64,000 bases of DNA, taken from contig JBFLXL010000003.1 of assembly GCA_040757205.1 (NCBI GenBank), positions 62,001 through 126,000 on the forward strand, in the 5' to 3' direction. Below are positions 1 through 64,000 of the stretch, piece after piece. Under the pieces are notes generated by a model. It saw only the letters and a list, made by a program, of their open reading frames with translations, was not told the origin of the DNA and made no database searches. A program made the position numbers and the translations under genes. The DNA comes from Bacillota bacterium (GTDB lineage: Bacteria > Bacillota > Desulfotomaculia > Desulfotomaculales > Desulforudaceae). Each line of letters starts with the position of its first letter. Positions within the stretch are counted from its first letter, which is position 1.

Positions 1-86
1 ACCCGCGCCTCGATCTGACTGGCGCCCACGGTGCGGGTGGTGGGGTTGATCACGATCTTTTGCCCTTTTTCCGCGTCTGCCGCCAA
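1..86 (-). CDS. [NiFe] hydrogenase large subunit, N-terminal fragment
   Basis: Partial gene running off the left edge. A TTG codon at 86-84 is preceded by an AAGGGG ribosome site lying just after the small-subunit stop, and opens a frame reading MAADAEKGQKIVINPTTRTV and onward. A lysine/arginine-I-V-hydrophobic-D/N-P-x-T-R pattern is how [NiFe] hydrogenase large subunits begin (usually RIxxDPxTRxEGH). Position directly downstream of the small subunit (12 nt gap) fits the usual small-large operon order. The T-V-G-A segment in place of the common E-G-H differs from classical group 1 enzymes and matches the unusual small subunit. Only about 28 codons are visible, so the call rests mostly on context. 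Confidence 0.6.
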   Translation of the reverse strand, partial: MAADAEKGQKIVINPTTRTVGASQIEAR

Positions 87-98
87 TGGACACGCCCC

Positions 99-1175
99 TT
101 ACTTCCGCTTCAGGCGAAAGGTTTTCCCCGCTTTTCCAAGGCTTTTCCCCCACTCTTTCTGCAGCCGGCCGGTGAGCAGTTTGCCGGCCAGGTGCAGGCC
201 GATCCCCAGGGCGGCGGCCAGCCCGGCCCCCACCCCGATCCGGTCGGCCCCCACCCGCACCCCCGGCAGCCGCACATCCGGCAGGTGCTCAAAGAAAGGC
301 GCGGTCCGTTCCAGGAACTCCGGGCTGGTGCAGCCGATGCAGGGCGTGTTGGCGCCCACCGGCCAGTTCAGGTGCTCGCCGCACCACTGGCGGCTGGGGC
401 AGTCGGCGTAGGTCACCGGCCCCTTGCAGCCGATCTTGTACAGGCACCAGGGCTCCCCCACCTCTTCGGCGAAGATGCCGCTCTCGAAGTAGTGCCGCCG
501 CTGGCACAGGTTGTGGATCGTCTCGCCGTAGAACACCACCGGCCGGTTCAGGGCGTCAAGCTCGGGCACCCCGTACCAGACCAGGTGGGCCAGCGTGCCC
601 AGGATCCAATCGGGATGCGCCGGGCAGCCGGGGACGTTGATCACCGGCCGGTCCACGACGGCCGAGACGGGTTTACTGCCGGTCGGGTTGGGGTGCGCCC
701 CGAAGGGCAGCCCCCAGGCGGCGCAGGAGCCGACGGCAACCACGTGCCTGGCGGCGGCGGCCAGTTCCACCACCGCGTCCCACGCCGTCCAGGGCTCTCC
801 ATTCCCGCGCAGACCGACATAGGCGTACCGGCCTCCGGCCGCGGTCGGCACCGTGCCCTCCACCACCAGGATGTACTCGCCCGCTCGCTCGACCACGACC
901 TTTTCCAGGACGGCGACGGCCTGGTGCCCCTTGGCCCCCATCAGGGTGTTGGTCCAGTAAATATCCAGCAGTTCCCGCAAAACCGCCCCGAAATCCGGAT
1001 GCCGGCCGTTCAGCGCGGACAGGATGTCCCCGTGGCAAGTGTTAGTCTCCAGCCAGACCAGGGGGTGTTTTCCCGGGCGCTCGGAAGCGGCGGCCGAAGG
1101 CTCGGGCGCACGGATGTCCCCGGCCCGCAGCCCGCCCAGGGCCTCGCCGGTCCCCGGAACACCAGTGTCCCGCAT
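99..1175 (-). CDS. [NiFe] hydrogenase small subunit with CxxD proximal-cluster motif
   Basis: Electron-transfer subunit of an uptake-type [NiFe] hydrogenase, about 358 aa. Visible family motifs: VVEGTVP, VAVGSCAAWG, NVPGCPAHPDW (proximal cluster region), FYGETIHNLC and CLYKIGCKGP (distal [4Fe-4S], His plus three Cys), and CPSRQWC...PCIGC (medial cluster). The N-terminal motif that is normally CTGC reads CHGD, so the second proximal cysteine is aspartate. No twin-arginine signal is present, and the C-terminus carries a Gly/Ala-rich hydrophobic stretch then a basic tail. From known families, three-Cys-plus-Asp proximal clusters occur in actinobacterial-type (group 1h) enzymes; assignment to that group is inference. 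An ATG at 1175 is preceded by AAAGGAAG; TTG codons at 1181 and 1178 are alternatives. Confidence 0.9.
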   Translation of the reverse strand: MRDTGVPGTGEALGGLRAGDIRAPEPSAAASERPGKHPLVWLETNTCHGDILSALNGRHPDFGAVLRELLDIYWTNTLMGAKGHQAVAVLEKVVVERAGEYILVVEGTVPTAAGGRYAYVGLRGNGEPWTAWDAVVELAAAARHVVAVGSCAAWGLPFGAHPNPTGSKPVSAVVDRPVINVPGCPAHPDWILGTLAHLVWYGVPELDALNRPVVFYGETIHNLCQRRHYFESGIFAEEVGEPWCLYKIGCKGPVTYADCPSRQWCGEHLNWPVGANTPCIGCTSPEFLERTAPFFEHLPDVRLPGVRVGADRIGVGAGLAAALGIGLHLAGKLLTGRLQKEWGKSLGKAGKTFRLKRK

Positions 1176-1439
1176 CAACAATCTTCCTTTCGGGGAAGAA
1201 CATTTACCGAATCTAGTATTGTCTGAATCTCCCGGGCTATGCGAACCAGCTGGTTTGGGTGGTGGATTGCCGCGTTCGGATCTCTAATATTCCCCGGGTT
1301 CCCGGTGTTATGCACCCCCGGGCGGTTGGGGTTGGGCGGTGCATTGCCGCCGCAGGCCCGGGGAATGTTAACCGTATCCAGGATGGGGGGTTTGAAGGGG
1401 AAATGTGGTTCGGCAACCGTTTTCGGGGCGGGGTTTTTT

Positions 1440-2534
1440 ATGTCTAGCGGGTCGCCGCGGGTGGGCTTCGGCGAGGCCGTGGCGCTCCTCGTTGTTTTCC
1501 TCAGCATGAAGGTCTTGATCTCGCACCTGGCCCTGATCTTTCCGCTCGGGCTTTCGGCCTCCTGGATGATTCCGCTCATGCACCTGCCGGTGGGCCTGGT
1601 GGGTGTCGCGGTTATCGTGTGGCTTTTAAACCGGTTTCCCGGCCGGACCATCGTCGAGATCGGCGAGGAACTGGTCGGCCCGGTGGTGAACGGCTTCTTC
1701 GTCCTGCTCTACTACGCTTTCTTCGTCGTCTTTACCGCCCTGGTCCTGCGCCAGTTCGCCGAATTCGTGCTGATTGGTTTCTTCCCCGAGACGCCGCTCA
1801 GCATCGTGGTGCTGGCCTTTGCGGCCAGCGCGACCGTGATCGTTTTTCTGGGGCTGGAAACCCTGGCCCGGACCGCCCGGGTGCTGTTCTACCTCTTGGG
1901 GTTTAGTTTCGTGCTCCTGCTCCTGCTGACCTCGAACGTGTGGAGCCAGCACGGGATCTTCCCGCTCTGGGGTCCAGGGGCGCCGGAATTATTCTGGGCC
2001 GCTTTTTCCACCCTGGGGGTGGGGGTGGAGATCTTCCTGTTGACTATGCTGGCGCCGTACCTGCCCCGGGGCCGGATGCTCGCGGTCGGCCTGGTTTCGG
2101 TCCTGGCGGCGGGCGCGGCCGTGGCGCTGGCGATATTGGTGTCCCTGCTGGTGTTCACCTACCCTGCGGTCCGTGAACCGGTGCTGCCGATGTTCGAGTT
2201 GGCGCGCATCGTGATGTGGGGACGGTTCTTCGTGCGGATGGAGACCCTGTTCTTACCGCTCTGGATCTTCTCAGCCCTGATCGGGCTCGCGGCGGCCCTG
2301 TACATTTGCACCGCCGTCGCCGCCCGGGCCCTGAAGCTACCCTACCACCGGCCGCTCATCCTGCCTACCATGGTGCTGATCCTAGCCGGGGCCTTCGCTC
2401 CGCCGAACTACTCCACCGCGGTGGAACTGGGCTTTGCCGTCACCGCCCGCTGGTCGTTCATCCCCCTGGGAGCGATTGTCGGCGTCCTGGTGGCGGCGGC
2501 TTGGCTGCGCGGGCGGAGGAGGCAGCGAGAATAG
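1440..2534 (+). CDS. gerAB: GerAB-type spore germination permease subunit
   Basis: Integral membrane B subunit of a GerA-family germinant receptor (spore permease family, APC-like fold), about 364 aa with roughly ten hydrophobic segments. The opening residues MSSGSPRVGFGEAVALLVVF and the later sequence GRTIVEIGEELVGPVVNG are typical of GerAB/YndE proteins. The ATG at 1440 is chosen because the upstream in-frame sequence is Gly/Pro-rich and not family-like; no strong ribosome site is visible. It lies upstream of gerAA and gerAC on the same strand, so the order here is B-A-C rather than the usual A-B-C. In spores it sits in the inner membrane and is thought to bind germinant. Some drift at the start codon is possible. 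Confidence 0.85.
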   Translation: MSSGSPRVGFGEAVALLVVFLSMKVLISHLALIFPLGLSASWMIPLMHLPVGLVGVAVIVWLLNRFPGRTIVEIGEELVGPVVNGFFVLLYYAFFVVFTALVLRQFAEFVLIGFFPETPLSIVVLAFAASATVIVFLGLETLARTARVLFYLLGFSFVLLLLLTSNVWSQHGIFPLWGPGAPELFWAAFSTLGVGVEIFLLTMLAPYLPRGRMLAVGLVSVLAAGAAVALAILVSLLVFTYPAVREPVLPMFELARIVMWGRFFVRMETLFLPLWIFSALIGLAAALYICTAVAARALKLPYHRPLILPTMVLILAGAFAPPNYSTAVELGFAVTARWSFIPLGAIVGVLVAAAWLRGRRRQRE

Positions 2535-2606
2535 GAGTCAGAATTCAGGAGTCAGAATTCAGGAGTCAGGAGTCAGAATTCAGAATCCAGAATTCAGGAG
2601 TCAGGT
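2535..2606 (+). repeat. Tandem degenerate GAATTC/CAGGAGTCAGAATT repeats
   Basis: Between gerAB and gerAA a run of about five imperfect units of the form (A)GGAGTCAGAATTC or CAGAATCCAGAATTC follows the stop codon. The same low-complexity motif recurs at 60260-60301 and 63603-63640. It is noncoding and looks like an expanded short direct repeat. Confidence 0.8.
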
Positions 2607-2756
2607 ACTGCCAAAGCCTTACCGGTGCCCTGTTTGCAGCAGCACGGACTGTCGGCCCCGGACCGTGAATTCCATTGGCGGCACATACTCGGCGCGGTGC
2701 GGGGAATGTTATCCTGAAAACCGCATGTAGCGCCGGCATCGGAGGGACCAACCGAC

Positions 2757-4547
2757 GTGTCTTTGTTGGAGACGTTGAACCGGCTGCTCGTTTTCCGCGA
2801 GCCCCAAGAACCCCGGTACGAGTTTGAGTCCGGTCGTGAGGACCGGCCTGCGGCGGAAAAACGCGCGCCGTCCGGGACGGGCCAACAGGCCGCCGGCACC
2901 CCCGGGGACGCCTCTGCTTTTGAAAGAAAACAGGCCCAAAGCCGGCGTTTGGAGGCCATCCTGAAGGAAAACCGGCCGCTTTGCACCAACTTGGATGAGA
3001 ACGAGCGCCTGCTCAAAGAGATTTTCCGTGAACCCGACAATAAGGACATCGTGTTCCGGCCCTTCTCCATCGGCACCGAGCGGCCCCGGCGGGCGCTTTT
3101 GGTCTTCTTCGACGGGTTGGTCGACACCAACCGGCAAAATCTGTCCATCCTGCAGCCCCTGATGCTCTTCGCCCGCCTGCGCCCGGACCGGGAACCGGCG
3201 CAGGAGAATGGACCCGGGACGGCCGGCATAGAGGCGCGGGAAGAGTTGGCCAAAAGAATCAGCGAAGCGCTCCTCCCCGGGAACGAGGTCAGTTCGGTGG
3301 GCACCGTCCGGGAGGTGGTGGAGGACGTGTTGAACGCCAACACCGCCCTCCTGGTCGACGGCCTGGACACCGCCCTCCTGATCGAGACCAAGGCCTGGGC
3401 CACCCGGGGGGTGGGCACGCCGCAGGTGGAGGCGGTGATCCGGGGACCCCAGGAGGCATTCACCGAGCAAGTCCGGATCAACGTCACCCTGGTGCGCAAG
3501 ACCCTGCGCCGCTCGAGCCTGGTAACCGAGTTCCTCCCCGTGGGCCGGATGAGCCCGCTGCAGTGCGCCGTGATGTACCTGGACGACACCGCCAACCCCG
3601 CCCTGGTGGCCGAGGTGAAACGCCGCCTCAAATCGATCAAAGCAGACTACGTGAACGAGAGCGGGATCCTGGAGCAATTCATCGAGGACACGCCCGGCGC
3701 CCCGGCGCCGCAGACTCTGGCCACCGAACGTCCCGACCGGGTGGTCGCCGGCCTGGTGGAGGGCCGGGTGGCCGTCATGGTGGACGGCAACCCCTGGGCG
3801 CTGATCGTTCCCACTACCTTCTTCTCCCTGATGCAGGCGGCCGAGGACGCCTACGACCGGTGGCCGTTCGGAACTTACACGCGTTTCGTTCGCTACCTCG
3901 GCGCGGGGCTGGCCCTCCTGCTGCCGGGGAGCTACGTGGCGCTGGTTACCTATCACACCGAGTTTCTTCCCACCGAGCTGCTGCTGGCCTTCACCGGCGC
4001 GCGGGAGCCGGTGCCTTTCCCGACGGTGGTGGAGGTATTGTTGATGGAAACGGCGTTCGAACTGATCCGGGAGGCCGGGGTGCGCATCCCGGGCGCGGTG
4101 GGCACGACCCTGGGGATCGTGGGCGCCCTGATTCTGGGCCAAGCGGCGGTGGCCGCCAATATCGTCAGCCCCATCCTGATCATCATCGTCGCCCTTACCG
4201 CACTCGGATCGTTCACCATCCCGAACTATCCGTTCTCCAACACGGTCCGGATGTATCGTTTTTTCTACATTGCCCTGGGTGGGGTGCTCGGCCTGTTCGG
4301 GATCCTGATCGGGCTCTTCGTGCACCTGGCGCTGGTGGCGCGCATGACCTCCTTCGGGGTGCCCTTCCTGGCCCCGTTGGCCCCCGTGACCCGCGGCGCG
4401 CCCGACTACCTCCAGCGGGGGCCGGCCTGGGAACAGGAACAGCGCCCGGATTATCTCGACCCGCTACGCCGGCGCCGGCAACCGCGCATCAGCCGGGGCT
4501 GGACGCGGCGCCGGCGGAAGGATGACGACCGGCCCGGCGGCCGGTGA
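2757..4547 (+). CDS. gerAA: GerAA-type spore germination protein
   Basis: A subunit of the GerA germinant receptor, 596 aa. A hydrophilic N-terminal half contains the family pattern in which NKDIVFRPF and the aspartate/asparagine-rich FDGLVDTNRQNLSILQPLM are seen; a C-terminal membrane half has several helices (about residues 355-530). The GTG start at 2757 has a GGAGGGA ribosome site nine bases upstream. The C-terminus is rich in arginine and aspartate. It lies 222 nt after gerAB (a gap filled by repeats) and just before gerAC. Known role: inner-membrane subunit of the germinant-sensing complex; the ligand cannot be predicted from sequence. Confidence 0.92.
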   Translation: MSLLETLNRLLVFREPQEPRYEFESGREDRPAAEKRAPSGTGQQAAGTPGDASAFERKQAQSRRLEAILKENRPLCTNLDENERLLKEIFREPDNKDIVFRPFSIGTERPRRALLVFFDGLVDTNRQNLSILQPLMLFARLRPDREPAQENGPGTAGIEAREELAKRISEALLPGNEVSSVGTVREVVEDVLNANTALLVDGLDTALLIETKAWATRGVGTPQVEAVIRGPQEAFTEQVRINVTLVRKTLRRSSLVTEFLPVGRMSPLQCAVMYLDDTANPALVAEVKRRLKSIKADYVNESGILEQFIEDTPGAPAPQTLATERPDRVVAGLVEGRVAVMVDGNPWALIVPTTFFSLMQAAEDAYDRWPFGTYTRFVRYLGAGLALLLPGSYVALVTYHTEFLPTELLLAFTGAREPVPFPTVVEVLLMETAFELIREAGVRIPGAVGTTLGIVGALILGQAAVAANIVSPILIIIVALTALGSFTIPNYPFSNTVRMYRFFYIALGGVLGLFGILIGLFVHLALVARMTSFGVPFLAPLAPVTRGAPDYLQRGPAWEQEQRPDYLDPLRRRRQPRISRGWTRRRRKDDDRPGGR

Positions 4548-4584
4548 TTTCCGGCCGCCGGGCAGCCGCGGAGGGAGTGTAAAC

Positions 4585-5820
4585 GTGCGCTCGGTACTGA
4601 CAATCACGTTCCTGATCCTGGCGGTCCTGTGCCTGCCGGGCTGCTGGGACTACCGCGAGCTGGACGAGACGGCCTGGGTGACGGCCGTCGGCGTGGACCG
4701 GGGCCGGGAAAACCTCCTCACGGTCACCCTGCAGATCGCCGTGGCGAGGAACATCGCCGGGGTGGGAGACGGAGCCAGCGGCGGCGCGAAGCAGACGATG
4801 CTGGTGACCTCCATGGAAGCGCCGAGCCTCATCAGCGCGCTGGAGTTCGCCCACGCCTGGATCGACCGCCGGGTGGACCTGTCGCACACCAAGGTGATCG
4901 TTATCGGCCGCGAACTGGCCGAGACCGATTTCGTCACCAATGTGAGGCCGTTAGTCCGGTTTAGCCAGTTCCGCCCGACCATTCGGGTGTTGGTGGCCAA
5001 CGGCCGCGCCGAGGCTGTGCTGCGGGAGGCCGCCCCGGTTCTGGAGGCCAGCCCGGGCAAGTTCTGGGAGCTCCAAACCGGCGGCTGGGATGTCACCGAA
5101 TTCATTCCCCGGGTCGACTTCCACGTGGTCCACCGCGACATCATTTCGCCAGGGTCGGCGGGCGTGGTCGGCCTGGTCGCCGTGCAACGGCGGGAGGAAG
5201 GGCCGCCTGACCCGTCAAAAAAGGCCAAGGGGGTCCATATGGCCGGGACCATCCCCCGGCGCGGCGGGCCGGGGATCGAGATGATGGGCGCGGCCGTGAT
5301 CCGGGGTGGGCGGATGGTGGGAGTGCTGAACGGGGACGAGACCGGGATCAAGAAAATGGTGCGGGGGACCTTCCGGGAAATGATCAAGACGATCCGCGAT
5401 CCCCAGCACCCCGGCCGGTTCTTCGTGGTCCGGGTTTTTCCGCAGGAGCCGCCGGCGGTGAACGTTCGGATCGGAGCGGACGGGATGCCCCGGGTGGCGG
5501 TGCTGATCCCGCTGGAGGGGGACGTCCTGGCCATCCAGAGCGGGGAGCGCTACGAGCGGCCGGAAAGGGTGCGCCAGGTGGAGCGGGCGGTGGAGGAAAG
5601 CTGCATGACCGACGCCCGCGCCGCCCTGGACAAGGCCCAGAACGAGTTCGGCGTCGACTTTTTTGCCCTGGGCTACCATGCCAAGCAGCACTTCCCCACC
5701 TGGCAGGCCTGGGAGGCTTACGCCTGGGACGAAAAATTCCCGGACGCCGAGGTCAGCATCGACTTCGACTTTCGGGTGCGCCGCTTCGGCATCACACGCG
5801 AGACGCCCCCCCAGCGCTAG
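4585..5820 (+). CDS. gerAC: GerAC-type germination lipoprotein
   Basis: C subunit of the GerA receptor, about 411 aa. It starts with a lipoprotein signal peptide: basic MRSV-like start, hydrophobic core, then the lipobox LPGC followed by WDYRELD, which is the hallmark opening of Ger(x)C proteins (C-W-D-x-x-E). GTG at 4585 is chosen because GAGGGAG lies eight bases upstream and the signal peptide then begins correctly. The C-terminal third carries the family pattern around EFGVDFFALGYHAKQHFP. It follows gerAA by 37 nt and probably belongs to the same forespore-expressed transcript. Lipidation would be by Lgt, encoded at 43055. Confidence 0.93.
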   Translation: MRSVLTITFLILAVLCLPGCWDYRELDETAWVTAVGVDRGRENLLTVTLQIAVARNIAGVGDGASGGAKQTMLVTSMEAPSLISALEFAHAWIDRRVDLSHTKVIVIGRELAETDFVTNVRPLVRFSQFRPTIRVLVANGRAEAVLREAAPVLEASPGKFWELQTGGWDVTEFIPRVDFHVVHRDIISPGSAGVVGLVAVQRREEGPPDPSKKAKGVHMAGTIPRRGGPGIEMMGAAVIRGGRMVGVLNGDETGIKKMVRGTFREMIKTIRDPQHPGRFFVVRVFPQEPPAVNVRIGADGMPRVAVLIPLEGDVLAIQSGERYERPERVRQVERAVEESCMTDARAALDKAQNEFGVDFFALGYHAKQHFPTWQAWEAYAWDEKFPDAEVSIDFDFRVRRFGITRETPPQR

Positions 5821-5881
5821 CGAGATCAGAACCGGGGGGAATCCGGAACCGAGTGGCGATCGAAACGAAGGAGTGAACGTC

Positions 5882-6052
5882 TTGTTGATCAAGGTGATGA
5901 TTATGCTGGTGGTACTTGGGATCGCCATGCACACGGCGAGCTACGGCCTGTGGGCCTGGCGCCGGGGAAACCGGCGGGGCGCTTTCGGGGCCTTCACCCT
6001 GGCGGCTGCGGCGGTGTCGGCGCCGCCCCTGGTCTGGCTCACCGCCGCGTAG
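5882..6052 (+). CDS. Small two-segment membrane protein at end of gerA operon
   Basis: A 56-aa hydrophobic protein with a first membrane helix (LIKVMIMLVVLGIAMHTAS), a basic RRGNRRG turn and a second helix ending in VWLTAA. The TTG start at 5882 has AAGGAG nine bases upstream. It lies 61 nt after gerAC and immediately before a terminator, so it is probably the last gene of the operon. Small two-helix proteins accompany some gerA operons and affect receptor activity; whether this one does is inference. I do not recognise a named family. Confidence 0.65.
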   Translation: MLIKVMIMLVVLGIAMHTASYGLWAWRRGNRRGAFGAFTLAAAAVSAPPLVWLTAA

Positions 6053-6066
6053 GGGTGCCGGGAAAA

Positions 6067-6093
6067 GATAAAACCCCTTTTCGGGGTCTTATC
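6067..6093 (+). terminator. Terminator after gerA operon
   Basis: Hairpin GATAAAACCCC / GGGGTCTTATC with a short T-rich loop (one mismatch), 14 nt after the small membrane protein and before the convergent gene at 6121. It is A/T-flanked in both directions and could serve both strands. Confidence 0.7.
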
Positions 6094-6120
6094 AAGCTCA
6101 AGCCCTAGTGTGTTCGGACG

Positions 6121-6375
6121 CTAGTCGTCCAGCGAGAACAACCAACGGACGATCATATTTCCGGCGGCGAGGATCAGGCAGGTAAAAATACCTACCAGCA
6201 GGGACACCATGAAAGGCGGCGCGGCAAAGTCCTCCAGTGAACTGAAGTAAAGGAACGAAAACATGACGGCGCCGGCCGCAGTAATCCCGAAGAGCATGAC
6301 GTAGGTCATTTCCCGGAAGCCGATGTCCGATTTCGCGAAGGGTTCCACCTTGGAGTCCTCGTGATGATGCGCCAA
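6121..6375 (-). CDS. Small two-helix membrane protein, unknown
   Basis: An 84-aa protein with a His- and acid-rich N-terminus (AHHHEDSKVEPF) and two hydrophobic helices (about residues 24-43 and 54-78). The TTG start is preceded by AGGGAGAGGTGA. No family recognised. It is convergent with the gerA operon and upstream of usp on the same strand, separated by about 200 nt with no obvious terminator. The His-rich head could bind metal, but no evidence supports a function. Confidence 0.7.
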   Translation of the reverse strand: MAHHHEDSKVEPFAKSDIGFREMTYVMLFGITAAGAVMFSFLYFSSLEDFAAPPFMVSLLVGIFTCLILAAGNMIVRWLFSLDD

Positions 6376-6543
6376 GTTTTCACCTCTCCCTGCCTTTTGC
6401 AGATTATTGTGGTTGGCTTTTCATATACCTTACCAAATAATCGACGGATAAGTCAACTCATCCCGGCAGACTTTTCTTCCAGAACCCGAGTTAACTTAAT
6501 TCGTACTGCATTCGTACTGCCGGGAAGGCAGGATAAGTTGGGA

Positions 6544-6569
6544 CGGCCCCGGGTTTTTCCCCGGGGCCG
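6544..6569 (-). terminator. Strong GC hairpin downstream of usp
   Basis: Perfect ten-base stem CGGCCCCGGG / CCCGGGGCCG with a T-rich loop, 10 nt after the usp stop. It lacks a clear T-tract on the minus strand, so it may be a processed 3' end rather than a classical intrinsic terminator. Confidence 0.5.
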
Positions 6570-6579
6570 AAATCCGCTG

Positions 6580-7005
6580 CTACTTCACCAGCAGCACGGG
6601 GCAGGAGGCGCGACTGACCACCTTTTGGGCGACGCTGCCCACCACCCAGGCGCTAAAGGCTCCCGCGCCCCGGGTACCCATAATGATCAGATCGAAACCT
6701 TCCTCTTCGGCGTACCTGGCGATCTCCGCCCCGGCGTCACCGCCCCGGTAGACCACCTGGGCTTTCAGGTCGGCGTTCTCAAAGAGGGCAAGCGTCGTTG
6801 CCGTGATCTTCTCGGCCTCCCTATCCAGCATCTCCTGATAAGACTCCGCGGAAAAAAAGCCTTCGGGATTCACAGTGATCACCGGGTAGACGTTAATGAT
6901 CTCCACTTCAACCGGCTGAACACCTCGGGCGAAGTCCACGGCCAGATTCGCGGCCTTCATAGCGTTGTCGGAACCGTCCGTCGGTACCAGGATCTTGTTG
7001 AACAC
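6580..7005 (-). CDS. UspA-family universal stress protein
   Basis: Single-domain universal stress protein, 141 aa. It starts MFNKILVPTDGSDNAMKA (the Asp of the nucleotide pocket) and ends with the ATP-binding signature G-T-R-G-A-G ... G-S-V-A-Q-K-V-V (about residues 109-130), followed by CPVLLVK. The G-x2-G-x9-GS/T pattern suggests an ATP-binding subclass. It is transcribed away from cdaA. Its role in stress or energy limitation is inferred from the family only. Confidence 0.93.
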   Translation of the reverse strand: MFNKILVPTDGSDNAMKAANLAVDFARGVQPVEVEIINVYPVITVNPEGFFSAESYQEMLDREAEKITATTLALFENADLKAQVVYRGGDAGAEIARYAEEEGFDLIIMGTRGAGAFSAWVVGSVAQKVVSRASCPVLLVK

Positions 7006-7329
7006 GGCTATCCCTCCCCAATTAATTGAATAACCTTACGTCCCGTGGAATTCCGCGAAGCGCGAACACACCGTTAGTGGTCCCACCGCCCTTCTGTGTT
7101 CGGCATGCGCCGATCGTTGCAGGCAATGTCACTTGTGCTTATGTTAGCAAGATCACACTGTGATGTCAATTGCTTCCCGGATACTCACGACCGGGAAATC
7201 AAGTTCAATCAAAGGGCATTTGCGACTGTCGATCTATGTTGCAGAGCCTATTCGCCGGAGGCGCGGACTTATTCGCCAAAGAGAGGAAACGGCCCTTTTC
7301 TTGTCGAATTCTCGAAATACGAAAACCGG
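7006..7329. other. Divergent intergenic region usp / cdaA
   Basis: About 320 nt between the divergent starts, with no convincing gene. The cdaA frame stays open through most of it, but that translation is not family-like. A weak sigma-A-like pair TTGCAG - 17 nt - TATGTT lies at about 7118-7146 on the plus strand. Nothing else stands out. Confidence 0.4.
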
Positions 7330-8163
7330 TTGGGGGGTGAGCGCATCGGGCCGATCGAACTGCCGCCGCCGGCGGCGTACGTGCTGGACGGGTTTTTAAT
7401 CCTGCTGATCGCCTATAAGATCTTCACCCTGGTCCGCGGCACCCAGGCCGTCAGAGTGATCAAGGGCCTGGTGGTCCTGGCGGCGCTGACCGCGGTCGCC
7501 CAACTGCTGAAGCTGCCGCTCTTGTCCTGGACGCTGGAGAAAATCTGGACGATGGCCTTCGTGGCCCTGCCGGTCATCTTCTGGCCGGAATTGCGGCTGC
7601 TCCTGGACAAGCTGGGCCGGGGCCGCCCCTTCGGCCGACTGGTGCCGGGCAACTCGCCGCTGAAGGCGCTGGTGGGCGAAATCGCGGCCGCCGTGGAGAC
7701 CATGTCGCGCGACCGCCTGGGCGCGCTGATCGTGATCGAGCGGGAAACGGGGCTGAAAGAGTACGTGCAGACGGGCACCTCCCTGGACGCCTTGGTCTCT
7801 CGGCTCCTCTTGCTCCAACTGTTCGCCAAGCATACTCCCCTGCACGACGGGGCGGTGATCATCAAGGGCAACCGGGTAGTGGCGGCCGGCTGTTACCTGC
7901 CGTTGAGCCTCGACGAAAGGTTGGCCCGGGAGCTGGGGACCCGCCACCGGGCCGGGATCGGCCTCAGCGAGCTGACCGACGCCCTGGTGGTAATCGTCTC
8001 CGAAGAGACCGGGACCATCTCCCTGGCCGAAAACGGCGCGCTGACCCGCTATCTGGATGCGGCGGCGCTGGCGGATTTGCTGGAAACACGCCTGGCGGTG
8101 GAACAGCGCTTCCCGTGGCGGGTTTGGGAATGGGAGACCCCAAAAATAAAGAAAGAAAAATGA
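7330..8163 (+). CDS. cdaA: Diadenylate cyclase CdaA (DacA)
   Basis: Membrane-anchored enzyme making cyclic di-AMP from two ATP. The N-terminal third has three hydrophobic helices (AAYVLDGFLILLIAYKIF, then two more), followed by the DAC domain with the catalytic signatures TPLHDGAVII (DGA) and GTRHRAGIG (RHR), and IVSEETG. Length from 7330 is 277 aa, matching Bacillus CdaA. The frame is open further upstream, but alignment to known CdaA starts near the TTG at 7330; the start is uncertain because no clear ribosome site precedes it. No cdaR or glmM follows; frdB lies convergent downstream. c-di-AMP normally controls potassium and osmolyte transport and wall homeostasis. Confidence 0.9.
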   Translation: MGGERIGPIELPPPAAYVLDGFLILLIAYKIFTLVRGTQAVRVIKGLVVLAALTAVAQLLKLPLLSWTLEKIWTMAFVALPVIFWPELRLLLDKLGRGRPFGRLVPGNSPLKALVGEIAAAVETMSRDRLGALIVIERETGLKEYVQTGTSLDALVSRLLLLQLFAKHTPLHDGAVIIKGNRVVAAGCYLPLSLDERLARELGTRHRAGIGLSELTDALVVIVSEETGTISLAENGALTRYLDAAALADLLETRLAVEQRFPWRVWEWETPKIKKEK

Positions 8164-8208
8164 AGAACCGACCTCGGTGTAGGCCGCCGGTCCATCTCCG
8201 TCTCTCCG

Positions 8209-8952
8209 TCATTTCCTGCGGTTCCCGCGCGGGCCGAAGCCGGCGGCGGCCATTCTGCGGCGGACGTAAGCCAGTTGGAGCTGCAGGGGCAGGTCTTTAG
8301 GGCAGTTGTCTTCGCAGCCCATGAGGCCCATGCAGCCGAAGATACCGTCCTCGGAACCCAGCACCTCGAAGTACTGCGCTGCGCTGCGCTCGTCCCGCGG
8401 GTCCAGCATGAAGCGGGCCAGGCGGTTGATGCCCGCGGCCCCGATGAAACCCGGCTGAATGTGAACCTTGGCGCAAGCCGCAAGGCAGCAGCCGCACTCG
8501 ATGCACCGTTCGGCCTCGTAAATCTGCAGCGCCGTCTCGTTGTCCATGCGCTCCTCCGGGGCGCTTGACTCAAAGGCCCGGGAGGTGTGCAGCCAGGCCC
8601 CGGTTTTCAGGGTAACGTGCCGGAACCACCCCCCTGTATCCACAGACAGATCCCCGACGAGCCGGAAGACGGGCAGCGGGTACAGCGTGATCCGGTCGGG
8701 CAGCCGGCCGGTGAAAGTCTTGCAGGCCAACCGGGGCCGCCCGTTGATCAGCATGCCGCAGGAACCGCAGAGCGCCATCCGGCAGACAAAGTCGAACATC
8801 AGGGAGGGGTCCTGTTCTTCCCGGATCCTGGTGAGCGCCGCATAGATGTTCATTCCCGGCGTTTCACGCAAGTGAAAGGTCTGCATCCGGGGCTCCGTTC
8901 CGGCTGTAGACGGATGGTAGCGGAAGATGTCGAAAGTCAGGCGGCGACCCAT
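8209..8952 (-). CDS. frdB: Fumarate reductase / succinate dehydrogenase iron-sulfur subunit
   Basis: 247-aa electron-transfer subunit with three clusters: [2Fe-2S] (Cys in CRMALCGSCGML and RLAC), [4Fe-4S] (CIECGCCLAAC) and [3Fe-4S]/[4Fe-4S] region (CMGLMGCEDNCPKDLP). ATG at 8952 has AAGGAGG upstream. It is the last gene of frdC-frdA-frdB, the order of the Wolinella-type (single cytochrome b subunit) complexes. Direction of catalysis cannot be read from sequence; in sulfate reducers these enzymes often work as succinate dehydrogenase with menaquinone. Confidence 0.95.
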   Translation of the reverse strand: MGRRLTFDIFRYHPSTAGTEPRMQTFHLRETPGMNIYAALTRIREEQDPSLMFDFVCRMALCGSCGMLINGRPRLACKTFTGRLPDRITLYPLPVFRLVGDLSVDTGGWFRHVTLKTGAWLHTSRAFESSAPEERMDNETALQIYEAERCIECGCCLAACAKVHIQPGFIGAAGINRLARFMLDPRDERSAAQYFEVLGSEDGIFGCMGLMGCEDNCPKDLPLQLQLAYVRRRMAAAGFGPRGNRRK

Positions 8953-8978
8953 ACCTTATCCTCCTTGACCTTGACCGG

Positions 8979-10763
8979 CTAGGCCGGGGTGGCGCGTTTT
9001 CCGGGAGTCAGTTCGGTGATCCGCACCGGTTCGTATTTGAGCACAGGCTTCTCGGCTCCGGGCGGCCAGTAGGCCAGCGTGCGGTTCAGCCAGTTGACGT
9101 CGTCCCGGTTGGGATAGTCCTCACGATAGTGCGTACCCCGGCTTTCGGTTCGGGCCAGCGCGCCGCAGGCGATGCACAGGGCCAGGCGGACCATGCCCGG
9201 CAGCCGCATGGCGGCGCCCAGCTCCGGGTCGGCGCCGCGGCCGCTGGAAACCAACCCGACCCGCTGCGCCCGCTGGTGCAACTCTCCCAGTGCGGCCACC
9301 GCCGTCTTCAACCCGGAGCCGGTCCGGAATATACCTGTATGTTCCGTTAAGATTTGCCCCATTTGTTTCTTGAGGGCATAGACGTTTTCGCCGCCGTTTT
9401 GGCCCGCGATGAGGCGCCGGACGCGGTCTTCCTGGGCCGCCAGGTGTTGGGCGACCAGGGCGCTCGAGTAGTGGAGAGCCTCTCCGAGGGCGAACTCGGC
9501 GGCCTTTTTCCCGACGGCCATGCCGGCCACGATGGTTTCGGCCAGGGAATTGCCGCCCAGGCGGTTGAACCCGTGCAGATCCCAGCACGCCGCCTCGCCC
9601 ACGGCAAAAAGCCCTTTTAAGCCGTAGGCCGCCCCGTCGATGTTTGTCCTCACCCCGCCCATGACGTAATGCTGGACGGAGCGCACCGGAATCAGTTCCC
9701 GGGCGGGATCGATTCCCGCGAAGTCCCGGCAGAACGCCGCCAGGCTCCGGAGCTGCCGTGCGATGTGTTCCGCCCCCAGATGGCGCACGTCCAGCCAAAG
9801 GTGCGGGCCGTGGGGGCTTTCCACTCCCAGGCCGGCGCGGATGCGTTCCTGCATAAGGCGGGCCGTTACGTCCCGGTACGGTTGCTTGTTGTTCTCCGGC
9901 TGGTAGTGGGGCATGAAGTAGTCCAGGTTGCGGTCCAGCAAATAGCCGCCTCCCTCGCTGACCGGAATCCAGGTTGGCGGCAGCGTCTGGGGATGAAACT
10001 GCACGGCCTCCATGTTGCCCAAACAGGCCAGCCCGGTGTCCAGGGCCAGGGAAAGACCCGTCCCCTCGTTGATCACGGAGTTGGTGGACAAGCCGTAGAG
10101 GCGTCCGCAGCCGCCGGTGGCGATGACGACGGCTTTGGCCAGGTAGGCCCGGAGCTCCCCGGTGCGCAGGCACCGGGCGACGGCGCCGAGGCATTTTTCG
10201 CCGTCACGGATGAGCGCGACTGCTTCCGTGCGGTCGTGAACGGTGATGCCCAAACTGAGCACCATCCCGTCCAGGGCGTACTGCAGGGCGTGCCCGGTAC
10301 CGTCGGCGGCGTAGCAGGTGCGCCACTTGGTGGTGCCGCCGAACTTTTTGGCGTTGATCAGCCCGGCGGCGGCTTCCGGCTCCTCGACCACGGTAAGGTC
10401 GGGCAGGCGGCGCTCGCCGGCCGTAATGCGGCTCCACGGCACGCCCCAGCGCGCCATCTGGCGCACGGCCGCCGGTGCGGTGTTCACGAACAGGCGGACC
10501 ACGTGCTGATCGCAGCCCCAGTCGGCCCCCATCACGGTGTCCGCGAAGTGAAGGTCCGGGCTGTCTCCCTGGCTCATGACGGAGTTCCCCAGGGCGGCCT
10601 GCAGCCCGCCCTGCGCCACCGTGCTGTGGGAGCGCCTGGGCGGCACCAGGCTGAGGATGACCACCTCCAGTCCCCGGGCGGCGGCCTCAATGGCCGTGCG
10701 TTCGCCCGCCAACCCGGCCCCCAGGACCAGGACGTCGGTGATGTGGGTGCGGCCGGCGCTCAC
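8979..10763 (-). CDS. frdA: Fumarate reductase / succinate dehydrogenase flavoprotein subunit
   Basis: 594-aa catalytic subunit that interconverts fumarate and succinate. The N-terminal dinucleotide fold (VLVLGAGLAGERTAIEAA) is followed by the covalent FAD histidine in RRSHSTVAQGG, the substrate motif AVQFHPQTLPP, and the late FAD contact FNRLGGNSLAETIVAG. The GTG at 10763 overlaps the frdC stop (GTGA), giving translational coupling; the longer open frame upstream is frdC shadow. frdB follows after 26 nt. The C-terminal GTHYREDYPNRDD is the usual capping-domain segment. Confidence 0.95.
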   Translation of the reverse strand: MSAGRTHITDVLVLGAGLAGERTAIEAAARGLEVVILSLVPPRRSHSTVAQGGLQAALGNSVMSQGDSPDLHFADTVMGADWGCDQHVVRLFVNTAPAAVRQMARWGVPWSRITAGERRLPDLTVVEEPEAAAGLINAKKFGGTTKWRTCYAADGTGHALQYALDGMVLSLGITVHDRTEAVALIRDGEKCLGAVARCLRTGELRAYLAKAVVIATGGCGRLYGLSTNSVINEGTGLSLALDTGLACLGNMEAVQFHPQTLPPTWIPVSEGGGYLLDRNLDYFMPHYQPENNKQPYRDVTARLMQERIRAGLGVESPHGPHLWLDVRHLGAEHIARQLRSLAAFCRDFAGIDPARELIPVRSVQHYVMGGVRTNIDGAAYGLKGLFAVGEAACWDLHGFNRLGGNSLAETIVAGMAVGKKAAEFALGEALHYSSALVAQHLAAQEDRVRRLIAGQNGGENVYALKKQMGQILTEHTGIFRTGSGLKTAVAALGELHQRAQRVGLVSSGRGADPELGAAMRLPGMVRLALCIACGALARTESRGTHYREDYPNRDDVNWLNRTLAYWPPGAEKPVLKYEPVRITELTPGKRATPA

Positions 10764-11398
10764 CGGACGCCTCCCAGATGGAGAAGCGCCCACAAAGCCG
10801 CCAGGTTCACCGACAGGATGAAGACCGCGGCTGTGCCCACGGCGTACGCCAGGGACCGGCGCCGGAACCGGGCCCACTTGACCAGCAGGCGGTAGATGCC
10901 GGCGGCGGCGTGGTATTCCGCGACCAGCAACAGGATGAGGTAGAAGACCAAATAGTCCGTCTGGACGCGCAGGGCGCTCTTCGCCGCCTGGAGGGGCCAG
11001 TCGGCCAGCACGACCCAGAGGTGGACGGCGGCCGCAACGAGAATGACCGGTCCGGTGACCGCCTGGAAGGCCCAGACATAGGTATCGGTGTGCCGCATCC
11101 TTCCGGCCGTCCGCCACACCGCACGCTGTTCCCGGTAACCGGTCGGAATCCGGCGGGCCACGCTAGCCACGTGGACCAGGCCGATCAAGAGACCCAAGCC
11201 GATGCCCGCGTAAGAAAGGTAATGCTTTTCGAGGAACCGGGCCGTGCCGTCGAAGGCGGCGGGGCCGAAAACGACAATGGCCACCAGAAACGCGTGAATC
11301 CACAGGAAGGCCACCAGCAGGATACCGGTGACCAGCCCGGCAGCTTCCAGGTACAGGTCGGTCCTGGGACTATGGCCCGGGACTTTCGCGTTTTTCAT
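10760..11398 (-). CDS. frdC: Fumarate reductase / succinate dehydrogenase cytochrome b subunit
   Basis: 212-aa membrane anchor with five hydrophobic helices. Histidines placed within or next to the helices (IHAFLVAI, LVHVASV, RHTDTYVW, AAVHLWVV, AEYHAAAG) match the diheme type B cytochrome of Wolinella and Bacillus complexes. ATG at 11398. First gene of the frdCAB operon; about 250 nt of repeats separate it from the fumarase beta gene upstream. It transfers electrons between menaquinone and the iron-sulfur subunit. Confidence 0.9.
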   Translation of the reverse strand: MKNAKVPGHSPRTDLYLEAAGLVTGILLVAFLWIHAFLVAIVVFGPAAFDGTARFLEKHYLSYAGIGLGLLIGLVHVASVARRIPTGYREQRAVWRTAGRMRHTDTYVWAFQAVTGPVILVAAAVHLWVVLADWPLQAAKSALRVQTDYLVFYLILLLVAEYHAAAGIYRLLVKWARFRRRSLAYAVGTAAVFILSVNLAALWALLHLGGVR

Positions 11399-11461
11399 CT
11401 TTTGCGGTCACCTCCGACCACCGGATGGACCGGTTTCAGGTATGGGGTCGAGTCCCTTCCG

Positions 11462-11626
11462 GGCCTAGGGGGAAGGGGGATTGTCCCCTTTGGGCCTTAG
11501 GGGGCAAGGGGACATAGGGGGAGAAAGGGGACAGTCCCCTTTGGGCCTTAGGGGGACTGTCCCCCTAGGTTACCCTGTCCCCCTACTAGGGTACCCTGTC
11601 CCCCCCCCCTGGGGTACCCCTTTAGC
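11462..11626. repeat. Cluster of GGGGACAGTCCCC-type palindromic repeats
   Basis: At least four imperfect copies of a unit built from GGGGACA(G)TCCCC and the tail TTGGGCCTTAGGGGG, alternating with CCCCCTAGGGTACCCTGTCC variants. The same family recurs at 12420-12512, 13523-13596, 21467-21495, 39481-39596 and 55898-55948. Lies between fumB and frdC. Confidence 0.85.
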
Positions 11627-11654
11627 CGGCCGGCGGGTCGGCGCGCCGGGTTTC

Positions 11655-12218
11655 TCAAGTAGCCTGGTTGAGCGCGTAGACTCGCCGGCCCTCCTGGTGG
11701 AGGTCCCCCCCGTGGATATCGTTGATGACCACCACCGGAAAATCGGCCACCGTGTACTCGTAGACGGCCTCCGCGCCCAACCCGGGGAAGGCCGCCAAGC
11801 GTACGCTGGTTACGTACCGGCTGAGCAGGGCGGCCGCGCCGCAGACGGCGCCGAAATAGACGGCCCGGTGTTCTCGCATGGCCTGGGCCACCTCGGCGGA
11901 ACGGTAGCCCTTGGCGACAACGCCCTTCAAACCCTGGGCGAGCAGGGCCGGGGTGTAGCAATCCATACGTGTTGCCGTCGTGGGGCCGACCGAACCCACA
12001 ATGCGTCCCGGGGGCGGTGGCGTGGCCACGGCGTAGTAGATGACCTGGTTCGCCAGGCTAAAAGGCGGCTGCTTTCCCTGTCCGATGCGCTGTACCAGTT
12101 TCTGGTGGGCGGCATCGCCCACCGTGTACAGCTTGCCGCTGAGCAAGGCCCGGTCGCCGGCACGCAGGCCGTCGACCGCCTCGTCGGTTAGAGGCACGTT
12201 GATCTGTTTCATATACAC
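11655..12218 (-). CDS. Class I fumarate hydratase, beta subunit (FumB/TtdB type)
   Basis: Beta subunit of the oxygen-sensitive [4Fe-4S] fumarase, about 187 aa. Visible family features: GDRALLSGKLYTVGDAAHQK near the start and GSVGPTTATRMDCYTPAL in the middle, followed by GKG/AKGYRS. Start GTG at 12218 has GGAGG seven bases upstream; an ATG two codons later (12212) is possible. The alpha subunit lies just upstream, but unusually about 300 nt of dispersed repeats separate the two. Works with FrdCAB and PPDK in C4-acid metabolism. Confidence 0.92.
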   Translation of the reverse strand: MYMKQINVPLTDEAVDGLRAGDRALLSGKLYTVGDAAHQKLVQRIGQGKQPPFSLANQVIYYAVATPPPPGRIVGSVGPTTATRMDCYTPALLAQGLKGVVAKGYRSAEVAQAMREHRAVYFGAVCGAAALLSRYVTSVRLAAFPGLGAEAVYEYTVADFPVVVINDIHGGDLHQEGRRVYALNQAT

Positions 12219-12318
12219 TTGCCGCCCTCCAATCCGGGGAGAATGCTGCAAAACCAGAAACTGAACAAGTAACTCAGTATGAGGCACTTTGATGGCTAAC
12301 GTTCCAAAACCCTACCCT

Positions 12319-12405
12319 GAAAATCCCCTCTCCCTCTGGGAGAGGGTCAGGGTGAGGGGTATTTTCATCCATCCGATGGTGCCGCAAGCGGTATGGTTGT
12401 CTAAA
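12319..12405. repeat. Dispersed MITE-like repeat, copy 1
   Basis: A unit of about 85 bp containing CCCTCTCCCTCTGGGAGAGG, then GTGAGGGGTATTTTCATCC and ATGGTTGTCT. It matches 31390-31475 with a handful of differences. The core is a palindrome able to fold as CCCTCTCCC/GGGAGAGGG. No coding content; sits between the fumarase subunit genes. Confidence 0.85.
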
Positions 12406-12419
12406 GAAAAAAGACAATC

Positions 12420-12512
12420 TCAAGGGGACAGTCCCCCGGGACCCCAGGAGGACAGTCCCCCGGGACCCCAGGGGGACAGTCCCCCTAAGGCCCAAAGGGG
12501 ACTGTCCCCTTT
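12420..12512. repeat. GGGGACAGTCCCC-type repeats, second cluster
   Basis: Three tandem copies of GGGGACAGTCCCCCGGGACC or close variants, ending in AAGGCCCAAAGGGGACTGTC. Same family as 11462-11626; it abuts the 3' end of the fumarase alpha gene and may act as its terminator. Confidence 0.85.
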
Positions 12513-12517
12513 TGTCC

Positions 12518-13360
12518 CTAGATTTCCATGGTTTTGTAACGTGCGGCGCAGCACAGCAGATTGACCGCCACCGGCAGAGACGACATATGAGTCGGAAAGA
12601 CTTCGATGTGTACGGCCAGCGCGGTAATCCGGCCCCCGCGGCCCATCGGGCCGATGCCCAGCCTATTGACGGCGTCCAGCAGCTCTTCTTCCAGGTGCGC
12701 GAGAATCTCCGCCCGGTTTCTTTGTCCCACGGGGCGGAACAAGGCTTCCTTGGCCAGCAGCGCCGCCTTCTCCAAGGTGCCGCCTATGCCGACCCCGACG
12801 ATCACCGGGGGGCACGGATTAGAGCCGGCTTGATCGACCGTATCCAGTACGAAGCTTTTGATTCCCTCCCACCCGTCGGCCGGATTGAGCATCAGGGCGG
12901 TGCTCATGTTTTCGCTCCCGGCGCTCTTGGGCATGAGCGAAATCCTGATTCTCTCCCCGTCCACGATCCGGCAGTGAATTACGGCCGGTGTGTTGTCCTT
13001 GGTGTTGGTCCGTTCGATGGGGTCGTTGACCACCGATTTGCGCAGGTAGCCGCGCTGGTAGGCCTGACGCACTCCCTGGTCGATCGCCGCGTAGAGGCCG
13101 CCCCCCGTGACGTGCACATCCTGTCCCAGTTCGACCAGCACGAGCACGATGCCCGTGTCCTGGCAGATGGGCAACCTGTTTTCCGCGGCCAGGGCGGCAT
13201 TGGCCAGGATTTGGGCGAACACGTCCTTCCCAAGGGGTGAAACCTCCTCCATCAACGCCTTTTGCATGGCGGAATGCACACTCGGTTCGAGAATGAAATT
13301 GGCCTCCTCGCAGAGTCCGGCCACCACCTCGGTGATCTTGGCCGCGTCGATGGTGCGCAA
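12518..13360 (-). CDS. Class I fumarate hydratase, alpha subunit
   Basis: 280-aa alpha subunit. Cluster-ligand motifs visible: LPICQDTGIVLVLVELGQ (Cys about 66), SNPCPPVIVGVGIGGT (Cys about 183) and a late Cys in NLLCCAAR. The three-cysteine pattern supports a [4Fe-4S] hydro-lyase like FumA/TtdA. ATG at 13360 begins MRTIDAAKIT, as in two-subunit fumarases of clostridia. Reaction: fumarate + water to malate. The beta gene follows after the repeat block. Confidence 0.93.
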   Translation of the reverse strand: MRTIDAAKITEVVAGLCEEANFILEPSVHSAMQKALMEEVSPLGKDVFAQILANAALAAENRLPICQDTGIVLVLVELGQDVHVTGGGLYAAIDQGVRQAYQRGYLRKSVVNDPIERTNTKDNTPAVIHCRIVDGERIRISLMPKSAGSENMSTALMLNPADGWEGIKSFVLDTVDQAGSNPCPPVIVGVGIGGTLEKAALLAKEALFRPVGQRNRAEILAHLEEELLDAVNRLGIGPMGRGGRITALAVHIEVFPTHMSSLPVAVNLLCCAARYKTMEI

Positions 13361-13522
13361 AAGAAAAGACCTCCTGAAGTGTGCGTGATGCTCAATCCTA
13401 GTCTTTTCTACGGAGGCGAGGCATTATGCACCGGTTTCGAAAACGGGCGAAGCGCCCGGGAGATCAGCCGCCGGGCCGAAAACGGCGGCGCCCCCGGACG
13501 ATCCGGGAACGCCCTTTCAACA

Positions 13523-13596
13523 CCCCAGGGGGACAATCCCCCGGGACACCAGGGGGACAGTCCCTCTAAGGCCCAAAAGGGACTGTCCCCTTTTGT
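13523..13596. repeat. GGGGACAGTCCCC-type repeats, third cluster
   Basis: Copies reading CAGGGGGACAATCCCCCGGG and CAGGGGGACAGTCCCTC, then AAGGCCCAAAAGGGACTGTC. Lies between the ppdK 3' end and the fumarase alpha start. Confidence 0.85.
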
Positions 13597-13632
13597 CGCG
13601 GTGTGCGGCCTCTTTGCGTCTTCGGCGGCGGC

Positions 13633-16305
13633 CTACTTGGTTCCGTAGTCCTTTTGAACCAGACCTTCGATGAGCACCCGGGCCTGCGCCGCGGCCAGGC
13701 GGGCGATCGGCACCCGGTAGGGGGAACAACTGACGTAGTTCATCCCGACCTGGTGGCAAAACTCGATGGACCGGGGCTCTCCCCCGTGCTCGCCGCAAAT
13801 CCCGACCAGGAGGTCCGGACGGGTGGAACGCCCCAGTTCAATGCCCATGGCGATCAACCGGCCCACGCCCTTGCGGTCCAGGACGGCGAACGGGTTGTCG
13901 GGCAAAAGTTTCAATTCCAGGTAGCGGTGCAGGAACTTGCCCTCGGCGTCGTCCCGGGAGAAACCGAGGGTGGTCTGGGTGAGGTCGTTGGTGCCGAAGG
14001 AGAAAAACTCGGCCTCCCGTGCGATTTCGTCGGCCAGGAGGGCCGCCCGGGGCAGCTCGATCATCGTGCCCACGCTGTACTCGAAATCGACCCCGGTTTC
14101 CGCCCGCACCTCGGCCGCCGCCTGGTCCACCTGCTGTTTCAGGAACACGAATTCACCCGGGTCGATGACCAGGGGGATTTCCACCTCGGGAATCGGGTTG
14201 TACCCTTCCCGGAGCAGGTCGGTGGCGGCCAGGAAGACGGCGCGGGCCTGCATGGCGTAGACCTCGGGGTAGGTGATGCCCAGCCGGCAGCCCCGGTGCC
14301 CCAGCATCGGGTTCGACTCCGCGAGAGCGCGGACCTTGCGCAGGAGTTCCTCTTTCTTGCGCAGCTCGGGGGTGTCGCCCACCGTGAACTGTAGCCGGGT
14401 GATGTCTGCGTGCAGTTCCTCGAGGTCGGGCAAAAATTCGTGCAGCGGGGGGTCCAAGAGCCGGATGCAGACCGGCAGGCCGTCCATGGCCTTCAGGATG
14501 CCGTAAAAGTCTTCCCGCTGCATTGGCAGGAGCTTTTCCAGAGCCTCGCGCCGGGTGTCCGCGTCGTCGGCCAGGATCATCTGCTGCATAATGGGCAGCC
14601 GGTCGGCGCCCATGAACATGTGCTCGGTGCGGCAAAGCCCGATGCCCAAAGCCCCGAACTCGCGGGCCTTGGCGGCGTCTGCGGGGGTGTCCGCGTTGCC
14701 GCGGACCGCCAGCGTTCGGATTTCGTCCGCCCAATCCAGCAGCCGTTGAAACTCCGGAGACAGTTCCGGGTTGATCATCGGCGCCTCGCCGAGGATCACC
14801 CGGCCGGTGCCGCCGTCGATGGAAATCAGGTCGCCCTCCCGGACGGTGATGCCGTTCACGTTGAACACCGGTTCCCGGCCCCTGATGCGGATGGCTTCGC
14901 AGCCGCAGACGCAGGGCTTGCCCATGCCGCGGGCGACCACCGCGGCGTGGCTGGTCATTCCACCCCGGGAGGTCAGAATTCCCTGGGCGGCCACGATGCC
15001 GTGGATGTCGTCCGGGGTGGTCTCGTTTCGGACCAGGATCACCTTTTCCCCTTCCTGGGCCATCTTTTCGGCCGTGTCGGCGTCGAACACCGCTTTCCCG
15101 GCGGCCGAGCCGGGTGAGGCCGGGAGGCCGGTGGCGATCACAAAAAGTTTCGCTTGCGGGTCGATGTGCCGGTGAAGCAGGTGGTCGAGCTGTTCGGGTT
15201 CGACGCGGACCACCGCGTCCTCCCGGGAGATGAGCCCCTCTTCGACCATGTCCACGGCGATCCGGATGGCGGCTTGAGCGGTCCGCTTGCCGTTCCGGGT
15301 CTGGAGGATGTACAGGCGGCCCCGTTCGATGGTGAACTCGATATCCTGCATATTCCGGTAGTGCCGGTCCAGAAGCTCGCAAATGTCCCGGAACCGCGCG
15401 TACACTTCCGGCAGGTCGGCGGCCAGGTCCTCGATCGGCTTAGGCGTGCGGATGCCGCCCACCACGTCCTCGCCCTGGGCGTTGGTGAGGTACTCGCCGT
15501 AGACCTCGCGCGCCCCGGTCGAGGGGTTGCGGGTGAAGGCCACGCCCGAGCCGGAGTCCTCGCCCATGTTCCCGAACACCATGGCCTGGATGTTCACCGC
15601 CGTGCCCAGGTCGTCCGGAATCCGGTGGACCTTGCGGTACACGATCGCCCGGTCGTTGTACCAGGAATCGAACACGGCCCGGACGGACATGGTGAGTTGC
15701 TCCAGGGGGTCCTGGGGGAAGGGCCGGCGGGTTTCGGTCTCGATCAGGCCCTTGTAGCGGGCGATGACCTCCTGCCAATCGGCGGCGGTCAACTGGTGGT
15801 CGTGCCGGACCCCGCGCCGGTCCTTCTGGGCCTGGAGAACGCTCTCGAACTGGTAGTGCTCCACGTGCATGACCACGTCGCCGAACATACCGATGAAACG
15901 CCGGTAGCAGTCCAGGGCGAACCGCTCGTCACCGGTGGATCGGGCCAGTCCCTCCACGGTGTGGTTGTTCAGTCCCAGGTTCAGGACGGTGTCCATCATC
16001 CCGGGCATGGAAACCGGGGCGCCGGACCGGACCGAGACCAGCAGGGGATTCTCTTTGTCCCCCAGGACCTTCCCCAGTTTTTGCTCCAGCAACTGGACGT
16101 GCTCCCGGATTTCGTCCATCAGACCGTCCGGCAACCGGCGTCCCTGCCGGTAAAACTCCTTGCAGGCCTCCGTCGTTACGATGAACCCCGGGGGCACCGG
16201 CAGGCCGATGTTGGTCATCTCGGCCAGGTTGGCGCCCTTCCCGCCCAACAGGTTCTTCATCCCGGCGTTGCCTTCGTCAAAGCGGTAGACGTACTTCGTC
16301 GGCAT
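13633..16305 (-). CDS. ppdK: Pyruvate, phosphate dikinase
   Basis: 890-aa PPDK converting pyruvate + ATP + Pi to PEP + AMP + PPi (reversible). The start MPTKYVYRFDEGNAGMKNLLGGKGANLAEM is the typical nucleotide-domain opening; the central phosphohistidine motif TSRGGMTSHAAVVARGMGKP is present (catalytic His), and the C-terminal TIM barrel has the GTNDLTQTTLGFSRDDA and GICGEHGG segments. ATG at 16305 is preceded by GGAGGAAGG; the upstream open frame lacks family similarity. Sits upstream of the fumarase/frd genes on the same strand and links C4/C3 acids to gluconeogenesis. Confidence 0.97.
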   Translation of the reverse strand: MPTKYVYRFDEGNAGMKNLLGGKGANLAEMTNIGLPVPPGFIVTTEACKEFYRQGRRLPDGLMDEIREHVQLLEQKLGKVLGDKENPLLVSVRSGAPVSMPGMMDTVLNLGLNNHTVEGLARSTGDERFALDCYRRFIGMFGDVVMHVEHYQFESVLQAQKDRRGVRHDHQLTAADWQEVIARYKGLIETETRRPFPQDPLEQLTMSVRAVFDSWYNDRAIVYRKVHRIPDDLGTAVNIQAMVFGNMGEDSGSGVAFTRNPSTGAREVYGEYLTNAQGEDVVGGIRTPKPIEDLAADLPEVYARFRDICELLDRHYRNMQDIEFTIERGRLYILQTRNGKRTAQAAIRIAVDMVEEGLISREDAVVRVEPEQLDHLLHRHIDPQAKLFVIATGLPASPGSAAGKAVFDADTAEKMAQEGEKVILVRNETTPDDIHGIVAAQGILTSRGGMTSHAAVVARGMGKPCVCGCEAIRIRGREPVFNVNGITVREGDLISIDGGTGRVILGEAPMINPELSPEFQRLLDWADEIRTLAVRGNADTPADAAKAREFGALGIGLCRTEHMFMGADRLPIMQQMILADDADTRREALEKLLPMQREDFYGILKAMDGLPVCIRLLDPPLHEFLPDLEELHADITRLQFTVGDTPELRKKEELLRKVRALAESNPMLGHRGCRLGITYPEVYAMQARAVFLAATDLLREGYNPIPEVEIPLVIDPGEFVFLKQQVDQAAAEVRAETGVDFEYSVGTMIELPRAALLADEIAREAEFFSFGTNDLTQTTLGFSRDDAEGKFLHRYLELKLLPDNPFAVLDRKGVGRLIAMGIELGRSTRPDLLVGICGEHGGEPRSIEFCHQVGMNYVSCSPYRVPIARLAAAQARVLIEGLVQKDYGTK

Positions 16306-17014
16306 TGTATTCCTTCCTCCCGGATTCAAAGTGGCGAACACGTCGCCCGGTACGGCCCGTTTTTCCTTGAGTGACCGAAAACGGTCCCCGGAGACGAACC
16401 GTTTCATAAACTGGTTTTCTGCAAAAGGATGGAGATTCCTGCCCGTTAAGGCCGCGGGAGCGAAATATACGGGAGTACAAGCAACCGGACCGCCGAAAAG
16501 ACGGTACCGGGGCGCGAAAGCCAAACGTCAAAGGATACAGAGCAGCGGTTTAGGTGATTTTCATAGCCGTTTGGCAAGATAGAACCGCACATCGCCTCGG
16601 GCGCGGGAAGGCCGGAGGGACCCTGGTTACGGGTCCCTCCGGCGTCACTCCCGCTGCCCGGCCCGGATGTTTATCCGGGTGGTCGGGGGCTATCCACCGG
16701 ACGCCCCCCGATCGACCAAAACAGAAGATTTTCCGCCGGCCGCTTTTCCCCGGCTTTCACCTCCCGGCTCCCGAGACTCGTGTCGTATCTTAGTAGATAC
16801 TTACGGCCCCGCAGGGCACAATATTTCTGAAATCGGCGTGGAAGTTTCACCCTCGGTTGGGATTGAGGCGAGCCTCCGGCGCTAAGGCTTCGCGGCACGT
16901 TATTGCGGAATCGGGATCCTGTTCGGAGATTTGCCGTCACACACCGAAGGCGCGTCGGTCGAAACCGCCCCGCCGCCCGCATTGCGGGAACCGCAGCGGG
17001 GAAGGCTAGGATTC
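16306..17014. other. Divergent intergenic region ppdK / nuoE with two strong hairpins
   Basis: About 700 nt with no convincing gene. It holds a perfect 13-bp stem (GCCGGAGGGACCC, 16611-16623, with GGGTCCCTCCGGC, 16631-16643) and a second hairpin CCCGGAT-GTTT-ATCCGGG (16662-16679). Neither is followed by a T-tract. A 24-bp match to 29645-29668 lies at 16544-16567. Possible leader or 3' end structures; function unknown. Confidence 0.5.
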
Positions 17015-17587
17015 ATGAACGCGGAAGAACGCAACTACCTGGTGCTGGACAAAATCATCGAGCGGTACGGCGAACGGCCGGGCGGGTTGGTCCGCGTGCT
17101 CTACAAGGCCCAGGAGCTCTTCGGGTATCTCTCGCCCGACGTGCAGACCCACGTGGCCGAGAAGATGTGCCTTTCGGTGGGGCACGTCCACGGCGTGGCC
17201 ACTTTCTACGCGCAGTTCGTCACCGCCCCGCAGGGCAAAAACGTGGTCCGGGTGTGCATGGGCACGGCCTGCTACGTGAAAAACGCCGAGGACATCCTGG
17301 ACCGGTTCCGGGAGCTTTTGGGGGTGGAGACGGACGCGACCACCGCGGACGGCCGGTTCACGCTTTCGACCACCCGCTGCATCGGGGCCTGCAGCCTGGC
17401 CCCGCTCCTGACGGTGAACGAGAAGGTGCACGGCCACCTCTCGGTGGAGGGCGTGGCCCGGCTGGTGGAGCTTTACCGGGAAGACGATCTGGACACAGAC
17501 GAGGAGGTGAGCCCGGTTGAGCGTGAGCGTGAACGTGAGCGTCAGCGACCTGCAAGCGATCAGGGAGCGGCACCGCCCCCGCATTGA
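17015..17587 (+). CDS. nuoE: NuoE/HydC-like [2Fe-2S] thioredoxin-fold subunit
   Basis: 190-aa protein of the 24-kDa complex I/HydC family. After a helical N-terminus (MNAEERNYLVLDKIIERYG) come the cluster cysteines in RVCMGTACYVKNAE and RCIGACSLAP. ATG at 17015 is the first plausible start (AAGGCTAGG upstream); the open frame extends to 16931. The normal family end is near residue 165; here a charged tail (VERERERERQRP...) is read from the same bases as the start of nuoF, a 71-nt overlap. Delivers electrons between NAD(H)-reactive NuoF and a partner enzyme, but none is encoded nearby. Confidence 0.9.
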   Translation: MNAEERNYLVLDKIIERYGERPGGLVRVLYKAQELFGYLSPDVQTHVAEKMCLSVGHVHGVATFYAQFVTAPQGKNVVRVCMGTACYVKNAEDILDRFRELLGVETDATTADGRFTLSTTRCIGACSLAPLLTVNEKVHGHLSVEGVARLVELYREDDLDTDEEVSPVERERERERQRPASDQGAAPPPH

Positions 17588-19229
17588 AGAACGGCTCCAG
17601 GACGGGCGGCTGGCCCCGCCCACCCAGGTCCTGGTCTGCGACAGCACCGCCTGCCGGTCGTCCGGCGGCGAGCAGCTTTTCAAAGTGCTGCGGGGGGAAA
17701 TCAAGGACCTCGGCCTGGACGTGCGGGTGGTCAAAACCGGGTGTTACGGTTTTTGCGGCCTCGGGCCGGTCGCCGTCGTCCACCCGGGCGCGGTGCTTTA
17801 CTGCCATGTCGACGAAGACGGCGCGGGCGAGATTGCCCGCACCCACCTGCGCGGCGGGCGGCTGGTGCAAAGGTTGCTCTACCGTTCGATGAACGGCGAG
17901 GGCCGGCGGAACTTTTTGCATGAGATTCCCTTTTTCGAAAAGCAGCAGCGGGTGGTGCTGGAGAACTCCGGCTTGATTGATCCCGAGGACATCAACGAGT
18001 ACATCGCCCGCGACGGCTATTTCGCGCTGGCCGAAGCGCTTCGCTCGCGCGCCGGTCCGGCGGGCGTGGTGGACGCGGTGCTGCGGTCCGGCCTGCGCGG
18101 CCGGGGCGGCGCCGGCTTTCCGACCGGCCGGAAGTGGTCTTTCGCGGCGGCCCAGGAAAGCCCGGAAAAATACATCATCTGCAACGCTGACGAGGGCGAC
18201 CCCGGCGCTTTCATGGACCGGAGCATCCTGGAGGGGAACCCGCACGCCGTGCTCGAGGGCATGCTCATCGCGGGCTACGCCGTCGGGGCGCGGGAGGGCT
18301 ACGTGTACGTCCGGGCCGAGTACCCCCTGGCGGTGAAGCGCCTGGAAATCGCCATCCGCCAGGCACAGAAGCTGGGCCTGCTGGGCAAGAACATCCTCGG
18401 CTCCGGCTTCAACTTCGACGTCGACATCGCCCTGGGGGCGGGGGCCTTCGTGTGCGGCGAGGAGACGGCGCTTTTGCGCTCCGCCATGGGCTTTCGCGGC
18501 GAGCCGCGGGTCCGCCCCCCCTACCCGGTGGAAAAGGGGCTCTACGACAAGCCGACCATCATCAACAACGTCGAGACCCTGGCCAACGTCCCCGTGATCA
18601 TCCGGTGCGGGCCGGAATGGTATGCGGCTTTGGGCACCGGGGGCAGCAAGGGTACCAAGATCTTCTCGCTGGCCGGACAGATCAGGAACACCGGACTCAT
18701 CGAGGTGCCGATGGGCATCAGCCTGGCCGACATCGTGTACGACATCGGGGGCGGACCGCCGCCCGGGCGCCGGATCAAGGCGGTGCAGACCGGGGGGCCT
18801 TCCGGGGGCGCGGTGCCCGCCGAACTTTTAGACGTGCCGGTCGACTACGAATCGCTGCAAGCCGTCGGGACAATTATGGGTTCAGGGGGCTTGATCGTCC
18901 TGGACGACACCGACTGCATGGTCGACCTAGCCAAGTTCTACATGCAGTTCGCGGCCCACGAGTCCTGCGGCGCCTGCACGCCCTGCCGGGTCGGCGTGGT
19001 GCACGTGGTCGACATCCTGGAGCGGATCACCCGGGGCGAGGGGACCATGGACGACCTGCACGAGCTCGGGGAGTTGGCCGACGACGTGCGGGAGGCCTCG
19101 CTTTGCGGGCTCGGCCAGACGGCGGCCAACCCGGTGCTGTCGACCATGAAATACTTCTGGGACGAGTACCTGGCCCACGTCAAGGAGCGCCGTTGCGCGG
19201 CCGGAGTCTGCAAAGCGCTTTCCCACTGA
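17517..19229 (+). CDS. nuoF: NuoF/HydB-like NAD(H)-dehydrogenase subunit, short C-terminus
   Basis: 570-aa flavoprotein. Domains: N-terminal thioredoxin-like [2Fe-2S] domain (CDSTACRSSGG, then CYGFCGLGP, residues about 40-85), FMN/NADH domain (GRGGAGFPTGRKW; CNADEGDPGAFMDR), SLBB domain, and the [4Fe-4S] domain (ESCGACTPCRVG). This is the HydB layout of NAD-dependent or bifurcating [FeFe] hydrogenases and formate dehydrogenases. Such HydB proteins usually continue into a 2x[4Fe-4S] ferredoxin domain after RRCxAGVCKAL; here the protein stops right at RRCAAGVCKALSH. TTG start at 17517 has GAGGAGGTGA upstream. No hydA or nuoG follows. Confidence 0.93.
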   Translation: MSVSVNVSVSDLQAIRERHRPRIEERLQDGRLAPPTQVLVCDSTACRSSGGEQLFKVLRGEIKDLGLDVRVVKTGCYGFCGLGPVAVVHPGAVLYCHVDEDGAGEIARTHLRGGRLVQRLLYRSMNGEGRRNFLHEIPFFEKQQRVVLENSGLIDPEDINEYIARDGYFALAEALRSRAGPAGVVDAVLRSGLRGRGGAGFPTGRKWSFAAAQESPEKYIICNADEGDPGAFMDRSILEGNPHAVLEGMLIAGYAVGAREGYVYVRAEYPLAVKRLEIAIRQAQKLGLLGKNILGSGFNFDVDIALGAGAFVCGEETALLRSAMGFRGEPRVRPPYPVEKGLYDKPTIINNVETLANVPVIIRCGPEWYAALGTGGSKGTKIFSLAGQIRNTGLIEVPMGISLADIVYDIGGGPPPGRRIKAVQTGGPSGGAVPAELLDVPVDYESLQAVGTIMGSGGLIVLDDTDCMVDLAKFYMQFAAHESCGACTPCRVGVVHVVDILERITRGEGTMDDLHELGELADDVREASLCGLGQTAANPVLSTMKYFWDEYLAHVKERRCAAGVCKALSH

Positions 19230-19297
19230 CATGACAAGGCTGTTTATTGGTTGGGGTTTCTAAGCGCCCGGAGTCTGCAAAGCGCTCTCCCACTGAC
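19201..19297 (+). repeat. 30-bp direct duplication at nuoF 3' end
   Basis: The last codons and stop of nuoF (19201-19230, containing GAGTCTGCAAAGCGCTTTCC) recur at 19268-19297 with one mismatch, 67 bp apart. The second copy is noncoding, which points to a duplication or deletion event at this boundary. Confidence 0.9.
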
Positions 19298-19404
19298 CCC
19301 GCCCCTTTGGTTCATTCGGCGCCTTCGGCGCATGCACCGTTGACGGCCTGGGCCGCCGGCCATATTATCTAACTAGAGACAGGATTTTACGGGAGGGTTT
19401 TGCC

Positions 19405-19758
19405 ATGAGCATGTGGGACCGGTTGCGCAAAGGGACCCAGACCGTCTCCGAGAAGTCCGGGGAACTCCTGGAGATGGCCCAAACCCGGGCGGCGATCACC
19501 AAGCTCGAGACCGAAAAGATCAGGAAGTTCACCGAACTCGGCGAACTCACCTACCGGGTCTACAACCGGGAAGACGTGGCGGACGCCGAAATGGAGCGGC
19601 TGTGCGACGAGATCCGGGAGCTGGACCGCGAGCTGGAAGCGCACCGCGAGCGGCTGGAGGGCGACGCCCTGGTCTGCCCGGGCTGCTCCCGGCCGGTGAA
19701 GCCGGAGGCCAGGTACTGTTCCGAGTGCGGTCAGTCCCTCCGCCCCGTGCGGCCTTAG
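19405..19758 (+). CDS. Coiled-coil zinc-ribbon protein
   Basis: 117-aa protein: a long amphipathic, charged coiled coil (residues about 5-85), then a zinc ribbon CPGCSRPVKPEARYCSECG with two CxxC pairs. ATG at 19405 has GGGAGGG upstream. Architecture resembles small clostridial zinc-ribbon proteins of unknown role. Stands alone between nuoF and rmuC. Confidence 0.8.
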   Translation: MSMWDRLRKGTQTVSEKSGELLEMAQTRAAITKLETEKIRKFTELGELTYRVYNREDVADAEMERLCDEIRELDRELEAHRERLEGDALVCPGCSRPVKPEARYCSECGQSLRPVRP

Positions 19759-19913
19759 TAGCGGGGGAAATTATCGCGCACCAGCCCCTGGAAACCTTGA
19801 TATGGCTCTCGTTATAAAGGCCATGCGTCAGTTCTGGGCGCCGAAAGCTGGGTACACGGCGTAGAAAATTCGGCGCGGCCCTAGCAGTCCTTTTTTAGGA
19901 GCCGGGTGAATGA

Positions 19914-21551
19914 GTGATGGATGAGGCCGGGCGGTTCATTTTGTTTTTGTTGGTCGGACTGGCCGTTGGGGCGGCCGGGGTGTGGCTGGCTTTGCGCGGG
20001 CGGGCGGCGGCGGCCGCGGCTGAAGCCCGGTCGGCCGGCGAGGCCGAGCGGTCGGTGCTGGCGGCCCGCCTGGAGGGCGCGGAGCGGCGGAGCGCGGAGC
20101 TCGCCGCCGGCATCGCGGAGCGGGAGGCGCGTCTCGGCGGGCTGCAGCAGGAATTGTCTGCCGAGTCGGCGCGGCGGGCGGCCGCCGAGGAGTCGTCCCG
20201 GCGGATACCGGCCCTGGAGGCGGAGATCGAGGCGCGCGAGGCCCGGCTTGCGGCGGCGAACCAGTCAATCAGCGAGCTAAAGGCCCGGGTGGCGGAACTG
20301 GAGACCACGGTGGCCAAAGAGCGCCAGGCGGCGGCGGAGAAGCTCGCGCTTTTGGACGAGGCGCGCGCAAAACTCGCCGACGCCTTCAAGGCCATGTCGG
20401 CCGAGGCGTTGGCCGGCAACAGCCGGGCCTTTTTGGACCTGGCCCGGACCAGCCTGGAAAAGTACCAGGAGGCCGCCCGGGGCGATTTGGAAAAACGGCA
20501 GCAGGCGATCAACGAGCTGGTCAAGCCCGTCCGGGAGTCCCTGGACAAGGTGGACACCGAGATCCGCCAGCTTGAGAAGGCGCGGGTGGGGGCCTACGAG
20601 GCGCTGCAGGAGCAGGTCCGTTCCCTGCTCGAGACCCAGCACCAGTTGCGTTCGGAGACCTCGAACCTGGTGCGCGCCCTGCGCACGCCCACGGCGCGTG
20701 GCCGCTGGGGCGAGATCCAGCTCAAGCGGGTGGTGGAAATGGCCGGGATGCTTGAGTACTGTGATTTTTACGAGCAGGAGAGCGTAGATACCGGCGAGGG
20801 GCGGCTGCGTGCGGACTTGCTGGTGCGGCTGCCCGGCGGCAAAAACATCGTGGTGGACGCCAAGGCGCCGCTCGGGGAGTACCTGGAGGCCGTGGGCACG
20901 GAAGACGACGCGGCGCGCCGGGAAAAGCTCCAGAACTACGCCCGCCTGGTGCGCAAGCACATGGCCGAACTCGGGAAGAAGTCCTATTGGGACCAGTTCC
21001 AGCCTGCTCCCGAATTCGTGGTGCTTTTTTTGCCGGGGGAGATGTTTTTCAGCGCGGCGCTCCAGCACGACCCGTCGCTCATCGAGTTCGGGGTGGACCA
21101 ACACGTGATTCCGGCGACCCCCACCACCCTGATCGCGCTCCTGCGGGCGGTGGCCTACGGCTGGCGGCAGGAGCGGCTGGCCCGAAACGCCAAGGAGATC
21201 AGCGACCTGGGGCGCGAGCTGTATAAGCGGCTCGCCGACATGGGCGGCCACATGGCGCGGCTCGGCAAGAACCTGGGGAGCGCCGTGGAAGCCTACAACC
21301 GGACGGTCGGCTCGCTGGAATCCCGGGTGCTGGTCCAGGCCCGCCGGTTCAAGGACCTGGACGCGGCCTCCGTGGGGGTGGAACTGGGCGAATTGAGCCC
21401 GGTCGAGCAGTCGGCCCGCGCCGTTCAGGCGCAGGAACTTTTGGCCCTCGCCGACGGTGTGGACGGAAAAAAAAAGGGGGACAGTCCCCTATTTTCCAGT
21501 GGTGTGGACAGTGGCGCGGACGAGGTGGCCGCGGCCGGGGAGGACGACTAA
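19914..21551 (+). CDS. rmuC: RmuC-family DNA recombination protein
   Basis: About 545 aa. N-terminal membrane helix (FILFLLVGLAVGAAGVWLAL), a long alanine/glutamate-rich coiled coil (residues 35-220), then the RmuC nuclease-like domain: LRTPTARGRWGEIQLKRV, DLLVRLPGGKNIVVDAKAPL, EFVVLFLPGEMFFSAAL. These acidic/lysine motifs resemble a PD-(D/E)XK core. Family role: limits inversions at short inverted repeats. The C-terminal tail is partly encoded by a GGGGGACAGTCCCC repeat (21467-21495), read as KKKGDSPLF. GTG at 19914 or ATG at 19917. Confidence 0.92.
   Translation: MMDEAGRFILFLLVGLAVGAAGVWLALRGRAAAAAAEARSAGEAERSVLAARLEGAERRSAELAAGIAEREARLGGLQQELSAESARRAAAEESSRRIPALEAEIEAREARLAAANQSISELKARVAELETTVAKERQAAAEKLALLDEARAKLADAFKAMSAEALAGNSRAFLDLARTSLEKYQEAARGDLEKRQQAINELVKPVRESLDKVDTEIRQLEKARVGAYEALQEQVRSLLETQHQLRSETSNLVRALRTPTARGRWGEIQLKRVVEMAGMLEYCDFYEQESVDTGEGRLRADLLVRLPGGKNIVVDAKAPLGEYLEAVGTEDDAARREKLQNYARLVRKHMAELGKKSYWDQFQPAPEFVVLFLPGEMFFSAALQHDPSLIEFGVDQHVIPATPTTLIALLRAVAYGWRQERLARNAKEISDLGRELYKRLADMGGHMARLGKNLGSAVEAYNRTVGSLESRVLVQARRFKDLDAASVGVELGELSPVEQSARAVQAQELLALADGVDGKKKGDSPLFSSGVDSGADEVAAAGEDD
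21467..21495 (+). repeat. GGGGGACAGTCCCC repeat inside rmuC
   Basis: A9-GGGGGACAGTCCCCTATTTT, one copy of the dispersed palindromic family, lies in frame near the 3' end of rmuC. Confidence 0.9.
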
Positions 21552-21673
21552 CCCGGACGTCCCCTGACGCCGAACCGCCGAACGCCGCCGAACCGGGATT
21601 ATTGACCGCGCCCCGCGCCGGGTAGTATAATAAAGTACGGCGCACTTTTGGAGTGCGCCCCTCTGTATCACTT

Positions 21674-21761
21674 GCCGGAGTGGCGGAATAGGCAGACGCA
21701 AGGGACTTAAAATCCCTCGGGTGTTTCACCCGTGCCGGTTCGACCCCGGCCTCCGGCACCA
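21674..21761 (+). tRNA. tRNA-Leu (UAA)
   Basis: 88-nt class II tRNA with acceptor stem GCCGGAG / CTCCGGC and encoded ACCA end. D-arm GGCGGAATAGGCAGACGC, anticodon stem-loop AGGGA-CTTAAAA-TCCCT with anticodon TAA, variable arm CGGGTGTTTCACCCG, and T-arm GCCGGTTCGACCCCGGC. All stems pair, and the long variable arm fits leucine. Confidence 0.97.
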
Positions 21762-21909
21762 ATAATGAAATCAATATGCTGACCCAATGGATCCATCCCT
21801 TTCGCGGCCTGTGGCGAGGGGCTTTTTTGTTTGCGGTCCTTTGGGTTTGACAATCCAGCCGCCCGGCAGGGAATTAGCAGTTTCTGGCGAAGTTGCCGGT
21901 GAGGACGAA

Positions 21910-22191
21910 ATGAGGCACGACCACAAAGCAAGGAGAGGGCGGGGGAACTTGGGAAAGTACAGGCGTCTGCTGCCGGTTGTCTGTGTGGTGTTGGTGCTGA
22001 CGGCCTTTTGGGCCGCTCCGGGCAATGCGCAGACCGGGACGGGAACGCTGCGTGAAACCGTTGAGCACGCCCTGCGGCTGGACGGTATCGCCGAGCCTTT
22101 TCGAACCATCATCTTGTACGGACTTCTGGGACTGGCGGCGGGCGGCCTTTATGGGGTGATCAAGACCCTGATTGCCCAGCAGAGGAAATAG
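21910..22191 (+). CDS. Small secreted/membrane protein, unknown
   Basis: 93 aa from ATG 21910 (GGTGAGGAC upstream): very basic N-terminus, a signal-like helix (LLPVVCVVLVLTAFWAAPGNAQ) with a possible cleavage after NAQ, and a second helix (FRTIILYGLLGLAAGGLYGVI). Longer in-frame starts exist back to 21787 but overlap the sequence next to the tRNA. No family recognised. Stands alone. Confidence 0.6.
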   Translation: MRHDHKARRGRGNLGKYRRLLPVVCVVLVLTAFWAAPGNAQTGTGTLRETVEHALRLDGIAEPFRTIILYGLLGLAAGGLYGVIKTLIAQQRK

Positions 22192-22242
22192 GTCCGGGAC
22201 TCAGAACTTCGGGCTCGAGGAATTCCAGCGCCGGATTTTGGG

Positions 22243-22977
22243 CTAGCGGGAGCGGACGGGGGCCGGTCCGGCGGCACTGGGTGAGGCCGTGTCGCGCCGG
22301 CGCCCCTGGGGGCAAGCCCCCACGCAGATGCCGCACACCGGCAGAATTGGGCTCCGGTCCGGCCGTTTTGCCGCTTCACGGCAGCGGGTGGTGTCCAGGA
22401 GTGCCCGGCGTGGCAGGCCGGCCTTCCAGGCAGTGCCGGTTAGGGCCCCGGTTGGACAGGCCTGGACGCATTCGGTGCAGCGGCCGCAGCGGGAGGCCTT
22501 GAAGGGGTTGCCCGCCGGCAGGTCCAGGTCGGTGAGGACGGTCACCAGGCGCACGCGGGGTCCGTAGGCGGGGGTGATCAGAAGGACGTTTTTGCCGATC
22601 CAGCCCAGCCCGGCCCGGGTGGCCGCCGTCTTGTGCGGAAAGAGCCCTCGCAGTTCCTCGGCGCTGGCCCGGACCGAGGCGGGCACGACCAGGGCGCGGC
22701 CGCCGGCGCGCCGCAGGTGCTGGGCGGCCAGGCCGGCTGTTTCATCCAGCTTCTCATTCGCCCGCCGGTAGAACCTTAAATACGCCGGGGTCGGGCCGGA
22801 GACAATCTCCCGGGCGACCTCGTCCGGCAGCCGAACGGCAATGGAGACGGCGTGCGGGTACGGTTCCAGGCCCGGAGGCAGGAGCCCCGTCAAATCGGCG
22901 AACCCGACGAGGCATGCTCCGGCCGCTTCCAGGCGTCGGCTTAGGCGGTCGGGATTCAGGCCGGACACTGCGTCCAC
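22243..22977 (-). CDS. QueG-like double [4Fe-4S] iron-sulfur protein
   Basis: 244-aa protein resembling the C-terminal part of epoxyqueuosine reductase. Motif order: an N-terminal region with FPHKTAATRAGLGWIGKN (a QueG-like signature), then a ferredoxin cluster CGRCTECVQACPTGAL and a second set RCREAAKR...CGICVGACPQG. It is shorter than QueG (about 380 aa) and lacks its HEAT repeats, so I do not call it queG; similar short proteins are annotated only as iron-sulfur or reductive-dehalogenase-like. Start at 22977. Confidence 0.75.
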   Translation of the reverse strand: MDAVSGLNPDRLSRRLEAAGACLVGFADLTGLLPPGLEPYPHAVSIAVRLPDEVAREIVSGPTPAYLRFYRRANEKLDETAGLAAQHLRRAGGRALVVPASVRASAEELRGLFPHKTAATRAGLGWIGKNVLLITPAYGPRVRLVTVLTDLDLPAGNPFKASRCGRCTECVQACPTGALTGTAWKAGLPRRALLDTTRCREAAKRPDRSPILPVCGICVGACPQGRRRDTASPSAAGPAPVRSR

Positions 22978-23014
22978 CCCCTGTCGCAGGAATGCTGTCC
23001 CTGGCGCACGGCAG

Positions 23015-23908
23015 TTATTCTTGGCCGGTGCGGAGCACCGGGCGGACCCGGTCCATCAGGTTGCCGCCGAAGGCGGTTCCGGGTTCGGCTTCACTCACCT
23101 GTTTGGCTCGCGGGCCGTACCCCAGGACCGCGGCCAGGTCGGTCAGGACCACCTTCACCGCCAGCAGCCGGCGCCGGTAAAACTCCTCGTGGTCCACCGC
23201 GCTTTCCGGGATGTTTAAGCGGACGCGCAGGATTTCAGGAGCAAAAAGGAACGGGATGATCATTCTGGCGGTGTCCTCGTGCAGCCATTCCCGGGAACGC
23301 AGGGTGTCCGCCGCGTAGTGGACCAGTTCCAGGTGCAGGTCGGAGAGTTGGTGGTAGGGCTCGAGTTCCGAATCAGCGATCCACTCATCCATGGTCCAGC
23401 GCCGCTCGCCGCCGTGGCACAGGCATCCGGGGTTCGGCGGGAGCAGAAAAAGCCGCTCCTCTTTCCGGGGCGGGTAACCGGGCGTGAACCGGACGGCCCG
23501 GCCTACGGGGTGCGCCCGGCAGTTTCGGGGCCGGGCCGGATACACCCGGCACAGGTTGTCGTCCTTAAGGAAAGCGCAAGGCCCTTCCGCCGCGTGCCGG
23601 AACTTGACCACCGGCCAGTTCCACTCGGGCACCATTTCCAGTAGACAGTACGTACGCACGAACTCCTGCCCGGCAACCCCGAGGTGGCGGCTGAGCGTCT
23701 CCACATCCCAGGGATCAAGGAAGATCTCGATCTCCTGGCAGCAAAGGCCCATACACTCTTCCCGGCACTCGAAGTTGAAAACGTGGTCCTGGCCGACGCC
23801 CCGCAGGGCGCCGGCCTCGAGCTTTTGCAGGTATTCACGGTGCACCTTCCCGATGAACGCAAACCAGCTCCCTTCCTTAACAGATCGATGAGTCGGCAAG
23901 TGTGACAC
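23015..23908 (-). CDS. YkgJ-family cysteine-cluster protein
   Basis: 297 aa. The conserved CxxxCxxxCC pattern appears as CREECMGLCCQE (residues 48-59), followed by CAFLKDDNLCRVYPARPRNCRAHP, the typical zinc/iron-chelating YkgJ pattern, and a later CLCHGG. ATG at 23908 region begins MSHLPTHRSVKEG. Function unknown in this family; metal-site binding is predicted. Between it and the next gene a small hairpin ATCCCC-TGA-AGGGGAT (about 23915-23929) lies at its 5' side. Confidence 0.82.
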   Translation of the reverse strand: MSHLPTHRSVKEGSWFAFIGKVHREYLQKLEAGALRGVGQDHVFNFECREECMGLCCQEIEIFLDPWDVETLSRHLGVAGQEFVRTYCLLEMVPEWNWPVVKFRHAAEGPCAFLKDDNLCRVYPARPRNCRAHPVGRAVRFTPGYPPRKEERLFLLPPNPGCLCHGGERRWTMDEWIADSELEPYHQLSDLHLELVHYAADTLRSREWLHEDTARMIIPFLFAPEILRVRLNIPESAVDHEEFYRRRLLAVKVVLTDLAAVLGYGPRAKQVSEAEPGTAFGGNLMDRVRPVLRTGQE

Positions 23909-24016
23909 TCCTAATCCCCTGAAGGGGATGGGCTTCTAGGCGATTCCCGCAGCGGAATTGTTTTTGGTCAATCAGTTCGGCAGGCTTTCGACGAGAATCA
24001 GGCCGTGAAGCCGTCC

Positions 24017-24319
24017 CTAGCGCCGGGGGCCGTCACCGCCGAACTGGCCCCGCAGCCAGCGGAATTCGCAACTGCGGCAGTAGTACATTTCGAGCCGCTC
24101 CGCAGGCACCAGAAGGACCACGCCGATAACCGCCAGTCCGCCCAGCCAAACGTACAAGGCCCCGGTCATCAAGGCCGGAGACAGGAAATAGCCCAGGAAG
24201 AAGAGCAGGGCGGTCAGAATGCCGGTCACCATAACCAGCCCCTTGGTCAGGATGCGTTTCCCGCGGACCGTCACTCTGGCGGACCGGCAGTTGGGGCACT
24301 CAAGTTTCTCTTTCCCCAT
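24017..24319 (-). CDS. Zinc-ribbon membrane protein
   Basis: 100 aa. Two CxxC pairs (CPNCRSARVTVRG near the start and YYCRSCEFRW near the end) flank two membrane helices (about residues 27-48 and 54-70). The protein at 27859-28119 has the same architecture, so the two are probably paralogues. Function unknown. Confidence 0.75.
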   Translation of the reverse strand: MGKEKLECPNCRSARVTVRGKRILTKGLVMVTGILTALLFFLGYFLSPALMTGALYVWLGGLAVIGVVLLVPAERLEMYYCRSCEFRWLRGQFGGDGPRR

Positions 24320-24355
24320 GGAGGCACTCCTTCCGGCGGAATTCCGCCAGCAATA

Positions 24356-24946
24356 CTATACCCTTTTGATCACGTTTGTTACAACCCCGACAATTTCGAT
24401 CTCCCCGGCCTCCAGCCGGAGCGGGTGAAACCGCCGGTTGGCCGGTTCCAGGGAAATCATCCGGCCGGTGTGGTAGTACCGCTTGCAGGTAACCTCGCCC
24501 TCCACCCTGGCGATAACGACCTGCCCGTTTTCGGCGGTGGGCTGGACCCGCACCAGCACATAGTCCCCGCTGTCGATGCCCAGGTCCTGCATGCTTTCTC
24601 CCCGCACCTCCAGGCAGAAGGTGTCCTCCGAGGCCAGCTTGCGGGGCAGCGGCAGGTAACCCAGGATCACTTCTTCGGAAACGACGGGGCCTCCGGCCGG
24701 GACGCGCCCCAGGACCGGGACCTGAACCACCTGGCTGGAGAACTGGTCCTGCCCCTGCAGCAACCGCCCTGGTGCGGTCTGCAGGGCGCCGGCCAGTTTC
24801 TCCAGGCTTTTCAGGCTGGGCGAGGTGCGGCCGACCTCAATATCACTAAGGTACTGGGACGAGAGCCCGGCCTTCCGCGCGAGCGCGCGCTGGCTCAGCC
24901 CTGCTTCCTCCCGCAGGCGCCGGATGGTTTCCCCCACTCCCTGCAT
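24356..24946 (-). CDS. XRE-family regulator with S24 (LexA-like) peptidase domain
   Basis: 196-aa transcription regulator: N-terminal helix-turn-helix (ETIRRLREEAGLSQRALARK, YLSDIEVGR) and C-terminal S24 domain with serine in RGESMQ and lysine in VEGEVTCKRYY, the Ser-Lys dyad of self-cleaving phage repressor-like proteins. ATG at 24946 is 11 nt after AGGAGG; an upstream in-frame extension to 25015 is open but would enter the promoter. Divergent from the hybrid kinase at 25261. Might respond to DNA damage by self-cleavage; this is inference. Confidence 0.88.
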   Translation of the reverse strand: MQGVGETIRRLREEAGLSQRALARKAGLSSQYLSDIEVGRTSPSLKSLEKLAGALQTAPGRLLQGQDQFSSQVVQVPVLGRVPAGGPVVSEEVILGYLPLPRKLASEDTFCLEVRGESMQDLGIDSGDYVLVRVQPTAENGQVVIARVEGEVTCKRYYHTGRMISLEPANRRFHPLRLEAGEIEIVGVVTNVIKRV

Positions 24947-24986
24947 CGGCTCAAACGCCTCCTTCCGAAAATTACGTATTATTACC

Positions 24987-25015
24987 AGCATACCAGACAA
25001 AAGGGTTCCTGCCAA
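24987..25015 (-). promoter_or_regulatory. Sigma-A promoter for XRE-S24 gene
   Basis: On the minus strand, -35 TTGGCA (25015-25010), 17-nt spacer, -10 TATGCT (24992-24987). Five of six and four of six consensus matches. The -10 is the same as for the aroF leader promoter at 28253. Confidence 0.65.
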
Positions 25016-25202
25016 GCGCCTTGGAGCAGTTATTTACAGATGTTTGGGGAAAAGCGTGCGCCAGCGGATCGGCGCCCCGGGAGCGCTGGGGGTCCCGTAC
25101 AACCGCGAGGAACGTTAACGACTCTCGACCCAATGCTCATACGGCTGAAACACCAGCTCTTCCGCCATTCTTCGATCTTTTCTCCTAAAGGAATTATGTA
25201 GG

Positions 25203-25223
25203 TTTTAGTCCAATAGACTAAAA
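25203..25223. promoter_or_regulatory. Inverted repeat upstream of hybrid kinase
   Basis: Perfect 8-bp arms TTTTAGTC / GACTAAAA around CAATA, 38 nt before the kinase start. Possible operator for a regulator; the neighbouring XRE-S24 protein is a candidate, but this is not shown. Confidence 0.45.
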
Positions 25224-25260
25224 GTTACAGAATCGACCTGACATGAGGAGGCATTGCCGA

Positions 25261-27542
<2,282 letters not shown>

Positions 27543-27546
<4 letters not shown>

Positions 27547-27728
27547 ACGTCCCGCGGCCCGTTGCGCATAAAAGCCCGGCAGGTGCAAAACGCCGGCCCG
27601 GCGATGAAAAGCCCCAGAGCGCCGCCGCCCAGGATGTCCAACGGGTAGTGCACGCCCACGTAGACCCGCGAACAGCTGATCAGCACCGCCAGTGCCGTGA
27701 AGGTCGCCCGGGCCGCCGATACAAAAAG
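27543..27728 (-). pseudogene. C-terminal remnant of a PAP2-family phosphatase
   Basis: On the minus strand the frame reads [20 protein letters not shown], the S-R-x5-H-x3-D motif that ends a PAP2 (undecaprenyl-PP or phosphatidic acid) phosphatase. The frame is closed by TAG at 27729-27731 and there is no upstream part of the domain, so about two thirds of the gene is missing. Its stop overlaps tail to tail with the kinase stop. Confidence 0.75.
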
Positions 27729-27858
27729 CTAAAGGCCCGGGAGCACTTACGGCGGCATATTTGGGCTTTTAGGAACGTGTTTTCTTAGCCCGGCCTGTGC
27801 TATGGCGCTTCGCGGCAGGGGCCGGCCGGGCAAGCGGTATAAATGCGCCGCGTCCGGG

Positions 27859-28119
27859 TCAGCGGTCGTACTTCAACACCTGTTCCGGTTTCCGGGGGTT
27901 CCACAGGTGGTCGCAGTCGTCGCAGCCAAGGAGCGGCCGGGAGAGGTAAAACCACAGGCTGATCAACCAGAAGAACGGCAGGACGATCCAGAATACGGGG
28001 TAGGCGATGGCGGCCGCAATCAGAAGGACGCAGCCGGTCAGGCTGACCTTTATGAACTTGGCGTACTGGCCGACCCGGACCACGCGGAACGAACGGCACT
28101 TCGGGCACTGCCTATGCAA
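27859..28119 (-). CDS. Zinc-ribbon membrane protein, paralogue
   Basis: 86 aa: CPKCRSFRVVRVGQ at the N-terminus, two hydrophobic helices (residues about 26-60), and GCDDCDHLWN near the end. The layout matches the 24017-24319 protein. ATG at 28119 or nearby. Function unknown; divergent from the aroF leader. Confidence 0.7.
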   Translation of the reverse strand: MHRQCPKCRSFRVVRVGQYAKFIKVSLTGCVLLIAAAIAYPVFWIVLPFFWLISLWFYLSRPLLGCDDCDHLWNPRKPEQVLKYDR

Positions 28120-28252
28120 ATGGGAGCCCCCCTTCTAGATATGGTCACCGGGTGCTTGTCCAGTTAATTATACGCCAAACAAAAAAATTTTGCGAATCGG
28201 GTGGGAATTCGGCAATTAGCCGGGCGAGCCGGACGTGCCGGACGTTTTCCGG

Positions 28253-28281
28253 TTGACAACAGGCTTAAGTCCTGGTATGCT
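28253..28281 (+). promoter_or_regulatory. Promoter for aroF-pheA T-box transcript
   Basis: -35 TTGACA (perfect, 28253-28258), 17-nt spacer, -10 TATGCT (28276-28281). It lies just before the T-box leader. Confidence 0.85.
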
Positions 28282-28309
28282 GTTTTCCAGCAACTTGATC
28301 ACGCAAAGG

Positions 28310-28600
28310 CCGTGACGGGGAAAAGTAAGCGGTGTTTCAGCCCTCCAGGGAGAAGGCGTCGTCGACTGGAAGCGCTTTCAGGGTCTGGTCCGTTGAAGTT
28401 CTCCCCCGAGCCGCCCGGTTGAAAACCGCCGCAGGCGGGCAAGTAGGCCGGAACGGGTTTCCCGCCGTTAAAAGGGAGGGGTATCGGGCGCGTGCGTCCC
28501 GTACCCGGCGCAGAGAGCGGGTCCCTTGACCAACCAGGGTGGTACCGCGGAAGGCCCAAAAGCCTTTCGTCCCTTGTGGGATGAAAGGCTTTTTATTTGC
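28310..28600 (+). promoter_or_regulatory. T-box riboswitch with antiterminator/terminator
   Basis: Stem I base GGGGA...TCCCC (28317-28321 with 28402-28406) holds AGTA (28324-28327) opposite GAAGTTC, so the specifier is plausibly TTC (Phe, 28399-28401). The T-box AGGGTGGTACCGCGG (28536-28550) is followed by the terminator AAGCCTTTCGTCCC...GGGATGAAAGGCTTTTT (to about 28598). Uncharged tRNA binding would favour the antiterminator and aroF-pheA expression. The specifier is my fold by eye and less certain. Confidence 0.88.
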
Positions 28601-28654
28601 GCCGGTTTTGGGAAAGCGCTCCCGTGCCTTATCGAGCGGACTCACGTCGTGGGT

Positions 28655-28720
28655 CTATTGGGGTGGTACCGCGGAAGCCCGGCTTTCGTCCTGAGAGGGA
28701 GGCCGGGCTTTTTAATTTTA
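28655..28720 (+). promoter_or_regulatory. Second T-box antiterminator/terminator, no stem I
   Basis: A second GGGTGGTACCGCGG (28661-28674) is followed by the terminator AGCCCGGCTTTCGTCC...GGCCGGGCTTTTT (28676-28713). Only about 60 nt separate it from the first terminator, so no separate stem I fits. It is a tandem partial T-box just before aroF. Confidence 0.8.
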
Positions 28721-28740
28721 TACAAAGGAGATGCTTAGGA

Positions 28741-29613
28741 ATGATGGGGACGGAAATGGTGGCCGGAACGCTTCCGGCCGGGGCGGCGGGGCGGCCGTAC
28801 CGGCTGGCCGGCAGGGGGCGCGGCGGCGCGAACACGGTGGTCCGGGTGGGCCGGGCGGAGTTCGGCTCCGGTGCGGTGAACGTGATCGCCGGACCGTGCG
28901 CCGTGGAGAGCCGGGGACAGATGGCGGCGGCGGCCCGGGCGGCGGCGGGGTTTGGGGCGAAGGTCCTGCGGGGCGGCGCCTACAAGCCCCGGACTTCTCC
29001 GTACAGTTTCCAGGGTCTGGAGCGCGAGGGGCTCGAGTTGCTGGCCGAGGCCGCGGCGGCGGCGGGCCTGGCTTCCGTAACCGAAGTGATTGACGAGGAA
29101 AGCCTGGCGGCGGCGCTGGAATGCGTGGATATGCTCCAGGTCGGCTCGCGGAACATGCAAAACTTCCACCTGCTGCGGGCCGTGGGGCGGACGAACAAGC
29201 CGGTGCTTTTGAAGCGCGGGTTCTCCGCCACGATCGAGGAGTGGCTGATGGCGGCCGAGTACATCCTGGCCGGCGGGAACAGCCAGGTGGTGCTGTGCGA
29301 GAGGGGTATCCGCACTTTCGAGACCTACACCCGGAACACGCTGGACTTGAGCGCCGTGTCCCTGGTCAAAGAATTGAGCCATCTGCCGGTGATCGTCGAC
29401 CCGAGTCACGCCACCGGAAGACCGGAGCTGGTGGCCCCGATGTCCCTGGCGGCGGTGGCGGCCGGGGCGGACGGAATCATCGTCGAGATGCACCCGGAGC
29501 CCGACAAAGCCCTCTGTGACGGCAAACAGTCCCTGGACCCGGCCGGGTTCGGCCGGCTGATGCGGGAAGTGGAAATCATCGCCCGGGCGTTGAACCGGGG
29601 CCTTATGGATTGA
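28741..29613 (+). CDS. aroF: DAHP synthase (AroA-beta/KDO8PS type)
   Basis: 290-aa TIM-barrel enzyme for the first shikimate step (PEP + erythrose 4-phosphate to DAHP). Family motifs: [58 protein letters not shown]. The ATG at 28741 follows AAAGGAG; an N-terminal stretch of about 35 residues is Gly/Ala-rich and not the usual ferredoxin-like domain, so allosteric control by that domain is unlikely. Followed by pheA after 84 nt under the tandem T-box leader. Confidence 0.94.
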
Positions 29614-29697
29614 GACAGCCATACCGTACGCGGCACCACTTAGGATGAAAATCACCTAAACCGCCGCTATGTATTTTCGGAGTAGGGGTGACAACAA

Positions 29698-30816
29698 ATG
29701 GAAACCATCGCTTATCTTGGGCCGGAGGGCACCCATTCGGAGGAGGCTGCTTCCCGCTGGGCGGGCGGGCGGCCGATGCTGCTCCGCCCACTGCGGTCCC
29801 TAGTCGAGGTGTTCAAAGCGGTGGACGGCGGGGATGTGGAGTGGGGGTTGGTGCCGGCGGAAAACTCAGGCGAGGGTTCGCTGGGGCTGACTCTGGATCT
29901 TCTGGCCCATGAGGCCGGCCAGGTCCGGATTTGCGGGGAGGTGGTGCTGCCTATCCGGCACCATCTGCTGGCCCGCCCGGGGGTGAGCCCGGAGCGGGTC
30001 ACGCGGATCATCTCCCATTCCCAGGCGCTGGCGCAGTGCCGGGCGTACCTGGCCGAGGGCTTTCCCGGGGCCGAGCTGGTGGAGGCCACCAGTACCGCCG
30101 AGGCGGCGCGGGTGGTGGCGGAATCGGGCGAACCGTGGGCGGCGTTGGGCACCCGGAAAGCGGCGAAACGGCACGGCCTTTCGGTGTTGGCGGATGACGC
30201 GGCCGACTACAAGGAAAACGCCACCCGCTTTTTGGTGATCGGGCGGCGGGGTTGCCGGACCGGGCCCGATGACAAGACCTCGGTCCTGGTCGCGGTCGAC
30301 GGCCGCCGCCCGGGTTCCCTGTACCGCCTGCTGGGCGAGTTCGCACGCCGGGGCATCAACCTGACGCGCATTGAATCACGGCCGGCGAAGACCCGGCTGG
30401 GGGAATACGTGTTCTTTATCGACCTGGAGGGACATCCCGGCGAACCGGAAGTTGAGGCGGCACTGGCGGGTGTGCGGGCGCAAAGCAGCTCTTACAAGAT
30501 CCTGGGTTCCTACCCGGCGGACGGCGCCCCCCGGGGGCCGCGGGACCCGTTGTCTTCGGGCCTGGAATCGATCCGGGCCGAAATCGACGTGACGGACAGC
30601 CAGATTGTGGCTCTCTTGGCCGAGCGGGCCGAACTGGCGCGTCAGGCAGGCAAATACAAGAACGGCAGGCCGGTGCGCGACCCGGAACGGGAAGCGGAAA
30701 TCAAGGAACGCCTGCGGGCGCTGGCCGTCAAAAAAGGACTCGACCCCGGTATGGTGACTGGAGTCTATGACTTGTTGCTGCCTTATTTCGTGGAGCTGCA
30801 GGGCGGTCCCGGTTAG
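29698..30816 (+). CDS. pheA: Prephenate dehydratase - ACT - chorismate mutase fusion
   Basis: 372 aa. Prephenate dehydratase at residues 1-180 (METIAYLGPEGTHSEEA, then GEGSLGLTLDLL, and TRFLVIGR), an ACT domain (PGSLYRLLGEFARRGINLTRIESRPAK), and at about residues 285-370 an AroQ chorismate mutase helix bundle (LESIRAEIDVTDSQIVALLA, then ELARQAGKYKNGRPVRDPER). Known P-proteins usually have the mutase at the N-terminus; here it is C-terminal. ATG at 29698 has GGGGTGA upstream. It makes phenylpyruvate from chorismate and is likely feedback-sensitive through ACT. Confidence 0.92.
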   Translation: METIAYLGPEGTHSEEAASRWAGGRPMLLRPLRSLVEVFKAVDGGDVEWGLVPAENSGEGSLGLTLDLLAHEAGQVRICGEVVLPIRHHLLARPGVSPERVTRIISHSQALAQCRAYLAEGFPGAELVEATSTAEAARVVAESGEPWAALGTRKAAKRHGLSVLADDAADYKENATRFLVIGRRGCRTGPDDKTSVLVAVDGRRPGSLYRLLGEFARRGINLTRIESRPAKTRLGEYVFFIDLEGHPGEPEVEAALAGVRAQSSSYKILGSYPADGAPRGPRDPLSSGLESIRAEIDVTDSQIVALLAERAELARQAGKYKNGRPVRDPEREAEIKERLRALAVKKGLDPGMVTGVYDLLLPYFVELQGGPG

Positions 30817-31013
30817 TAGCCTGTGTGAGAAATCAGGCTTCTCAAAAGCGTTCCCCACGGAGGCCCTTCTGGATATGTTGTTTGTGCAATGGTTACATCG
30901 CTCGGGTGGCATTTTGAACCGGCATTCACCACTTGCGGCACACAATCGCTGTAGAAAAGTATATTCCCAAAGGCGGCTAGTCCTTGCGGCCCCGCAGCAC
31001 CGGCTTGGGTGCA

Positions 31014-31196
31014 CTAGCGGCCCTTGCGCCCCCGGGGGCGCCCGTACGCGCCGGCCCGGAACATCGCGAACGCGAGTCCGACCAACAACCCGAGCGACAA
31101 ACCGATGAGAATCGGCCCGATGCCGACATCCATGACGAAGATCCCGTAAACAGCCAGCGCCATAATGGCGAAAACCACGACGATGGTTCTGGACAT
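31014..31196 (-). CDS. Small membrane protein, unknown
   Basis: 60 aa with two hydrophobic helices (residues about 4-21 and 26-46) and a basic C-terminus YGRPRGRKGR. ATG at 31196 is preceded by a G-rich GAGAGGGGGGG. No family recognised. It is convergent with pheA; the 200 nt between them hold no recognisable gene. Confidence 0.55.
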   Translation of the reverse strand: MSRTIVVVFAIMALAVYGIFVMDVGIGPILIGLSLGLLVGLAFAMFRAGAYGRPRGRKGR

Positions 31197-31260
31197 TCGG
31201 AATTACCCCCCCTCTCTCCCCCACGATTCCGGGCGGATCTTCTTTCCTCAAAGCATATGC

Positions 31261-31379
31261 TAACACAACGAGTTGGAGACGGGCAAACTCATTTGCCCCG
31301 CTTTGCGGCTGTGCAGATTGAATGCTGAACTGCGTAACACAACGAGTCGGGGGCGGGCAAACTCATTTGCCCGCCCCCG
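31261..31379. repeat. Two 38-bp direct copies with strong hairpin
   Basis: Copies at 31261-31298 and 31335-31372 (74 bp apart) begin TAACACAACGAGT and end GGGCAAACTCATTTGCCC. The second forms a perfect 14-bp stem CGGGGGCGGGCAAA / TTTGCCCGCCCCCG (31348-31379). Confidence 0.85.
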
Positions 31380-31389
31380 TTCATCCACC

Positions 31390-31475
31390 CTGATAATCCC
31401 CTCTCCCTCTGGGAGAGGGTTAGGGTGAGGGGTATTTTCATCCTTCCGATGGTGCTGCCAGGGCGGCATGGTTGT
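31390..31475. repeat. Dispersed MITE-like repeat, copy 2
   Basis: Second copy of the 12319-12405 unit (CCCTCTCCCTCTGGGAGAGG ... ATGGTTGTCT), with about ten differences over about 85 bp. Confidence 0.85.
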
Positions 31476-31553
31476 CTGCTTTACACTTACCTACCGCCCG
31501 CCCCCGGGGCCGAAACACCCGAGCCTATCCAGGCGACCGGGCGGAAAAGCCGG

Positions 31554-32246
31554 TCAGTCCTGCACGTCCCCGGCATTTGGTTGCCCGGCCGGCGGTTGGG
31601 GCTGGGCCGGCGGTTGGGGCTGGGGCTGCGGTTGGGGCTGCGCCGGGGCCCGGGGTACTTGCACCGCGGGCTGTCCGATCTCGGCCAGGATGAGCGGCCG
31701 CAGGCGCGGGTCGCGGGCCATATCCCGGATCAGGTCCCTCATCTGATTCTGGGCCATCATGTCCAGCACTCCCTGGCGGGATTCGGATTGCCTGAGGATG
31801 TTGCCGGCCGCCGATTGGAACCGGGGCAGGGTGAACAAGCGGTGCGTGGCGTTGACCGTGTTGGTGTTCACCATAATGTCGGTCACGTTGTCCTGCATTC
31901 GGGGTTCGTCGAGCATCGCGGCGAAAGCGGCCTGCATCCGGGCCGTGGACATGATGCCCATCCAGGGCTCGCGCATCTGCGGTGAACTGAGGATGTCGGC
32001 CACGCGGTCCCGGTTGGCGGGATCGGTCAGGTACGCGGCCACCTGCGCCTGGGTTGGCTGCCGGTCGGCCGGGGGGCCGGGGCGCGCTTCGGGCCCGGGG
32101 CCAAAGCGCGCACCGGACCAGAAACCGATTAGCAACGCGACCGCGATGGTGCCGACCAGGAGCACGATCCACCAGCGGGTGTCGAGACCTCCGGGCAATC
32201 TCGGCCGCCTGGTCCGCTCAAATCTTTCATCCTGCTCTTCGGGCAT
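31554..32246 (-). CDS. GerD-like membrane protein
   Basis: About 230 aa: an N-terminal membrane helix (WWIVLLVGTIAVALLIGF), a central set of short repeated helices with the pattern L-x-x-P-x-M/R-x-x-x-x-x-I-M (residues 75-185), and a Pro-Gln-rich tail. Such repeated helices match GerD, which organises germination receptors; GerD is usually a lipoprotein, while here a membrane helix replaces the lipobox. ATG at 32246 is preceded by AAAGGTGGG. A GerD role is inference. Confidence 0.5.
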   Translation of the reverse strand: MPEEQDERFERTRRPRLPGGLDTRWWIVLLVGTIAVALLIGFWSGARFGPGPEARPGPPADRQPTQAQVAAYLTDPANRDRVADILSSPQMREPWMGIMSTARMQAAFAAMLDEPRMQDNVTDIMVNTNTVNATHRLFTLPRFQSAAGNILRQSESRQGVLDMMAQNQMRDLIRDMARDPRLRPLILAEIGQPAVQVPRAPAQPQPQPQPQPPAQPQPPAGQPNAGDVQD

Positions 32247-32360
32247 TATTGGACCCACCTTTCCTGCTTTTTAAGGCTATGGTTCCTCTCCCTTCCCACA
32301 CTTATACCACCCCAAAAAGGGGAACAAGAGGGACAATCCCTCAGCGGGAAAAAGGTGGTG

Positions 32361-32383
32361 AAAAAGGTGTCTAACACCTTTTT
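32361..32383. terminator. AAAAAGGTGT hairpin in a divergent intergenic region
   Basis: AAAAAGGTGT-CTA-ACACCTTTTT, terminator-like in both directions. As it lies between divergent starts, it may be a repeat or an attenuator rather than a gene end. Confidence 0.5.
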
Positions 32384-32443
32384 CTCGTCCTGGGGGGTGG
32401 GGGTTGACTTTCGCCGGGCCGGGCAAAATGATAACCTGATAGG

Positions 32444-33790
32444 GTGAAAGCGGGGCGTATTTCTTTGAATTGGCGCCGGGTGCTGGTCATAACCTTGATA
32501 CTGGCCGCAGCCGGGGCAGGCGGCGGGCTAATCTTTAAGGAGGGGCGGCCGACGATGGCGGATGTCCGGGTGCCGGAAGTAACGGCGGAACCCGGCGGCT
32601 TGGCGCGCGCCTTTGAGGTTTTGCCGGGCGAACGGTTGCGGCAGCAGGATGTCCGGGAGATCGAGCTGGCCTTTGGGCTGGGGGCCGTGCATTACCCGGA
32701 GGCTCCCGCGGACATGTTCATCCTGGGGGGCACGGCTTACGTCGCCGGCCTGGGAGAGTCGGCCCGCACGGCCGGTGTGCTGGTGAACACCAAACACGCC
32801 CTGGGATTGTACCGGGGTGCCGCACCGAGCACAATTCTCCACCTGCCGGAGGGCGGGTCCGGCGTGCCGCTGGAGACAGTTCTAGATCACGCGGCGGGCG
32901 ATTTCGAGGGAGCGGTGCTTATTTTCGGAGTGGGCCGCTTCCCGGCCGGTCCGCCGGAGCGGATCCGGCCCGCGCTCCCTGACGAAGGGCTTGTTTTTCT
33001 GGCCTTCCGGCCAGGGCCAGGTGCGCCGGCGGAGTCCTGGCGGCTGCAAGGGATGCGCACCACGCATCTCCCCGGAAGGGGTCCCGCCGGTACGGCGGGC
33101 GAAGTGCTGGCGCGGGCCCGGGAAGCGGAACCGCAGGCTTTTACCGGGCTGTCCGCGGACCGCCGGGCGGTGGAGTCGGTCTTAATCGTCTACCGGCTGG
33201 AGGCCGTGGAACCGGCCGGCGGCTTTATTGAGCCGCCCCTGGTGGACCTGGCCGCCCTCGACCCCACGATCCACCTGGACATCCGCTACGCTGGAACGCG
33301 CAATTTCGCAGGCTTCCCCATATACAGCGCCCCGCGGGCCTACCTGGTACTGCCGGAGGCCCAGCGCTTGACGCGGGTCAACGCCCGGCTGCGGGAACAG
33401 GGGTTCGGATTGAAAATATACGACGCCTACCGTCCGCTTTCCGCGCACGCCAAGCTGTGGGAACTGGCTCCGGACAAGAGGTTCTGGGCCGATCCGGAAC
33501 GCGGGTCCCGGCACAGCCGGGGGGGAGCGGTGGACTGCACCCTGGCGACCCTGGACGGCCGCGAACTGGAAATGCCGAGCGATTTTGACGATTTTACCCC
33601 CCGGGCCCACCGGGATTACCGGGACGCGCCGGAGGCGGCGCTCCATCACCGGGCCGTTCTGGAACAGGCCATGTCCGCGGAGGGTTTTGTGCCGCTGGCC
33701 AAGGAATGGTGGCACTTTGACAGCCCGGTCTGGTGGAAGTATCCGCTGCGGGACGTGCCATTGGCCTCTAGTAGTGCCCATTCGGTTTGA
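32444..33790 (+). CDS. VanX-like D-Ala-D-Ala dipeptidase with extra N-terminal domain
   Basis: 448 aa. N-terminal signal/membrane helix (WRRVLVITLILAAAGAGGGL), a region of about 220 aa with no recognised domain, then an M15D dipeptidase domain: LDIRYAGTRNFAG, YDAYRPLSAHAKLWE, zinc motif SRHSRGGAVDCT (SxHxxGxAxD) and late EWWHFDS (catalytic Glu and zinc His). VanX/DdpX hydrolyse free D-Ala-D-Ala. No vanA/vanH nearby, so wall recycling rather than glycopeptide resistance is more likely. GTG start at 32444. Confidence 0.85.
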   Translation: MKAGRISLNWRRVLVITLILAAAGAGGGLIFKEGRPTMADVRVPEVTAEPGGLARAFEVLPGERLRQQDVREIELAFGLGAVHYPEAPADMFILGGTAYVAGLGESARTAGVLVNTKHALGLYRGAAPSTILHLPEGGSGVPLETVLDHAAGDFEGAVLIFGVGRFPAGPPERIRPALPDEGLVFLAFRPGPGAPAESWRLQGMRTTHLPGRGPAGTAGEVLARAREAEPQAFTGLSADRRAVESVLIVYRLEAVEPAGGFIEPPLVDLAALDPTIHLDIRYAGTRNFAGFPIYSAPRAYLVLPEAQRLTRVNARLREQGFGLKIYDAYRPLSAHAKLWELAPDKRFWADPERGSRHSRGGAVDCTLATLDGRELEMPSDFDDFTPRAHRDYRDAPEAALHHRAVLEQAMSAEGFVPLAKEWWHFDSPVWWKYPLRDVPLASSSAHSV

Positions 33791-33888
33791 CACCGGCGGC
33801 CGGGTGAAAATATACTTTTGTGGTAGTGTTTTGTTGAGCAACAGGCAGCCGTTCCCGCGAGCTGCTTTTTCCATGACTCCGGACACGG

Positions 33889-33911
33889 AAAAAGGGGCCA
33901 GGCCCCTTTTT
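33889..33911. repeat. Palindrome AAAAAGGGGCCAGGCCCCTTTTT
   Basis: Perfect palindromic element 100 nt after the VanX-like gene; the same sequence recurs at 57504-57526 and a related form at 57680-57716. Likely acts as a terminator. Confidence 0.85.
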
Positions 33912-33921
33912 CCCAGCGCTT

Positions 33922-34035
33922 ATGCGGGGATGAAAATATCATCCAAGATTCTATTTTCGGAGGAGTCACTCACGACGATTCATCGTCGCTCATGCGGGGA
34001 TGAAAATATCATCCAAGATTCTATTTTCGGAGGAG
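33922..34035 (+). repeat. 44-bp direct repeat with embedded ribosome site
   Basis: Identical copies at 33922-33965 and 33992-34035, 26 bp apart. Each contains the hairpin GATGA-AAATA-TCATC and ends TTTTCGGAGGAG; the second copy supplies the ribosome site of the gene at 34043. Confidence 0.92.
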
Positions 34036-34042
34036 GGACGGC

Positions 34043-34594
34043 GTGGTGGAGGCCTGGACCGGCATACTGCTGGGGTACCTTCTAATCTTTTTCGCCCGGG
34101 TGGCCGATATGTCCCTGGGCGTCATCCGGATTCTCCTGTTGACCAGGGGGGGCAAGTGGCAAGCCAGTTTGATCGGCTTTCTGGAAGTCACCATTTTCAT
34201 CATGGTCCTGAACTTTGTTTTACAAGATGGACTGACCGATCCGGGGAAGATCGTCGCCTACGCCGCCGGGTTCGCCACCGGGAACCTGGTGGGTGCCTTC
34301 GTAGAGGAACGGTTGGCGATGGGCTTTGTGAGCCTGCAGGTCTTTCCACCGGTGACGCAGGTGGACGAACTGACCGCATTGTTCCGCAAGGAGGGGTTCG
34401 GGGTTACCCTGGTGACCGGTGAGGGCCGCGACGGCCACCGCAAGATCCTGTTTCTCTTCATGCAGCGCAAGAACCTGCCCCGCGCCTTGAAGGTTTTGAA
34501 CGGGCACGATCCCAAGTGCTTTTTCAGTGTTTCCGACGCCCGGAGCATGCGCGGGGGGGTCATTCCGGGCAAAAGCGTCATCCCGGGGCGGTAG
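34043..34594 (+). CDS. UPF0316 / DUF2179 membrane protein
   Basis: 183 aa with three N-terminal membrane helices (RVADMSLGVIRILLL, then WQASLIGFLEVTIFIMVLNF) and a cytosolic C-terminal DUF2179 domain (FGVTLVTGEGRDGHRKILFLF). These features match the UPF0316 (YebE/DUF5698) family; function unknown. GTG at 34043 has GGAGGAGG upstream, provided by the direct repeat. Confidence 0.88.
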   Translation: MVEAWTGILLGYLLIFFARVADMSLGVIRILLLTRGGKWQASLIGFLEVTIFIMVLNFVLQDGLTDPGKIVAYAAGFATGNLVGAFVEERLAMGFVSLQVFPPVTQVDELTALFRKEGFGVTLVTGEGRDGHRKILFLFMQRKNLPRALKVLNGHDPKCFFSVSDARSMRGGVIPGKSVIPGR

Positions 34595-34676
34595 CGGCCG
34601 GGAGACCGTGCGGGTATGGACGCAAAATGCCTGTAATCAGCCGGACAACAACGCCCCGCGTGGCACTTATTATAAG

Positions 34677-36398
34677 TTATGGCCCTGGCCCTTCGTTTTC
34701 CGCGGCCGGGAGGGTGAAGGAAAAACTCGCGCCTTCACCCGGGCTGCTTTCAACCGCCACCTCGCCGCCTTGCGCCTCGACGATCTGCCTGACGATCGCG
34801 AGTCCCAGACCGGTGCCTCCGGACTCCCGGGCGCGGGATTTCTCGACCCGGTAGAAACGCTCCCAAACGTGGGGCAAGTCTTCCGGCGGGATGCCCGGCC
34901 CTTGGTCCCGGACGGTGACCGTGATCCGGTTATCCGGCCGCCGCTCGGCCGTGACCGTGATCACCCCGCCCGGCGGGGAGAAACGGGCGGCGTTTTCCAC
35001 CAGGTTGGTCAGCACCTGCTCCAGCCGGCTCTCGTTCGCCGGGAGCGGCGGCAGGTCCGGCGGCACCTCCCGCCTGACGGCGAGCCCTTTTTCGGACAGC
35101 GGGGCCTGGAGCCGGGTCTCCAGCCGGTCCAGGATTTCCGGAAGCTCCACGGCGTGCAGTTCCCAGTCGGTGCGGCCGGCCTCCAGCGCCGCCAGGTCGA
35201 GCAGGTCCTGCACCAGCCGGTTCATCCGCAGGCTCTCCCCGTGCGCGACCCGCAGGTAGCGGCCGGCCTCGGCTTCCGAAATTACCCCGTCGATCAGCCC
35301 TTCGATGATCCCCTGGATGGCGGTCAGCGGCGTGCGCAGTTCGTGGGAAACGTTGGCCACGAAATCGCGGCGCATCTGTTCCAGCCGGCGCAGGGCGGTA
35401 ATATCTTGGATTACGGCCACAGCGCCGAAGACCGCGCCGTCTCCATGGCGGAGCGGCGTGCACTGGGCCAGCAGGTGAACTCCGTCCAACTCCATTTCAA
35501 GTGCGCTCCGTTCGCCCTTGGCGAGCACTGCTTCGAAAAGGGCGGTCAGTTCGGGGACGGTGCCGTTTTTCAGGTAGCTCCGGGCGGGAGCATTGGTCAG
35601 GATCACTTCGCCGCCGCTGTCCACGGCCACCACGCCCTCGGCCATGTTGGCCACCACGCTCTCCAGTTTCCCTTTCTCGCGGGCCAGTTCGCCGATTGAG
35701 CGGTCCAGGGAGCCGGCCAGCAGGTTCAGGTTTTCCGCCAGTTGCCCGATTTCGTCCCTTCTTTGCAGCGGCACCCGCCGGTCGAAACGACCCCGGGCCA
35801 TGTCCACCGAGACCCGGCTCATTTCCAGGATCGGTTCCGACAGGGAGCGGGACAGCCGGAAGCTTAAGCCCATGGCCAGGAGCACGGCCACCCCGGCCGC
35901 GGAAAGGGTGATCCGGCGCACGGCCGTGACCGTGGCGTCCAGGTCGGACACGGGCGCGAACACCAGCACCGCCCCGGTGACCTCGCCGTCGTGGCGGATG
36001 GGTGCCGCCACCGCCAGGACTTCCTTGTCGATGTGGGGCACGTACCTTCGGGTGGCCGTGGTCTCACCCGCCAGGAGCCGGGAGCACTCCTCGGGGCCGA
36101 GCCAGGAACGGGGACCCGGGCCGCGGCCGGGGTGCCGGGCTTCAATCTGCCGGCGGTCGAGCACCACCAGCCGTTCTTCGAGCATACTCAGCAGATGCCC
36201 GCCGGGACGCAGGCGCTGCCGGTCCTCCTCCGCGGCCAGGATCCCGGCCCGGGCTTGCGCCTCCCGGAGCAATTCCGTTTCCCGGGCGGCGAAGTAGTAG
36301 TCGGCGAACAGGTACGCGGTCGCCAGGTAAACTACGACGAGCGTAACGACGATTACGGCCAGGTACGAGCCGAAGAGCCGGCCAAAAATGCTGGACAC
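34677..36398 (-). CDS. PhoR/ResE-type sensor histidine kinase
   Basis: 573 aa. Two membrane helices (residues about 8-32 and 165-185) flank an extracytoplasmic sensor region, followed by HAMP, a PAS-like domain (VVAVDSGGEVILTNAPAR), HisKA with FVANVSHELRTPLTAI, and HATPase motifs (NLVENAARFSPP, DQGPGIP, FYRVEKSR, GGTGLGLAIV). It follows the response regulator by 5 nt, so they form one operon. Signal unknown; the next gene on the other side is unrelated. Confidence 0.94.
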   Translation of the reverse strand: MSSIFGRLFGSYLAVIVVTLVVVYLATAYLFADYYFAARETELLREAQARAGILAAEEDRQRLRPGGHLLSMLEERLVVLDRRQIEARHPGRGPGPRSWLGPEECSRLLAGETTATRRYVPHIDKEVLAVAAPIRHDGEVTGAVLVFAPVSDLDATVTAVRRITLSAAGVAVLLAMGLSFRLSRSLSEPILEMSRVSVDMARGRFDRRVPLQRRDEIGQLAENLNLLAGSLDRSIGELAREKGKLESVVANMAEGVVAVDSGGEVILTNAPARSYLKNGTVPELTALFEAVLAKGERSALEMELDGVHLLAQCTPLRHGDGAVFGAVAVIQDITALRRLEQMRRDFVANVSHELRTPLTAIQGIIEGLIDGVISEAEAGRYLRVAHGESLRMNRLVQDLLDLAALEAGRTDWELHAVELPEILDRLETRLQAPLSEKGLAVRREVPPDLPPLPANESRLEQVLTNLVENAARFSPPGGVITVTAERRPDNRITVTVRDQGPGIPPEDLPHVWERFYRVEKSRARESGGTGLGLAIVRQIVEAQGGEVAVESSPGEGASFSFTLPAAENEGPGP

Positions 36399-36403
36399 TT
36401 GTC

Positions 36404-37087
36404 TTACACCTCAAATTTGTAGCCGAGTCCCCAAACCGTCTTGAGGTAGCTCCGCCCGGTGCCCCGGAGCTTTTCCCGCAGCCGCTTGACGTGGGTGTCC
36501 ACGGTGCGCGTGTCTCCCGGGTAGTCATAATCCCAGACGCCGGCCAGCAGGTGCTCCCGGCTGAAAACGCGGCGGGGCCGGGCGGCCAGGAAAACCAGCA
36601 GCTCGAATTCCTTGGGTGTGAGCGCGACCGGCTGCCCTTCGACCTCGACTCGATGGGCCTCAGTGTCGATAGTCAGTCCGGGGAAGCGCAGCGCCGGTCC
36701 GGTCCCTGCGCCCGCCGGGGCGCTGCTCCGGCGCAGGACGGCTTTGACGCGGGCCACCAACTCCCGCGGGCTGAATGGTTTGGTGACGTAGTCGTCGGCG
36801 CCGAGCTCCAGCCCGAGCACCCGGTCGTACTCCTCGCCCTTGGCCGAAAGCATGATAATCGGTACGGCCGTTTGCCGCCGGATCTCGCGGCAGACGCTCC
36901 AGCCGTCTTTTTTGGGCAGCATGATGTCCAGGAGCACCAGGTCCGGGTTCACTGCGGCCAGTTGCTCCAGGGCCTGTTCCCCGTCGAGGGCCGGCACCAC
37001 CCGGAATCCCTCCTTCTCCAGGTACAGCCGGGCTACGTCCCGGACCGCCGCCTCGTCCTCAACCATCAAAATCACGCCGGCGTGCAA
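36404..37087 (-). CDS. OmpR-family response regulator
   Basis: 227 aa: receiver domain (MVEDEAAVR acidic pocket, phospho-Asp in LVLLDIMLPKKDG, KPFSPRELVAR) and winged-helix DNA-binding domain (ALTPKEFELLVFLA, DTHVKRLREKL, TVWGLGYKFEV). TTG at 37087 has GAGGTGA eight bases upstream. Cognate kinase directly downstream. The Spy-like gene at 37338 on the same strand, upstream, may be a target, by analogy with CpxR/Spy. Confidence 0.95.
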   Translation of the reverse strand: MHAGVILMVEDEAAVRDVARLYLEKEGFRVVPALDGEQALEQLAAVNPDLVLLDIMLPKKDGWSVCREIRRQTAVPIIMLSAKGEEYDRVLGLELGADDYVTKPFSPRELVARVKAVLRRSSAPAGAGTGPALRFPGLTIDTEAHRVEVEGQPVALTPKEFELLVFLAARPRRVFSREHLLAGVWDYDYPGDTRTVDTHVKRLREKLRGTGRSYLKTVWGLGYKFEV

Positions 37088-37290
37088 GTCGGATCACCTC
37101 GAAAAGCGTATTCTTTCGCAGTCACGCGAAGCCGAACCCCGTTTTATTACGTTTCAGTGTACATTATTAGGCTCCTTAGCACAAAACGCGACAAGGTCCT
37201 GCGACAGGGGACGGTTCTCTGTCGCACCAACTGTCAGTCAAGAACTCGGCCTTGAACCGTTCCAAAAAAATGTCCAAACACAAAGCGAGC

Positions 37291-37317
37291 GGGACCAGGC
37301 GCTTGGGGCCTGGTCCC
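37291..37317 (-). terminator. Hairpin downstream of Spy-like gene
   Basis: Stem GGGACCAGGC / GCCTGGTCCC with a short loop, 20 nt after the Spy-like stop on the minus strand; the following minus-strand bases are moderately T-rich. Confidence 0.65.
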
Positions 37318-37337
37318 GTCTGTGTCGGATGCGATCC

Positions 37338-37835
37338 CTATTGCGCGGGGCCGCCCCGACCACCCGGCATCTTCGAGAGGCCACGCGGGCCGTCCGGGTT
37401 CGGGCAGACTCCCCCGCCGCGCAGTTCGGACCATTTGGCCTGTTGTTCGTCAGTGAGGATTCCCTGGAGCTCGGTCCGGAAAGCGGTTGCCTCCTGACGC
37501 ATCTGCTCCCGGAGTTCACCGGCCTTATCGATCCGGCCTTGAACCTGGGCCTGATCGACACCGCGCTTAAAGCGCAGTTGGCGCATTTCCTGGTGGATAG
37601 CCCGCAGTTGATCCCGGAGCGGGTTCATCTTTTCGAAGTGGCGGGCCTGAAGCTCCTGGATTTTCGCCGATTGCTCGCCGGTCAGGTCCAGTTCTTCGGC
37701 CAGATTGACCCAGCCAAAGGTACCGGCGTCCCGGCCGCCGTGTCCCGCCCCGACGCCCCAACCGGCCGCGGCGATCTGGGCCGCGGCAAAGACCAGCACC
37801 AGGGTGAGGGCCAGAGGTATGATGGCGCGACGCAC
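37338..37835 (-). CDS. Spy/CpxP-like periplasmic protein
   Basis: 165 aa. N-terminal signal peptide (IIPLALTLVLVFAAAQIAAA) with a cleavable end, then a helical LTxxQ-type region (LDLTGEQSAKIQEL, ILTDEQQAKWSEL) with long charged helices, as in Spy/CpxP/zinc-resistance proteins. C-terminal tail Gly/Pro-rich. Exported; likely binds unfolded proteins or metals. Next to a two-component system on the same strand. Confidence 0.82.
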   Translation of the reverse strand: MRRAIIPLALTLVLVFAAAQIAAAGWGVGAGHGGRDAGTFGWVNLAEELDLTGEQSAKIQELQARHFEKMNPLRDQLRAIHQEMRQLRFKRGVDQAQVQGRIDKAGELREQMRQEATAFRTELQGILTDEQQAKWSELRGGGVCPNPDGPRGLSKMPGGRGGPAQ

Positions 37836-38039
37836 TGTGAATCACCTCCTTTGCCGAGAGATATTGGCATCTTGAAAACTTGCCCTAGATATGAGTGTAA
37901 CCGGCAGTTTTGACCAAATTGTGAACGGCCCCCGACAAAAATATGAAAATAAAGCAACATGAAAAAGTTTGACCCATGATGCCGGGCAACGGCAGGGTTT
38001 TTACATCAATCCAAGAATTTTTTTGGTCATGTGATTCTC

Positions 38040-38200
38040 CGAGTGTACGGACCTAACGCCTCTAAGGGGGTTACGGCCGTAGATCGACAGGGTGTGCCGG
38101 GAAACGGGCATGCCTCCCGTTGCGGAAAGGGGAACGGCTGGGTGCTGGGTTTTTTTGGGTTGAACCCGGGCTTGTGCCTACCGTGCGGCCCGGGTTTTTG
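38040..38200 (+). promoter_or_regulatory. Probable Moco riboswitch with terminator, upstream of moeA
   Basis: Leader contains GCATGCCTCCCGTTGCGGAA followed by AGGGGAACGG, matching what I recall of the Moco RNA motif core, including GCCGGGAAACGGGC hairpin. It is followed by an intrinsic terminator (AACCCGGGC, 38163-38171, with GCCCGGGTT, 38188-38196, then TTTT). The genes downstream make the cofactor, which fits feedback by Moco or the tungsten cofactor. A covariance-model search would decide. Confidence 0.6.
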
Positions 38201-38263
38201 TGCGGTGTCGGGGGTAGAATACGGCAGGATGAGGTCACAACTGTGGAGCGGGGGGAAGGTTCA

Positions 38264-39478
38264 TTGGACCTCTTCAGGGCGTTCGTGATTGCGGACGCGC
38301 TGTCAATGCTGCGGGACCGCGTGCGTCTGGAGACGCCGGCGAAAGAACGGGGGCTGCGGGAAGTTTTGCACCGCACCCTGGACGAGGACGTCTTCGCCCC
38401 GGAAGACGTGCCGGGCTTTGACCGGTCGACGATGGACGGTTACGCCGTGTCGGCGCGGGACACTTTCGGGGCGTCGGAAGGGCTGCCGGCCTACCTGGAG
38501 GCCGCCGGGGAAGTGTTGATGGGACACTTCCCCCCCGGGCGCCTGGAGGCGGGGCAGGCGTACCGCATCGCCACCGGCGGGATGCTGCCGGAGGGCGCTG
38601 ACGCGGTGGTGATGGTCGAGCATACCGAGGACCTGGACGAGCGCACCGTCGGGGTCACCCGCCCGGTCGCGCCGGGCGAGAACCTGGTCCGGCGGGGCGA
38701 CGACCTGGCCCGGGGCGCGCTCCTTCTGCCGCGGGGTCACCGGCTGCGGCCCCAGGACGTGGGGCTCCTGGCGGCGGCCGGGGTGAGCGTGGTCCGGACC
38801 CGCGAACGGGTGCGGGTGGGGATCATCACCACCGGGGACGAGGTGGTGCCGGTGGACCGGGCGCCGGGGCCGGGGCAGGTGCGGGACGTCAATTCCTACA
38901 CGTTGAGCGGCCAGGTGCGCGAGTGTGGCGCCGAACCGGTGGTTTATGGAATTGTGCGGGACGACTTCGACGCTTTAGCCGGCGTGATGCGCCGTGCTCT
39001 GGACGAGACCCAGGCTGTCCTGATTTCGGGCGGGAGTTCGGTGGGCCGCCGGGACGTGACGGTGGACGTGGTCGCGAGCCTGGGCGCGCCGGGGGTGTTG
39101 TTCCACGGCCTAGCCGTGCGGCCGGGAAAACCGACGATTGGCGCGGCCCTCGGCGAGAAGCTGGTGGTGGGGCTTCCGGGCCACCCGGTATCGGCGATGG
39201 TGGTTTTCGCCCTGCTGGTGCGTCCCCTGCTGGACCCGGGTTACCGGGCCTTTCCGGTGCGGGCCGCGGTCACGCGGTCGCTGACCTCGCCGGCCGGTAA
39301 AGAGGACTACGTGCGCGTACGCCTGGAACGGGACGACCAGGGGCGGCTTGCGGCCGACCCGATCCCGGGGAAGTCGGGCCTGATCGCGACCATGGTCCGC
39401 GCCGACGGGCTGGCGCGCATCCCGCTCGAGAGCCGGGGCGTGGCCGCCGGCGAGGAAGTCGAGGTCCTCCCCTTCTAA
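38264..39478 (+). CDS. moeA: MoeA molybdopterin molybdenumtransferase
   Basis: 404 aa. Family motifs: VPGFDRSTMDGYAVSARD, RIATGGMLPEGADAVVMVEH, GIITTGDEVVP, ISGGSSVGRRD, GLPGHPVSAMVVF. It inserts molybdenum (or tungsten) into adenylated molybdopterin. TTG at 38264 is preceded by GGGGGGAAGG; a GTG at 38243 is an alternative. Downstream of the probable Moco riboswitch and upstream of a second, fused moeA. Confidence 0.94.
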   Translation: MDLFRAFVIADALSMLRDRVRLETPAKERGLREVLHRTLDEDVFAPEDVPGFDRSTMDGYAVSARDTFGASEGLPAYLEAAGEVLMGHFPPGRLEAGQAYRIATGGMLPEGADAVVMVEHTEDLDERTVGVTRPVAPGENLVRRGDDLARGALLLPRGHRLRPQDVGLLAAAGVSVVRTRERVRVGIITTGDEVVPVDRAPGPGQVRDVNSYTLSGQVRECGAEPVVYGIVRDDFDALAGVMRRALDETQAVLISGGSSVGRRDVTVDVVASLGAPGVLFHGLAVRPGKPTIGAALGEKLVVGLPGHPVSAMVVFALLVRPLLDPGYRAFPVRAAVTRSLTSPAGKEDYVRVRLERDDQGRLAADPIPGKSGLIATMVRADGLARIPLESRGVAAGEEVEVLPF

Positions 39479-39480
39479 CC

Positions 39481-39596
39481 CCCAAAAAGGGGGACTGTCC
39501 CCCTTTTCCCCAGGGGACTGTCCCCCTTTTTGGGGGCGCCAGGAAAGTCAAAGAAGGTAAAATGGGGGTAAAATAGGGGACTGTCCCCCTTTTCGG
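39481..39596. repeat. GGGGACTGTCCCC repeats between moeA genes
   Basis: Three copies of (A)GGGGGACTGTCCCCC(T) with A- and T-rich flanks. Same dispersed family as elsewhere; lies between moeA and the fused moeA. Confidence 0.9.
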
Positions 39597-39607
39597 GAGG
39601 GTGAGCG

Positions 39608-41533
39608 TTGAAGAGGAACGTTTATTTGTCTGAGCGGCCGCTGGAGGAGGCGCGGCAGGAGTACCTGGCCTTTCTGGCCGCCGCGGGGGCGCTGGCGCCC
39701 GGTCCCCCGGAGGAGGTCCCGGTCATCGGGGCGGCCGGCCGGGTGACGGCCGCGCCGGTGTTCGCCGCCGTCTCCTCGCCCCACTTCCACGCCGCGGCGA
39801 TGGACGGGCTGGCGGTGCGTGCCCGGGACACATTTGGAGCGGCTGAAATCTCCCCCCTGACGCTACGGGTGCCGGACCAGGCCCAAGTGGTGGATACCGG
39901 GGACCCGCTACCCGAAGGCGCGGACGCGGTGATCATGATCGAGGACGTGCATCAGACGGCGGACGATGCCTTTGAGATCACCGCGGCCGCCCCCCCCTGG
40001 CAGCACGTAAGGATGATCGGCGAGGACCTGGTGGCGACCGAAATGATCATCCCGGCGAACCACGTGGTGCGGCCGGTGGACATCGGCGGGCTGCTGGCCG
40101 GCGGGGTGACGCGCCTCCAGGTGCACTCCCGCCCCCGGGTCGCTTTCATTCCGACCGGGACCGAGGTCGTCGAGCCGGGCGGTCCCTTGCGCCGGGGGAA
40201 CATCGTCGAATACAACAGCCGCGTCCTGGGGGCGCTGGTCCAGGAATGGGGGGCGGACTTCGTGCGGCACGACATCGTGCCGGACGAGTACGACCGCCTG
40301 CGGGCGGCGCTTGAGCAGGCAACCGCCGCGGCGGACGTCGTGGTCATCAACGCCGGCGCTTCGGCCGGGCGGGAGGACTTCAGCGCCGCCCTGATCGGTG
40401 AACTCGGGCGGGTCGTTACCCACGGGGTGGCGATCAAGCCGGGTAAACCGGTGATCCTGGGCCTGATCCAGGGTAAACCGGTGTTGGGCATCCCCGGGTA
40501 CCCGGTCTCGGCGGTTCTAAACGCCGAGCTTTTCCTGCGCCCGGTGGTCTACGCCCGGCTCGGGCGGGTGGTGCCCCCCCGCCGCCGCGTTTCCGCGCTG
40601 CTCTCCCGCCGCGTCGTCTCCCCCATGGGGGTGGACGAGTTCGTGCGGGTGAAGCTCGGCCGGGTGGGCGATAAGGTCGTCTGCACGCCCCTCGGGCGCG
40701 GGGCCGGCCTGATCCTGACCCTGATTCGCGCCGACGGCCTGCTGGTGGTGCCCCGCTTCAACGAGGGCTTCGAGGCCGGCCAGACGGTGGAGGTCGAACT
40801 TTTGCGGCCGCTTTCCGAGATCGACGAAACCGCGGTGGTCATCGGCAGCCACGACATCGCCCTGGACGTGCTGGCCAACCACCTGAAGGTAAAGTACCCC
40901 GGCGCCGGGCTTTCCTCGGCGCACGTCGGGAGCCTCGGGGGGCTTTTGGCGCTACGGCGCGGCGAGGCTCATCTGGCGGGCACCCACCTCTTGGACGAGG
41001 CCACCGGGGAGTACAACGTTTCCTACATCCAAAAGCACCTGCCCGGGCACGGGGCGGTCCTTCTGAACCTGGCCTACCGGGAGCAGGGTTTCATCACCGC
41101 CCCCGGCAATCCCGACCGCATCACCGGCTTCGAGGATCTGGCGCGGGAGGAAATCCGGTTCGTGAACCGGCAGCGCGGGGCCGGCACCCGGGTGCTCCTG
41201 GACTACCACCTCCGGCTGGCCGGGATCAGGCCCGAACAGGTGGACGGGTACGGGCGCGAGGAGTACACCCACATGGCGGTAGCCGCCGCCGTGGCGAGCG
41301 GGACGGCGGACTGCGGCCTGGGGATCCGCGCCGCGGCCTCGGCCCTGGGGCTGGGTTTTGTGCCGGTGGCCGAGGAGCGTTATGACTTGTGCATTTTGAA
41401 GGAATACTGGGACAAACCGCTCGTGCGGCGCCTGCTGAACGTGGTCGACGACCCGGGCTTCCGGGCGGCCGTGCAGGCCCTGGGCGGGTATGATTTGCGC
41501 GACTGCGGCCGGATAATGTGGGAGCAGGAATAG
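39608..41533 (+). CDS. MoeA fused to a substrate-binding (PBP-like) domain
   Basis: 641 aa. The N-terminal 405 residues form a second MoeA domain (AAMDGLAVRARD, DPLPEGADAVIMIE, INAGASAGREDF, GIPGYPVSAVLN). The C-terminal 230 residues are a periplasmic-binding-protein-like domain (VIGSHDIALDVLANHLK, then RGAGTRVLLDYHL, VASGTADCGLGIRAAA), as in proteins annotated MoeA/LysR substrate-binding. That domain may sense molybdate, tungstate or cofactor. TTG/GTG-type start at 39608 with GGGAGGGTGA upstream. Confidence 0.92.
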   Translation: MKRNVYLSERPLEEARQEYLAFLAAAGALAPGPPEEVPVIGAAGRVTAAPVFAAVSSPHFHAAAMDGLAVRARDTFGAAEISPLTLRVPDQAQVVDTGDPLPEGADAVIMIEDVHQTADDAFEITAAAPPWQHVRMIGEDLVATEMIIPANHVVRPVDIGGLLAGGVTRLQVHSRPRVAFIPTGTEVVEPGGPLRRGNIVEYNSRVLGALVQEWGADFVRHDIVPDEYDRLRAALEQATAAADVVVINAGASAGREDFSAALIGELGRVVTHGVAIKPGKPVILGLIQGKPVLGIPGYPVSAVLNAELFLRPVVYARLGRVVPPRRRVSALLSRRVVSPMGVDEFVRVKLGRVGDKVVCTPLGRGAGLILTLIRADGLLVVPRFNEGFEAGQTVEVELLRPLSEIDETAVVIGSHDIALDVLANHLKVKYPGAGLSSAHVGSLGGLLALRRGEAHLAGTHLLDEATGEYNVSYIQKHLPGHGAVLLNLAYREQGFITAPGNPDRITGFEDLAREEIRFVNRQRGAGTRVLLDYHLRLAGIRPEQVDGYGREEYTHMAVAAAVASGTADCGLGIRAAASALGLGFVPVAEERYDLCILKEYWDKPLVRRLLNVVDDPGFRAAVQALGGYDLRDCGRIMWEQE

Positions 41534-41578
41534 CCCGTCCGGGTGTCGAAATCCAGCGGTAGTATTTTCCGGGGTGGT

Positions 41579-42091
41579 ATGCCGAACATGTCCGGATTCA
41601 CCCACGTCGATGAGCGGGGCAAGGTGAAAATGGTGGAGGTGACCGCGAAACCCGTCACCGTGCGGGAGGCCGTGGCCCGCGGTGCCGTCGGCATGCGCCC
41701 CGACACCTTGCGCTTGATCCTTGATAACCGTGCCGCCAAGGGCGAGGTGCTGGCCGTGGCTCGCACGGCGGGCATCATGGCCGCCAAGGAGACGGCGCGG
41801 CTCATTCCCCTCTGCCATCCGCTGCTCCTGACGGTGGCGGAGGTGGACTTCCGGGCCGATACGGAGCGCTCACGCCTGGAGATCGAATCACGGGTGAAAA
41901 CGGCCGGGCCGACCGGGGTGGAGATGGAAGCAATGACGGCCGTGGCGGTGGCCGCGCTGACCGTGTACGACATGTGCAAGGCGGCCGACCGGGAGATGGT
42001 GATCGGGGAGATCAGGCTCGTCGTCAAATCCGGGGGCAAGAGCGGCCGGTTTGACAGGGAGGGGGAAGCACCGTGGCCGGAAAGGTTGTAG
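41579..42091 (+). CDS. moaC: MoaC cyclic pyranopterin monophosphate synthase
   Basis: About 170 aa. Motifs: FTHVDERGKVKMVEVT near the start, KETARLIPLCHPL, EIESRVKTAGPTGVEMEAMT and VYDMCKA (active-site Lys/Asp region). It forms cPMP from the MoaA product. ATG at 41579 follows GGGGTGG; ATG at 41588 is possible. It overlaps the MOSC gene by 19 nt. No moaA, moaD or moaE is present in the window. Confidence 0.95.
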   Translation: MPNMSGFTHVDERGKVKMVEVTAKPVTVREAVARGAVGMRPDTLRLILDNRAAKGEVLAVARTAGIMAAKETARLIPLCHPLLLTVAEVDFRADTERSRLEIESRVKTAGPTGVEMEAMTAVAVAALTVYDMCKAADREMVIGEIRLVVKSGGKSGRFDREGEAPWPERL

Positions 42092-42516
42092 CGGTTTGCA
42101 CCAGCGAAGTGAAGGGCGTGCGCAAGGATAACGTCGAGCGCGCCTACCTGCAGGAAGGAGTGGGCCTCGTCGGGGATGCCCACGCCGGCCCCTGGCACCG
42201 CCAGGTGAGCCTTTTGGCGGTCGAAAGCATCACCCGGATGCGGGAAAAAGGCCTGGAAGTCGGGCCCGGAGATTTTGCCGAGAACCTGACCACCGAGGGG
42301 ATCGAACTGCACAGCCTGCCCATGGGCACCCGGCTCCGGATCGGACCGGATGTCCAGGGAGAGGTTTCTCAGATCGGAAAGAAGTGCCACGTGGGCTGTG
42401 CCGTCTTCCAGCAGGTGGGGGACTGCATCATGCCCCGGGAGGGCATTTTTGTGAAGGTAGTGAAAAGCGGTTATGTCCGGGTCGGGGACGCAATCGAGGT
42501 GCTGAACGGTGTTTAG
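42073..42516 (+). CDS. MOSC-domain protein
   Basis: 147 aa, MOSC fold (MAGKVVAVCTSEVKGVRKDN, GLVGDAHAGPWHRQVSLLA, FAENLTTEGIEL, a conserved cysteine in GKKCHVGC). The MOSC family binds molybdopterin cofactors and shuttles sulfur. GTG start inside the moaC end; overlaps the mog gene by 8 nt. Tight overlaps suggest translational coupling. Confidence 0.9.
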   Translation: MAGKVVAVCTSEVKGVRKDNVERAYLQEGVGLVGDAHAGPWHRQVSLLAVESITRMREKGLEVGPGDFAENLTTEGIELHSLPMGTRLRIGPDVQGEVSQIGKKCHVGCAVFQQVGDCIMPREGIFVKVVKSGYVRVGDAIEVLNGV

Positions 42517-42997
42517 GGTGGCCGTCGTCACGGCGAGCGACAAGGGTTCCCGGGGAGAGCGGGAAGACGAGAGCGGGCGCGTCATTGAGGATATTATCGT
42601 CACCCTGGGCTGGGAATTGGTCGGTACCCGCATCGTTTCGGACGACATCGAAGTGATCATCGAGACTCTGGTCGAACTGTGTGACGACCGGGCCGACCTG
42701 GTGCTCACCACCGGCGGCACCGGGTTCGCGCTGCGCGACAATACCCCGGAGGCGACCCTGGCCGTGGTTGAGCGCCAAGTGCCCGGCCTGGCCGAGGCGA
42801 TGCGCGCCGAGACCGGCAAGAGGACGCCCCGGGCGATCCTGAGCCGGGGGGTGGCCGGAATCAGGAAGCGGACGCTGATCGTAAACCTGCCCGGAAGCCC
42901 GAAGGCGGTGCGGGAGTGCCTGGAGGCCATTCTCCCGGCCCTGCCGCACGGGCTGGAGGTTCTGACCGGCCGGGCCCGGGACTGCGCCCGGAAGTGA
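42509..42997 (+). CDS. mog: MogA/MoaB molybdopterin adenylyltransferase
   Basis: 162 aa. Motifs: VAVVTASDKGSRGEREDESG, LVLTTGGTGFALRDNTPEAT (the MoaB/Mog signature TTGGTG), and LPGSPKAVRECL. It adenylates molybdopterin before metal insertion by MoeA. GTG start overlapping the MOSC gene. Last gene of the cofactor cluster. Confidence 0.94.
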   Translation: MFRVAVVTASDKGSRGEREDESGRVIEDIIVTLGWELVGTRIVSDDIEVIIETLVELCDDRADLVLTTGGTGFALRDNTPEATLAVVERQVPGLAEAMRAETGKRTPRAILSRGVAGIRKRTLIVNLPGSPKAVRECLEAILPALPHGLEVLTGRARDCARK

Positions 42998-43054
42998 TTA
43001 AGGCATGTTGGCCGCCGGAAGCAATGCCGGCTTAGTCTGGAGTGGTAAAGAGCC

Positions 43055-43804
43055 GTGTATCCCGTCTTGTTTCAATTAGGGCCGCTTGCCGTCACCAGTT
43101 ACGGGGTGATGGTGGCGGTCGGGGTCCTGGTGGGGCTGTTTGTCGTCTTGCGGGCCGGCCGGCGCGCGGGGATCGACACCGACACCCTGCTCGACCTGGC
43201 GCTCTACATGGTCGTCGCCGGGGTGGTCGGGGCGCGGGCCGCCTACGTGTTCCTGCACTGGGACAGTTTCCGGGAGGCACCCTTGGAGATCCTGCGGATT
43301 TGGGACGGAGGCGGGCTCTCGTTCTTCGGATCCCTGGGCCTTTGCCTGTTGGTGGCCATCTGGTTCACCCGGCGCCGGCGGCTGAAGCTGGCCCGCATCG
43401 GGGACCTTTTGGTCCTGGGGGTGGCGGCCGGCTACCCGTTCGGGCGGATCGGCTGCTTTTTGAACGGGTGCTGTTACGGGTTCCCGACGGACCACGCGTT
43501 CGGGGTCGTCTTCCCGTTTGACGAGGTGGCCCGGCACCCGACCCAGTTGTATTCTTTCGCCCTTGGCGCGGTTATTTTTCTGGTGCTCTGGCGCTCAAGC
43601 CTCAGAAAGCCGTTTGACGGGTACCTGATGGGCCTTTTCTTGATCCTGTACGCCGCCTACCGCTTTGTGATCGATTTTTGGCGGGTCTCGCCGGCCGGCA
43701 ACATCATGGAACTGACGGTGGCGCAGTTGGTGAGCCTGGCGGTGATCGCGGCGAGCGCCGCCTTCCTGTACGCCGCCCGGCGCCGGGCCGCTTCGAGCCC
43801 GTAA
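43055..43804 (+). CDS. lgt: Prolipoprotein diacylglyceryl transferase
   Basis: 249 aa with about seven helices. Motifs: TSYGVMVAVGV, GARAAYVFLHWDSF, GRIGCFLNGCCYG (the invariant Arg, Cys and Gly pattern) and RHPTQLYSF. Transfers diacylglycerol from phosphatidylglycerol to lipobox cysteines such as that of GerAC. GTG start at 43055. A small hairpin CGCGGC-GATT-GCCGCG (about 43833) follows. Confidence 0.95.
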   Translation: MYPVLFQLGPLAVTSYGVMVAVGVLVGLFVVLRAGRRAGIDTDTLLDLALYMVVAGVVGARAAYVFLHWDSFREAPLEILRIWDGGGLSFFGSLGLCLLVAIWFTRRRRLKLARIGDLLVLGVAAGYPFGRIGCFLNGCCYGFPTDHAFGVVFPFDEVARHPTQLYSFALGAVIFLVLWRSSLRKPFDGYLMGLFLILYAAYRFVIDFWRVSPAGNIMELTVAQLVSLAVIAASAAFLYAARRRAASSP

Positions 43805-44218
43805 CGGCCGTATGCGTACTTTGTGGCCCGGCGCGGCGATTGCCGCGCTCGGCAGTTGAAGGAACGAGGTTTGGACTTCAAGACCCCCAGCGGCCGCCCG
43901 CAGCGCCCGCGCGGCTACTTGTGAACTGTTGTCTTTCGTGGTAGTTTAGAGATTAACCGGTAGAGATTGTACCTAAACATCGTAACATCGTTTCAGCGCG
44001 GCTAAAGCCTGCCACTAATTGGGATCGAGATTCTCCTGCCTGCAGGCAGGATTTGGCCGGGTTTTTGTTAATATTAACTTATTGAGGAATGTATGTGCCC
44101 CTGAGCCGACCTGGCAGTGTTCGCCGACCCGCGGGGAGGTGATTTTCGTTTCCGCAAAATCAGGGTACGCGGGGGCAGTTTTTTATCCTTGACTGTAATT
44201 TAAGGAGGGAGAAGCGGA
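43805..44218 (+). promoter_or_regulatory. Upstream region of the divergent apr pair
   Basis: 414 nt without a gene. It contains an element TTAACCGGTAGAGATTGTAC-C-TAAACATCGTAA (43953-43985) that closely matches the aprBA upstream region at 47666-47700; an 18-bp palindrome TCCTGCCTGCAGGCAGGA (44034-44051); and a 12-bp palindrome GTTAATATTAAC (44067-44078). The sequences are possible operators. The ribosome site AAGGAGGGAG is just before 44219. Confidence 0.6.
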
Positions 44219-45994
44219 GTGGCACGCGAGCGAGTTTACATCGACGCCGACGTTTTGATCATCGGCGGCGGCACGGCTGGTTGCCTGGCCGCCTGGGAGG
44301 CACGTCAGTCCGGTGGGGAGAACCTGAAGATCGTGATCCTGGAAAAGGCCTTCATCCGTAACAGCGGCGCCCTTTCCGCCGGGATGAACGCGCTCAACAT
44401 GTACGTAAACCAGGGTAAACCCGAAGACCTGGTGGCCTACATCCGCTATGACGTGTGCGGCGCGCCGGTGCGCGAAGACATCCTGCTCGGCGTTGCCGGG
44501 CTGGTCAACGAGACGGTGGCCATGATGGAAAAAGAGGGGCTGCCGATCAAGAAAAAGGCCGACGGCAGCTACCTGAACCGCGGCAAGTGGAACATCGAAA
44601 TCAACGGATCGCTTTTAAAACCGATCACCGCCAACATGGCCATGAAAGCGCGGGCCAAAGTCTACAACCGGGTTTACGTGACCGACCTGATCACGGTGGA
44701 CGGCCGCGTGGCCGGGTGTGTCGGCTTCGGCGTCCGGGACGGCAAGTACTACGTGGCCCGGGGCAAAACCGTGCTGGTCTGCGCCGGCGGGGCCGCCGGC
44801 CTCTGGCGCCCCCGCGGCCAGGGAGACGCCCACCACCGCATCTGGTACTACCCGTTCAACACCGGTGGGTCCTATGCCATGTGCAAGCGGGCCGGGGCCA
44901 AGATGGTCGGGTTTGACAGCCGTTTCGTGCCGGTCCGGACCAAGGACACCTACGCCGCGACCGGGGCCATGTCCATCGGGATGTGGGCGCCGATGATCAA
45001 TGCCAAGGGCGAGGCTTTCATGCGCGAGCGCGAGGAATACGTGAAGCTCGGCGGCCACACCGCCCCCACCCCGATCCGGGTGCTGGCGTACTGCCGGGAG
45101 ATGCAGAACAACCGCGGCCCCTGCTACATGGACACCACCAGGGGAGACCCGCAGCGGGTGGAGGGTCTAAAATCCCAATATCTGGACATGTCCCCCATCC
45201 TCGTGCTCTATTGGGGCTGCAACGACATCAACCCCAGCCGGGAGCCGGTGGAGATCGACGCCGACAACCCGTCGATCGTCGGGGCGAACGCGGCCTTTGC
45301 CGGGGCCTGGACGCTCGGCACCTCCCGGATGACCACGGTGGAGCGCCTGTTCGTGTCGGGAGACGCGCTGGGTGCCGCGCCGTCACGCTTCATTTCCGGG
45401 AGCTGGACTTGCGGCCGTCTGGCTGGACGCAGCATGGTCGGCCACATCAAGGAAAAGCGGCCCGAACTCCTGGAGCTTGACCCCGCGGTGCTTTCGGACC
45501 TGGAAAGAAAGATTTTCGCGCCCTTGGAGCGGTACGAGAAGTGCAGTTTCTTCACCAGCGGGGACCCGGTGGAAGGCGTGTTCCCCAACCAGATGGAGTG
45601 GCGGATGCAGCACATTATGGAGGAGTATTGCGGCGGCCGTTCCCGGTGGTTCTACGTGAACGAAACCAACCTGGGCATCGCCCGCAAGCTGATCAACCGG
45701 ATGCGGCGGGAACAGTTGGCCTACCTGGTGGCGAAAGACATGCACCAGCTGCAGCTCGCCTGGGACGTAATCAACCGGCTGGACGTCTGCCAACTGGTGA
45801 TCGACCATATCGACCACCGGAAGGAGACCCGCTACCCTGGTTACGTCAACCGGACGGACTACCCCGAGGTGAACGACGCCAATTTCGACTGCTTCGTCAC
45901 CTCGCTCTGGGATGCGGAGAAGGACGAATTGACCTTTGACAAGGAGCCCTACGAGCAGATCATTCCCGGCGACCGCAAGGCCCAGACCATATGA
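44219..45994 (+). CDS. Divergent AprA-like flavoprotein
   Basis: 591-aa flavoprotein of the AprA/fumarate reductase superfamily with FAD fold (ADVLIIGGGTAGCLAAWEAR), similar along its length to the canonical AprA at 48524 (WYYPFNTGGSYAMCKRAGAK; RFVPVRTKDTYAATGA; MTTVERLFVSGDALG; CGRLAGRS; ETRYPGYVNRTDYP). Aligned by eye to AprA, the Trp and Arg of the active-site region are kept, but the His-Ser-Gly segment near AprA His398 reads GANAAFAGAW, and the NGESYK segment reads NGSLLK. It is thus probably not a normal APS reductase. Followed by an AprB-like ferredoxin; order A-B is opposite to canonical B-A. GTG start with AAGGAGGG upstream. Confidence 0.85.
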   Translation: MARERVYIDADVLIIGGGTAGCLAAWEARQSGGENLKIVILEKAFIRNSGALSAGMNALNMYVNQGKPEDLVAYIRYDVCGAPVREDILLGVAGLVNETVAMMEKEGLPIKKKADGSYLNRGKWNIEINGSLLKPITANMAMKARAKVYNRVYVTDLITVDGRVAGCVGFGVRDGKYYVARGKTVLVCAGGAAGLWRPRGQGDAHHRIWYYPFNTGGSYAMCKRAGAKMVGFDSRFVPVRTKDTYAATGAMSIGMWAPMINAKGEAFMREREEYVKLGGHTAPTPIRVLAYCREMQNNRGPCYMDTTRGDPQRVEGLKSQYLDMSPILVLYWGCNDINPSREPVEIDADNPSIVGANAAFAGAWTLGTSRMTTVERLFVSGDALGAAPSRFISGSWTCGRLAGRSMVGHIKEKRPELLELDPAVLSDLERKIFAPLERYEKCSFFTSGDPVEGVFPNQMEWRMQHIMEEYCGGRSRWFYVNETNLGIARKLINRMRREQLAYLVAKDMHQLQLAWDVINRLDVCQLVIDHIDHRKETRYPGYVNRTDYPEVNDANFDCFVTSLWDAEKDELTFDKEPYEQIIPGDRKAQTI

Positions 45995-46112
45995 CCGCGA
46001 GACCGCGAAAAACAAGCATGGCTTGATGCGGCGAAGCCTGACAAAGCCAAGCGCGAGTTTTTTGCAACGGTCTCACCGGCAGCTTTGAATACCGAGAGGA
46101 GGTACCAAACCA

Positions 46113-46457
46113 ATGCCGCCGTATGTTATTCCCGACCAGTGCGACGGGTGCCAGGGCGAGCGGGAACCGCTCTGCGAGCTGGTCTGCCCGGGCAACCTGA
46201 TGGTGATTGAAGAACCCACCGGTAAGGCGGTTTGCCGGGATGTGGGCGACTGCTGGGACTGCATGACCTGCACCAAGTATTGTCCGCGGCAGGCGATCCA
46301 GACCAGGATTCAGTACCAGTTGGCCTTTGTCCCCGGGAAACTCGTCCCCGTCGTCGGCCCGCACAGTGTCACCTGGACCCTGATCGATTGCCACGGCCAC
46401 GTGGAACGCTTCATTATGCGGACCCTGTCCGGGGACGACGAGGAAGAAGATTTGTAG
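46113..46457 (+). CDS. AprB-like ferredoxin subunit, short C-terminus
   Basis: 114 aa with eight cluster cysteines: CDGCQGEREPLCELVCPGN and CWDCMTCTKYCPRQAI, matching AprB. The canonical AprB (48035) has 146 aa; this paralogue lacks about 30 C-terminal residues (the tail that wraps AprA in solved AprAB). Ribosome site GAGGAGG precedes the ATG at 46113. Presumably the electron-transfer partner of the AprA-like protein. A TGGCT/AGCCA pair and six T's lie between the two genes. Confidence 0.88.
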   Translation: MPPYVIPDQCDGCQGEREPLCELVCPGNLMVIEEPTGKAVCRDVGDCWDCMTCTKYCPRQAIQTRIQYQLAFVPGKLVPVVGPHSVTWTLIDCHGHVERFIMRTLSGDDEEEDL

Positions 46458-46479
46458 GCATAGATTTCGCTAAGACGGT

Positions 46480-46832
46480 GAAAAACCGCCGGTGCAGGCG
46501 ACATTGCGAAGCGTCGCTACAGCGGTCAGCGCAGGGAGGACGGCACTGCCGCCGGCGAGGACGCCGTGCCAACCTTTGCTGAACAGCCATCAATACTGCT
46601 GGGCGGCACTGGAAGGCTGAACCTGAACATCCTTCGCTGGCAATCCGCAGGCGGCGTGCAGTGCCCCGAACCAAGCTGAATCCGCTGTTGACGCGGAGCA
46701 CGGAGCCAAGCGGCGGTTTCACTGCGGCGGATACAGTGACCGGAGATAATGCCCCGGCGCACACCGGCCTCATGAAGATATAGCGGTGACAACGGAAACC
46801 GCCCCGCCGATTCGGCAGGGCGGTTCTTTGCG
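46480..46832 (+). ncRNA. Candidate structured RNA (unknown class)
   Basis: An intergenic stretch of about 350 nt with no coding frame but many short perfect stems: GCGAC/GTCGC (46498/46513), GGCAC/GTGCC (46542/46566) around GGCG-AGGA-CGCC, GGCACTG/CAGTGCC (46615/46659) enclosing GAAGG/CCTTC, TCACTG/CAGTGA (46719/46734), ending in a terminator AACCGCCC...GGGCGGTT-CTTT (46797-46828). It could be a 3' UTR, a novel RNA or a decayed element. No known class recognised. Confidence 0.35.
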
Positions 46833-46846
46833 GTCGGCCGGCGGGC

Positions 46847-47272
46847 CTACTGGTCCTCGTCGTCCTCTTCCCGGCCTTCCTTTGGAATGGAGGCGAAGTC
46901 CGGAACCTGCTCCTTGAGGATGTCCAGTTCCTGGTCTTCTTTCTGCACCTTGAGGATCAGTTCGAGCACCTTGTTGATCAGTTCCTGGTACCGGCTCTGA
47001 GATTCGTGAAAGGCCCGGATGGTCGGGTGTTCAGCCACCTTGAGTTCCATCTGCTCCAGGGCCCGAATCTCGTTGGGGGACAGGTCTGTGTTCTGGGACT
47101 GCTTTCTCTGGGCCATTTCCTGCATGCCGTGAAAAACCTTCAGCATTTCCAGCGCGCTGTTGTCGTTGAACATCACCTTCTGCTTCGCCTTTACTTCCCG
47201 GTATTCGGCGCATTGCGTAAGCACCCGGCCCAACTCCCGGGCTTTGTCGAGGACTTCCTGCGACACTTTCAA
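46847..47272 (-). CDS. YlbF/YmcA-family protein
   Basis: 141-aa helical protein of the com_ylbF (DUF964) family: MKVSQEVLDKARELGRVLTQ at the start, then charged helices with ALEQMELKVAEHPTI and RYQELINKVLELI. In Bacillus, YlbF-YmcA-YaaT form a complex involved in mRNA maturation and sporulation. The acidic tail EEDDEDQ is common. It lies on the opposite strand between the two apr units. Confidence 0.85.
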   Translation of the reverse strand: MKVSQEVLDKARELGRVLTQCAEYREVKAKQKVMFNDNSALEMLKVFHGMQEMAQRKQSQNTDLSPNEIRALEQMELKVAEHPTIRAFHESQSRYQELINKVLELILKVQKEDQELDILKEQVPDFASIPKEGREEDDEDQ

Positions 47273-47553
47273 AAACCTCCTGTGTGTGGGGAATGCGGCA
47301 ATTTCCCTGCCGGTGGCTTGGCCGACTGGTCTTCAGAATTATACCACGGGTATCTCCCGTACCACAAACCTGTGATTGCAGAGTCAACCTTTTGCGAGCC
47401 GCCCGCACAAGGTCCGCCTCCAAAGATCGACAGTATTTGTGCCCATTTCAAAGCGTAAGCCGGCAATGTGCCCGCGATTTGCCAATTTAAAGCACAGAGC
47501 GGGTATCCGGGCGGAAGAAGCTGAAAGCGGTAATTTTTTGAGGCAGACGGGAC

Positions 47554-47582
47554 TTGTCAGTGCCGGTGGGACATGCTATATT
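47554..47582 (+). promoter_or_regulatory. Promoter upstream of aprBA
   Basis: -35 TTGTCA (47554-47559), 17-nt spacer, -10 TATATT (47577-47582). It lies about 450 nt before aprB and about 85 nt before the element shared with the aprA-like gene. It would give a long leader. Confidence 0.65.
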
Positions 47583-48034
47583 TAACACAATCTCAGTCCG
47601 GCACCTTGGGCGGCCTCTGGTTGTCGACGCCATATGTGCCCAACTTCACAATACTTCGCCAGCGGGTTAATCAGGGAGCGATTATTACCAAACATCGTAA
47701 TAACCATTCCAAAATCCTAAAATTAATTTTTTCAGGCAGGAAAACCGGTGGTCACGTAGAAATAAGTTTCTCGAAGTCTGTGGTAAATCGGCGCGGTTAG
47801 GCATTGCGGTGCCGCCGGTGCGGTACGCAGGCCTTTCAATGCGGATGGAACCCCTGAATAGTTTCACTCACGCCTCATCCGGGTTCCTCCTTGGGCGGGC
47901 GTGGGGAAACCGTTACTACGCAGTCCGTGTCTTGGGCGGAGAAGGGAGTGGTGCTCCGGAGAACAAAGCCGCCAAAGGGTTCGTTACGGTCCGAATGGTT
48001 CCAGCCACAATCCTAATTTGGGAGGTTAGAATTA
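47583..48034 (+). promoter_or_regulatory. aprBA leader with conserved element
   Basis: No gene supported. It contains TTAATCAGGGAGCGATTATT-ACCAAACATCGTAA (47667-47700), matching 43953-43985; an inverted repeat TTATTAC / GTAATAA (47682-47688 and 47697-47703); and CAGGCAGGA at 47731, also found in the aprA-like leader. An aprB ribosome site GGGAGG is at 48019. Confidence 0.55.
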
Positions 48035-48475
48035 ATGCCGACATTTGTAATGACCGAGAAGTGCGACGGCTGCAAGGGGCAGGACAAAACCGCGTGCATG
48101 TACATTTGCCCCAACGACCTGATGGTCTTGGACAAGGAAAAGATGAAGGCCCACAACCGGGCTCCGGACGAGTGCTGGGAGTGCCTCTGCTGTGTCAAGA
48201 TCTGCCCGCAGCAGGCGATGGACATGCGGGGTTACGCCGACTTTGTCCCGATGGGCGCGGCTTGCGTGCCGCTCAGAGGTTCACAGGACATCATGTGGAC
48301 CGTTAAGTTTCGGAACGGCGACATCAAGCGCTTCAAGTTCCCCATCCGGACCACCGATGAAGGCATGGCGGCACCCGATGGCGGATACGGCGCGGGCACG
48401 GACGATATCGCCGACGTGGTCCATCTGTTCACCGAGCCGGCTTCGCTGGGCGTGGCTGTACCCACCCCTAAGTAA
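48035..48475 (+). CDS. aprB: APS reductase beta subunit
   Basis: 146-aa two-[4Fe-4S] ferredoxin-like subunit: CDGCKGQDKTACMYICPND and CWECLCCVKICPQQAM, followed by a beta segment (IMWTVKFRNGDIKRFKFPIR) and a C-terminal tail. It passes electrons from QmoABC/HdrBC-type donors to AprA. ATG at 48035 has GGGAGG upstream. Order aprB-aprA as in all known operons. Confidence 0.96.
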   Translation: MPTFVMTEKCDGCKGQDKTACMYICPNDLMVLDKEKMKAHNRAPDECWECLCCVKICPQQAMDMRGYADFVPMGAACVPLRGSQDIMWTVKFRNGDIKRFKFPIRTTDEGMAAPDGGYGAGTDDIADVVHLFTEPASLGVAVPTPK

Positions 48476-48523
48476 GCACCGGATTAACGGAATAAATTCG
48501 TAATTTGGAGGAGGTTACATAGA

Positions 48524-50413
48524 ATGCCGAATTTCGAAACTGTAGAAGTCACCACTGATTTCCTTATCATTGGTGGCGGCATGGCGGCCTGCGGCGCGGC
48601 CGTTGAAGCGGCGCACTGGGCTAAAAAGCACGGCCTGAAAGTCACCGTGGTCGACAAGGCGGCCATGGACCGGAGCGGTGCCGTGGCCCAAGGTCTGTCG
48701 GCCATCAACCTGTATGTCGGCCTGCGCGACAATGAGAACACCGTGATGGACTACGTGGAATACGTCCGGAACGACCTGATGGGCGTCGCCCGCGACGACC
48801 TCGTCTACAACATCGCCCGCCACGTCGACTCCACCGTGCACCTGTTCGAGAAGTGGGGTCTCCCGATCTGGCCGAAAGGCGATGACGACCCCTTCCGGAT
48901 CGGCCCGTACCAGCGGGGCGGCCGCTGGCAGGCCATGATCAACGGTGAGTCCTACAAGATCATCGTGGCCGAAGCCGCGAAGAACGCCCTCGGCGTTGAC
49001 AACATCTACGAGCGCGTGTTCATCGTGGACCCGATCGTGGAAAACAACCGGTTCGTCGGCTGTGTCGGTTTCAGCACCCGCGAGGAGAAGTTCTACGTGT
49101 TCCGCGCGAAGGTAGCCCTGTGTGCGATGGGCGGCTGCGTGGGCGTGTTCCGTCCGCGGTCCTCCGGCGAGGGTCTCGGCCGGTCCTGGTACCCGCCGTT
49201 CTCCACCGGCTCCAGCGCTTACTTCACCATCAAGGCCGGCGCCGAGATGACCTGCCAGGAAGTCCGGTTCATCCCGGTCCGCTTCAAGGACGCCTACGGT
49301 CCGGTCGGCGCGTGGTTCCTGCTCTTCAAGTCCACCGCGACCAACGCCTTCGGCGAAGTGTACATGCAGACCAACGCCCACATTCTCGACAACTGGGGCA
49401 AGTACGGCAAGGTGAAGCCGATCCCGGCCAACCTGCGTAACTACCTCGGCATGATCGATGTCTCGGCCGGCAAGGGCCCGATCTACATGCAGACGGCCGA
49501 CGCCATCAAGCGCCTCGCCGCCAAGTACGAGGGCGACGAGAAGGCCTTCAAGAAGAAGATGAAACACCTCCACGACGAAGCGTGGGAAGACTTCCTCGAC
49601 ATGACCATCTCCCAGGCCCTCCTGTGGGCGGCCTGCAACATCCACCCCGAGCAGAAAGAGTCCGAAATCGCCGCCGCCGAGCCGTACTTCATCGGTTCGC
49701 ACTCCGGTGCCTCCGGCGCCTGGATCAGCGGTCCGGACGACGTGGCGCCGCCGGAATACTTCTGGGGCTACGCCAACCTGACCACGGTCGACGGCCTGTT
49801 CGCCGCCGGTGACGCCTCCGGCGCGTCCAGCCACAAGTTCTCCTCCGGTTCGCACGCGGAAGGCCGTATCGCCGCCAAGGCCGCCTGCAAGTACCTGGTC
49901 GACAAGAACCCCGACCTGCCGGCCCTGGACCCGGCGGTGGTCGAGGCCCTGAAGGCCAAGACCCTGGCTCCGCTCGACCGGTACGTGGAGTTCAAGGACT
50001 TCACCACCGCGCCGGAAGTCAACCCGAACTACATCCTGCCGAAGCAGTACAAGCACCGCATCCAGAAGCTGATGGACGAGTACGCCGGCGGCTGGGGCTC
50101 CAACTTCACCACCAGCAAGATGCTGCTGGAGAAGGGCATGGAGTACCTGCAGATGCTGAAGGAAGACTCCGAGAAGCTCGCGGCCCGCGACCTGAACGAG
50201 CTGATGCGCTGCTGGGAGAACGTCCACCGCACCTGGGTGGCCGAGTCCCACATCCGCACCATCCTGTTCCGCGAAGAGACCCGTTGGCCGGGCTACTACT
50301 TCCGCGCCGACTTCCCGAAGATGGACGACAGCTGGGAAGTCTTCGTGAACTGCAAGTGGGACCCGAACACGGGCGAGTGGGAAGTCTTCAAGAGAGACAT
50401 CATCAAGCTGTAG
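48524..50413 (+). CDS. aprA: APS reductase alpha subunit
   Basis: 629-aa FAD subunit reducing adenylylsulfate to sulfite and AMP. FAD fold DFLIIGGGMAACGAAVEAAH; active-site segments SAINLYVGLRDNE, WYPPFSTGSSAYFTIKAGAE, RFIPVRFKDAYGPVGAW, and GSHSGASGAW (His region). Codons are strongly C-ending, consistent with high expression. ATG at 48524 has GGAGGAGG upstream, 48 nt after aprB, and a terminator follows at 50431. Confidence 0.98.
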   Translation: MPNFETVEVTTDFLIIGGGMAACGAAVEAAHWAKKHGLKVTVVDKAAMDRSGAVAQGLSAINLYVGLRDNENTVMDYVEYVRNDLMGVARDDLVYNIARHVDSTVHLFEKWGLPIWPKGDDDPFRIGPYQRGGRWQAMINGESYKIIVAEAAKNALGVDNIYERVFIVDPIVENNRFVGCVGFSTREEKFYVFRAKVALCAMGGCVGVFRPRSSGEGLGRSWYPPFSTGSSAYFTIKAGAEMTCQEVRFIPVRFKDAYGPVGAWFLLFKSTATNAFGEVYMQTNAHILDNWGKYGKVKPIPANLRNYLGMIDVSAGKGPIYMQTADAIKRLAAKYEGDEKAFKKKMKHLHDEAWEDFLDMTISQALLWAACNIHPEQKESEIAAAEPYFIGSHSGASGAWISGPDDVAPPEYFWGYANLTTVDGLFAAGDASGASSHKFSSGSHAEGRIAAKAACKYLVDKNPDLPALDPAVVEALKAKTLAPLDRYVEFKDFTTAPEVNPNYILPKQYKHRIQKLMDEYAGGWGSNFTTSKMLLEKGMEYLQMLKEDSEKLAARDLNELMRCWENVHRTWVAESHIRTILFREETRWPGYYFRADFPKMDDSWEVFVNCKWDPNTGEWEVFKRDIIKL

Positions 50414-50430
50414 CTTCCAGAGGGGAAACG

Positions 50431-50475
50431 CGGGCGAAATCCGGGGATTTCGCCCGCCACTTTCCTTTTTTTCTT
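50431..50475 (+). terminator. Terminator after aprBA
   Basis: Stem CGGGCGAAAT / ATTTCGCCCG (50431-50440 with 50447-50456) followed by a T-rich run. It separates aprBA from qmoA, though qmoA must then have its own promoter in the next 180 nt. Confidence 0.85.
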
Positions 50476-50632
50476 CAACAGACGAAAGAGTCTGCGGTCT
50501 GCCTAAAGACAGAATGCAAAGCGCAACGACCGTGGAGATGGGCAGCGGACACACCAGCAGCCGTGGACGGGAGGCCCCAAGCCTCCCCACTATGTGTTTT
50601 TAGTCCCAATATTTACGTAGGGTGATAACAAT

Positions 50633-51892
50633 ATGGCCAACAAAAGCATCCTGGTTGTCGGGGGAGGGATAAGCGGGCTGACCACGGCCCTGGAAGCGGC
50701 GGAGGTGGGCTGCGAGGTTTACCTCGTGGAGAAGAACCCCTACCTGGGCGGCCGGGTCGCTCAGCTGCACCAGTACTTCCCCAAACTGTGCCCGCCGAAC
50801 TGCGGGCTGGAGATCAACTTCCGGCGCCTGCGCAAGAACCCCAGAATTAAATTCTTCACCTGTGCCGAGGTCGAGAAAATCTCCGGCCGAAAGGGCGACC
50901 TCGACGTCACCGTCAAGCTGAACCCGCGTTACATCAAGGCGGAGTGCACTGCGTGCGGTGAGTGCACGGCGGTCTGCCCGGCCGAGCGGGTAAACGACTT
51001 CAACTACGGCCTGGACACCACCAAGGCGGCCTACCTGCCCCACCCGTTCGCCTTCCCCCTGCGCTACGTCATCGACCGCCGGGCCTGCCCCGACGGCTGC
51101 ACCAAGTGCGTGGAGGCGTGCAAGTACAACGTGGTCGACCTGGCCATGGCCCCCGAAACGGTCAACCTGAAGGTGGGCGCGGTGGTGTACGCCACCGGCT
51201 GGCAGCCGTACGACGCCGCCAAGATCGGCTACTACGGTTTCGGGCGCGCAAAGAACGTCATCACCAACGTCATGCTGGAGCGGTTGGCGGTCCCGAACGG
51301 CCCGACCGAGGGCAGAATCGTCCGCCCGTCCGACGGGAAAGAGCCTCAGACCATCGCCTTTGTGCAGTGTGCCGGCTCGCGGGACGAGAACCACCAGGCC
51401 TACTGTTCCCAGATCTGCTGCCTGGCGACGTTGAAACAAATCACCTATATCCGGGAAAAGAACCCGGACGCCAAGATTTACGTCTTCTACATCGACATCC
51501 GGGCGCTGGGCAAGTACGAGGACTTCTACACCAAGGTGGCCAAGGACGAAAACGTGGTCTTCATCAAGGGCAAAGTCGGTGAGATCACCGCGGACCCGGC
51601 CACCGGAGACCTGACCCTCGAGACCGAGGACCAGGAGGCGGGCAAGACCGTCACCCAGACAGTGAACTTGGTGGTTCTGGCCACCGGTATGAAGCCGTCT
51701 ACTTTGGAAGCCCCGGTCCCCTCGGAACTGGCCGCGGCCGACGCGGGCGGTTTCGTGGTTTCCGACATAGCCGGAACCGGCGTCGGCGGTGCCGGGTGCG
51801 CCCGGAAGCCGATGGAGGTTTCGGCGTCTGTGCGCGACGCCACGGCGGCCGCGCTCAAAGCCATTCAGGCTACGGTGGGGGGTGGCAAGTAG
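50633..51892 (+). CDS. qmoA: Quinone-interacting oxidoreductase subunit A
   Basis: 419-aa HdrA-like flavoprotein. FAD fold MANKSILVVGGGISGLTTAL; an internal ferredoxin cluster (CTACGECTAVCPAERVND; CPDGCTKCVEACKYN); HdrA motif IAFVQCAGSRDENHQAYCSQICC. It channels electrons towards APS reductase. ATG at 50633 preceded by AGGGTGAT. It ends 1 nt before the qmoB start. Confidence 0.95.
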   Translation: MANKSILVVGGGISGLTTALEAAEVGCEVYLVEKNPYLGGRVAQLHQYFPKLCPPNCGLEINFRRLRKNPRIKFFTCAEVEKISGRKGDLDVTVKLNPRYIKAECTACGECTAVCPAERVNDFNYGLDTTKAAYLPHPFAFPLRYVIDRRACPDGCTKCVEACKYNVVDLAMAPETVNLKVGAVVYATGWQPYDAAKIGYYGFGRAKNVITNVMLERLAVPNGPTEGRIVRPSDGKEPQTIAFVQCAGSRDENHQAYCSQICCLATLKQITYIREKNPDAKIYVFYIDIRALGKYEDFYTKVAKDENVVFIKGKVGEITADPATGDLTLETEDQEAGKTVTQTVNLVVLATGMKPSTLEAPVPSELAAADAGGFVVSDIAGTGVGGAGCARKPMEVSASVRDATAAALKAIQATVGGGK

Positions 51893-51893
51893 T

Positions 51894-54098
51894 ATGACCA
51901 AGAAACAAGCCGTATACTTCTGCTCGGGTTGCGGTATCGGCGAGGCCCTGGATCTGGCGGCCCTGACCAAGGTGGCGAACAAGGAGTTCAAGATCCAGGA
52001 CGTAAAGGAGCACCCCTTCCTGTGCGGCCCCGAGGGTGTCGCCCTGATCAAGCAAGACGTCGAGGCGGGATTCAACGCCCTCACCATCGCGGCCTGTTCG
52101 GACCGGGTTTGCTACGACGTGTTCAACTTCGGTCCGGTGATCGTGGAGCGGGTGCCCTTGCGGGAACGGGTCGCCTGGGTGCAGGAGCCCGGTCACGAGG
52201 ACACCAACATGATGGCCGAGGACTACGTACGGATGGGCCTGACCCGGATCAAGGCCGCCGAACTGCCGGAGCCCTATATGGCTGAGAACCCGTCCAAGAC
52301 CATCCTGGTGGTGGGCAGCGGTCTCGCCGGCCTGACGGCCGCGTTGGAGGCGGCCAAAGCCGACTACGACGTGGTGCTGGTGGAGAAGAGCGCGAAGCTT
52401 GGCGGCTGGGCCGGACAGGCTTACAAGATGCCGCCCACGAAGGAGCCGTACACCGACCTCGAGGAAAACCCCGTTCCGGCGCTGGCCAAGGCGTTGGCGG
52501 ACCACCCGAAGGTCAAGGTCTACAAGGATGCCGTCATGGAGCAGATCGCCGGCGGTCCCGGCGTGTTCGACGCCAAGATTAAACAGGGCGGCACCGTGGT
52601 GGAGGAGCGGGTCGGCGCCGTGGTGCTGGCGGCCGGATCCCGGCCGTACGACCCGAAGAAGCTCGACTACCTGGGCTACGGCAAGCCCAACGTGGTCACC
52701 CAGTCCGACGTGGAGGCGCTGGCCGTCAGCGGCGATTTGAAGAACGTGAAGCGCGTGGCCTTCATCCAGTGCGCCGGGTCGCGCGACGCGGACCACCTGC
52801 CGTACTGTTCGGCCGCCTGCTGCGTGGAAACCCTGAAGCAGGCCGCCTACCTTAAGGAGTTCAACCCGGAAGCCCAGGCCTACATCTTCTACAAGGACAT
52901 CCGGGCGACGGGCAAATACGAGTACTTCTACAAGGCCGTCCAGCAGACGGGAGCGGTGTTCATCAAGACCGAAATCCCGGGCGTGGCTGTGAGCGAGGAC
53001 GGCGGCAAGCTGGCGGTGGCCGGTAAGGACCTGATCCTGGGCGAGGAGGTCAAGATCGGCGGCCTCGACCTGGTGGTCCTGGCCAACGGCATGCAGAGCA
53101 ACGCCGGCTTCGGTGAGGAGATCATCGCCCAAGCCGAAGAAGAAGCGGCGGCGGCCAAGGAAGAAGAAGCAGTCAAGACCGACCAGATCATCAAGTCGGG
53201 CCTCCTGAACCTGGCCTACCGCCAGGGTCCGGAGATGCCGGCGTTAAAGTACGGTTTCCCGGACTCGCACTTCATCTGCTTCCCGTACGAGACCCGCCGG
53301 ACCGGCATCTACGCCGCCGGCACCGTCCGGGCGACCATGCAGATCCCGACCGCCATCGAGGACGGCACCGGCGCGGCCCTAAAGGCCATCCAGTGCGTGG
53401 AGGCCGTGATCCGGGGCGAGGCGGTCCACCCGAGAGCCGGGGACACCTCCTATCCGGAGTTCTTCATGCAGCGCTGCACCCAGTGCAAGCGGTGCACCGA
53501 GGAGTGCCCGTTCGGGGCGATCAACGAGGACGAGAAGGCCAACCCGCTGCCCGAGCGGACCCGCTGCCGGCGGTGCGGCACCTGTATGGGCGCCTGCCCC
53601 GAGCGGATCGTCTCCTTTAAGGACTTCTCGGTGCCCATGATCGGCGGCATGGGCAAGTCGATCGAGGTTCCGGAAGAAGACGAGGAAAAACCGAGAATTC
53701 TTATCTACGCCTGCGAGAACGACGCCATCCCGGCGCTCGACATGGCGGGCGTCAGCCGCCTGCGGTTCGCTCCCTGGGTGCGTGTCATTCCGCTCCGGTG
53801 TCTCGGTTCGCTGAACCTGGTCTGGATCTCCGACGCCATGTCGGGGGGCTTTGACGGCGTGATGCTGCTGGGCTGCAGACACGGTGACGAGTACCAGTGC
53901 CACTTCGTCAAGGGCAGTGAACTCGCCGAGATCCGCCTGTCCAAGGTTGCGGAGACCCTGGACCGGCTGGGCCTTGAGTCCGAACGCTGCCGCATGCACC
54001 AGATCAGCATTATGGACTACTTCCGGATCCCGCAGCTCCTCGAGGACTTCATGAAGCGGCTCGACGAGCTCGGTCCGAACCCGATGAAGGGCTTCTAG
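51894..54098 (+). CDS. qmoB: Quinone-interacting oxidoreductase subunit B
   Basis: 734 aa. N-terminal cysteine-containing domain (YFCSGCGIGEALD), FAD fold (SKTILVVGSGLAGLTAAL), HdrA motif IQCAGSRDADHLPYCSAACC, ferredoxin clusters RCTQCKRCTEECPFGA and RCRRCGTCMGACPE, and an MvhD-like C-terminus (LLGCRHGDEYQCHFVKG). ATG at 51894 directly follows the qmoA stop. Partner of QmoA in the electron path to AprBA. Confidence 0.96.
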   Translation: MTKKQAVYFCSGCGIGEALDLAALTKVANKEFKIQDVKEHPFLCGPEGVALIKQDVEAGFNALTIAACSDRVCYDVFNFGPVIVERVPLRERVAWVQEPGHEDTNMMAEDYVRMGLTRIKAAELPEPYMAENPSKTILVVGSGLAGLTAALEAAKADYDVVLVEKSAKLGGWAGQAYKMPPTKEPYTDLEENPVPALAKALADHPKVKVYKDAVMEQIAGGPGVFDAKIKQGGTVVEERVGAVVLAAGSRPYDPKKLDYLGYGKPNVVTQSDVEALAVSGDLKNVKRVAFIQCAGSRDADHLPYCSAACCVETLKQAAYLKEFNPEAQAYIFYKDIRATGKYEYFYKAVQQTGAVFIKTEIPGVAVSEDGGKLAVAGKDLILGEEVKIGGLDLVVLANGMQSNAGFGEEIIAQAEEEAAAAKEEEAVKTDQIIKSGLLNLAYRQGPEMPALKYGFPDSHFICFPYETRRTGIYAAGTVRATMQIPTAIEDGTGAALKAIQCVEAVIRGEAVHPRAGDTSYPEFFMQRCTQCKRCTEECPFGAINEDEKANPLPERTRCRRCGTCMGACPERIVSFKDFSVPMIGGMGKSIEVPEEDEEKPRILIYACENDAIPALDMAGVSRLRFAPWVRVIPLRCLGSLNLVWISDAMSGGFDGVMLLGCRHGDEYQCHFVKGSELAEIRLSKVAETLDRLGLESERCRMHQISIMDYFRIPQLLEDFMKRLDELGPNPMKGF

Positions 54099-54328
54099 TT
54101 CCGGCGGGGGGCCGGGTCACTGGCACCGCCTGCGTGGCCCGGCGCTCCACCCCGCCAGACGGGCGCGGGGGTGGCTGGAATCAGGATCCTGGATCTTTGG
54201 CAACCAGGGCGAGTGCGCCGCGTTCCTCCTCCGGTTCGGCCGCGGTTTTTGGCGGCGGTATGGGGTGAGGTGCCGTACCGGGATGACCCGCTGATTCGTA
54301 TTCCCCGGCGGAACAGTCAAGCGCTGCG

Positions 54329-54370
54329 CTTTCAGGCCTGAAAGGTTTGGTTTTGATTCTACGGTATAAA
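54329..54370 (+). promoter_or_regulatory. Palindrome and -10 upstream of hdrC
   Basis: A 16-bp perfect palindrome CTTTCAGGCCTGAAAG (54329-54344) lies 20 nt before a TATAAA (54365-54370), the likely -10. It would occupy the -35 area. The 5' half of this 300-nt gap holds nothing else recognisable. Confidence 0.5.
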
Positions 54371-54401
54371 ATCTGGACCAGTCTGGAGGGGGTAGAGCAA
54401 T

Positions 54402-54989
54402 ATGACCGCCGACAAGGGGACATCAAGGTACGACCCCACCTTTGCGAGAGAGCTTTCCAAGATGGAAAACGGGGAGTACGTCAGCCAGTGCATGCAGTGC
54501 GGTTTGTGCGTGGTGACCTGCCCGGCCCGGCACTTGATGGATCTGCAGCCGCGGAAGTACTTCAAGGCGATCCAGGCCGGCGACAAGGACAAAGTCCTGA
54601 AGGCGAACACGCCGTGGCTGTGTACTTCATGCAACCTGTGCACGGTAAGGTGTCCGCGCGGCATTCCGATCATCGACTTCATGCACGGGATGAAGAAGTA
54701 CCTGGCCGACACCAAGGGCGCCAAGGTTACGCCGGGAGCGCTGTTTTCCAAGACCTTCTTCGACAACATGATTAGCCGCGGCCGCCTGTGGGAGGCCTTC
54801 CTGACCGGGATGTTCTACCTGAAGGCCGGGCCCAAGGCCATGCGCGACGCGATGAAGATGACCGACGTGGCCATACCGATGGTGATGAAAAGGCGCCTGC
54901 CTCCCTTGCCCGGCAAGGCCGTCAAGGGCAAAAAGGATTTGAAGAAGATCTACAAGAAGGCCTCCGCACTGGCGAAGGAGGGACACTAG
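54402..54989 (+). CDS. hdrC: HdrC-like iron-sulfur protein
   Basis: 195 aa with two ferredoxin clusters: CMQCGLCVVTCPARHLMD and CTSCNLCTVRCPRGIPI, then a helical C-terminus (KGKKDLKKIYKKA). It resembles the HdrC subunit of heterodisulfide reductase, and replaces QmoC in Gram-positive sulfate reducers. Its stop overlaps nothing; hdrB starts immediately (1-nt gap). ATG at 54402 after GGAGGGGG. Confidence 0.93.
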   Translation: MTADKGTSRYDPTFARELSKMENGEYVSQCMQCGLCVVTCPARHLMDLQPRKYFKAIQAGDKDKVLKANTPWLCTSCNLCTVRCPRGIPIIDFMHGMKKYLADTKGAKVTPGALFSKTFFDNMISRGRLWEAFLTGMFYLKAGPKAMRDAMKMTDVAIPMVMKRRLPPLPGKAVKGKKDLKKIYKKASALAKEGH

Positions 54990-55877
54990 ATGGCGTACAT
55001 TTACTATCCGGGCTGCGCGTCGGAGGCGACCGGTAAATCCAACCACATTTCGTTCGAGGCGGTGGCGCACGCCCTGGGCCTGGAACTGGCGGGCGAGATT
55101 CCGGACTGGAACTGCTGTGGCGCGACCCTGGTGGCCAACGCCATCGGCGACTTCGCCCAGATGGCGCTGGCGTGCCGCAACCTGGCCCTGGCCGAGAAGA
55201 AGGGGCACGACATCATCGTCGCCTGCAGTTCCTGCTACCTGAACCTGGCGTGGCCGAACGAGTTGATGCGGATCAATCCGGAATTCGGCAAAAAGCTCAA
55301 CGAGGCTTTGGGGGCCGCGAACCTTTCCTACAGCGGCAAGCTGAAGATCAAGCACGTGGTGGACGTGTTGGCCAACGAGATCGGCGTGGAGAGAATCAAA
55401 GAGCGGACCATCAAGCCGTTGAACGGCTTGAAGGTGGCCTGCTACTCCGGCTGTCAGACGGTGCGCGCTCTCCGGCGCCCGGACTTCGACGACGTGGAGT
55501 ACCCGCAGGTGATGGGCCGGATCGTGGAGGCCGTGGGCGCGGAGGCGGTGGACTTCCCGCTGGCCGCCCGGTGCTGCGGCGGTTCGCAGCAGTTCGCCAA
55601 CCCGGAGCTGATCTACGACCTGACCGGCAAGGTGCTGGATTCGGCGGCGGCCGCCGGGGCGGACGTCATCGTCACCACCTGCCCCATGTGCGCCATGAAC
55701 ACTGACGTGTTCCAGGAGAAGATCGGCAAGCTCAACAAAAAGAAATACAAAATGCCGGTCCTGTTCCTGACCCAGCTGATGGGCGTGGCCTTCGACCTGA
55801 AACCGAAAGACCTGGCCTTTGGCTACAACATCGTCTCGCCGTACGGCAAGCTGAAAAAGTACGGGGTCAAAAAGTAA
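54990..55877 (+). CDS. hdrB: HdrB-like CCG-domain protein
   Basis: 295 aa with two CCG domains: CAS...NCCGATL...CSSC and CYSGC...RCCGGSQ...TTCPMC, the pattern for unusual non-cubane [4Fe-4S] clusters of HdrB. Membrane helices are absent, so with HdrC it is soluble, unlike QmoC. Likely site of electron entry from a thiol/disulfide or ferredoxin carrier. ATG at 54990, immediately after hdrC. Confidence 0.93.
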   Translation: MAYIYYPGCASEATGKSNHISFEAVAHALGLELAGEIPDWNCCGATLVANAIGDFAQMALACRNLALAEKKGHDIIVACSSCYLNLAWPNELMRINPEFGKKLNEALGAANLSYSGKLKIKHVVDVLANEIGVERIKERTIKPLNGLKVACYSGCQTVRALRRPDFDDVEYPQVMGRIVEAVGAEAVDFPLAARCCGGSQQFANPELIYDLTGKVLDSAAAAGADVIVTTCPMCAMNTDVFQEKIGKLNKKKYKMPVLFLTQLMGVAFDLKPKDLAFGYNIVSPYGKLKKYGVKK

Positions 55878-55897
55878 CCCAAACAGGGGGACAAACC

Positions 55898-55948
55898 AAA
55901 AAAGGGGACAGTCCCCAACCAAAAAAGGGGGACAGTCCCCCTTTTTTT
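55898..55948. repeat. GGGGACAGTCCCC repeats after hdrB
   Basis: Two copies of AAAAAGGGG(G)ACAGTCCCC with T-rich 3' flank; the second forms AAAAAAGGGGGACAGTCCCC followed by CTTTTTTT. Likely acts as the terminator of hdrCB. Confidence 0.9.
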
Positions 55949-56281
55949 CTTCTCTCCGGTTCATAAGCCGCGCGGTATAGTGAACCCGGCAGGGAACAAC
56001 AAAACAGGTGACCGTGGCGCTGTGATTCCTGAAAGCCGGCTGACTCGCCGGCTCTTAGAACCGCGTGTGCTGCGGGGGTGACGGGGTGTGGGCGGATATT
56101 CGTTCAAACTGTCGGCACGGGTGCTTCTATTGCTGCTCGGTGTTTTGACGCCCGAGCTTTCCTGTCGTCCGGCCCTGAAGACCCCGCCGTACCCGCCGCC
56201 CGGCACGTCGGCGGCGTTGACCTGGAACGCTCAAATGAGGATAATAAGAGCAAGAACATTTTGTCCGGGGGGGTTAAGCAC

Positions 56282-57442
56282 GTGAGTTGGAGAAGGAAGC
56301 TGGCGTTCACGGCCCTTGTGGCTCTGGTAGCCGGGATAATGTTTGCCGCCGGCAATATGGCGGTCAGGGATTTCCGGCCGCAGGAGCCGCTCACCAACGT
56401 CAACAATCGTACGGCGGTGGCTGCTCCCGAGTTACCCGGTGTAGATTCCGGCACGATCGTCAAGATCGTGGAGCGTGCCGGGCCGGCGGTAGCCAAGATC
56501 GACACGGTGGTGCCGGCCTCCGGCAGGGAATGGAGTCCGTTCTTTGACGATCCTTTCTTCCGTGACTTTTTCAGCCGTCCCGACATCTCACCCCCGCAGT
56601 CCGGCCCCAGCCGCCGGGGCATGGGGTCCGGTTTTCTGTTCTCTAAGGACGGCTACATCCTGACTAATGAACATGTGATCCGCGGTGCCGAGGAAATCTG
56701 GGTAACCCTGACCGGATTTGAAACACCGCTCGCCGCGAAGGTGGTGGGCTCGGATTACGACCTCGACCTGGCGGTCATCAAGGTGGAAGCCCCGCGCAAG
56801 CTGCCCCACCTGAAACTGGGTGATTCGGACAACGTACGGGTCGGTGAGTGGGTGATCGCCATCGGCAACCCCTACGGTCTGGACCATACGGTCACCGTCG
56901 GGGTGATCAGCGCCAAGGGCCGGCCGGTGACCATCGAGGACCGGTATTACGACAATCTTCTGCAGACCGACGCCTCCATCAATCCCGGGAACAGCGGCGG
57001 CCCGCTGTTGAACCTCCGGGGCGAGGTGGTGGCGATCAACACGGCCGTCAACGCCCAGGCCCAGGGGATCGGCTTCGCCATCCCGACCAGCACCATCCGC
57101 CCCGTACTCGACGAGTTGATCGAGACCGGCGGTATCAGCCACGCCTGGCTGGGGGTGCAGTTGGACACCGTTTCCCCGGAACTGGCTCGCTACCTGGAGC
57201 TGCGAGCGACCACCGGGGCGCTGGTGATCGGAATTGTGGCCGACAGCCCGGCGGCCAGAGCCGGCTTCCGGCCGGGGGACGTGATTCTGGAGTTGAACGG
57301 GGCCCAAGTGAGTAACCCGGAAAAAGTGATCCGGGCGATCCGGACCCATAAGGCGGGCGAAACCTTGAAGGTGAAAGTGTTCCGGGACGGCGGCGCACAC
57401 GAGCTGGAAGTGAAACTGGGCGAGAAACCAGCCCGCCGCTAA
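56282..57442 (+). CDS. HtrA/DegP-family serine protease
   Basis: 386 aa. N-terminal signal/anchor helix (FTALVALVAGIMFAAGN), trypsin-like domain with catalytic His in TNEHVI, Asp in YDLDLAVIKV and Ser in NPGNSGGPL, then one PDZ domain (AWLGVQLDTVSPEL...GFRPGDVILELNG). GTG at 56282 preceded by GGGGGG; the open frame extends upstream but is not family-like. Acts outside the membrane on misfolded proteins. Followed by palindromic repeats. Confidence 0.92.
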   Translation: MSWRRKLAFTALVALVAGIMFAAGNMAVRDFRPQEPLTNVNNRTAVAAPELPGVDSGTIVKIVERAGPAVAKIDTVVPASGREWSPFFDDPFFRDFFSRPDISPPQSGPSRRGMGSGFLFSKDGYILTNEHVIRGAEEIWVTLTGFETPLAAKVVGSDYDLDLAVIKVEAPRKLPHLKLGDSDNVRVGEWVIAIGNPYGLDHTVTVGVISAKGRPVTIEDRYYDNLLQTDASINPGNSGGPLLNLRGEVVAINTAVNAQAQGIGFAIPTSTIRPVLDELIETGGISHAWLGVQLDTVSPELARYLELRATTGALVIGIVADSPAARAGFRPGDVILELNGAQVSNPEKVIRAIRTHKAGETLKVKVFRDGGAHELEVKLGEKPARR

Positions 57443-57503
57443 CCCCGCCCCGAAAAGCGCCGCACGCCGTAAAAGGCGTCTGACATCTTTTATACCTTTG
57501 GCG

Positions 57504-57526
57504 AAAAAGGGGCCAGGCCCCTTTTT
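57504..57526. repeat. AAAAAGGGGCCAGGCCCCTTTTT element, second copy
   Basis: Identical to 33889-33911, 60 nt after the htrA stop; likely terminator for htrA. Confidence 0.85.
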
Positions 57527-57599
57527 CGTGGCGACCCTTTTTCATGGTGCGCCAATAGGGCCGGGACCAACCAACCCCGGATGCTATGTCTGTTCCGGA

Positions 57600-57717
57600 C
57601 CCCCAAAAAGGGGCCTGACCTTTTTAGACTTTCTTGCGTTGAAGGTCAGGGAAAGCAAAACAGGAAAATAGGGAAAAAGGGGCCTGTGCAGGGAAAAAGG
57701 GGCCTGGCCCCTTTTTA
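57600..57717. repeat. Degenerate GGGGCCTGGCCCC repeats
   Basis: Several AAAAAGGGGCCTGACC/GGGGCCTGTGCAGGG variants ending in AAAAAGGGGCCTGGCCCC-TTTTT at the copA 3' end. Related to the other palindromes. Confidence 0.85.
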
Positions 57718-60240
57718 GAGGGGGGCGGGCTTGAACCGGCGCAGGCGCAGGGAGTTCAACACAACGGAGAGCGAACTGAAGGCCATCGCCGCGGCCGCGA
57801 GCATGGGGTTTAAGAGGATGCCGTAAAAAGGATACAGCACCCCCGCCGCCACGGGGATGAGCACGATGTTGTAGGCGAAGGCCCAGAAGAGGTTTTGCTT
57901 GATCATCCCGATGGTGGCCTTCGATAGCCCAATAGCCTTGACCACGCCGCGCAAATCCCCGGTGATCAACGTCACGTCGGATGCTTCCATGGCCACGTCG
58001 GTGCCGGTCCCGATGGCGATGCCCACGTTGGCCTGGGCCAGGGCCGGAGCATCGTTTAAACCGTCGCCGACCATAGCCACGACCTTGCCTTCTTCCTGAA
58101 GCCGCTTGACCTCCCGCGCCTTGTGTTCCGGCAGCACCTCCGCCAGCACCCGCTGGATGCCCGCCTTCCCGGCGACGGCCTCCGCCGTCCGGCGGTTGTC
58201 CCCCGTCATCATGATCACTTCGAGGCCGAGCCTTCTCAACTCCCGGACCGCTGCGGCCGAGTGCTCCTTCAAAGTGTCGGCCACCGCCAGGACCCCGGCC
58301 GCCCGGCCGTCCACGGCCACGAACACGCACGTCTTCCCCTCGTCCGACAGGCGCCGGGCGTCTTCTTCCAGGTCCCCGACGGCGACCCCCCGCTCGTTCA
58401 TCAGCAGCCGGTTTCCGACCAGCAGCGCGCGGCCGTCCACCCGGGCCTGCACGCCGTGGCCCGGCACGGCCTCGAACGCCTCCGGTTCGGCCAAAGCCAG
58501 TCCCCTTTCCTTCGCGCCTGCCACGACCGCCTCTCCCAGCGGGTGCTCCGATCGTGACTCGACCGAGGCCACCCACCGCAAGAGTTCCTCTTCCGCTTCC
58601 CCGAAGCCCTTCCCCAGAATTACGTCGGTCAGCGCGGGCCAGCCCTCGGTCAGGGTGCCCGTCTTGTCAAACACCACCGCCTGCACGCGGTGGGCGGTCT
58701 CCAGGCTTTCGGTGTCCTTGAACAAAATCCCGTTCTCCGCGCCCACCCCGGTGCCGACCTGGATGGCGGTCGGAGTGGCCAGACCCAGGGCGCACGGGCA
58801 GGCGATGATCAACACGGCGATGGAAGTGGTCAGCGCGAAAATGAAGGCCGGCGGGGGGCCGAACAGATACCAGAGCGCGAAACTCAAAACGGCCGTCCCC
58901 ACCACCGCCGGGACGAAATAGGCGGCGACCACGTCCACCAGGCGCTGGATGGGCGCCTTCGACCCCTGGGCTTCCTCCACCAGCCGGATGATTTGGGCCA
59001 ACACCGTGTCGCGGCCCACCCGGATCGCTTCAAAAGTGAAGGAGCCGGTCTTGTTGATGGTCGCCCCGACCACCTCGTCTCCGGCGCCCTTTTCAACGGG
59101 AAGGCTTTCCCCGGTCAGCATCGATTCGTCCAGGGCGGACCGCCCGGACACCACCACGCCGTCCACCGGCACCCGCTCACCGGGGCGCACCAAGATCAGG
59201 TCGCCCACCTCCACCTCGGCGATGGCGATGTCCACCTCCCGCCCGTCCGGCCGGATCACCCGGGCCGTCTTGGCTTGCAGGCCCATCAGCTTCCGGATCG
59301 CCTCCGAGGTTTTGCCCCGGGCCCGTGCCTCCAGCAGGCGGCCGAGCACGATCAGGGTGGTGATCACGGCGGCGACGTCGTAGTAGAGCTGGTACGGAAA
59401 GCCCAGCCCGGTCAGGAAATCCGGGAAAAGGGTCATGGCCGCGCTGTACGTCCAAGCCGTGGTCGTGCCCAGGGCCACCAGCACGTTCATGTCCGCCGCG
59501 CCGCGGCGCAGCGCCGCGTAGGCGCCGGCGTAGAAGCGCCGGCCGGAACCGAACTGCACGGGCGCCGTCAGGAAGAGCAGCACCAGCGGCGCGGTGAGGA
59601 AGTGCGGCGCAAACCCCGCCCAGGGAGGGTACATGTGCGGCAGGCTGCCCAACAACACCACGGTGGAGAAAAACGCCCCCACGGCAAAGTCCCAAGTCAG
59701 CCGGCGCATGTGCCGTTCCCGGGCGGCACGCTCCCGGTCCTCGCCGGCCTGCGCCTCGAGGGCCTCCACCTGGTAGCCGGCGTCGCGAACGGCCTGCTCC
59801 AGCGCACGTACCGAAACGACTCCGGGATCGTAGTCCACCGTCGCTCTCTCCGCGGCCAGGTTGACGGCGGCGTGGTGTACGCCGCCGGTGCGGGCCAGCG
59901 CTTCCTCCAGCCGCCGGACGCACGAGGCGCAAGTCAAGCCCCGGACGGGCAGGGTCACCCGCACGCCTCCGGCGGGCGCGGCCTGGTACCCGGCGGCGGA
60001 CAGGGCCGCCAACAGCTCGGGGACCTTGACCCGGGCGGGCTCGTAGGTGACGGCCGCCTTCCCCGTGGCGAGGTTGACGGTGGCCTCCAGGACTCCCGTG
60101 ACTCCGGCCAGCGCCTGTTCCACCCGCCTTACGCAAGCGGCGCAGGAGACACCCTCCACCTGGAGGTCAAGCCTCCGGGTGTCGGCCGCCCCATTCCCCC
60201 ACCCCCCAGGCCCGGCAAAGCGGCGCGGTTTCTCGTTCAA
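57715..60240 (-). CDS. copA: Copper-type P1B ATPase (CopA)
   Basis: 841 aa. Two N-terminal HMA metal-binding domains ([10 protein letters not shown] and [10 protein letters not shown]), eight helices with the CPC motif ([11 protein letters not shown]), phosphorylation motif [11 protein letters not shown] (SEHPLGEA), TGDN and [10 protein letters not shown]. This is the Cu(I)-exporting P1B-1 pattern. TTG start at 60240 has GGAGGTG upstream. No copZ, csoR or other copper genes nearby. Confidence 0.95.
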
Positions 60241-60259
60241 CCCTTACACCTCCTGTCAA

Positions 60260-60301
60260 TCCAGAAGCCAGAAGCCAGAATTCAGAATCCAGAATCCAGA
60301 A
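60260..60301. repeat. CCAGAAGCCAGAATTCAG low-complexity repeat
   Basis: Imperfect tandem CCAGAATYCAG units, same type as 2535-2606 and 63603-63640. Confidence 0.8.
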
Positions 60302-60375
60302 CGGGAAGTCCGCCGGGAGTTGGTGTTAGGGTTTCCCCGGCCGGCGGCGCGCACTCATCCGGGATCCGTGAGTGG

Positions 60376-60404
60376 TTCACAAGGCGGGACAACTCCATTA
60401 TAAT
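60376..60404 (+). promoter_or_regulatory. Promoter upstream of dacF
   Basis: -35 TTCACA (60376-60381), 17-nt spacer, -10 TATAAT (60399-60404, perfect consensus), 28 nt before the ATG at 60432. Confidence 0.8.
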
Positions 60405-60431
60405 GAAAAAAACAAACTACCTGGGAGAAGA

Positions 60432-61640
60432 ATGAGCAAGTTCTTTCGTCTCTTATTTCTGGTTTTACTGTTTTTCCTGCTGCCGACCGGCGGCGCGCAG
60501 GCCGGGGAACCCCAAATCGTGGGCGAAGCGGCGGTACTGATGGACCTGGACACCGGCCGTTTCCTGTATGAAAAGAACGCGGACCGGGCGATGTCCCCGG
60601 CGAGCACCGCCAAAATCCTGACCGCCCTCGTCGCGGTGCAAAACGGTCGTGACCGGCTGGACGAGCGGGTTGTGATGAGTGAGGCCGCGATCCACGTCGG
60701 CGGCTCGGCGATTTGGCCCACCCCGGATGAGGAGTTCAGCCTGCGGGAGTTGCTCTGGTCCGTCATTCTGGTCTCGGCCAACGACGCGGCCACGGCGGTG
60801 GCCGAACACGTGCACGGGTCGGTCGAGGAGTTCGTAGCGGCCATGAATGCCCAAGCCTGGCGGTTGGGGGCGCACAACAGCCATTTTGTGAATCCGCACG
60901 GTCTGCACGACGAGCGGCAATACACGACCGCCCGGGACCTGGCCCTGATCGCCCGTGCCGCTCTCGCCCAACCCCTGATCCGGGAGATGACCGCTACAAA
61001 GACGTACCGGCTCACCCGGGCCGACCCGGACGCCTTGAGCCTTTTGGTGAACCACAATAAGCTCCTTTGGCGTTACGAAGGGGCGATCGGGCTCAAAACC
61101 GGGTACACCGTCCCGGCCGGGCAATGTCTGGTTTCGGCCGCCGAGCGCAATGGGCGGACGGTGCTCGCCGTGGTGCTGAAAAGCGAAGGCACCAACATTT
61201 GGACCGATTCGGCCGCCCTTTTGGACTACGGGCATAACCGCTTCCGCTCTCTGGTCCCCGTGCGCGAGGGGGACGAAATCGGCTCGGTGCCGGTGGTGTT
61301 CGGGAACGGCAAGGCTGTCCTGCGTGCCGGTTCCGGCGTGACCCACGTGGTGCCGGTGGACGATCCCGCACCGGTGCGGTGGCAACTCCGCCTGGAACGG
61401 GAGTTGATCGCGCCGCTTGGCGCCGGCGAACAGGTGGGCACCCTGATCGTGCACTGCGGGGATGAAGAAATCGGACAGGCGCCGGTCCTGGTCGCCGCCG
61501 CCGTCCCCCGCCTGCCGAGTACGACCTGGTGGTACCGCGCGGGGCTGGTGCTCGGAGGCCTCTTTTTGCTGATTTTGGGCCTGCGGTTCAGCATTCGGCG
61601 CAGCCGCGCCCGCTACTACCGTCGTCGCCGCCGCCGCTAG
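60432..61640 (+). CDS. dacF: D-alanyl-D-alanine carboxypeptidase (DacF-type)
   Basis: 402 aa, penicillin-binding DD-carboxypeptidase. N-terminal signal peptide (FFRLLFLVLLFFLLPTGGAQA), active-site SxxK in SPASTAKIL, SAND in VSANDAATAVAE, and KTG in GLKTGYTVPAG; C-terminal PBP5-like domain and a hydrophobic/basic tail (LILGLRFSIRRSR) that anchors it in the membrane. It trims pentapeptides. ATG at 60432 with GGGAGAAG. Confidence 0.93.
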   Translation: MSKFFRLLFLVLLFFLLPTGGAQAGEPQIVGEAAVLMDLDTGRFLYEKNADRAMSPASTAKILTALVAVQNGRDRLDERVVMSEAAIHVGGSAIWPTPDEEFSLRELLWSVILVSANDAATAVAEHVHGSVEEFVAAMNAQAWRLGAHNSHFVNPHGLHDERQYTTARDLALIARAALAQPLIREMTATKTYRLTRADPDALSLLVNHNKLLWRYEGAIGLKTGYTVPAGQCLVSAAERNGRTVLAVVLKSEGTNIWTDSAALLDYGHNRFRSLVPVREGDEIGSVPVVFGNGKAVLRAGSGVTHVVPVDDPAPVRWQLRLERELIAPLGAGEQVGTLIVHCGDEEIGQAPVLVAAAVPRLPSTTWWYRAGLVLGGLFLLILGLRFSIRRSRARYYRRRRRR

Positions 61641-61728
61641 CCGCCTTAAACCCTTTGAGCCGGCCCGGTCATACTTGCCCGACTGCACCGGATGTGCAGG
61701 AGAAGGGCCTTAGAGGGGATGATGAACT

Positions 61729-62301
61729 GTGTCGGAGGAGTTGTTGCGGTTTATCCGCAACTATAGTCATGATTTTCTAAATCACCTGCAGGTCATTTCC
61801 GCGCTGGCGCAACTGAATAGAACCGAGCGCATCCGGGAATACATCGGACAGGTGTCGGACCAGCTCCGGGAAATCACCAAAATCGCGGTTATTCACCCCC
61901 CGGAACTGGCGACCGCCCTGCTGGCCTTCCAGCAACAGGTGACCAGGTACGGGGTTCCCGTGCTGGTGGAAGTTCAGGCCCGAGCGTCCGGACAATGGCC
62001 GGCGGCGCCCGGAGGCGAGGCGCTCTTGCGGCAGGCTTTCAGGGAACTCGGGGCTTTGATGGGTTTCCTGGAAGGTTCCGCCGAACCGGTGGCCCTGACC
62101 CTGTCAAAACCGGCGGACGGCTTTGACGGTTTTGTCTGCGAGGTCGACCTGCCCCCGACCGGAAACATATCCGCCGCGGAACTGGAAGAAAACCTGGCAC
62201 CGACCAACGGATTGCTCGCACCGCTGGGAGCGCGGGCCGACGTCATCGAGACCCCGGCCGGCCCCCGGATCAGGATTCAATTCCCCCGGCGGGAGGTATA
62301 G
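61729..62301 (+). CDS. spo0B: Spo0B-like phosphotransferase
   Basis: 190 aa. Residues HDFLNHLQVISAL hold the phosphorylatable His (Spo0B alpha domain); the C-terminal part resembles a degenerate HATPase-like fold. Position just upstream of obg matches Bacillus. Role: relays phosphate from Spo0F to Spo0A. GTG start at 61729. It ends 5 nt before the obg start. Confidence 0.82.
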   Translation: MSEELLRFIRNYSHDFLNHLQVISALAQLNRTERIREYIGQVSDQLREITKIAVIHPPELATALLAFQQQVTRYGVPVLVEVQARASGQWPAAPGGEALLRQAFRELGALMGFLEGSAEPVALTLSKPADGFDGFVCEVDLPPTGNISAAELEENLAPTNGLLAPLGARADVIETPAGPRIRIQFPRREV

Positions 62302-62306
62302 GCCGG

Positions 62307-63584
62307 TTGTTCAAAGACTACGCCAAAATAAACGTTAAGGCCGGGGACGGCGGTAACGGCTGCGTCGCTTTCCGGCGTGAAAAGTACGTTCCCTACGGCG
62401 GCCCTTCGGGAGGAGACGGCGGCCGGGGCGGCCACATCGTTCTGCGGGCCGACGGGGGCCTGCGTACGCTGGTCGATTTCCGGTACCGCACCCACTACAA
62501 GGCCGACCGGGGAGTCCACGGTCAGGGTAAGAACATGCACGGGCGCAAGGGCGAGGACTTGGTCCTGCGGGTGCCGGTGGGCACGGAGGTCCGCCGGGCC
62601 GGGGATAAAACCCTGCTGGCCGACCTCACGGCCGACGGGCAGGAGTACCGGGTGGCGCGCGGCGGCCGGGGCGGCCGGGGAAACACCCGCTTTGCCACCG
62701 CCAACCGCAAGGCGCCGAGTTTTGCCGAGAAGGGCGAGCCCGGCGAGGAGTTCTGGCTGGAACTGGAACTGAAACTCCTGGCTGACGTCGGGCTGGTCGG
62801 ATTCCCGAACGCCGGCAAGTCGACCCTTATCTCCAAGGTGTCCGCGGCGCGGCCCAAAATTGCGGACTACCCCTTCACCACCCTCGAACCCCATCTGGGC
62901 GTGGTGCGCGTGGGCGAGGGCGAGAGCTTTGTGCTGGCCGACATCCCCGGGCTGATCGAGGGCGCCCACCAGGGTGCCGGGCTGGGTCACCGGTTTTTGC
63001 GGCACGTGGAACGCACCCGGGTCCTGATCCACGTGGTCGACGTTTCCGGCCGCGAGGGCCGGGACCCGGTGGCCGACTTCGAGACCATCAACCGGGAACT
63101 GGCCGCCTACGATCCCCGCCTGGCCGCCCGCCCCCAACTGGTGGCGGCCAACAAAATCGACCTGCCGGAGGCGCGTGAGAACGTCCGGCGCCTGGTGGAA
63201 GCCGCCGGCGGGCGGCACGAGGTGTTCGGGATCTCGGCGCTCACCGGTGAGGGTTTAGAGCGGCTGGTCTACCGGGCATACCACCTGCTGGACACCATCC
63301 CGGTGGAGACAGCGCCCGCCTTTGTCGTCCCGGAAGAGCGGGAGGCGGACGTGAATCTCTTTCTGGTGGCCAGGGACGGGGACACCTACGTGGTGGAAGG
63401 GGAAGGGATTGAGCGCCGGGTGGCGATGACTGACCTGGACAACCCCGAGGCCGTACATCACCTTCAGCAATTGCTCGTCCGGATCGGAGTGGAGGACGCC
63501 CTCCGGGCGGAAGGAATCAGAACGGGCGACAATGTCCGCATCGGCCGCTTCGAATTCGAGTATAGCGAGAACCCTACCGGTTGA
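62307..63584 (+). CDS. obg: GTPase ObgE/CgtA
   Basis: 425 aa: glycine-rich Obg fold (KAGDGGNGCVAFRREKYVP), G-domain with G1 GFPNAGKSTL, G3 DIPGLIEGA and G4 NKID, and a C-terminal OCT domain (ERRVAMTDLDNPEAV). Ribosome assembly and stress GTPase. TTG start at 62307 with GGGAGG about ten bases before. Followed by repeats, then proB, as in many Firmicutes. Confidence 0.96.
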   Translation: MFKDYAKINVKAGDGGNGCVAFRREKYVPYGGPSGGDGGRGGHIVLRADGGLRTLVDFRYRTHYKADRGVHGQGKNMHGRKGEDLVLRVPVGTEVRRAGDKTLLADLTADGQEYRVARGGRGGRGNTRFATANRKAPSFAEKGEPGEEFWLELELKLLADVGLVGFPNAGKSTLISKVSAARPKIADYPFTTLEPHLGVVRVGEGESFVLADIPGLIEGAHQGAGLGHRFLRHVERTRVLIHVVDVSGREGRDPVADFETINRELAAYDPRLAARPQLVAANKIDLPEARENVRRLVEAAGGRHEVFGISALTGEGLERLVYRAYHLLDTIPVETAPAFVVPEEREADVNLFLVARDGDTYVVEGEGIERRVAMTDLDNPEAVHHLQQLLVRIGVEDALRAEGIRTGDNVRIGRFEFEYSENPTG

Positions 63585-63602
63585 AGTCGGGATATGTTAT
63601 TC

Positions 63603-63800
63603 TTTTAGAATCCAGAATCCAGAATTCAGAATCCAGAATAAAAGACAAGAAGACAAGAGAATTCGGAATTTCGGGGATTGGAATTCGGACGGAATTCGGG
63701 GGATGGAATTCGGGGGACACAATACTTAATTCCAACCGGAATTCCGTTGGAATTCGGGGGACACAATACTTAATTCCAACGGAATTCCGGGGACTCCGGA
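63603..63800. repeat. GAATCCAGAATTC and GGGGGACACAATACTTAATTCC repeats
   Basis: First a run of CCAGAATYCAG units (63603-63640), then two direct copies of GGAATTCGGGGGACACAATA followed by CTTAATTCCAAC (63704 and 63751 regions), mixed with GGAATTCCGTTGGAATTC inverted copies. Noncoding. Confidence 0.85.
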
Positions 63801-63816
63801 ATCTACAAAAAGAGAA

Positions 63817-64000
63817 GTGAGCGTGCGCGTGGAGAGGGCGGAATTCAAAGGATTCAAGCGGCTGGTGGTCAAGGTCGGCACCAGTTCGCTGACGCACGAG
63901 ACCGGCAAGCTGAACCTCGCCGCCATTGAGCTGCTGGTGCGGCAACTGGCCGACCAGCACAACCAAGGCCGGGAACTGATCCTGGTCACCTCGGGCGCCA
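63817..64000 (+). CDS. proB: Glutamate 5-kinase, N-terminal fragment
   Basis: Partial, runs off the right edge. Frame reads [20 protein letters not shown], then [14 protein letters not shown] and ILVTSGA, the nucleotide-binding opening of ProB. Start is GTG at 63817, or GTG at 63823 or 63829, since GTG recurs. It makes glutamyl phosphate in proline synthesis. proBA after obg is common in this phylum. Confidence 0.9.

Follow-up and report, generated by a model that had tools for sequence, protein, structure and literature searches.

The window analysed here is a stretch of 64,000 nt on contig JBFLXL010000003.1 (assembly GCA_040757205.1). It belongs to a 2.03 Mb, Desulforudis-like genome whose host is a deep-subsurface-type sulfate-reducing bacterium. 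Upstream of the canonical APS reductase genes aprB and aprA, the window carries a second, divergent gene pair, named aprA2 and aprB2 here (Table 1). As the original prediction had stated, both products align with the canonical subunits encoded downstream: in pairwise alignments AprA2 is 34% identical to AprA over 584 columns (E = 2e-103) and AprB2 is 33% identical to AprB over 109 columns (E = 4e-25). Curated profile models label the two genes adenylyl-sulfate reductase, though with scores below the curated cut-offs, for AprA2 458 bits against 641.75 with TIGR02061 and 509 against 557 with NF005331, and for AprB2 74.7 bits against 135.65 with TIGR02060.

Table 1 Features of the aprA2-aprB2 locus in window coordinates; residue numbers in brackets refer to A. 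fulgidus AprA
Feature	Position	Strand	Evidence or remark
aprA2, divergent AprA-like FAD subunit, 591 aa	44219..45994	+	ORF; GTG start; RBS AAGGAGG
Asn60 codon (Asn74, sulfate contact)	44396..44398	+	invariant in all 64 aligned family sequences
Arg121-Gly-Lys-Trp-Asn125 (Glu141..Gln145)	44579..44593	+	R, K, W, N invariant in 16/16 orthologues
Trp209 codon (Trp234)	44843..44845	+	invariant across all clades
Arg240 codon (Arg265)	44936..44938	+	invariant across all clades
Asn357 codon AAC (His398), lineage-specific His-to-Asn	45287..45289	+	codon comparison with relatives
aprB2, 114 aa, ferredoxin-type subunit with 2x[4Fe-4S], lacking the C-terminal tail of AprB	46113..46457	+	ATG start; RBS GAGGAGG
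canonical aprB	48035..48475	+	TIGR02060 196 bits; PF12139 present
canonical aprA	48524..50413	+	TIGR02061 876 bits; within canonical clade
qmoA (50633-51892), qmoB (51894-54098)	50633..54098	+	HdrA-type matches; FlpD domain in the second
hdrC- and hdrB-like genes	54402..55877	+	gene calls; names from sequence reading and position; same clusters after qmoAB in relatives

AprA2 matches the domains FAD_binding_2 and Succ_DH_flav_C. In AprB2 the cluster cysteines are Cys 10, 13, 21, 25, 47, 50, 53 and 57, and the electron-transfer Trp48 is present; the eight cysteines and the Trp, for which an electron-transfer role has been proposed, are kept in the B subunits of the AprA2 clade (the L062 gene call is truncated at its start). 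In the domain search PF12139, the AprB tail, found no match in AprB2, while canonical AprB was matched with E = 2.9e-34. Among solved structures, the APS reductase of A. fulgidus and the PAPS reductase (PAPSR) of Methanothermococcus thermolithotrophicus tie as the closest in sequence. An AlphaFold model of AprA2 with an input of 47 diverse sequences reached a pLDDT of 89 (close orthologues alone gave 67) and superimposed on A. fulgidus APS reductase (1JNR/2FJA, the latter being the APS complex) with a TM score of 0.93 and 38% identity in the structural alignment, on the PAPS reductase 8A8O with 0.90 and on FrdA with about 0.78. With Asn74, Trp234 and Arg265 in place, eight cluster cysteines, the B-subunit Trp and the AprA fold, AprA2B2 is a member of the AprAB superfamily.

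Phylogeny and distribution of the pair

A tree was calculated from 64 AprA-like sequences plus SdhA-type outgroups. Canonical AprA, the AprA2 clade (from here: query clade), a PAPSR clade including the M. thermolithotrophicus enzyme and a clade linked to DASS transporters were each fully supported, and a looser set, termed 2c, was found beside the PAPSR clade. The query clade (100/100) joined canonical AprA at 99/94. Moving it to PAPSR plus 2c or to the DASS-linked clade cost approximately 8.6 log units (p-AU 0.033 and 0.034, respectively), and these alternative placements are probably to be rejected, on evidence that is moderate, not overwhelming. The root given by the outgroups is unsure because of long branches. 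AprA2 is hence a true paralogue that branches outside canonical AprA, as had been predicted, and the tree rules out a recent duplication of the canonical pair.

Gene order and subunit length divide the wider family: all 40 non-canonical AprAB pairs have the order A-B with a B subunit of 91–119 aa, while all 14 canonical pairs are B-A with 145–148 aa. The reversed order and the missing B tail had been read as peculiarities of this locus. Both are present, but since they are common to every non-canonical clade, the characterised PAPS reductase included, two of the three original cues belong to the wider family. Of the tail-less family, one enzyme has been characterised, namely the M. thermolithotrophicus PAPS reductase (PMC10322725; PDB 8A8O).

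Two further groups of this family were observed. The DASS-linked loci (L039, L042, L043, L044, L051, L117; also L038, L045, L115, L118, L119, L122) combine a CRP-type regulator, a Na_sulph_symp-family transporter, AprA', AprB', an HdrA/FlpD protein and, at some loci, HdrC/HdrB, and lack sat; an AprA homologue of this type is also encoded in genome G039. The DASS-linked family likely uses a different substrate, and no description of it was found in the literature searched. The 2c genes occur in other Bacillota (L110-L114, L116, L120) without shared neighbours; some adjoin a gene for a FAD-dependent or a kinase-like protein, and for L113, L114 and L116 no adjacent AprB was called.

Orthologues of AprA2 (64–97% identity) were detected in 22 of 151 genomes, namely the window genome and 21 of its 150 relatives, distributed over five families of one Gram-positive order. 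Canonical AprA is encoded in all 22, hence aprA2 never occurs alone. Outside this order no match exceeded 48% identity in a phylum-wide sample of 399 genomes, and an exact-pattern scan of 84,980 species genomes, the single survey reaching beyond the phylum, returned only six matches, all in close relatives. Branching within the query clade tracks the host families, as would be expected of old vertical inheritance. In the family of the window genome, G004 has no AprA2 match and shows lgt-ylbF-aprBA without the pair, the empty counterpart of the arrangement in the window.

The dN/dS ratios were 0.067 (against G002) and 0.082 (against G006) for AprA2 and 0.105 (against G002) for AprB2. These values point to strong purifying selection on two intact genes; with the intact orthologues, the ratio of 0.067 rules out a pseudogene or decaying duplicate. 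Between the window and G002, dS was about 0.19 for canonical aprA and aprB, 0.39 for aprA2, 0.37 for aprB2 and 0.28–0.49 for ordinary upstream neighbours. Because dS is roughly doubled in aprA2 relative to canonical aprA and resembles that of ordinary neighbours, the protein is probably not highly expressed; the comparison, which bears on expression only indirectly, suggests ordinary levels, below respiratory ones.

Active-site pocket and sulfate activation

Pocket residues were compared among 16 query-clade orthologues using A. fulgidus AprA numbering and the residue roles given in PMC2211403. Asn74, Trp234, Arg265, Arg317, Tyr95, Trp144 and Gly274 are kept in all 16, and Leu278 is replaced by Ile. 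The retention of Trp234 and of the R-F-x-P-V-R motif (RFVPVR, with Arg265) noted originally was confirmed, as was the alteration of the NGESYK segment, which reads NGSLLK in AprA2. Four positions are changed throughout (16/16), Glu141 to Arg, Gln145 to Asn, Phe277 to Ala or Ser and His446 to Ser, and Val273 is never kept (Thr, Ala or Gly). By this comparison, the ribose/phosphate end of the AprA2 channel is remodelled. The catalytic residues of the pocket are conserved as much as the cluster ligands, which makes a purely electron-transfer paralogue, one of the roles originally offered, unlikely.

The replacement of His398 requires a narrower reading. The predicted change of GSHSG to GANAA is real in the window, but as a family trait it is refuted, and His398 loss as the functional key was dropped, since His is present in 14 of the 16 orthologues. 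The codon is AAC in the window and G002, and CAC or CAT in G001, G006, G007, G005, G003 and G012. The Asn is thus confined to two of the three Desulforudis-genus genomes and differs by a single base (AAC for CAC). G001, the sister of the window sequence in the tree and 97% identical to it at the protein level, has CAC, so the Asn arose twice, reverted or was exchanged.

Several features of the pocket and locus recall the M. thermolithotrophicus enzyme and its bacterial relatives, i.e. the A-B order, the tail-less B subunit of about 100 aa, a PAPSR structure among the two best sequence matches with a TM score of 0.90, equivalents of Arg141 and Lys143, and, in the PAPSR clade too, Val273 mostly as Thr and Phe277 as Ala or Ser. 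Nevertheless, a PAPS reductase is highly improbable here. In MtPAPSR, Lys120, Arg121 and Ser122 (A. fulgidus 143–145) bind the 3'-phosphate (PMC10322725). While AprA2 shares the Lys143 equivalent, the PAPSR clade has Arg144 (15/15), Ser in 13 of 15 sequences at position 145 (Ser/Asn) and Lys or Gln at 446, where the query clade has Trp, Asn and Ser, respectively; canonical AprA has Gln145 in 15/15. The two also form separate clades, and the p-AU of the PAPSR plus 2c placement counts against the idea as well.

The genomes point the same way. ATP sulfurylase (Sat) is encoded in all 22 aprA2 carriers. APS kinase is absent in 14 of them, ten of which are at least 97% complete, with the closed genome G002 in this number; the 20–25-bit APS-kinase matches in these 14 are partial, covering a mostly 47-residue, P-loop-type stretch. 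In the window genome nothing beyond such a match of about 20 bits was detected, and in G002 no APS kinase was found. PAPSR-type clusters, in contrast, include genes for sulfite reductase along with cysC and sat. Pocket and missing APS kinase together make PAPS reduction very unlikely for the query clade.

Two Sat genes are present in the window genome, G001, G002 and G007. A second Sat was considered as a marker of the pair and rejected, there being no strict link: G003, G005 and G006 carry the pair without it. In the window genome (L140:5758-9321, G000 contig 12), G002 and G007 (L141, L142), the ATP sulfurylase genes, which differ from each other, are near neighbours, separated by approximately 0.5–1 kb in the window genome and G007 and by approximately 2.5 kb, with one gene between, in G002.

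Neighbourhood, proposed electron partner and function

In 14 of the 22 carriers, canonical aprA is located within 10 kb of the pair. Genomes of family f1 show the order lgt-aprA2B2-ylbF(opposite strand)-aprBA-qmoAB-hdrCB, and those of f5 CxxCxxCC protein-aprA2-aprB2-HdrA/FlpD-sat-aprB-aprA-qmoAB, with a gap of 2 bp between aprB2 and hdrA in L064; the sat gene of G011 (f5) had been split by the gene caller and was recovered by domain search. Other arrangements are aprBA-qmoAB-hdrCB-aprA2B2-Usp-TauE (G012) and aprA2B2-sat (G010), while in f17 the pair is far from apr and sat genes, often after lgt. Several of these arrangements thus link the pair by synteny with sat, aprBA, qmoAB and hdr genes.

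A dedicated HdrA beside the pair occurs only in f5. Aligned along its entire length with the HdrA that neighbours the DASS-linked pair, it shows approximately 41% identity; one type of electron carrier is thus associated with two tail-less AprAB families. A search of the window genome and the f1 genomes for an f5-type HdrA yielded no close orthologue, the best full-length matches in the window genome being shorter HdrA proteins of approximately 36% identity.

We consider the case evenly balanced for AprA2B2 being a second APS-reductase-type enzyme, which forms a separate, anciently diverged clade beside canonical AprBA in one group of Gram-positive sulfate reducers. Its predicted activity is best read as that of a second, low-flux APS reductase whose electron partner is of the HdrA type. 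Electrons would pass from the Hdr-type carrier via the two clusters of AprB2 to the FAD (by analogy to the relatives in PMC2211403 and PMC10322725), whose N5 would attack the sulfur of APS, giving sulfite and AMP, or the reverse. The HdrA/FlpD-type carrier would be encoded in the same operon in f5 and supplied from elsewhere in the other families, and expression of the enzyme would be ordinary, below that of a respiratory protein. What the sequences show or strongly imply is an AprA fold that binds FAD, with two [4Fe-4S] sites and a bridging Trp in the B subunit, the sulfate-holding and adenine-clamp residues and no PAPS signature, maintained by purifying selection and co-located with sulfate-activation genes.

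The structural similarity of the model to 2FJA, the grouping with canonical AprA, the pocket, Sat in all carriers, the absence of APS kinase from most of them, the recurrent linkage and the purifying selection count in favour of this reading. The sulfate-holding residues, the Arg317 adenine clamp, the FAD and the two clusters with their linking Trp are shared with canonical AprBA, the nearest clade, from which AprA2B2 differs by its sub-cut-off scores, its separate clade, A-B order and missing tail, and by the replacement of Glu141, Gln145, Val273, Phe277 and His446. Of these, the changes at Gln145, His446, Phe277 and Val273 would bear on the ribose-phosphate part of APS and are counted against the APS reading, as are the Asn for His398 in the window, the remote position of the pair in f17 and the restriction of a dedicated HdrA to f5.

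The changes at these four positions also speak for a different sulfo- or carboxylate substrate. On that account, which we judge rather unlikely, the remodelled ribose/phosphate end admits a non-APS molecule, as suspected for the DASS-linked clade, whose association with a regulator and a sodium:sulfate/dicarboxylate-family transporter instead of sat indicates that the wider family is functionally diverse. That clade (e.g. L039, L042, L051, G039) shares the tail-less A-B layout with AprA2B2 and, with the f5 pairs, the related HdrA-FlpD protein. It is, however, separate at 100/100 and changes Tyr95, Phe261 and Gly274 (Trp95, Trp261, Asp274 and Asp145 in its own pocket), whereas AprA2B2 keeps the Arg317/Ile278 clamp, Tyr95, Trp144 and Gly274 and has sat and apr/qmo genes as its linked genes, a common transporter or regulator being absent. 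The invariant catalytic set and adenine clamp make a quite different substrate, the other role originally offered, less likely than a second APS-type enzyme. Reduction of a C=C bond by a fumarate-reductase-like AprA2 is hardly credible, since membership of the same superfamily, seen in the FAD_binding_2 and Succ_DH_flav_C matches, is outweighed by the catalytic motifs, on which we reject it: QFHP, HYxMGG and NRLGG of SdhA/FrdA are replaced by RFVP, PSIVGA and -RFIS, and the fold is nearer to AprA than to FrdA.

An enzyme running in the oxidative direction would convert sulfite and AMP to APS and feed Sat for ATP, serving sulfite removal or the disproportionation of sulfur compounds while canonical AprBA reduces. 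The Sat-Apr cascade can run both ways, and a part in disproportionation has been proposed for it (PMC10504309); in addition, a gene of the TauE type (sulfite exporter family) is located downstream of the pair in G012. No tested sequence feature fixes the direction, however, and the characterised tail-less A-B relative was without reverse activity (PMC10322725); we think this alternative quite unlikely.

No function for such a pair and no AprA paralogue of this type was found described in the literature searched, in agreement with the original prediction, and Desulfotomaculum genome papers list a single APS reductase copy (PMC3569383, PMC4148979). The gene aprA serves as a standard marker of sulfate reducers, and in the related genomes examined here the canonical pair is accompanied by a further AprAB class that is conserved. 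Were APS its substrate and an HdrA its partner, the pair would give Gram-positive sulfate reducers, among which QmoC is often missing, a second APS-sulfite route. The query clade is moreover the nearest outgroup to canonical AprA and bears on the origin of dissimilatory APS reductase from the wider tail-less A-B family, which PMC10504309 leaves unanswered. We tentatively entertain, as possible though doubtful, that AprA2B2 is a distinct class of APS enzyme, soluble, HdrA-coupled and possibly working from sulfite to APS, which as the closest living relative of dissimilatory APS reductase would record an intermediate step between the tail-less A-B pairs and the respiratory enzyme.

Elsewhere in the window, genes resembling those of molybdenum cofactor biosynthesis (MoeA-, MoaC-, MOSC- and MogA-like; 39608-42997) lie upstream of lgt and aprA2, a block also seen upstream in several relatives, and an operon at 8209-11398 on the minus strand reads as fumarate reductase/succinate dehydrogenase with iron-sulfur, flavoprotein and cytochrome subunits.
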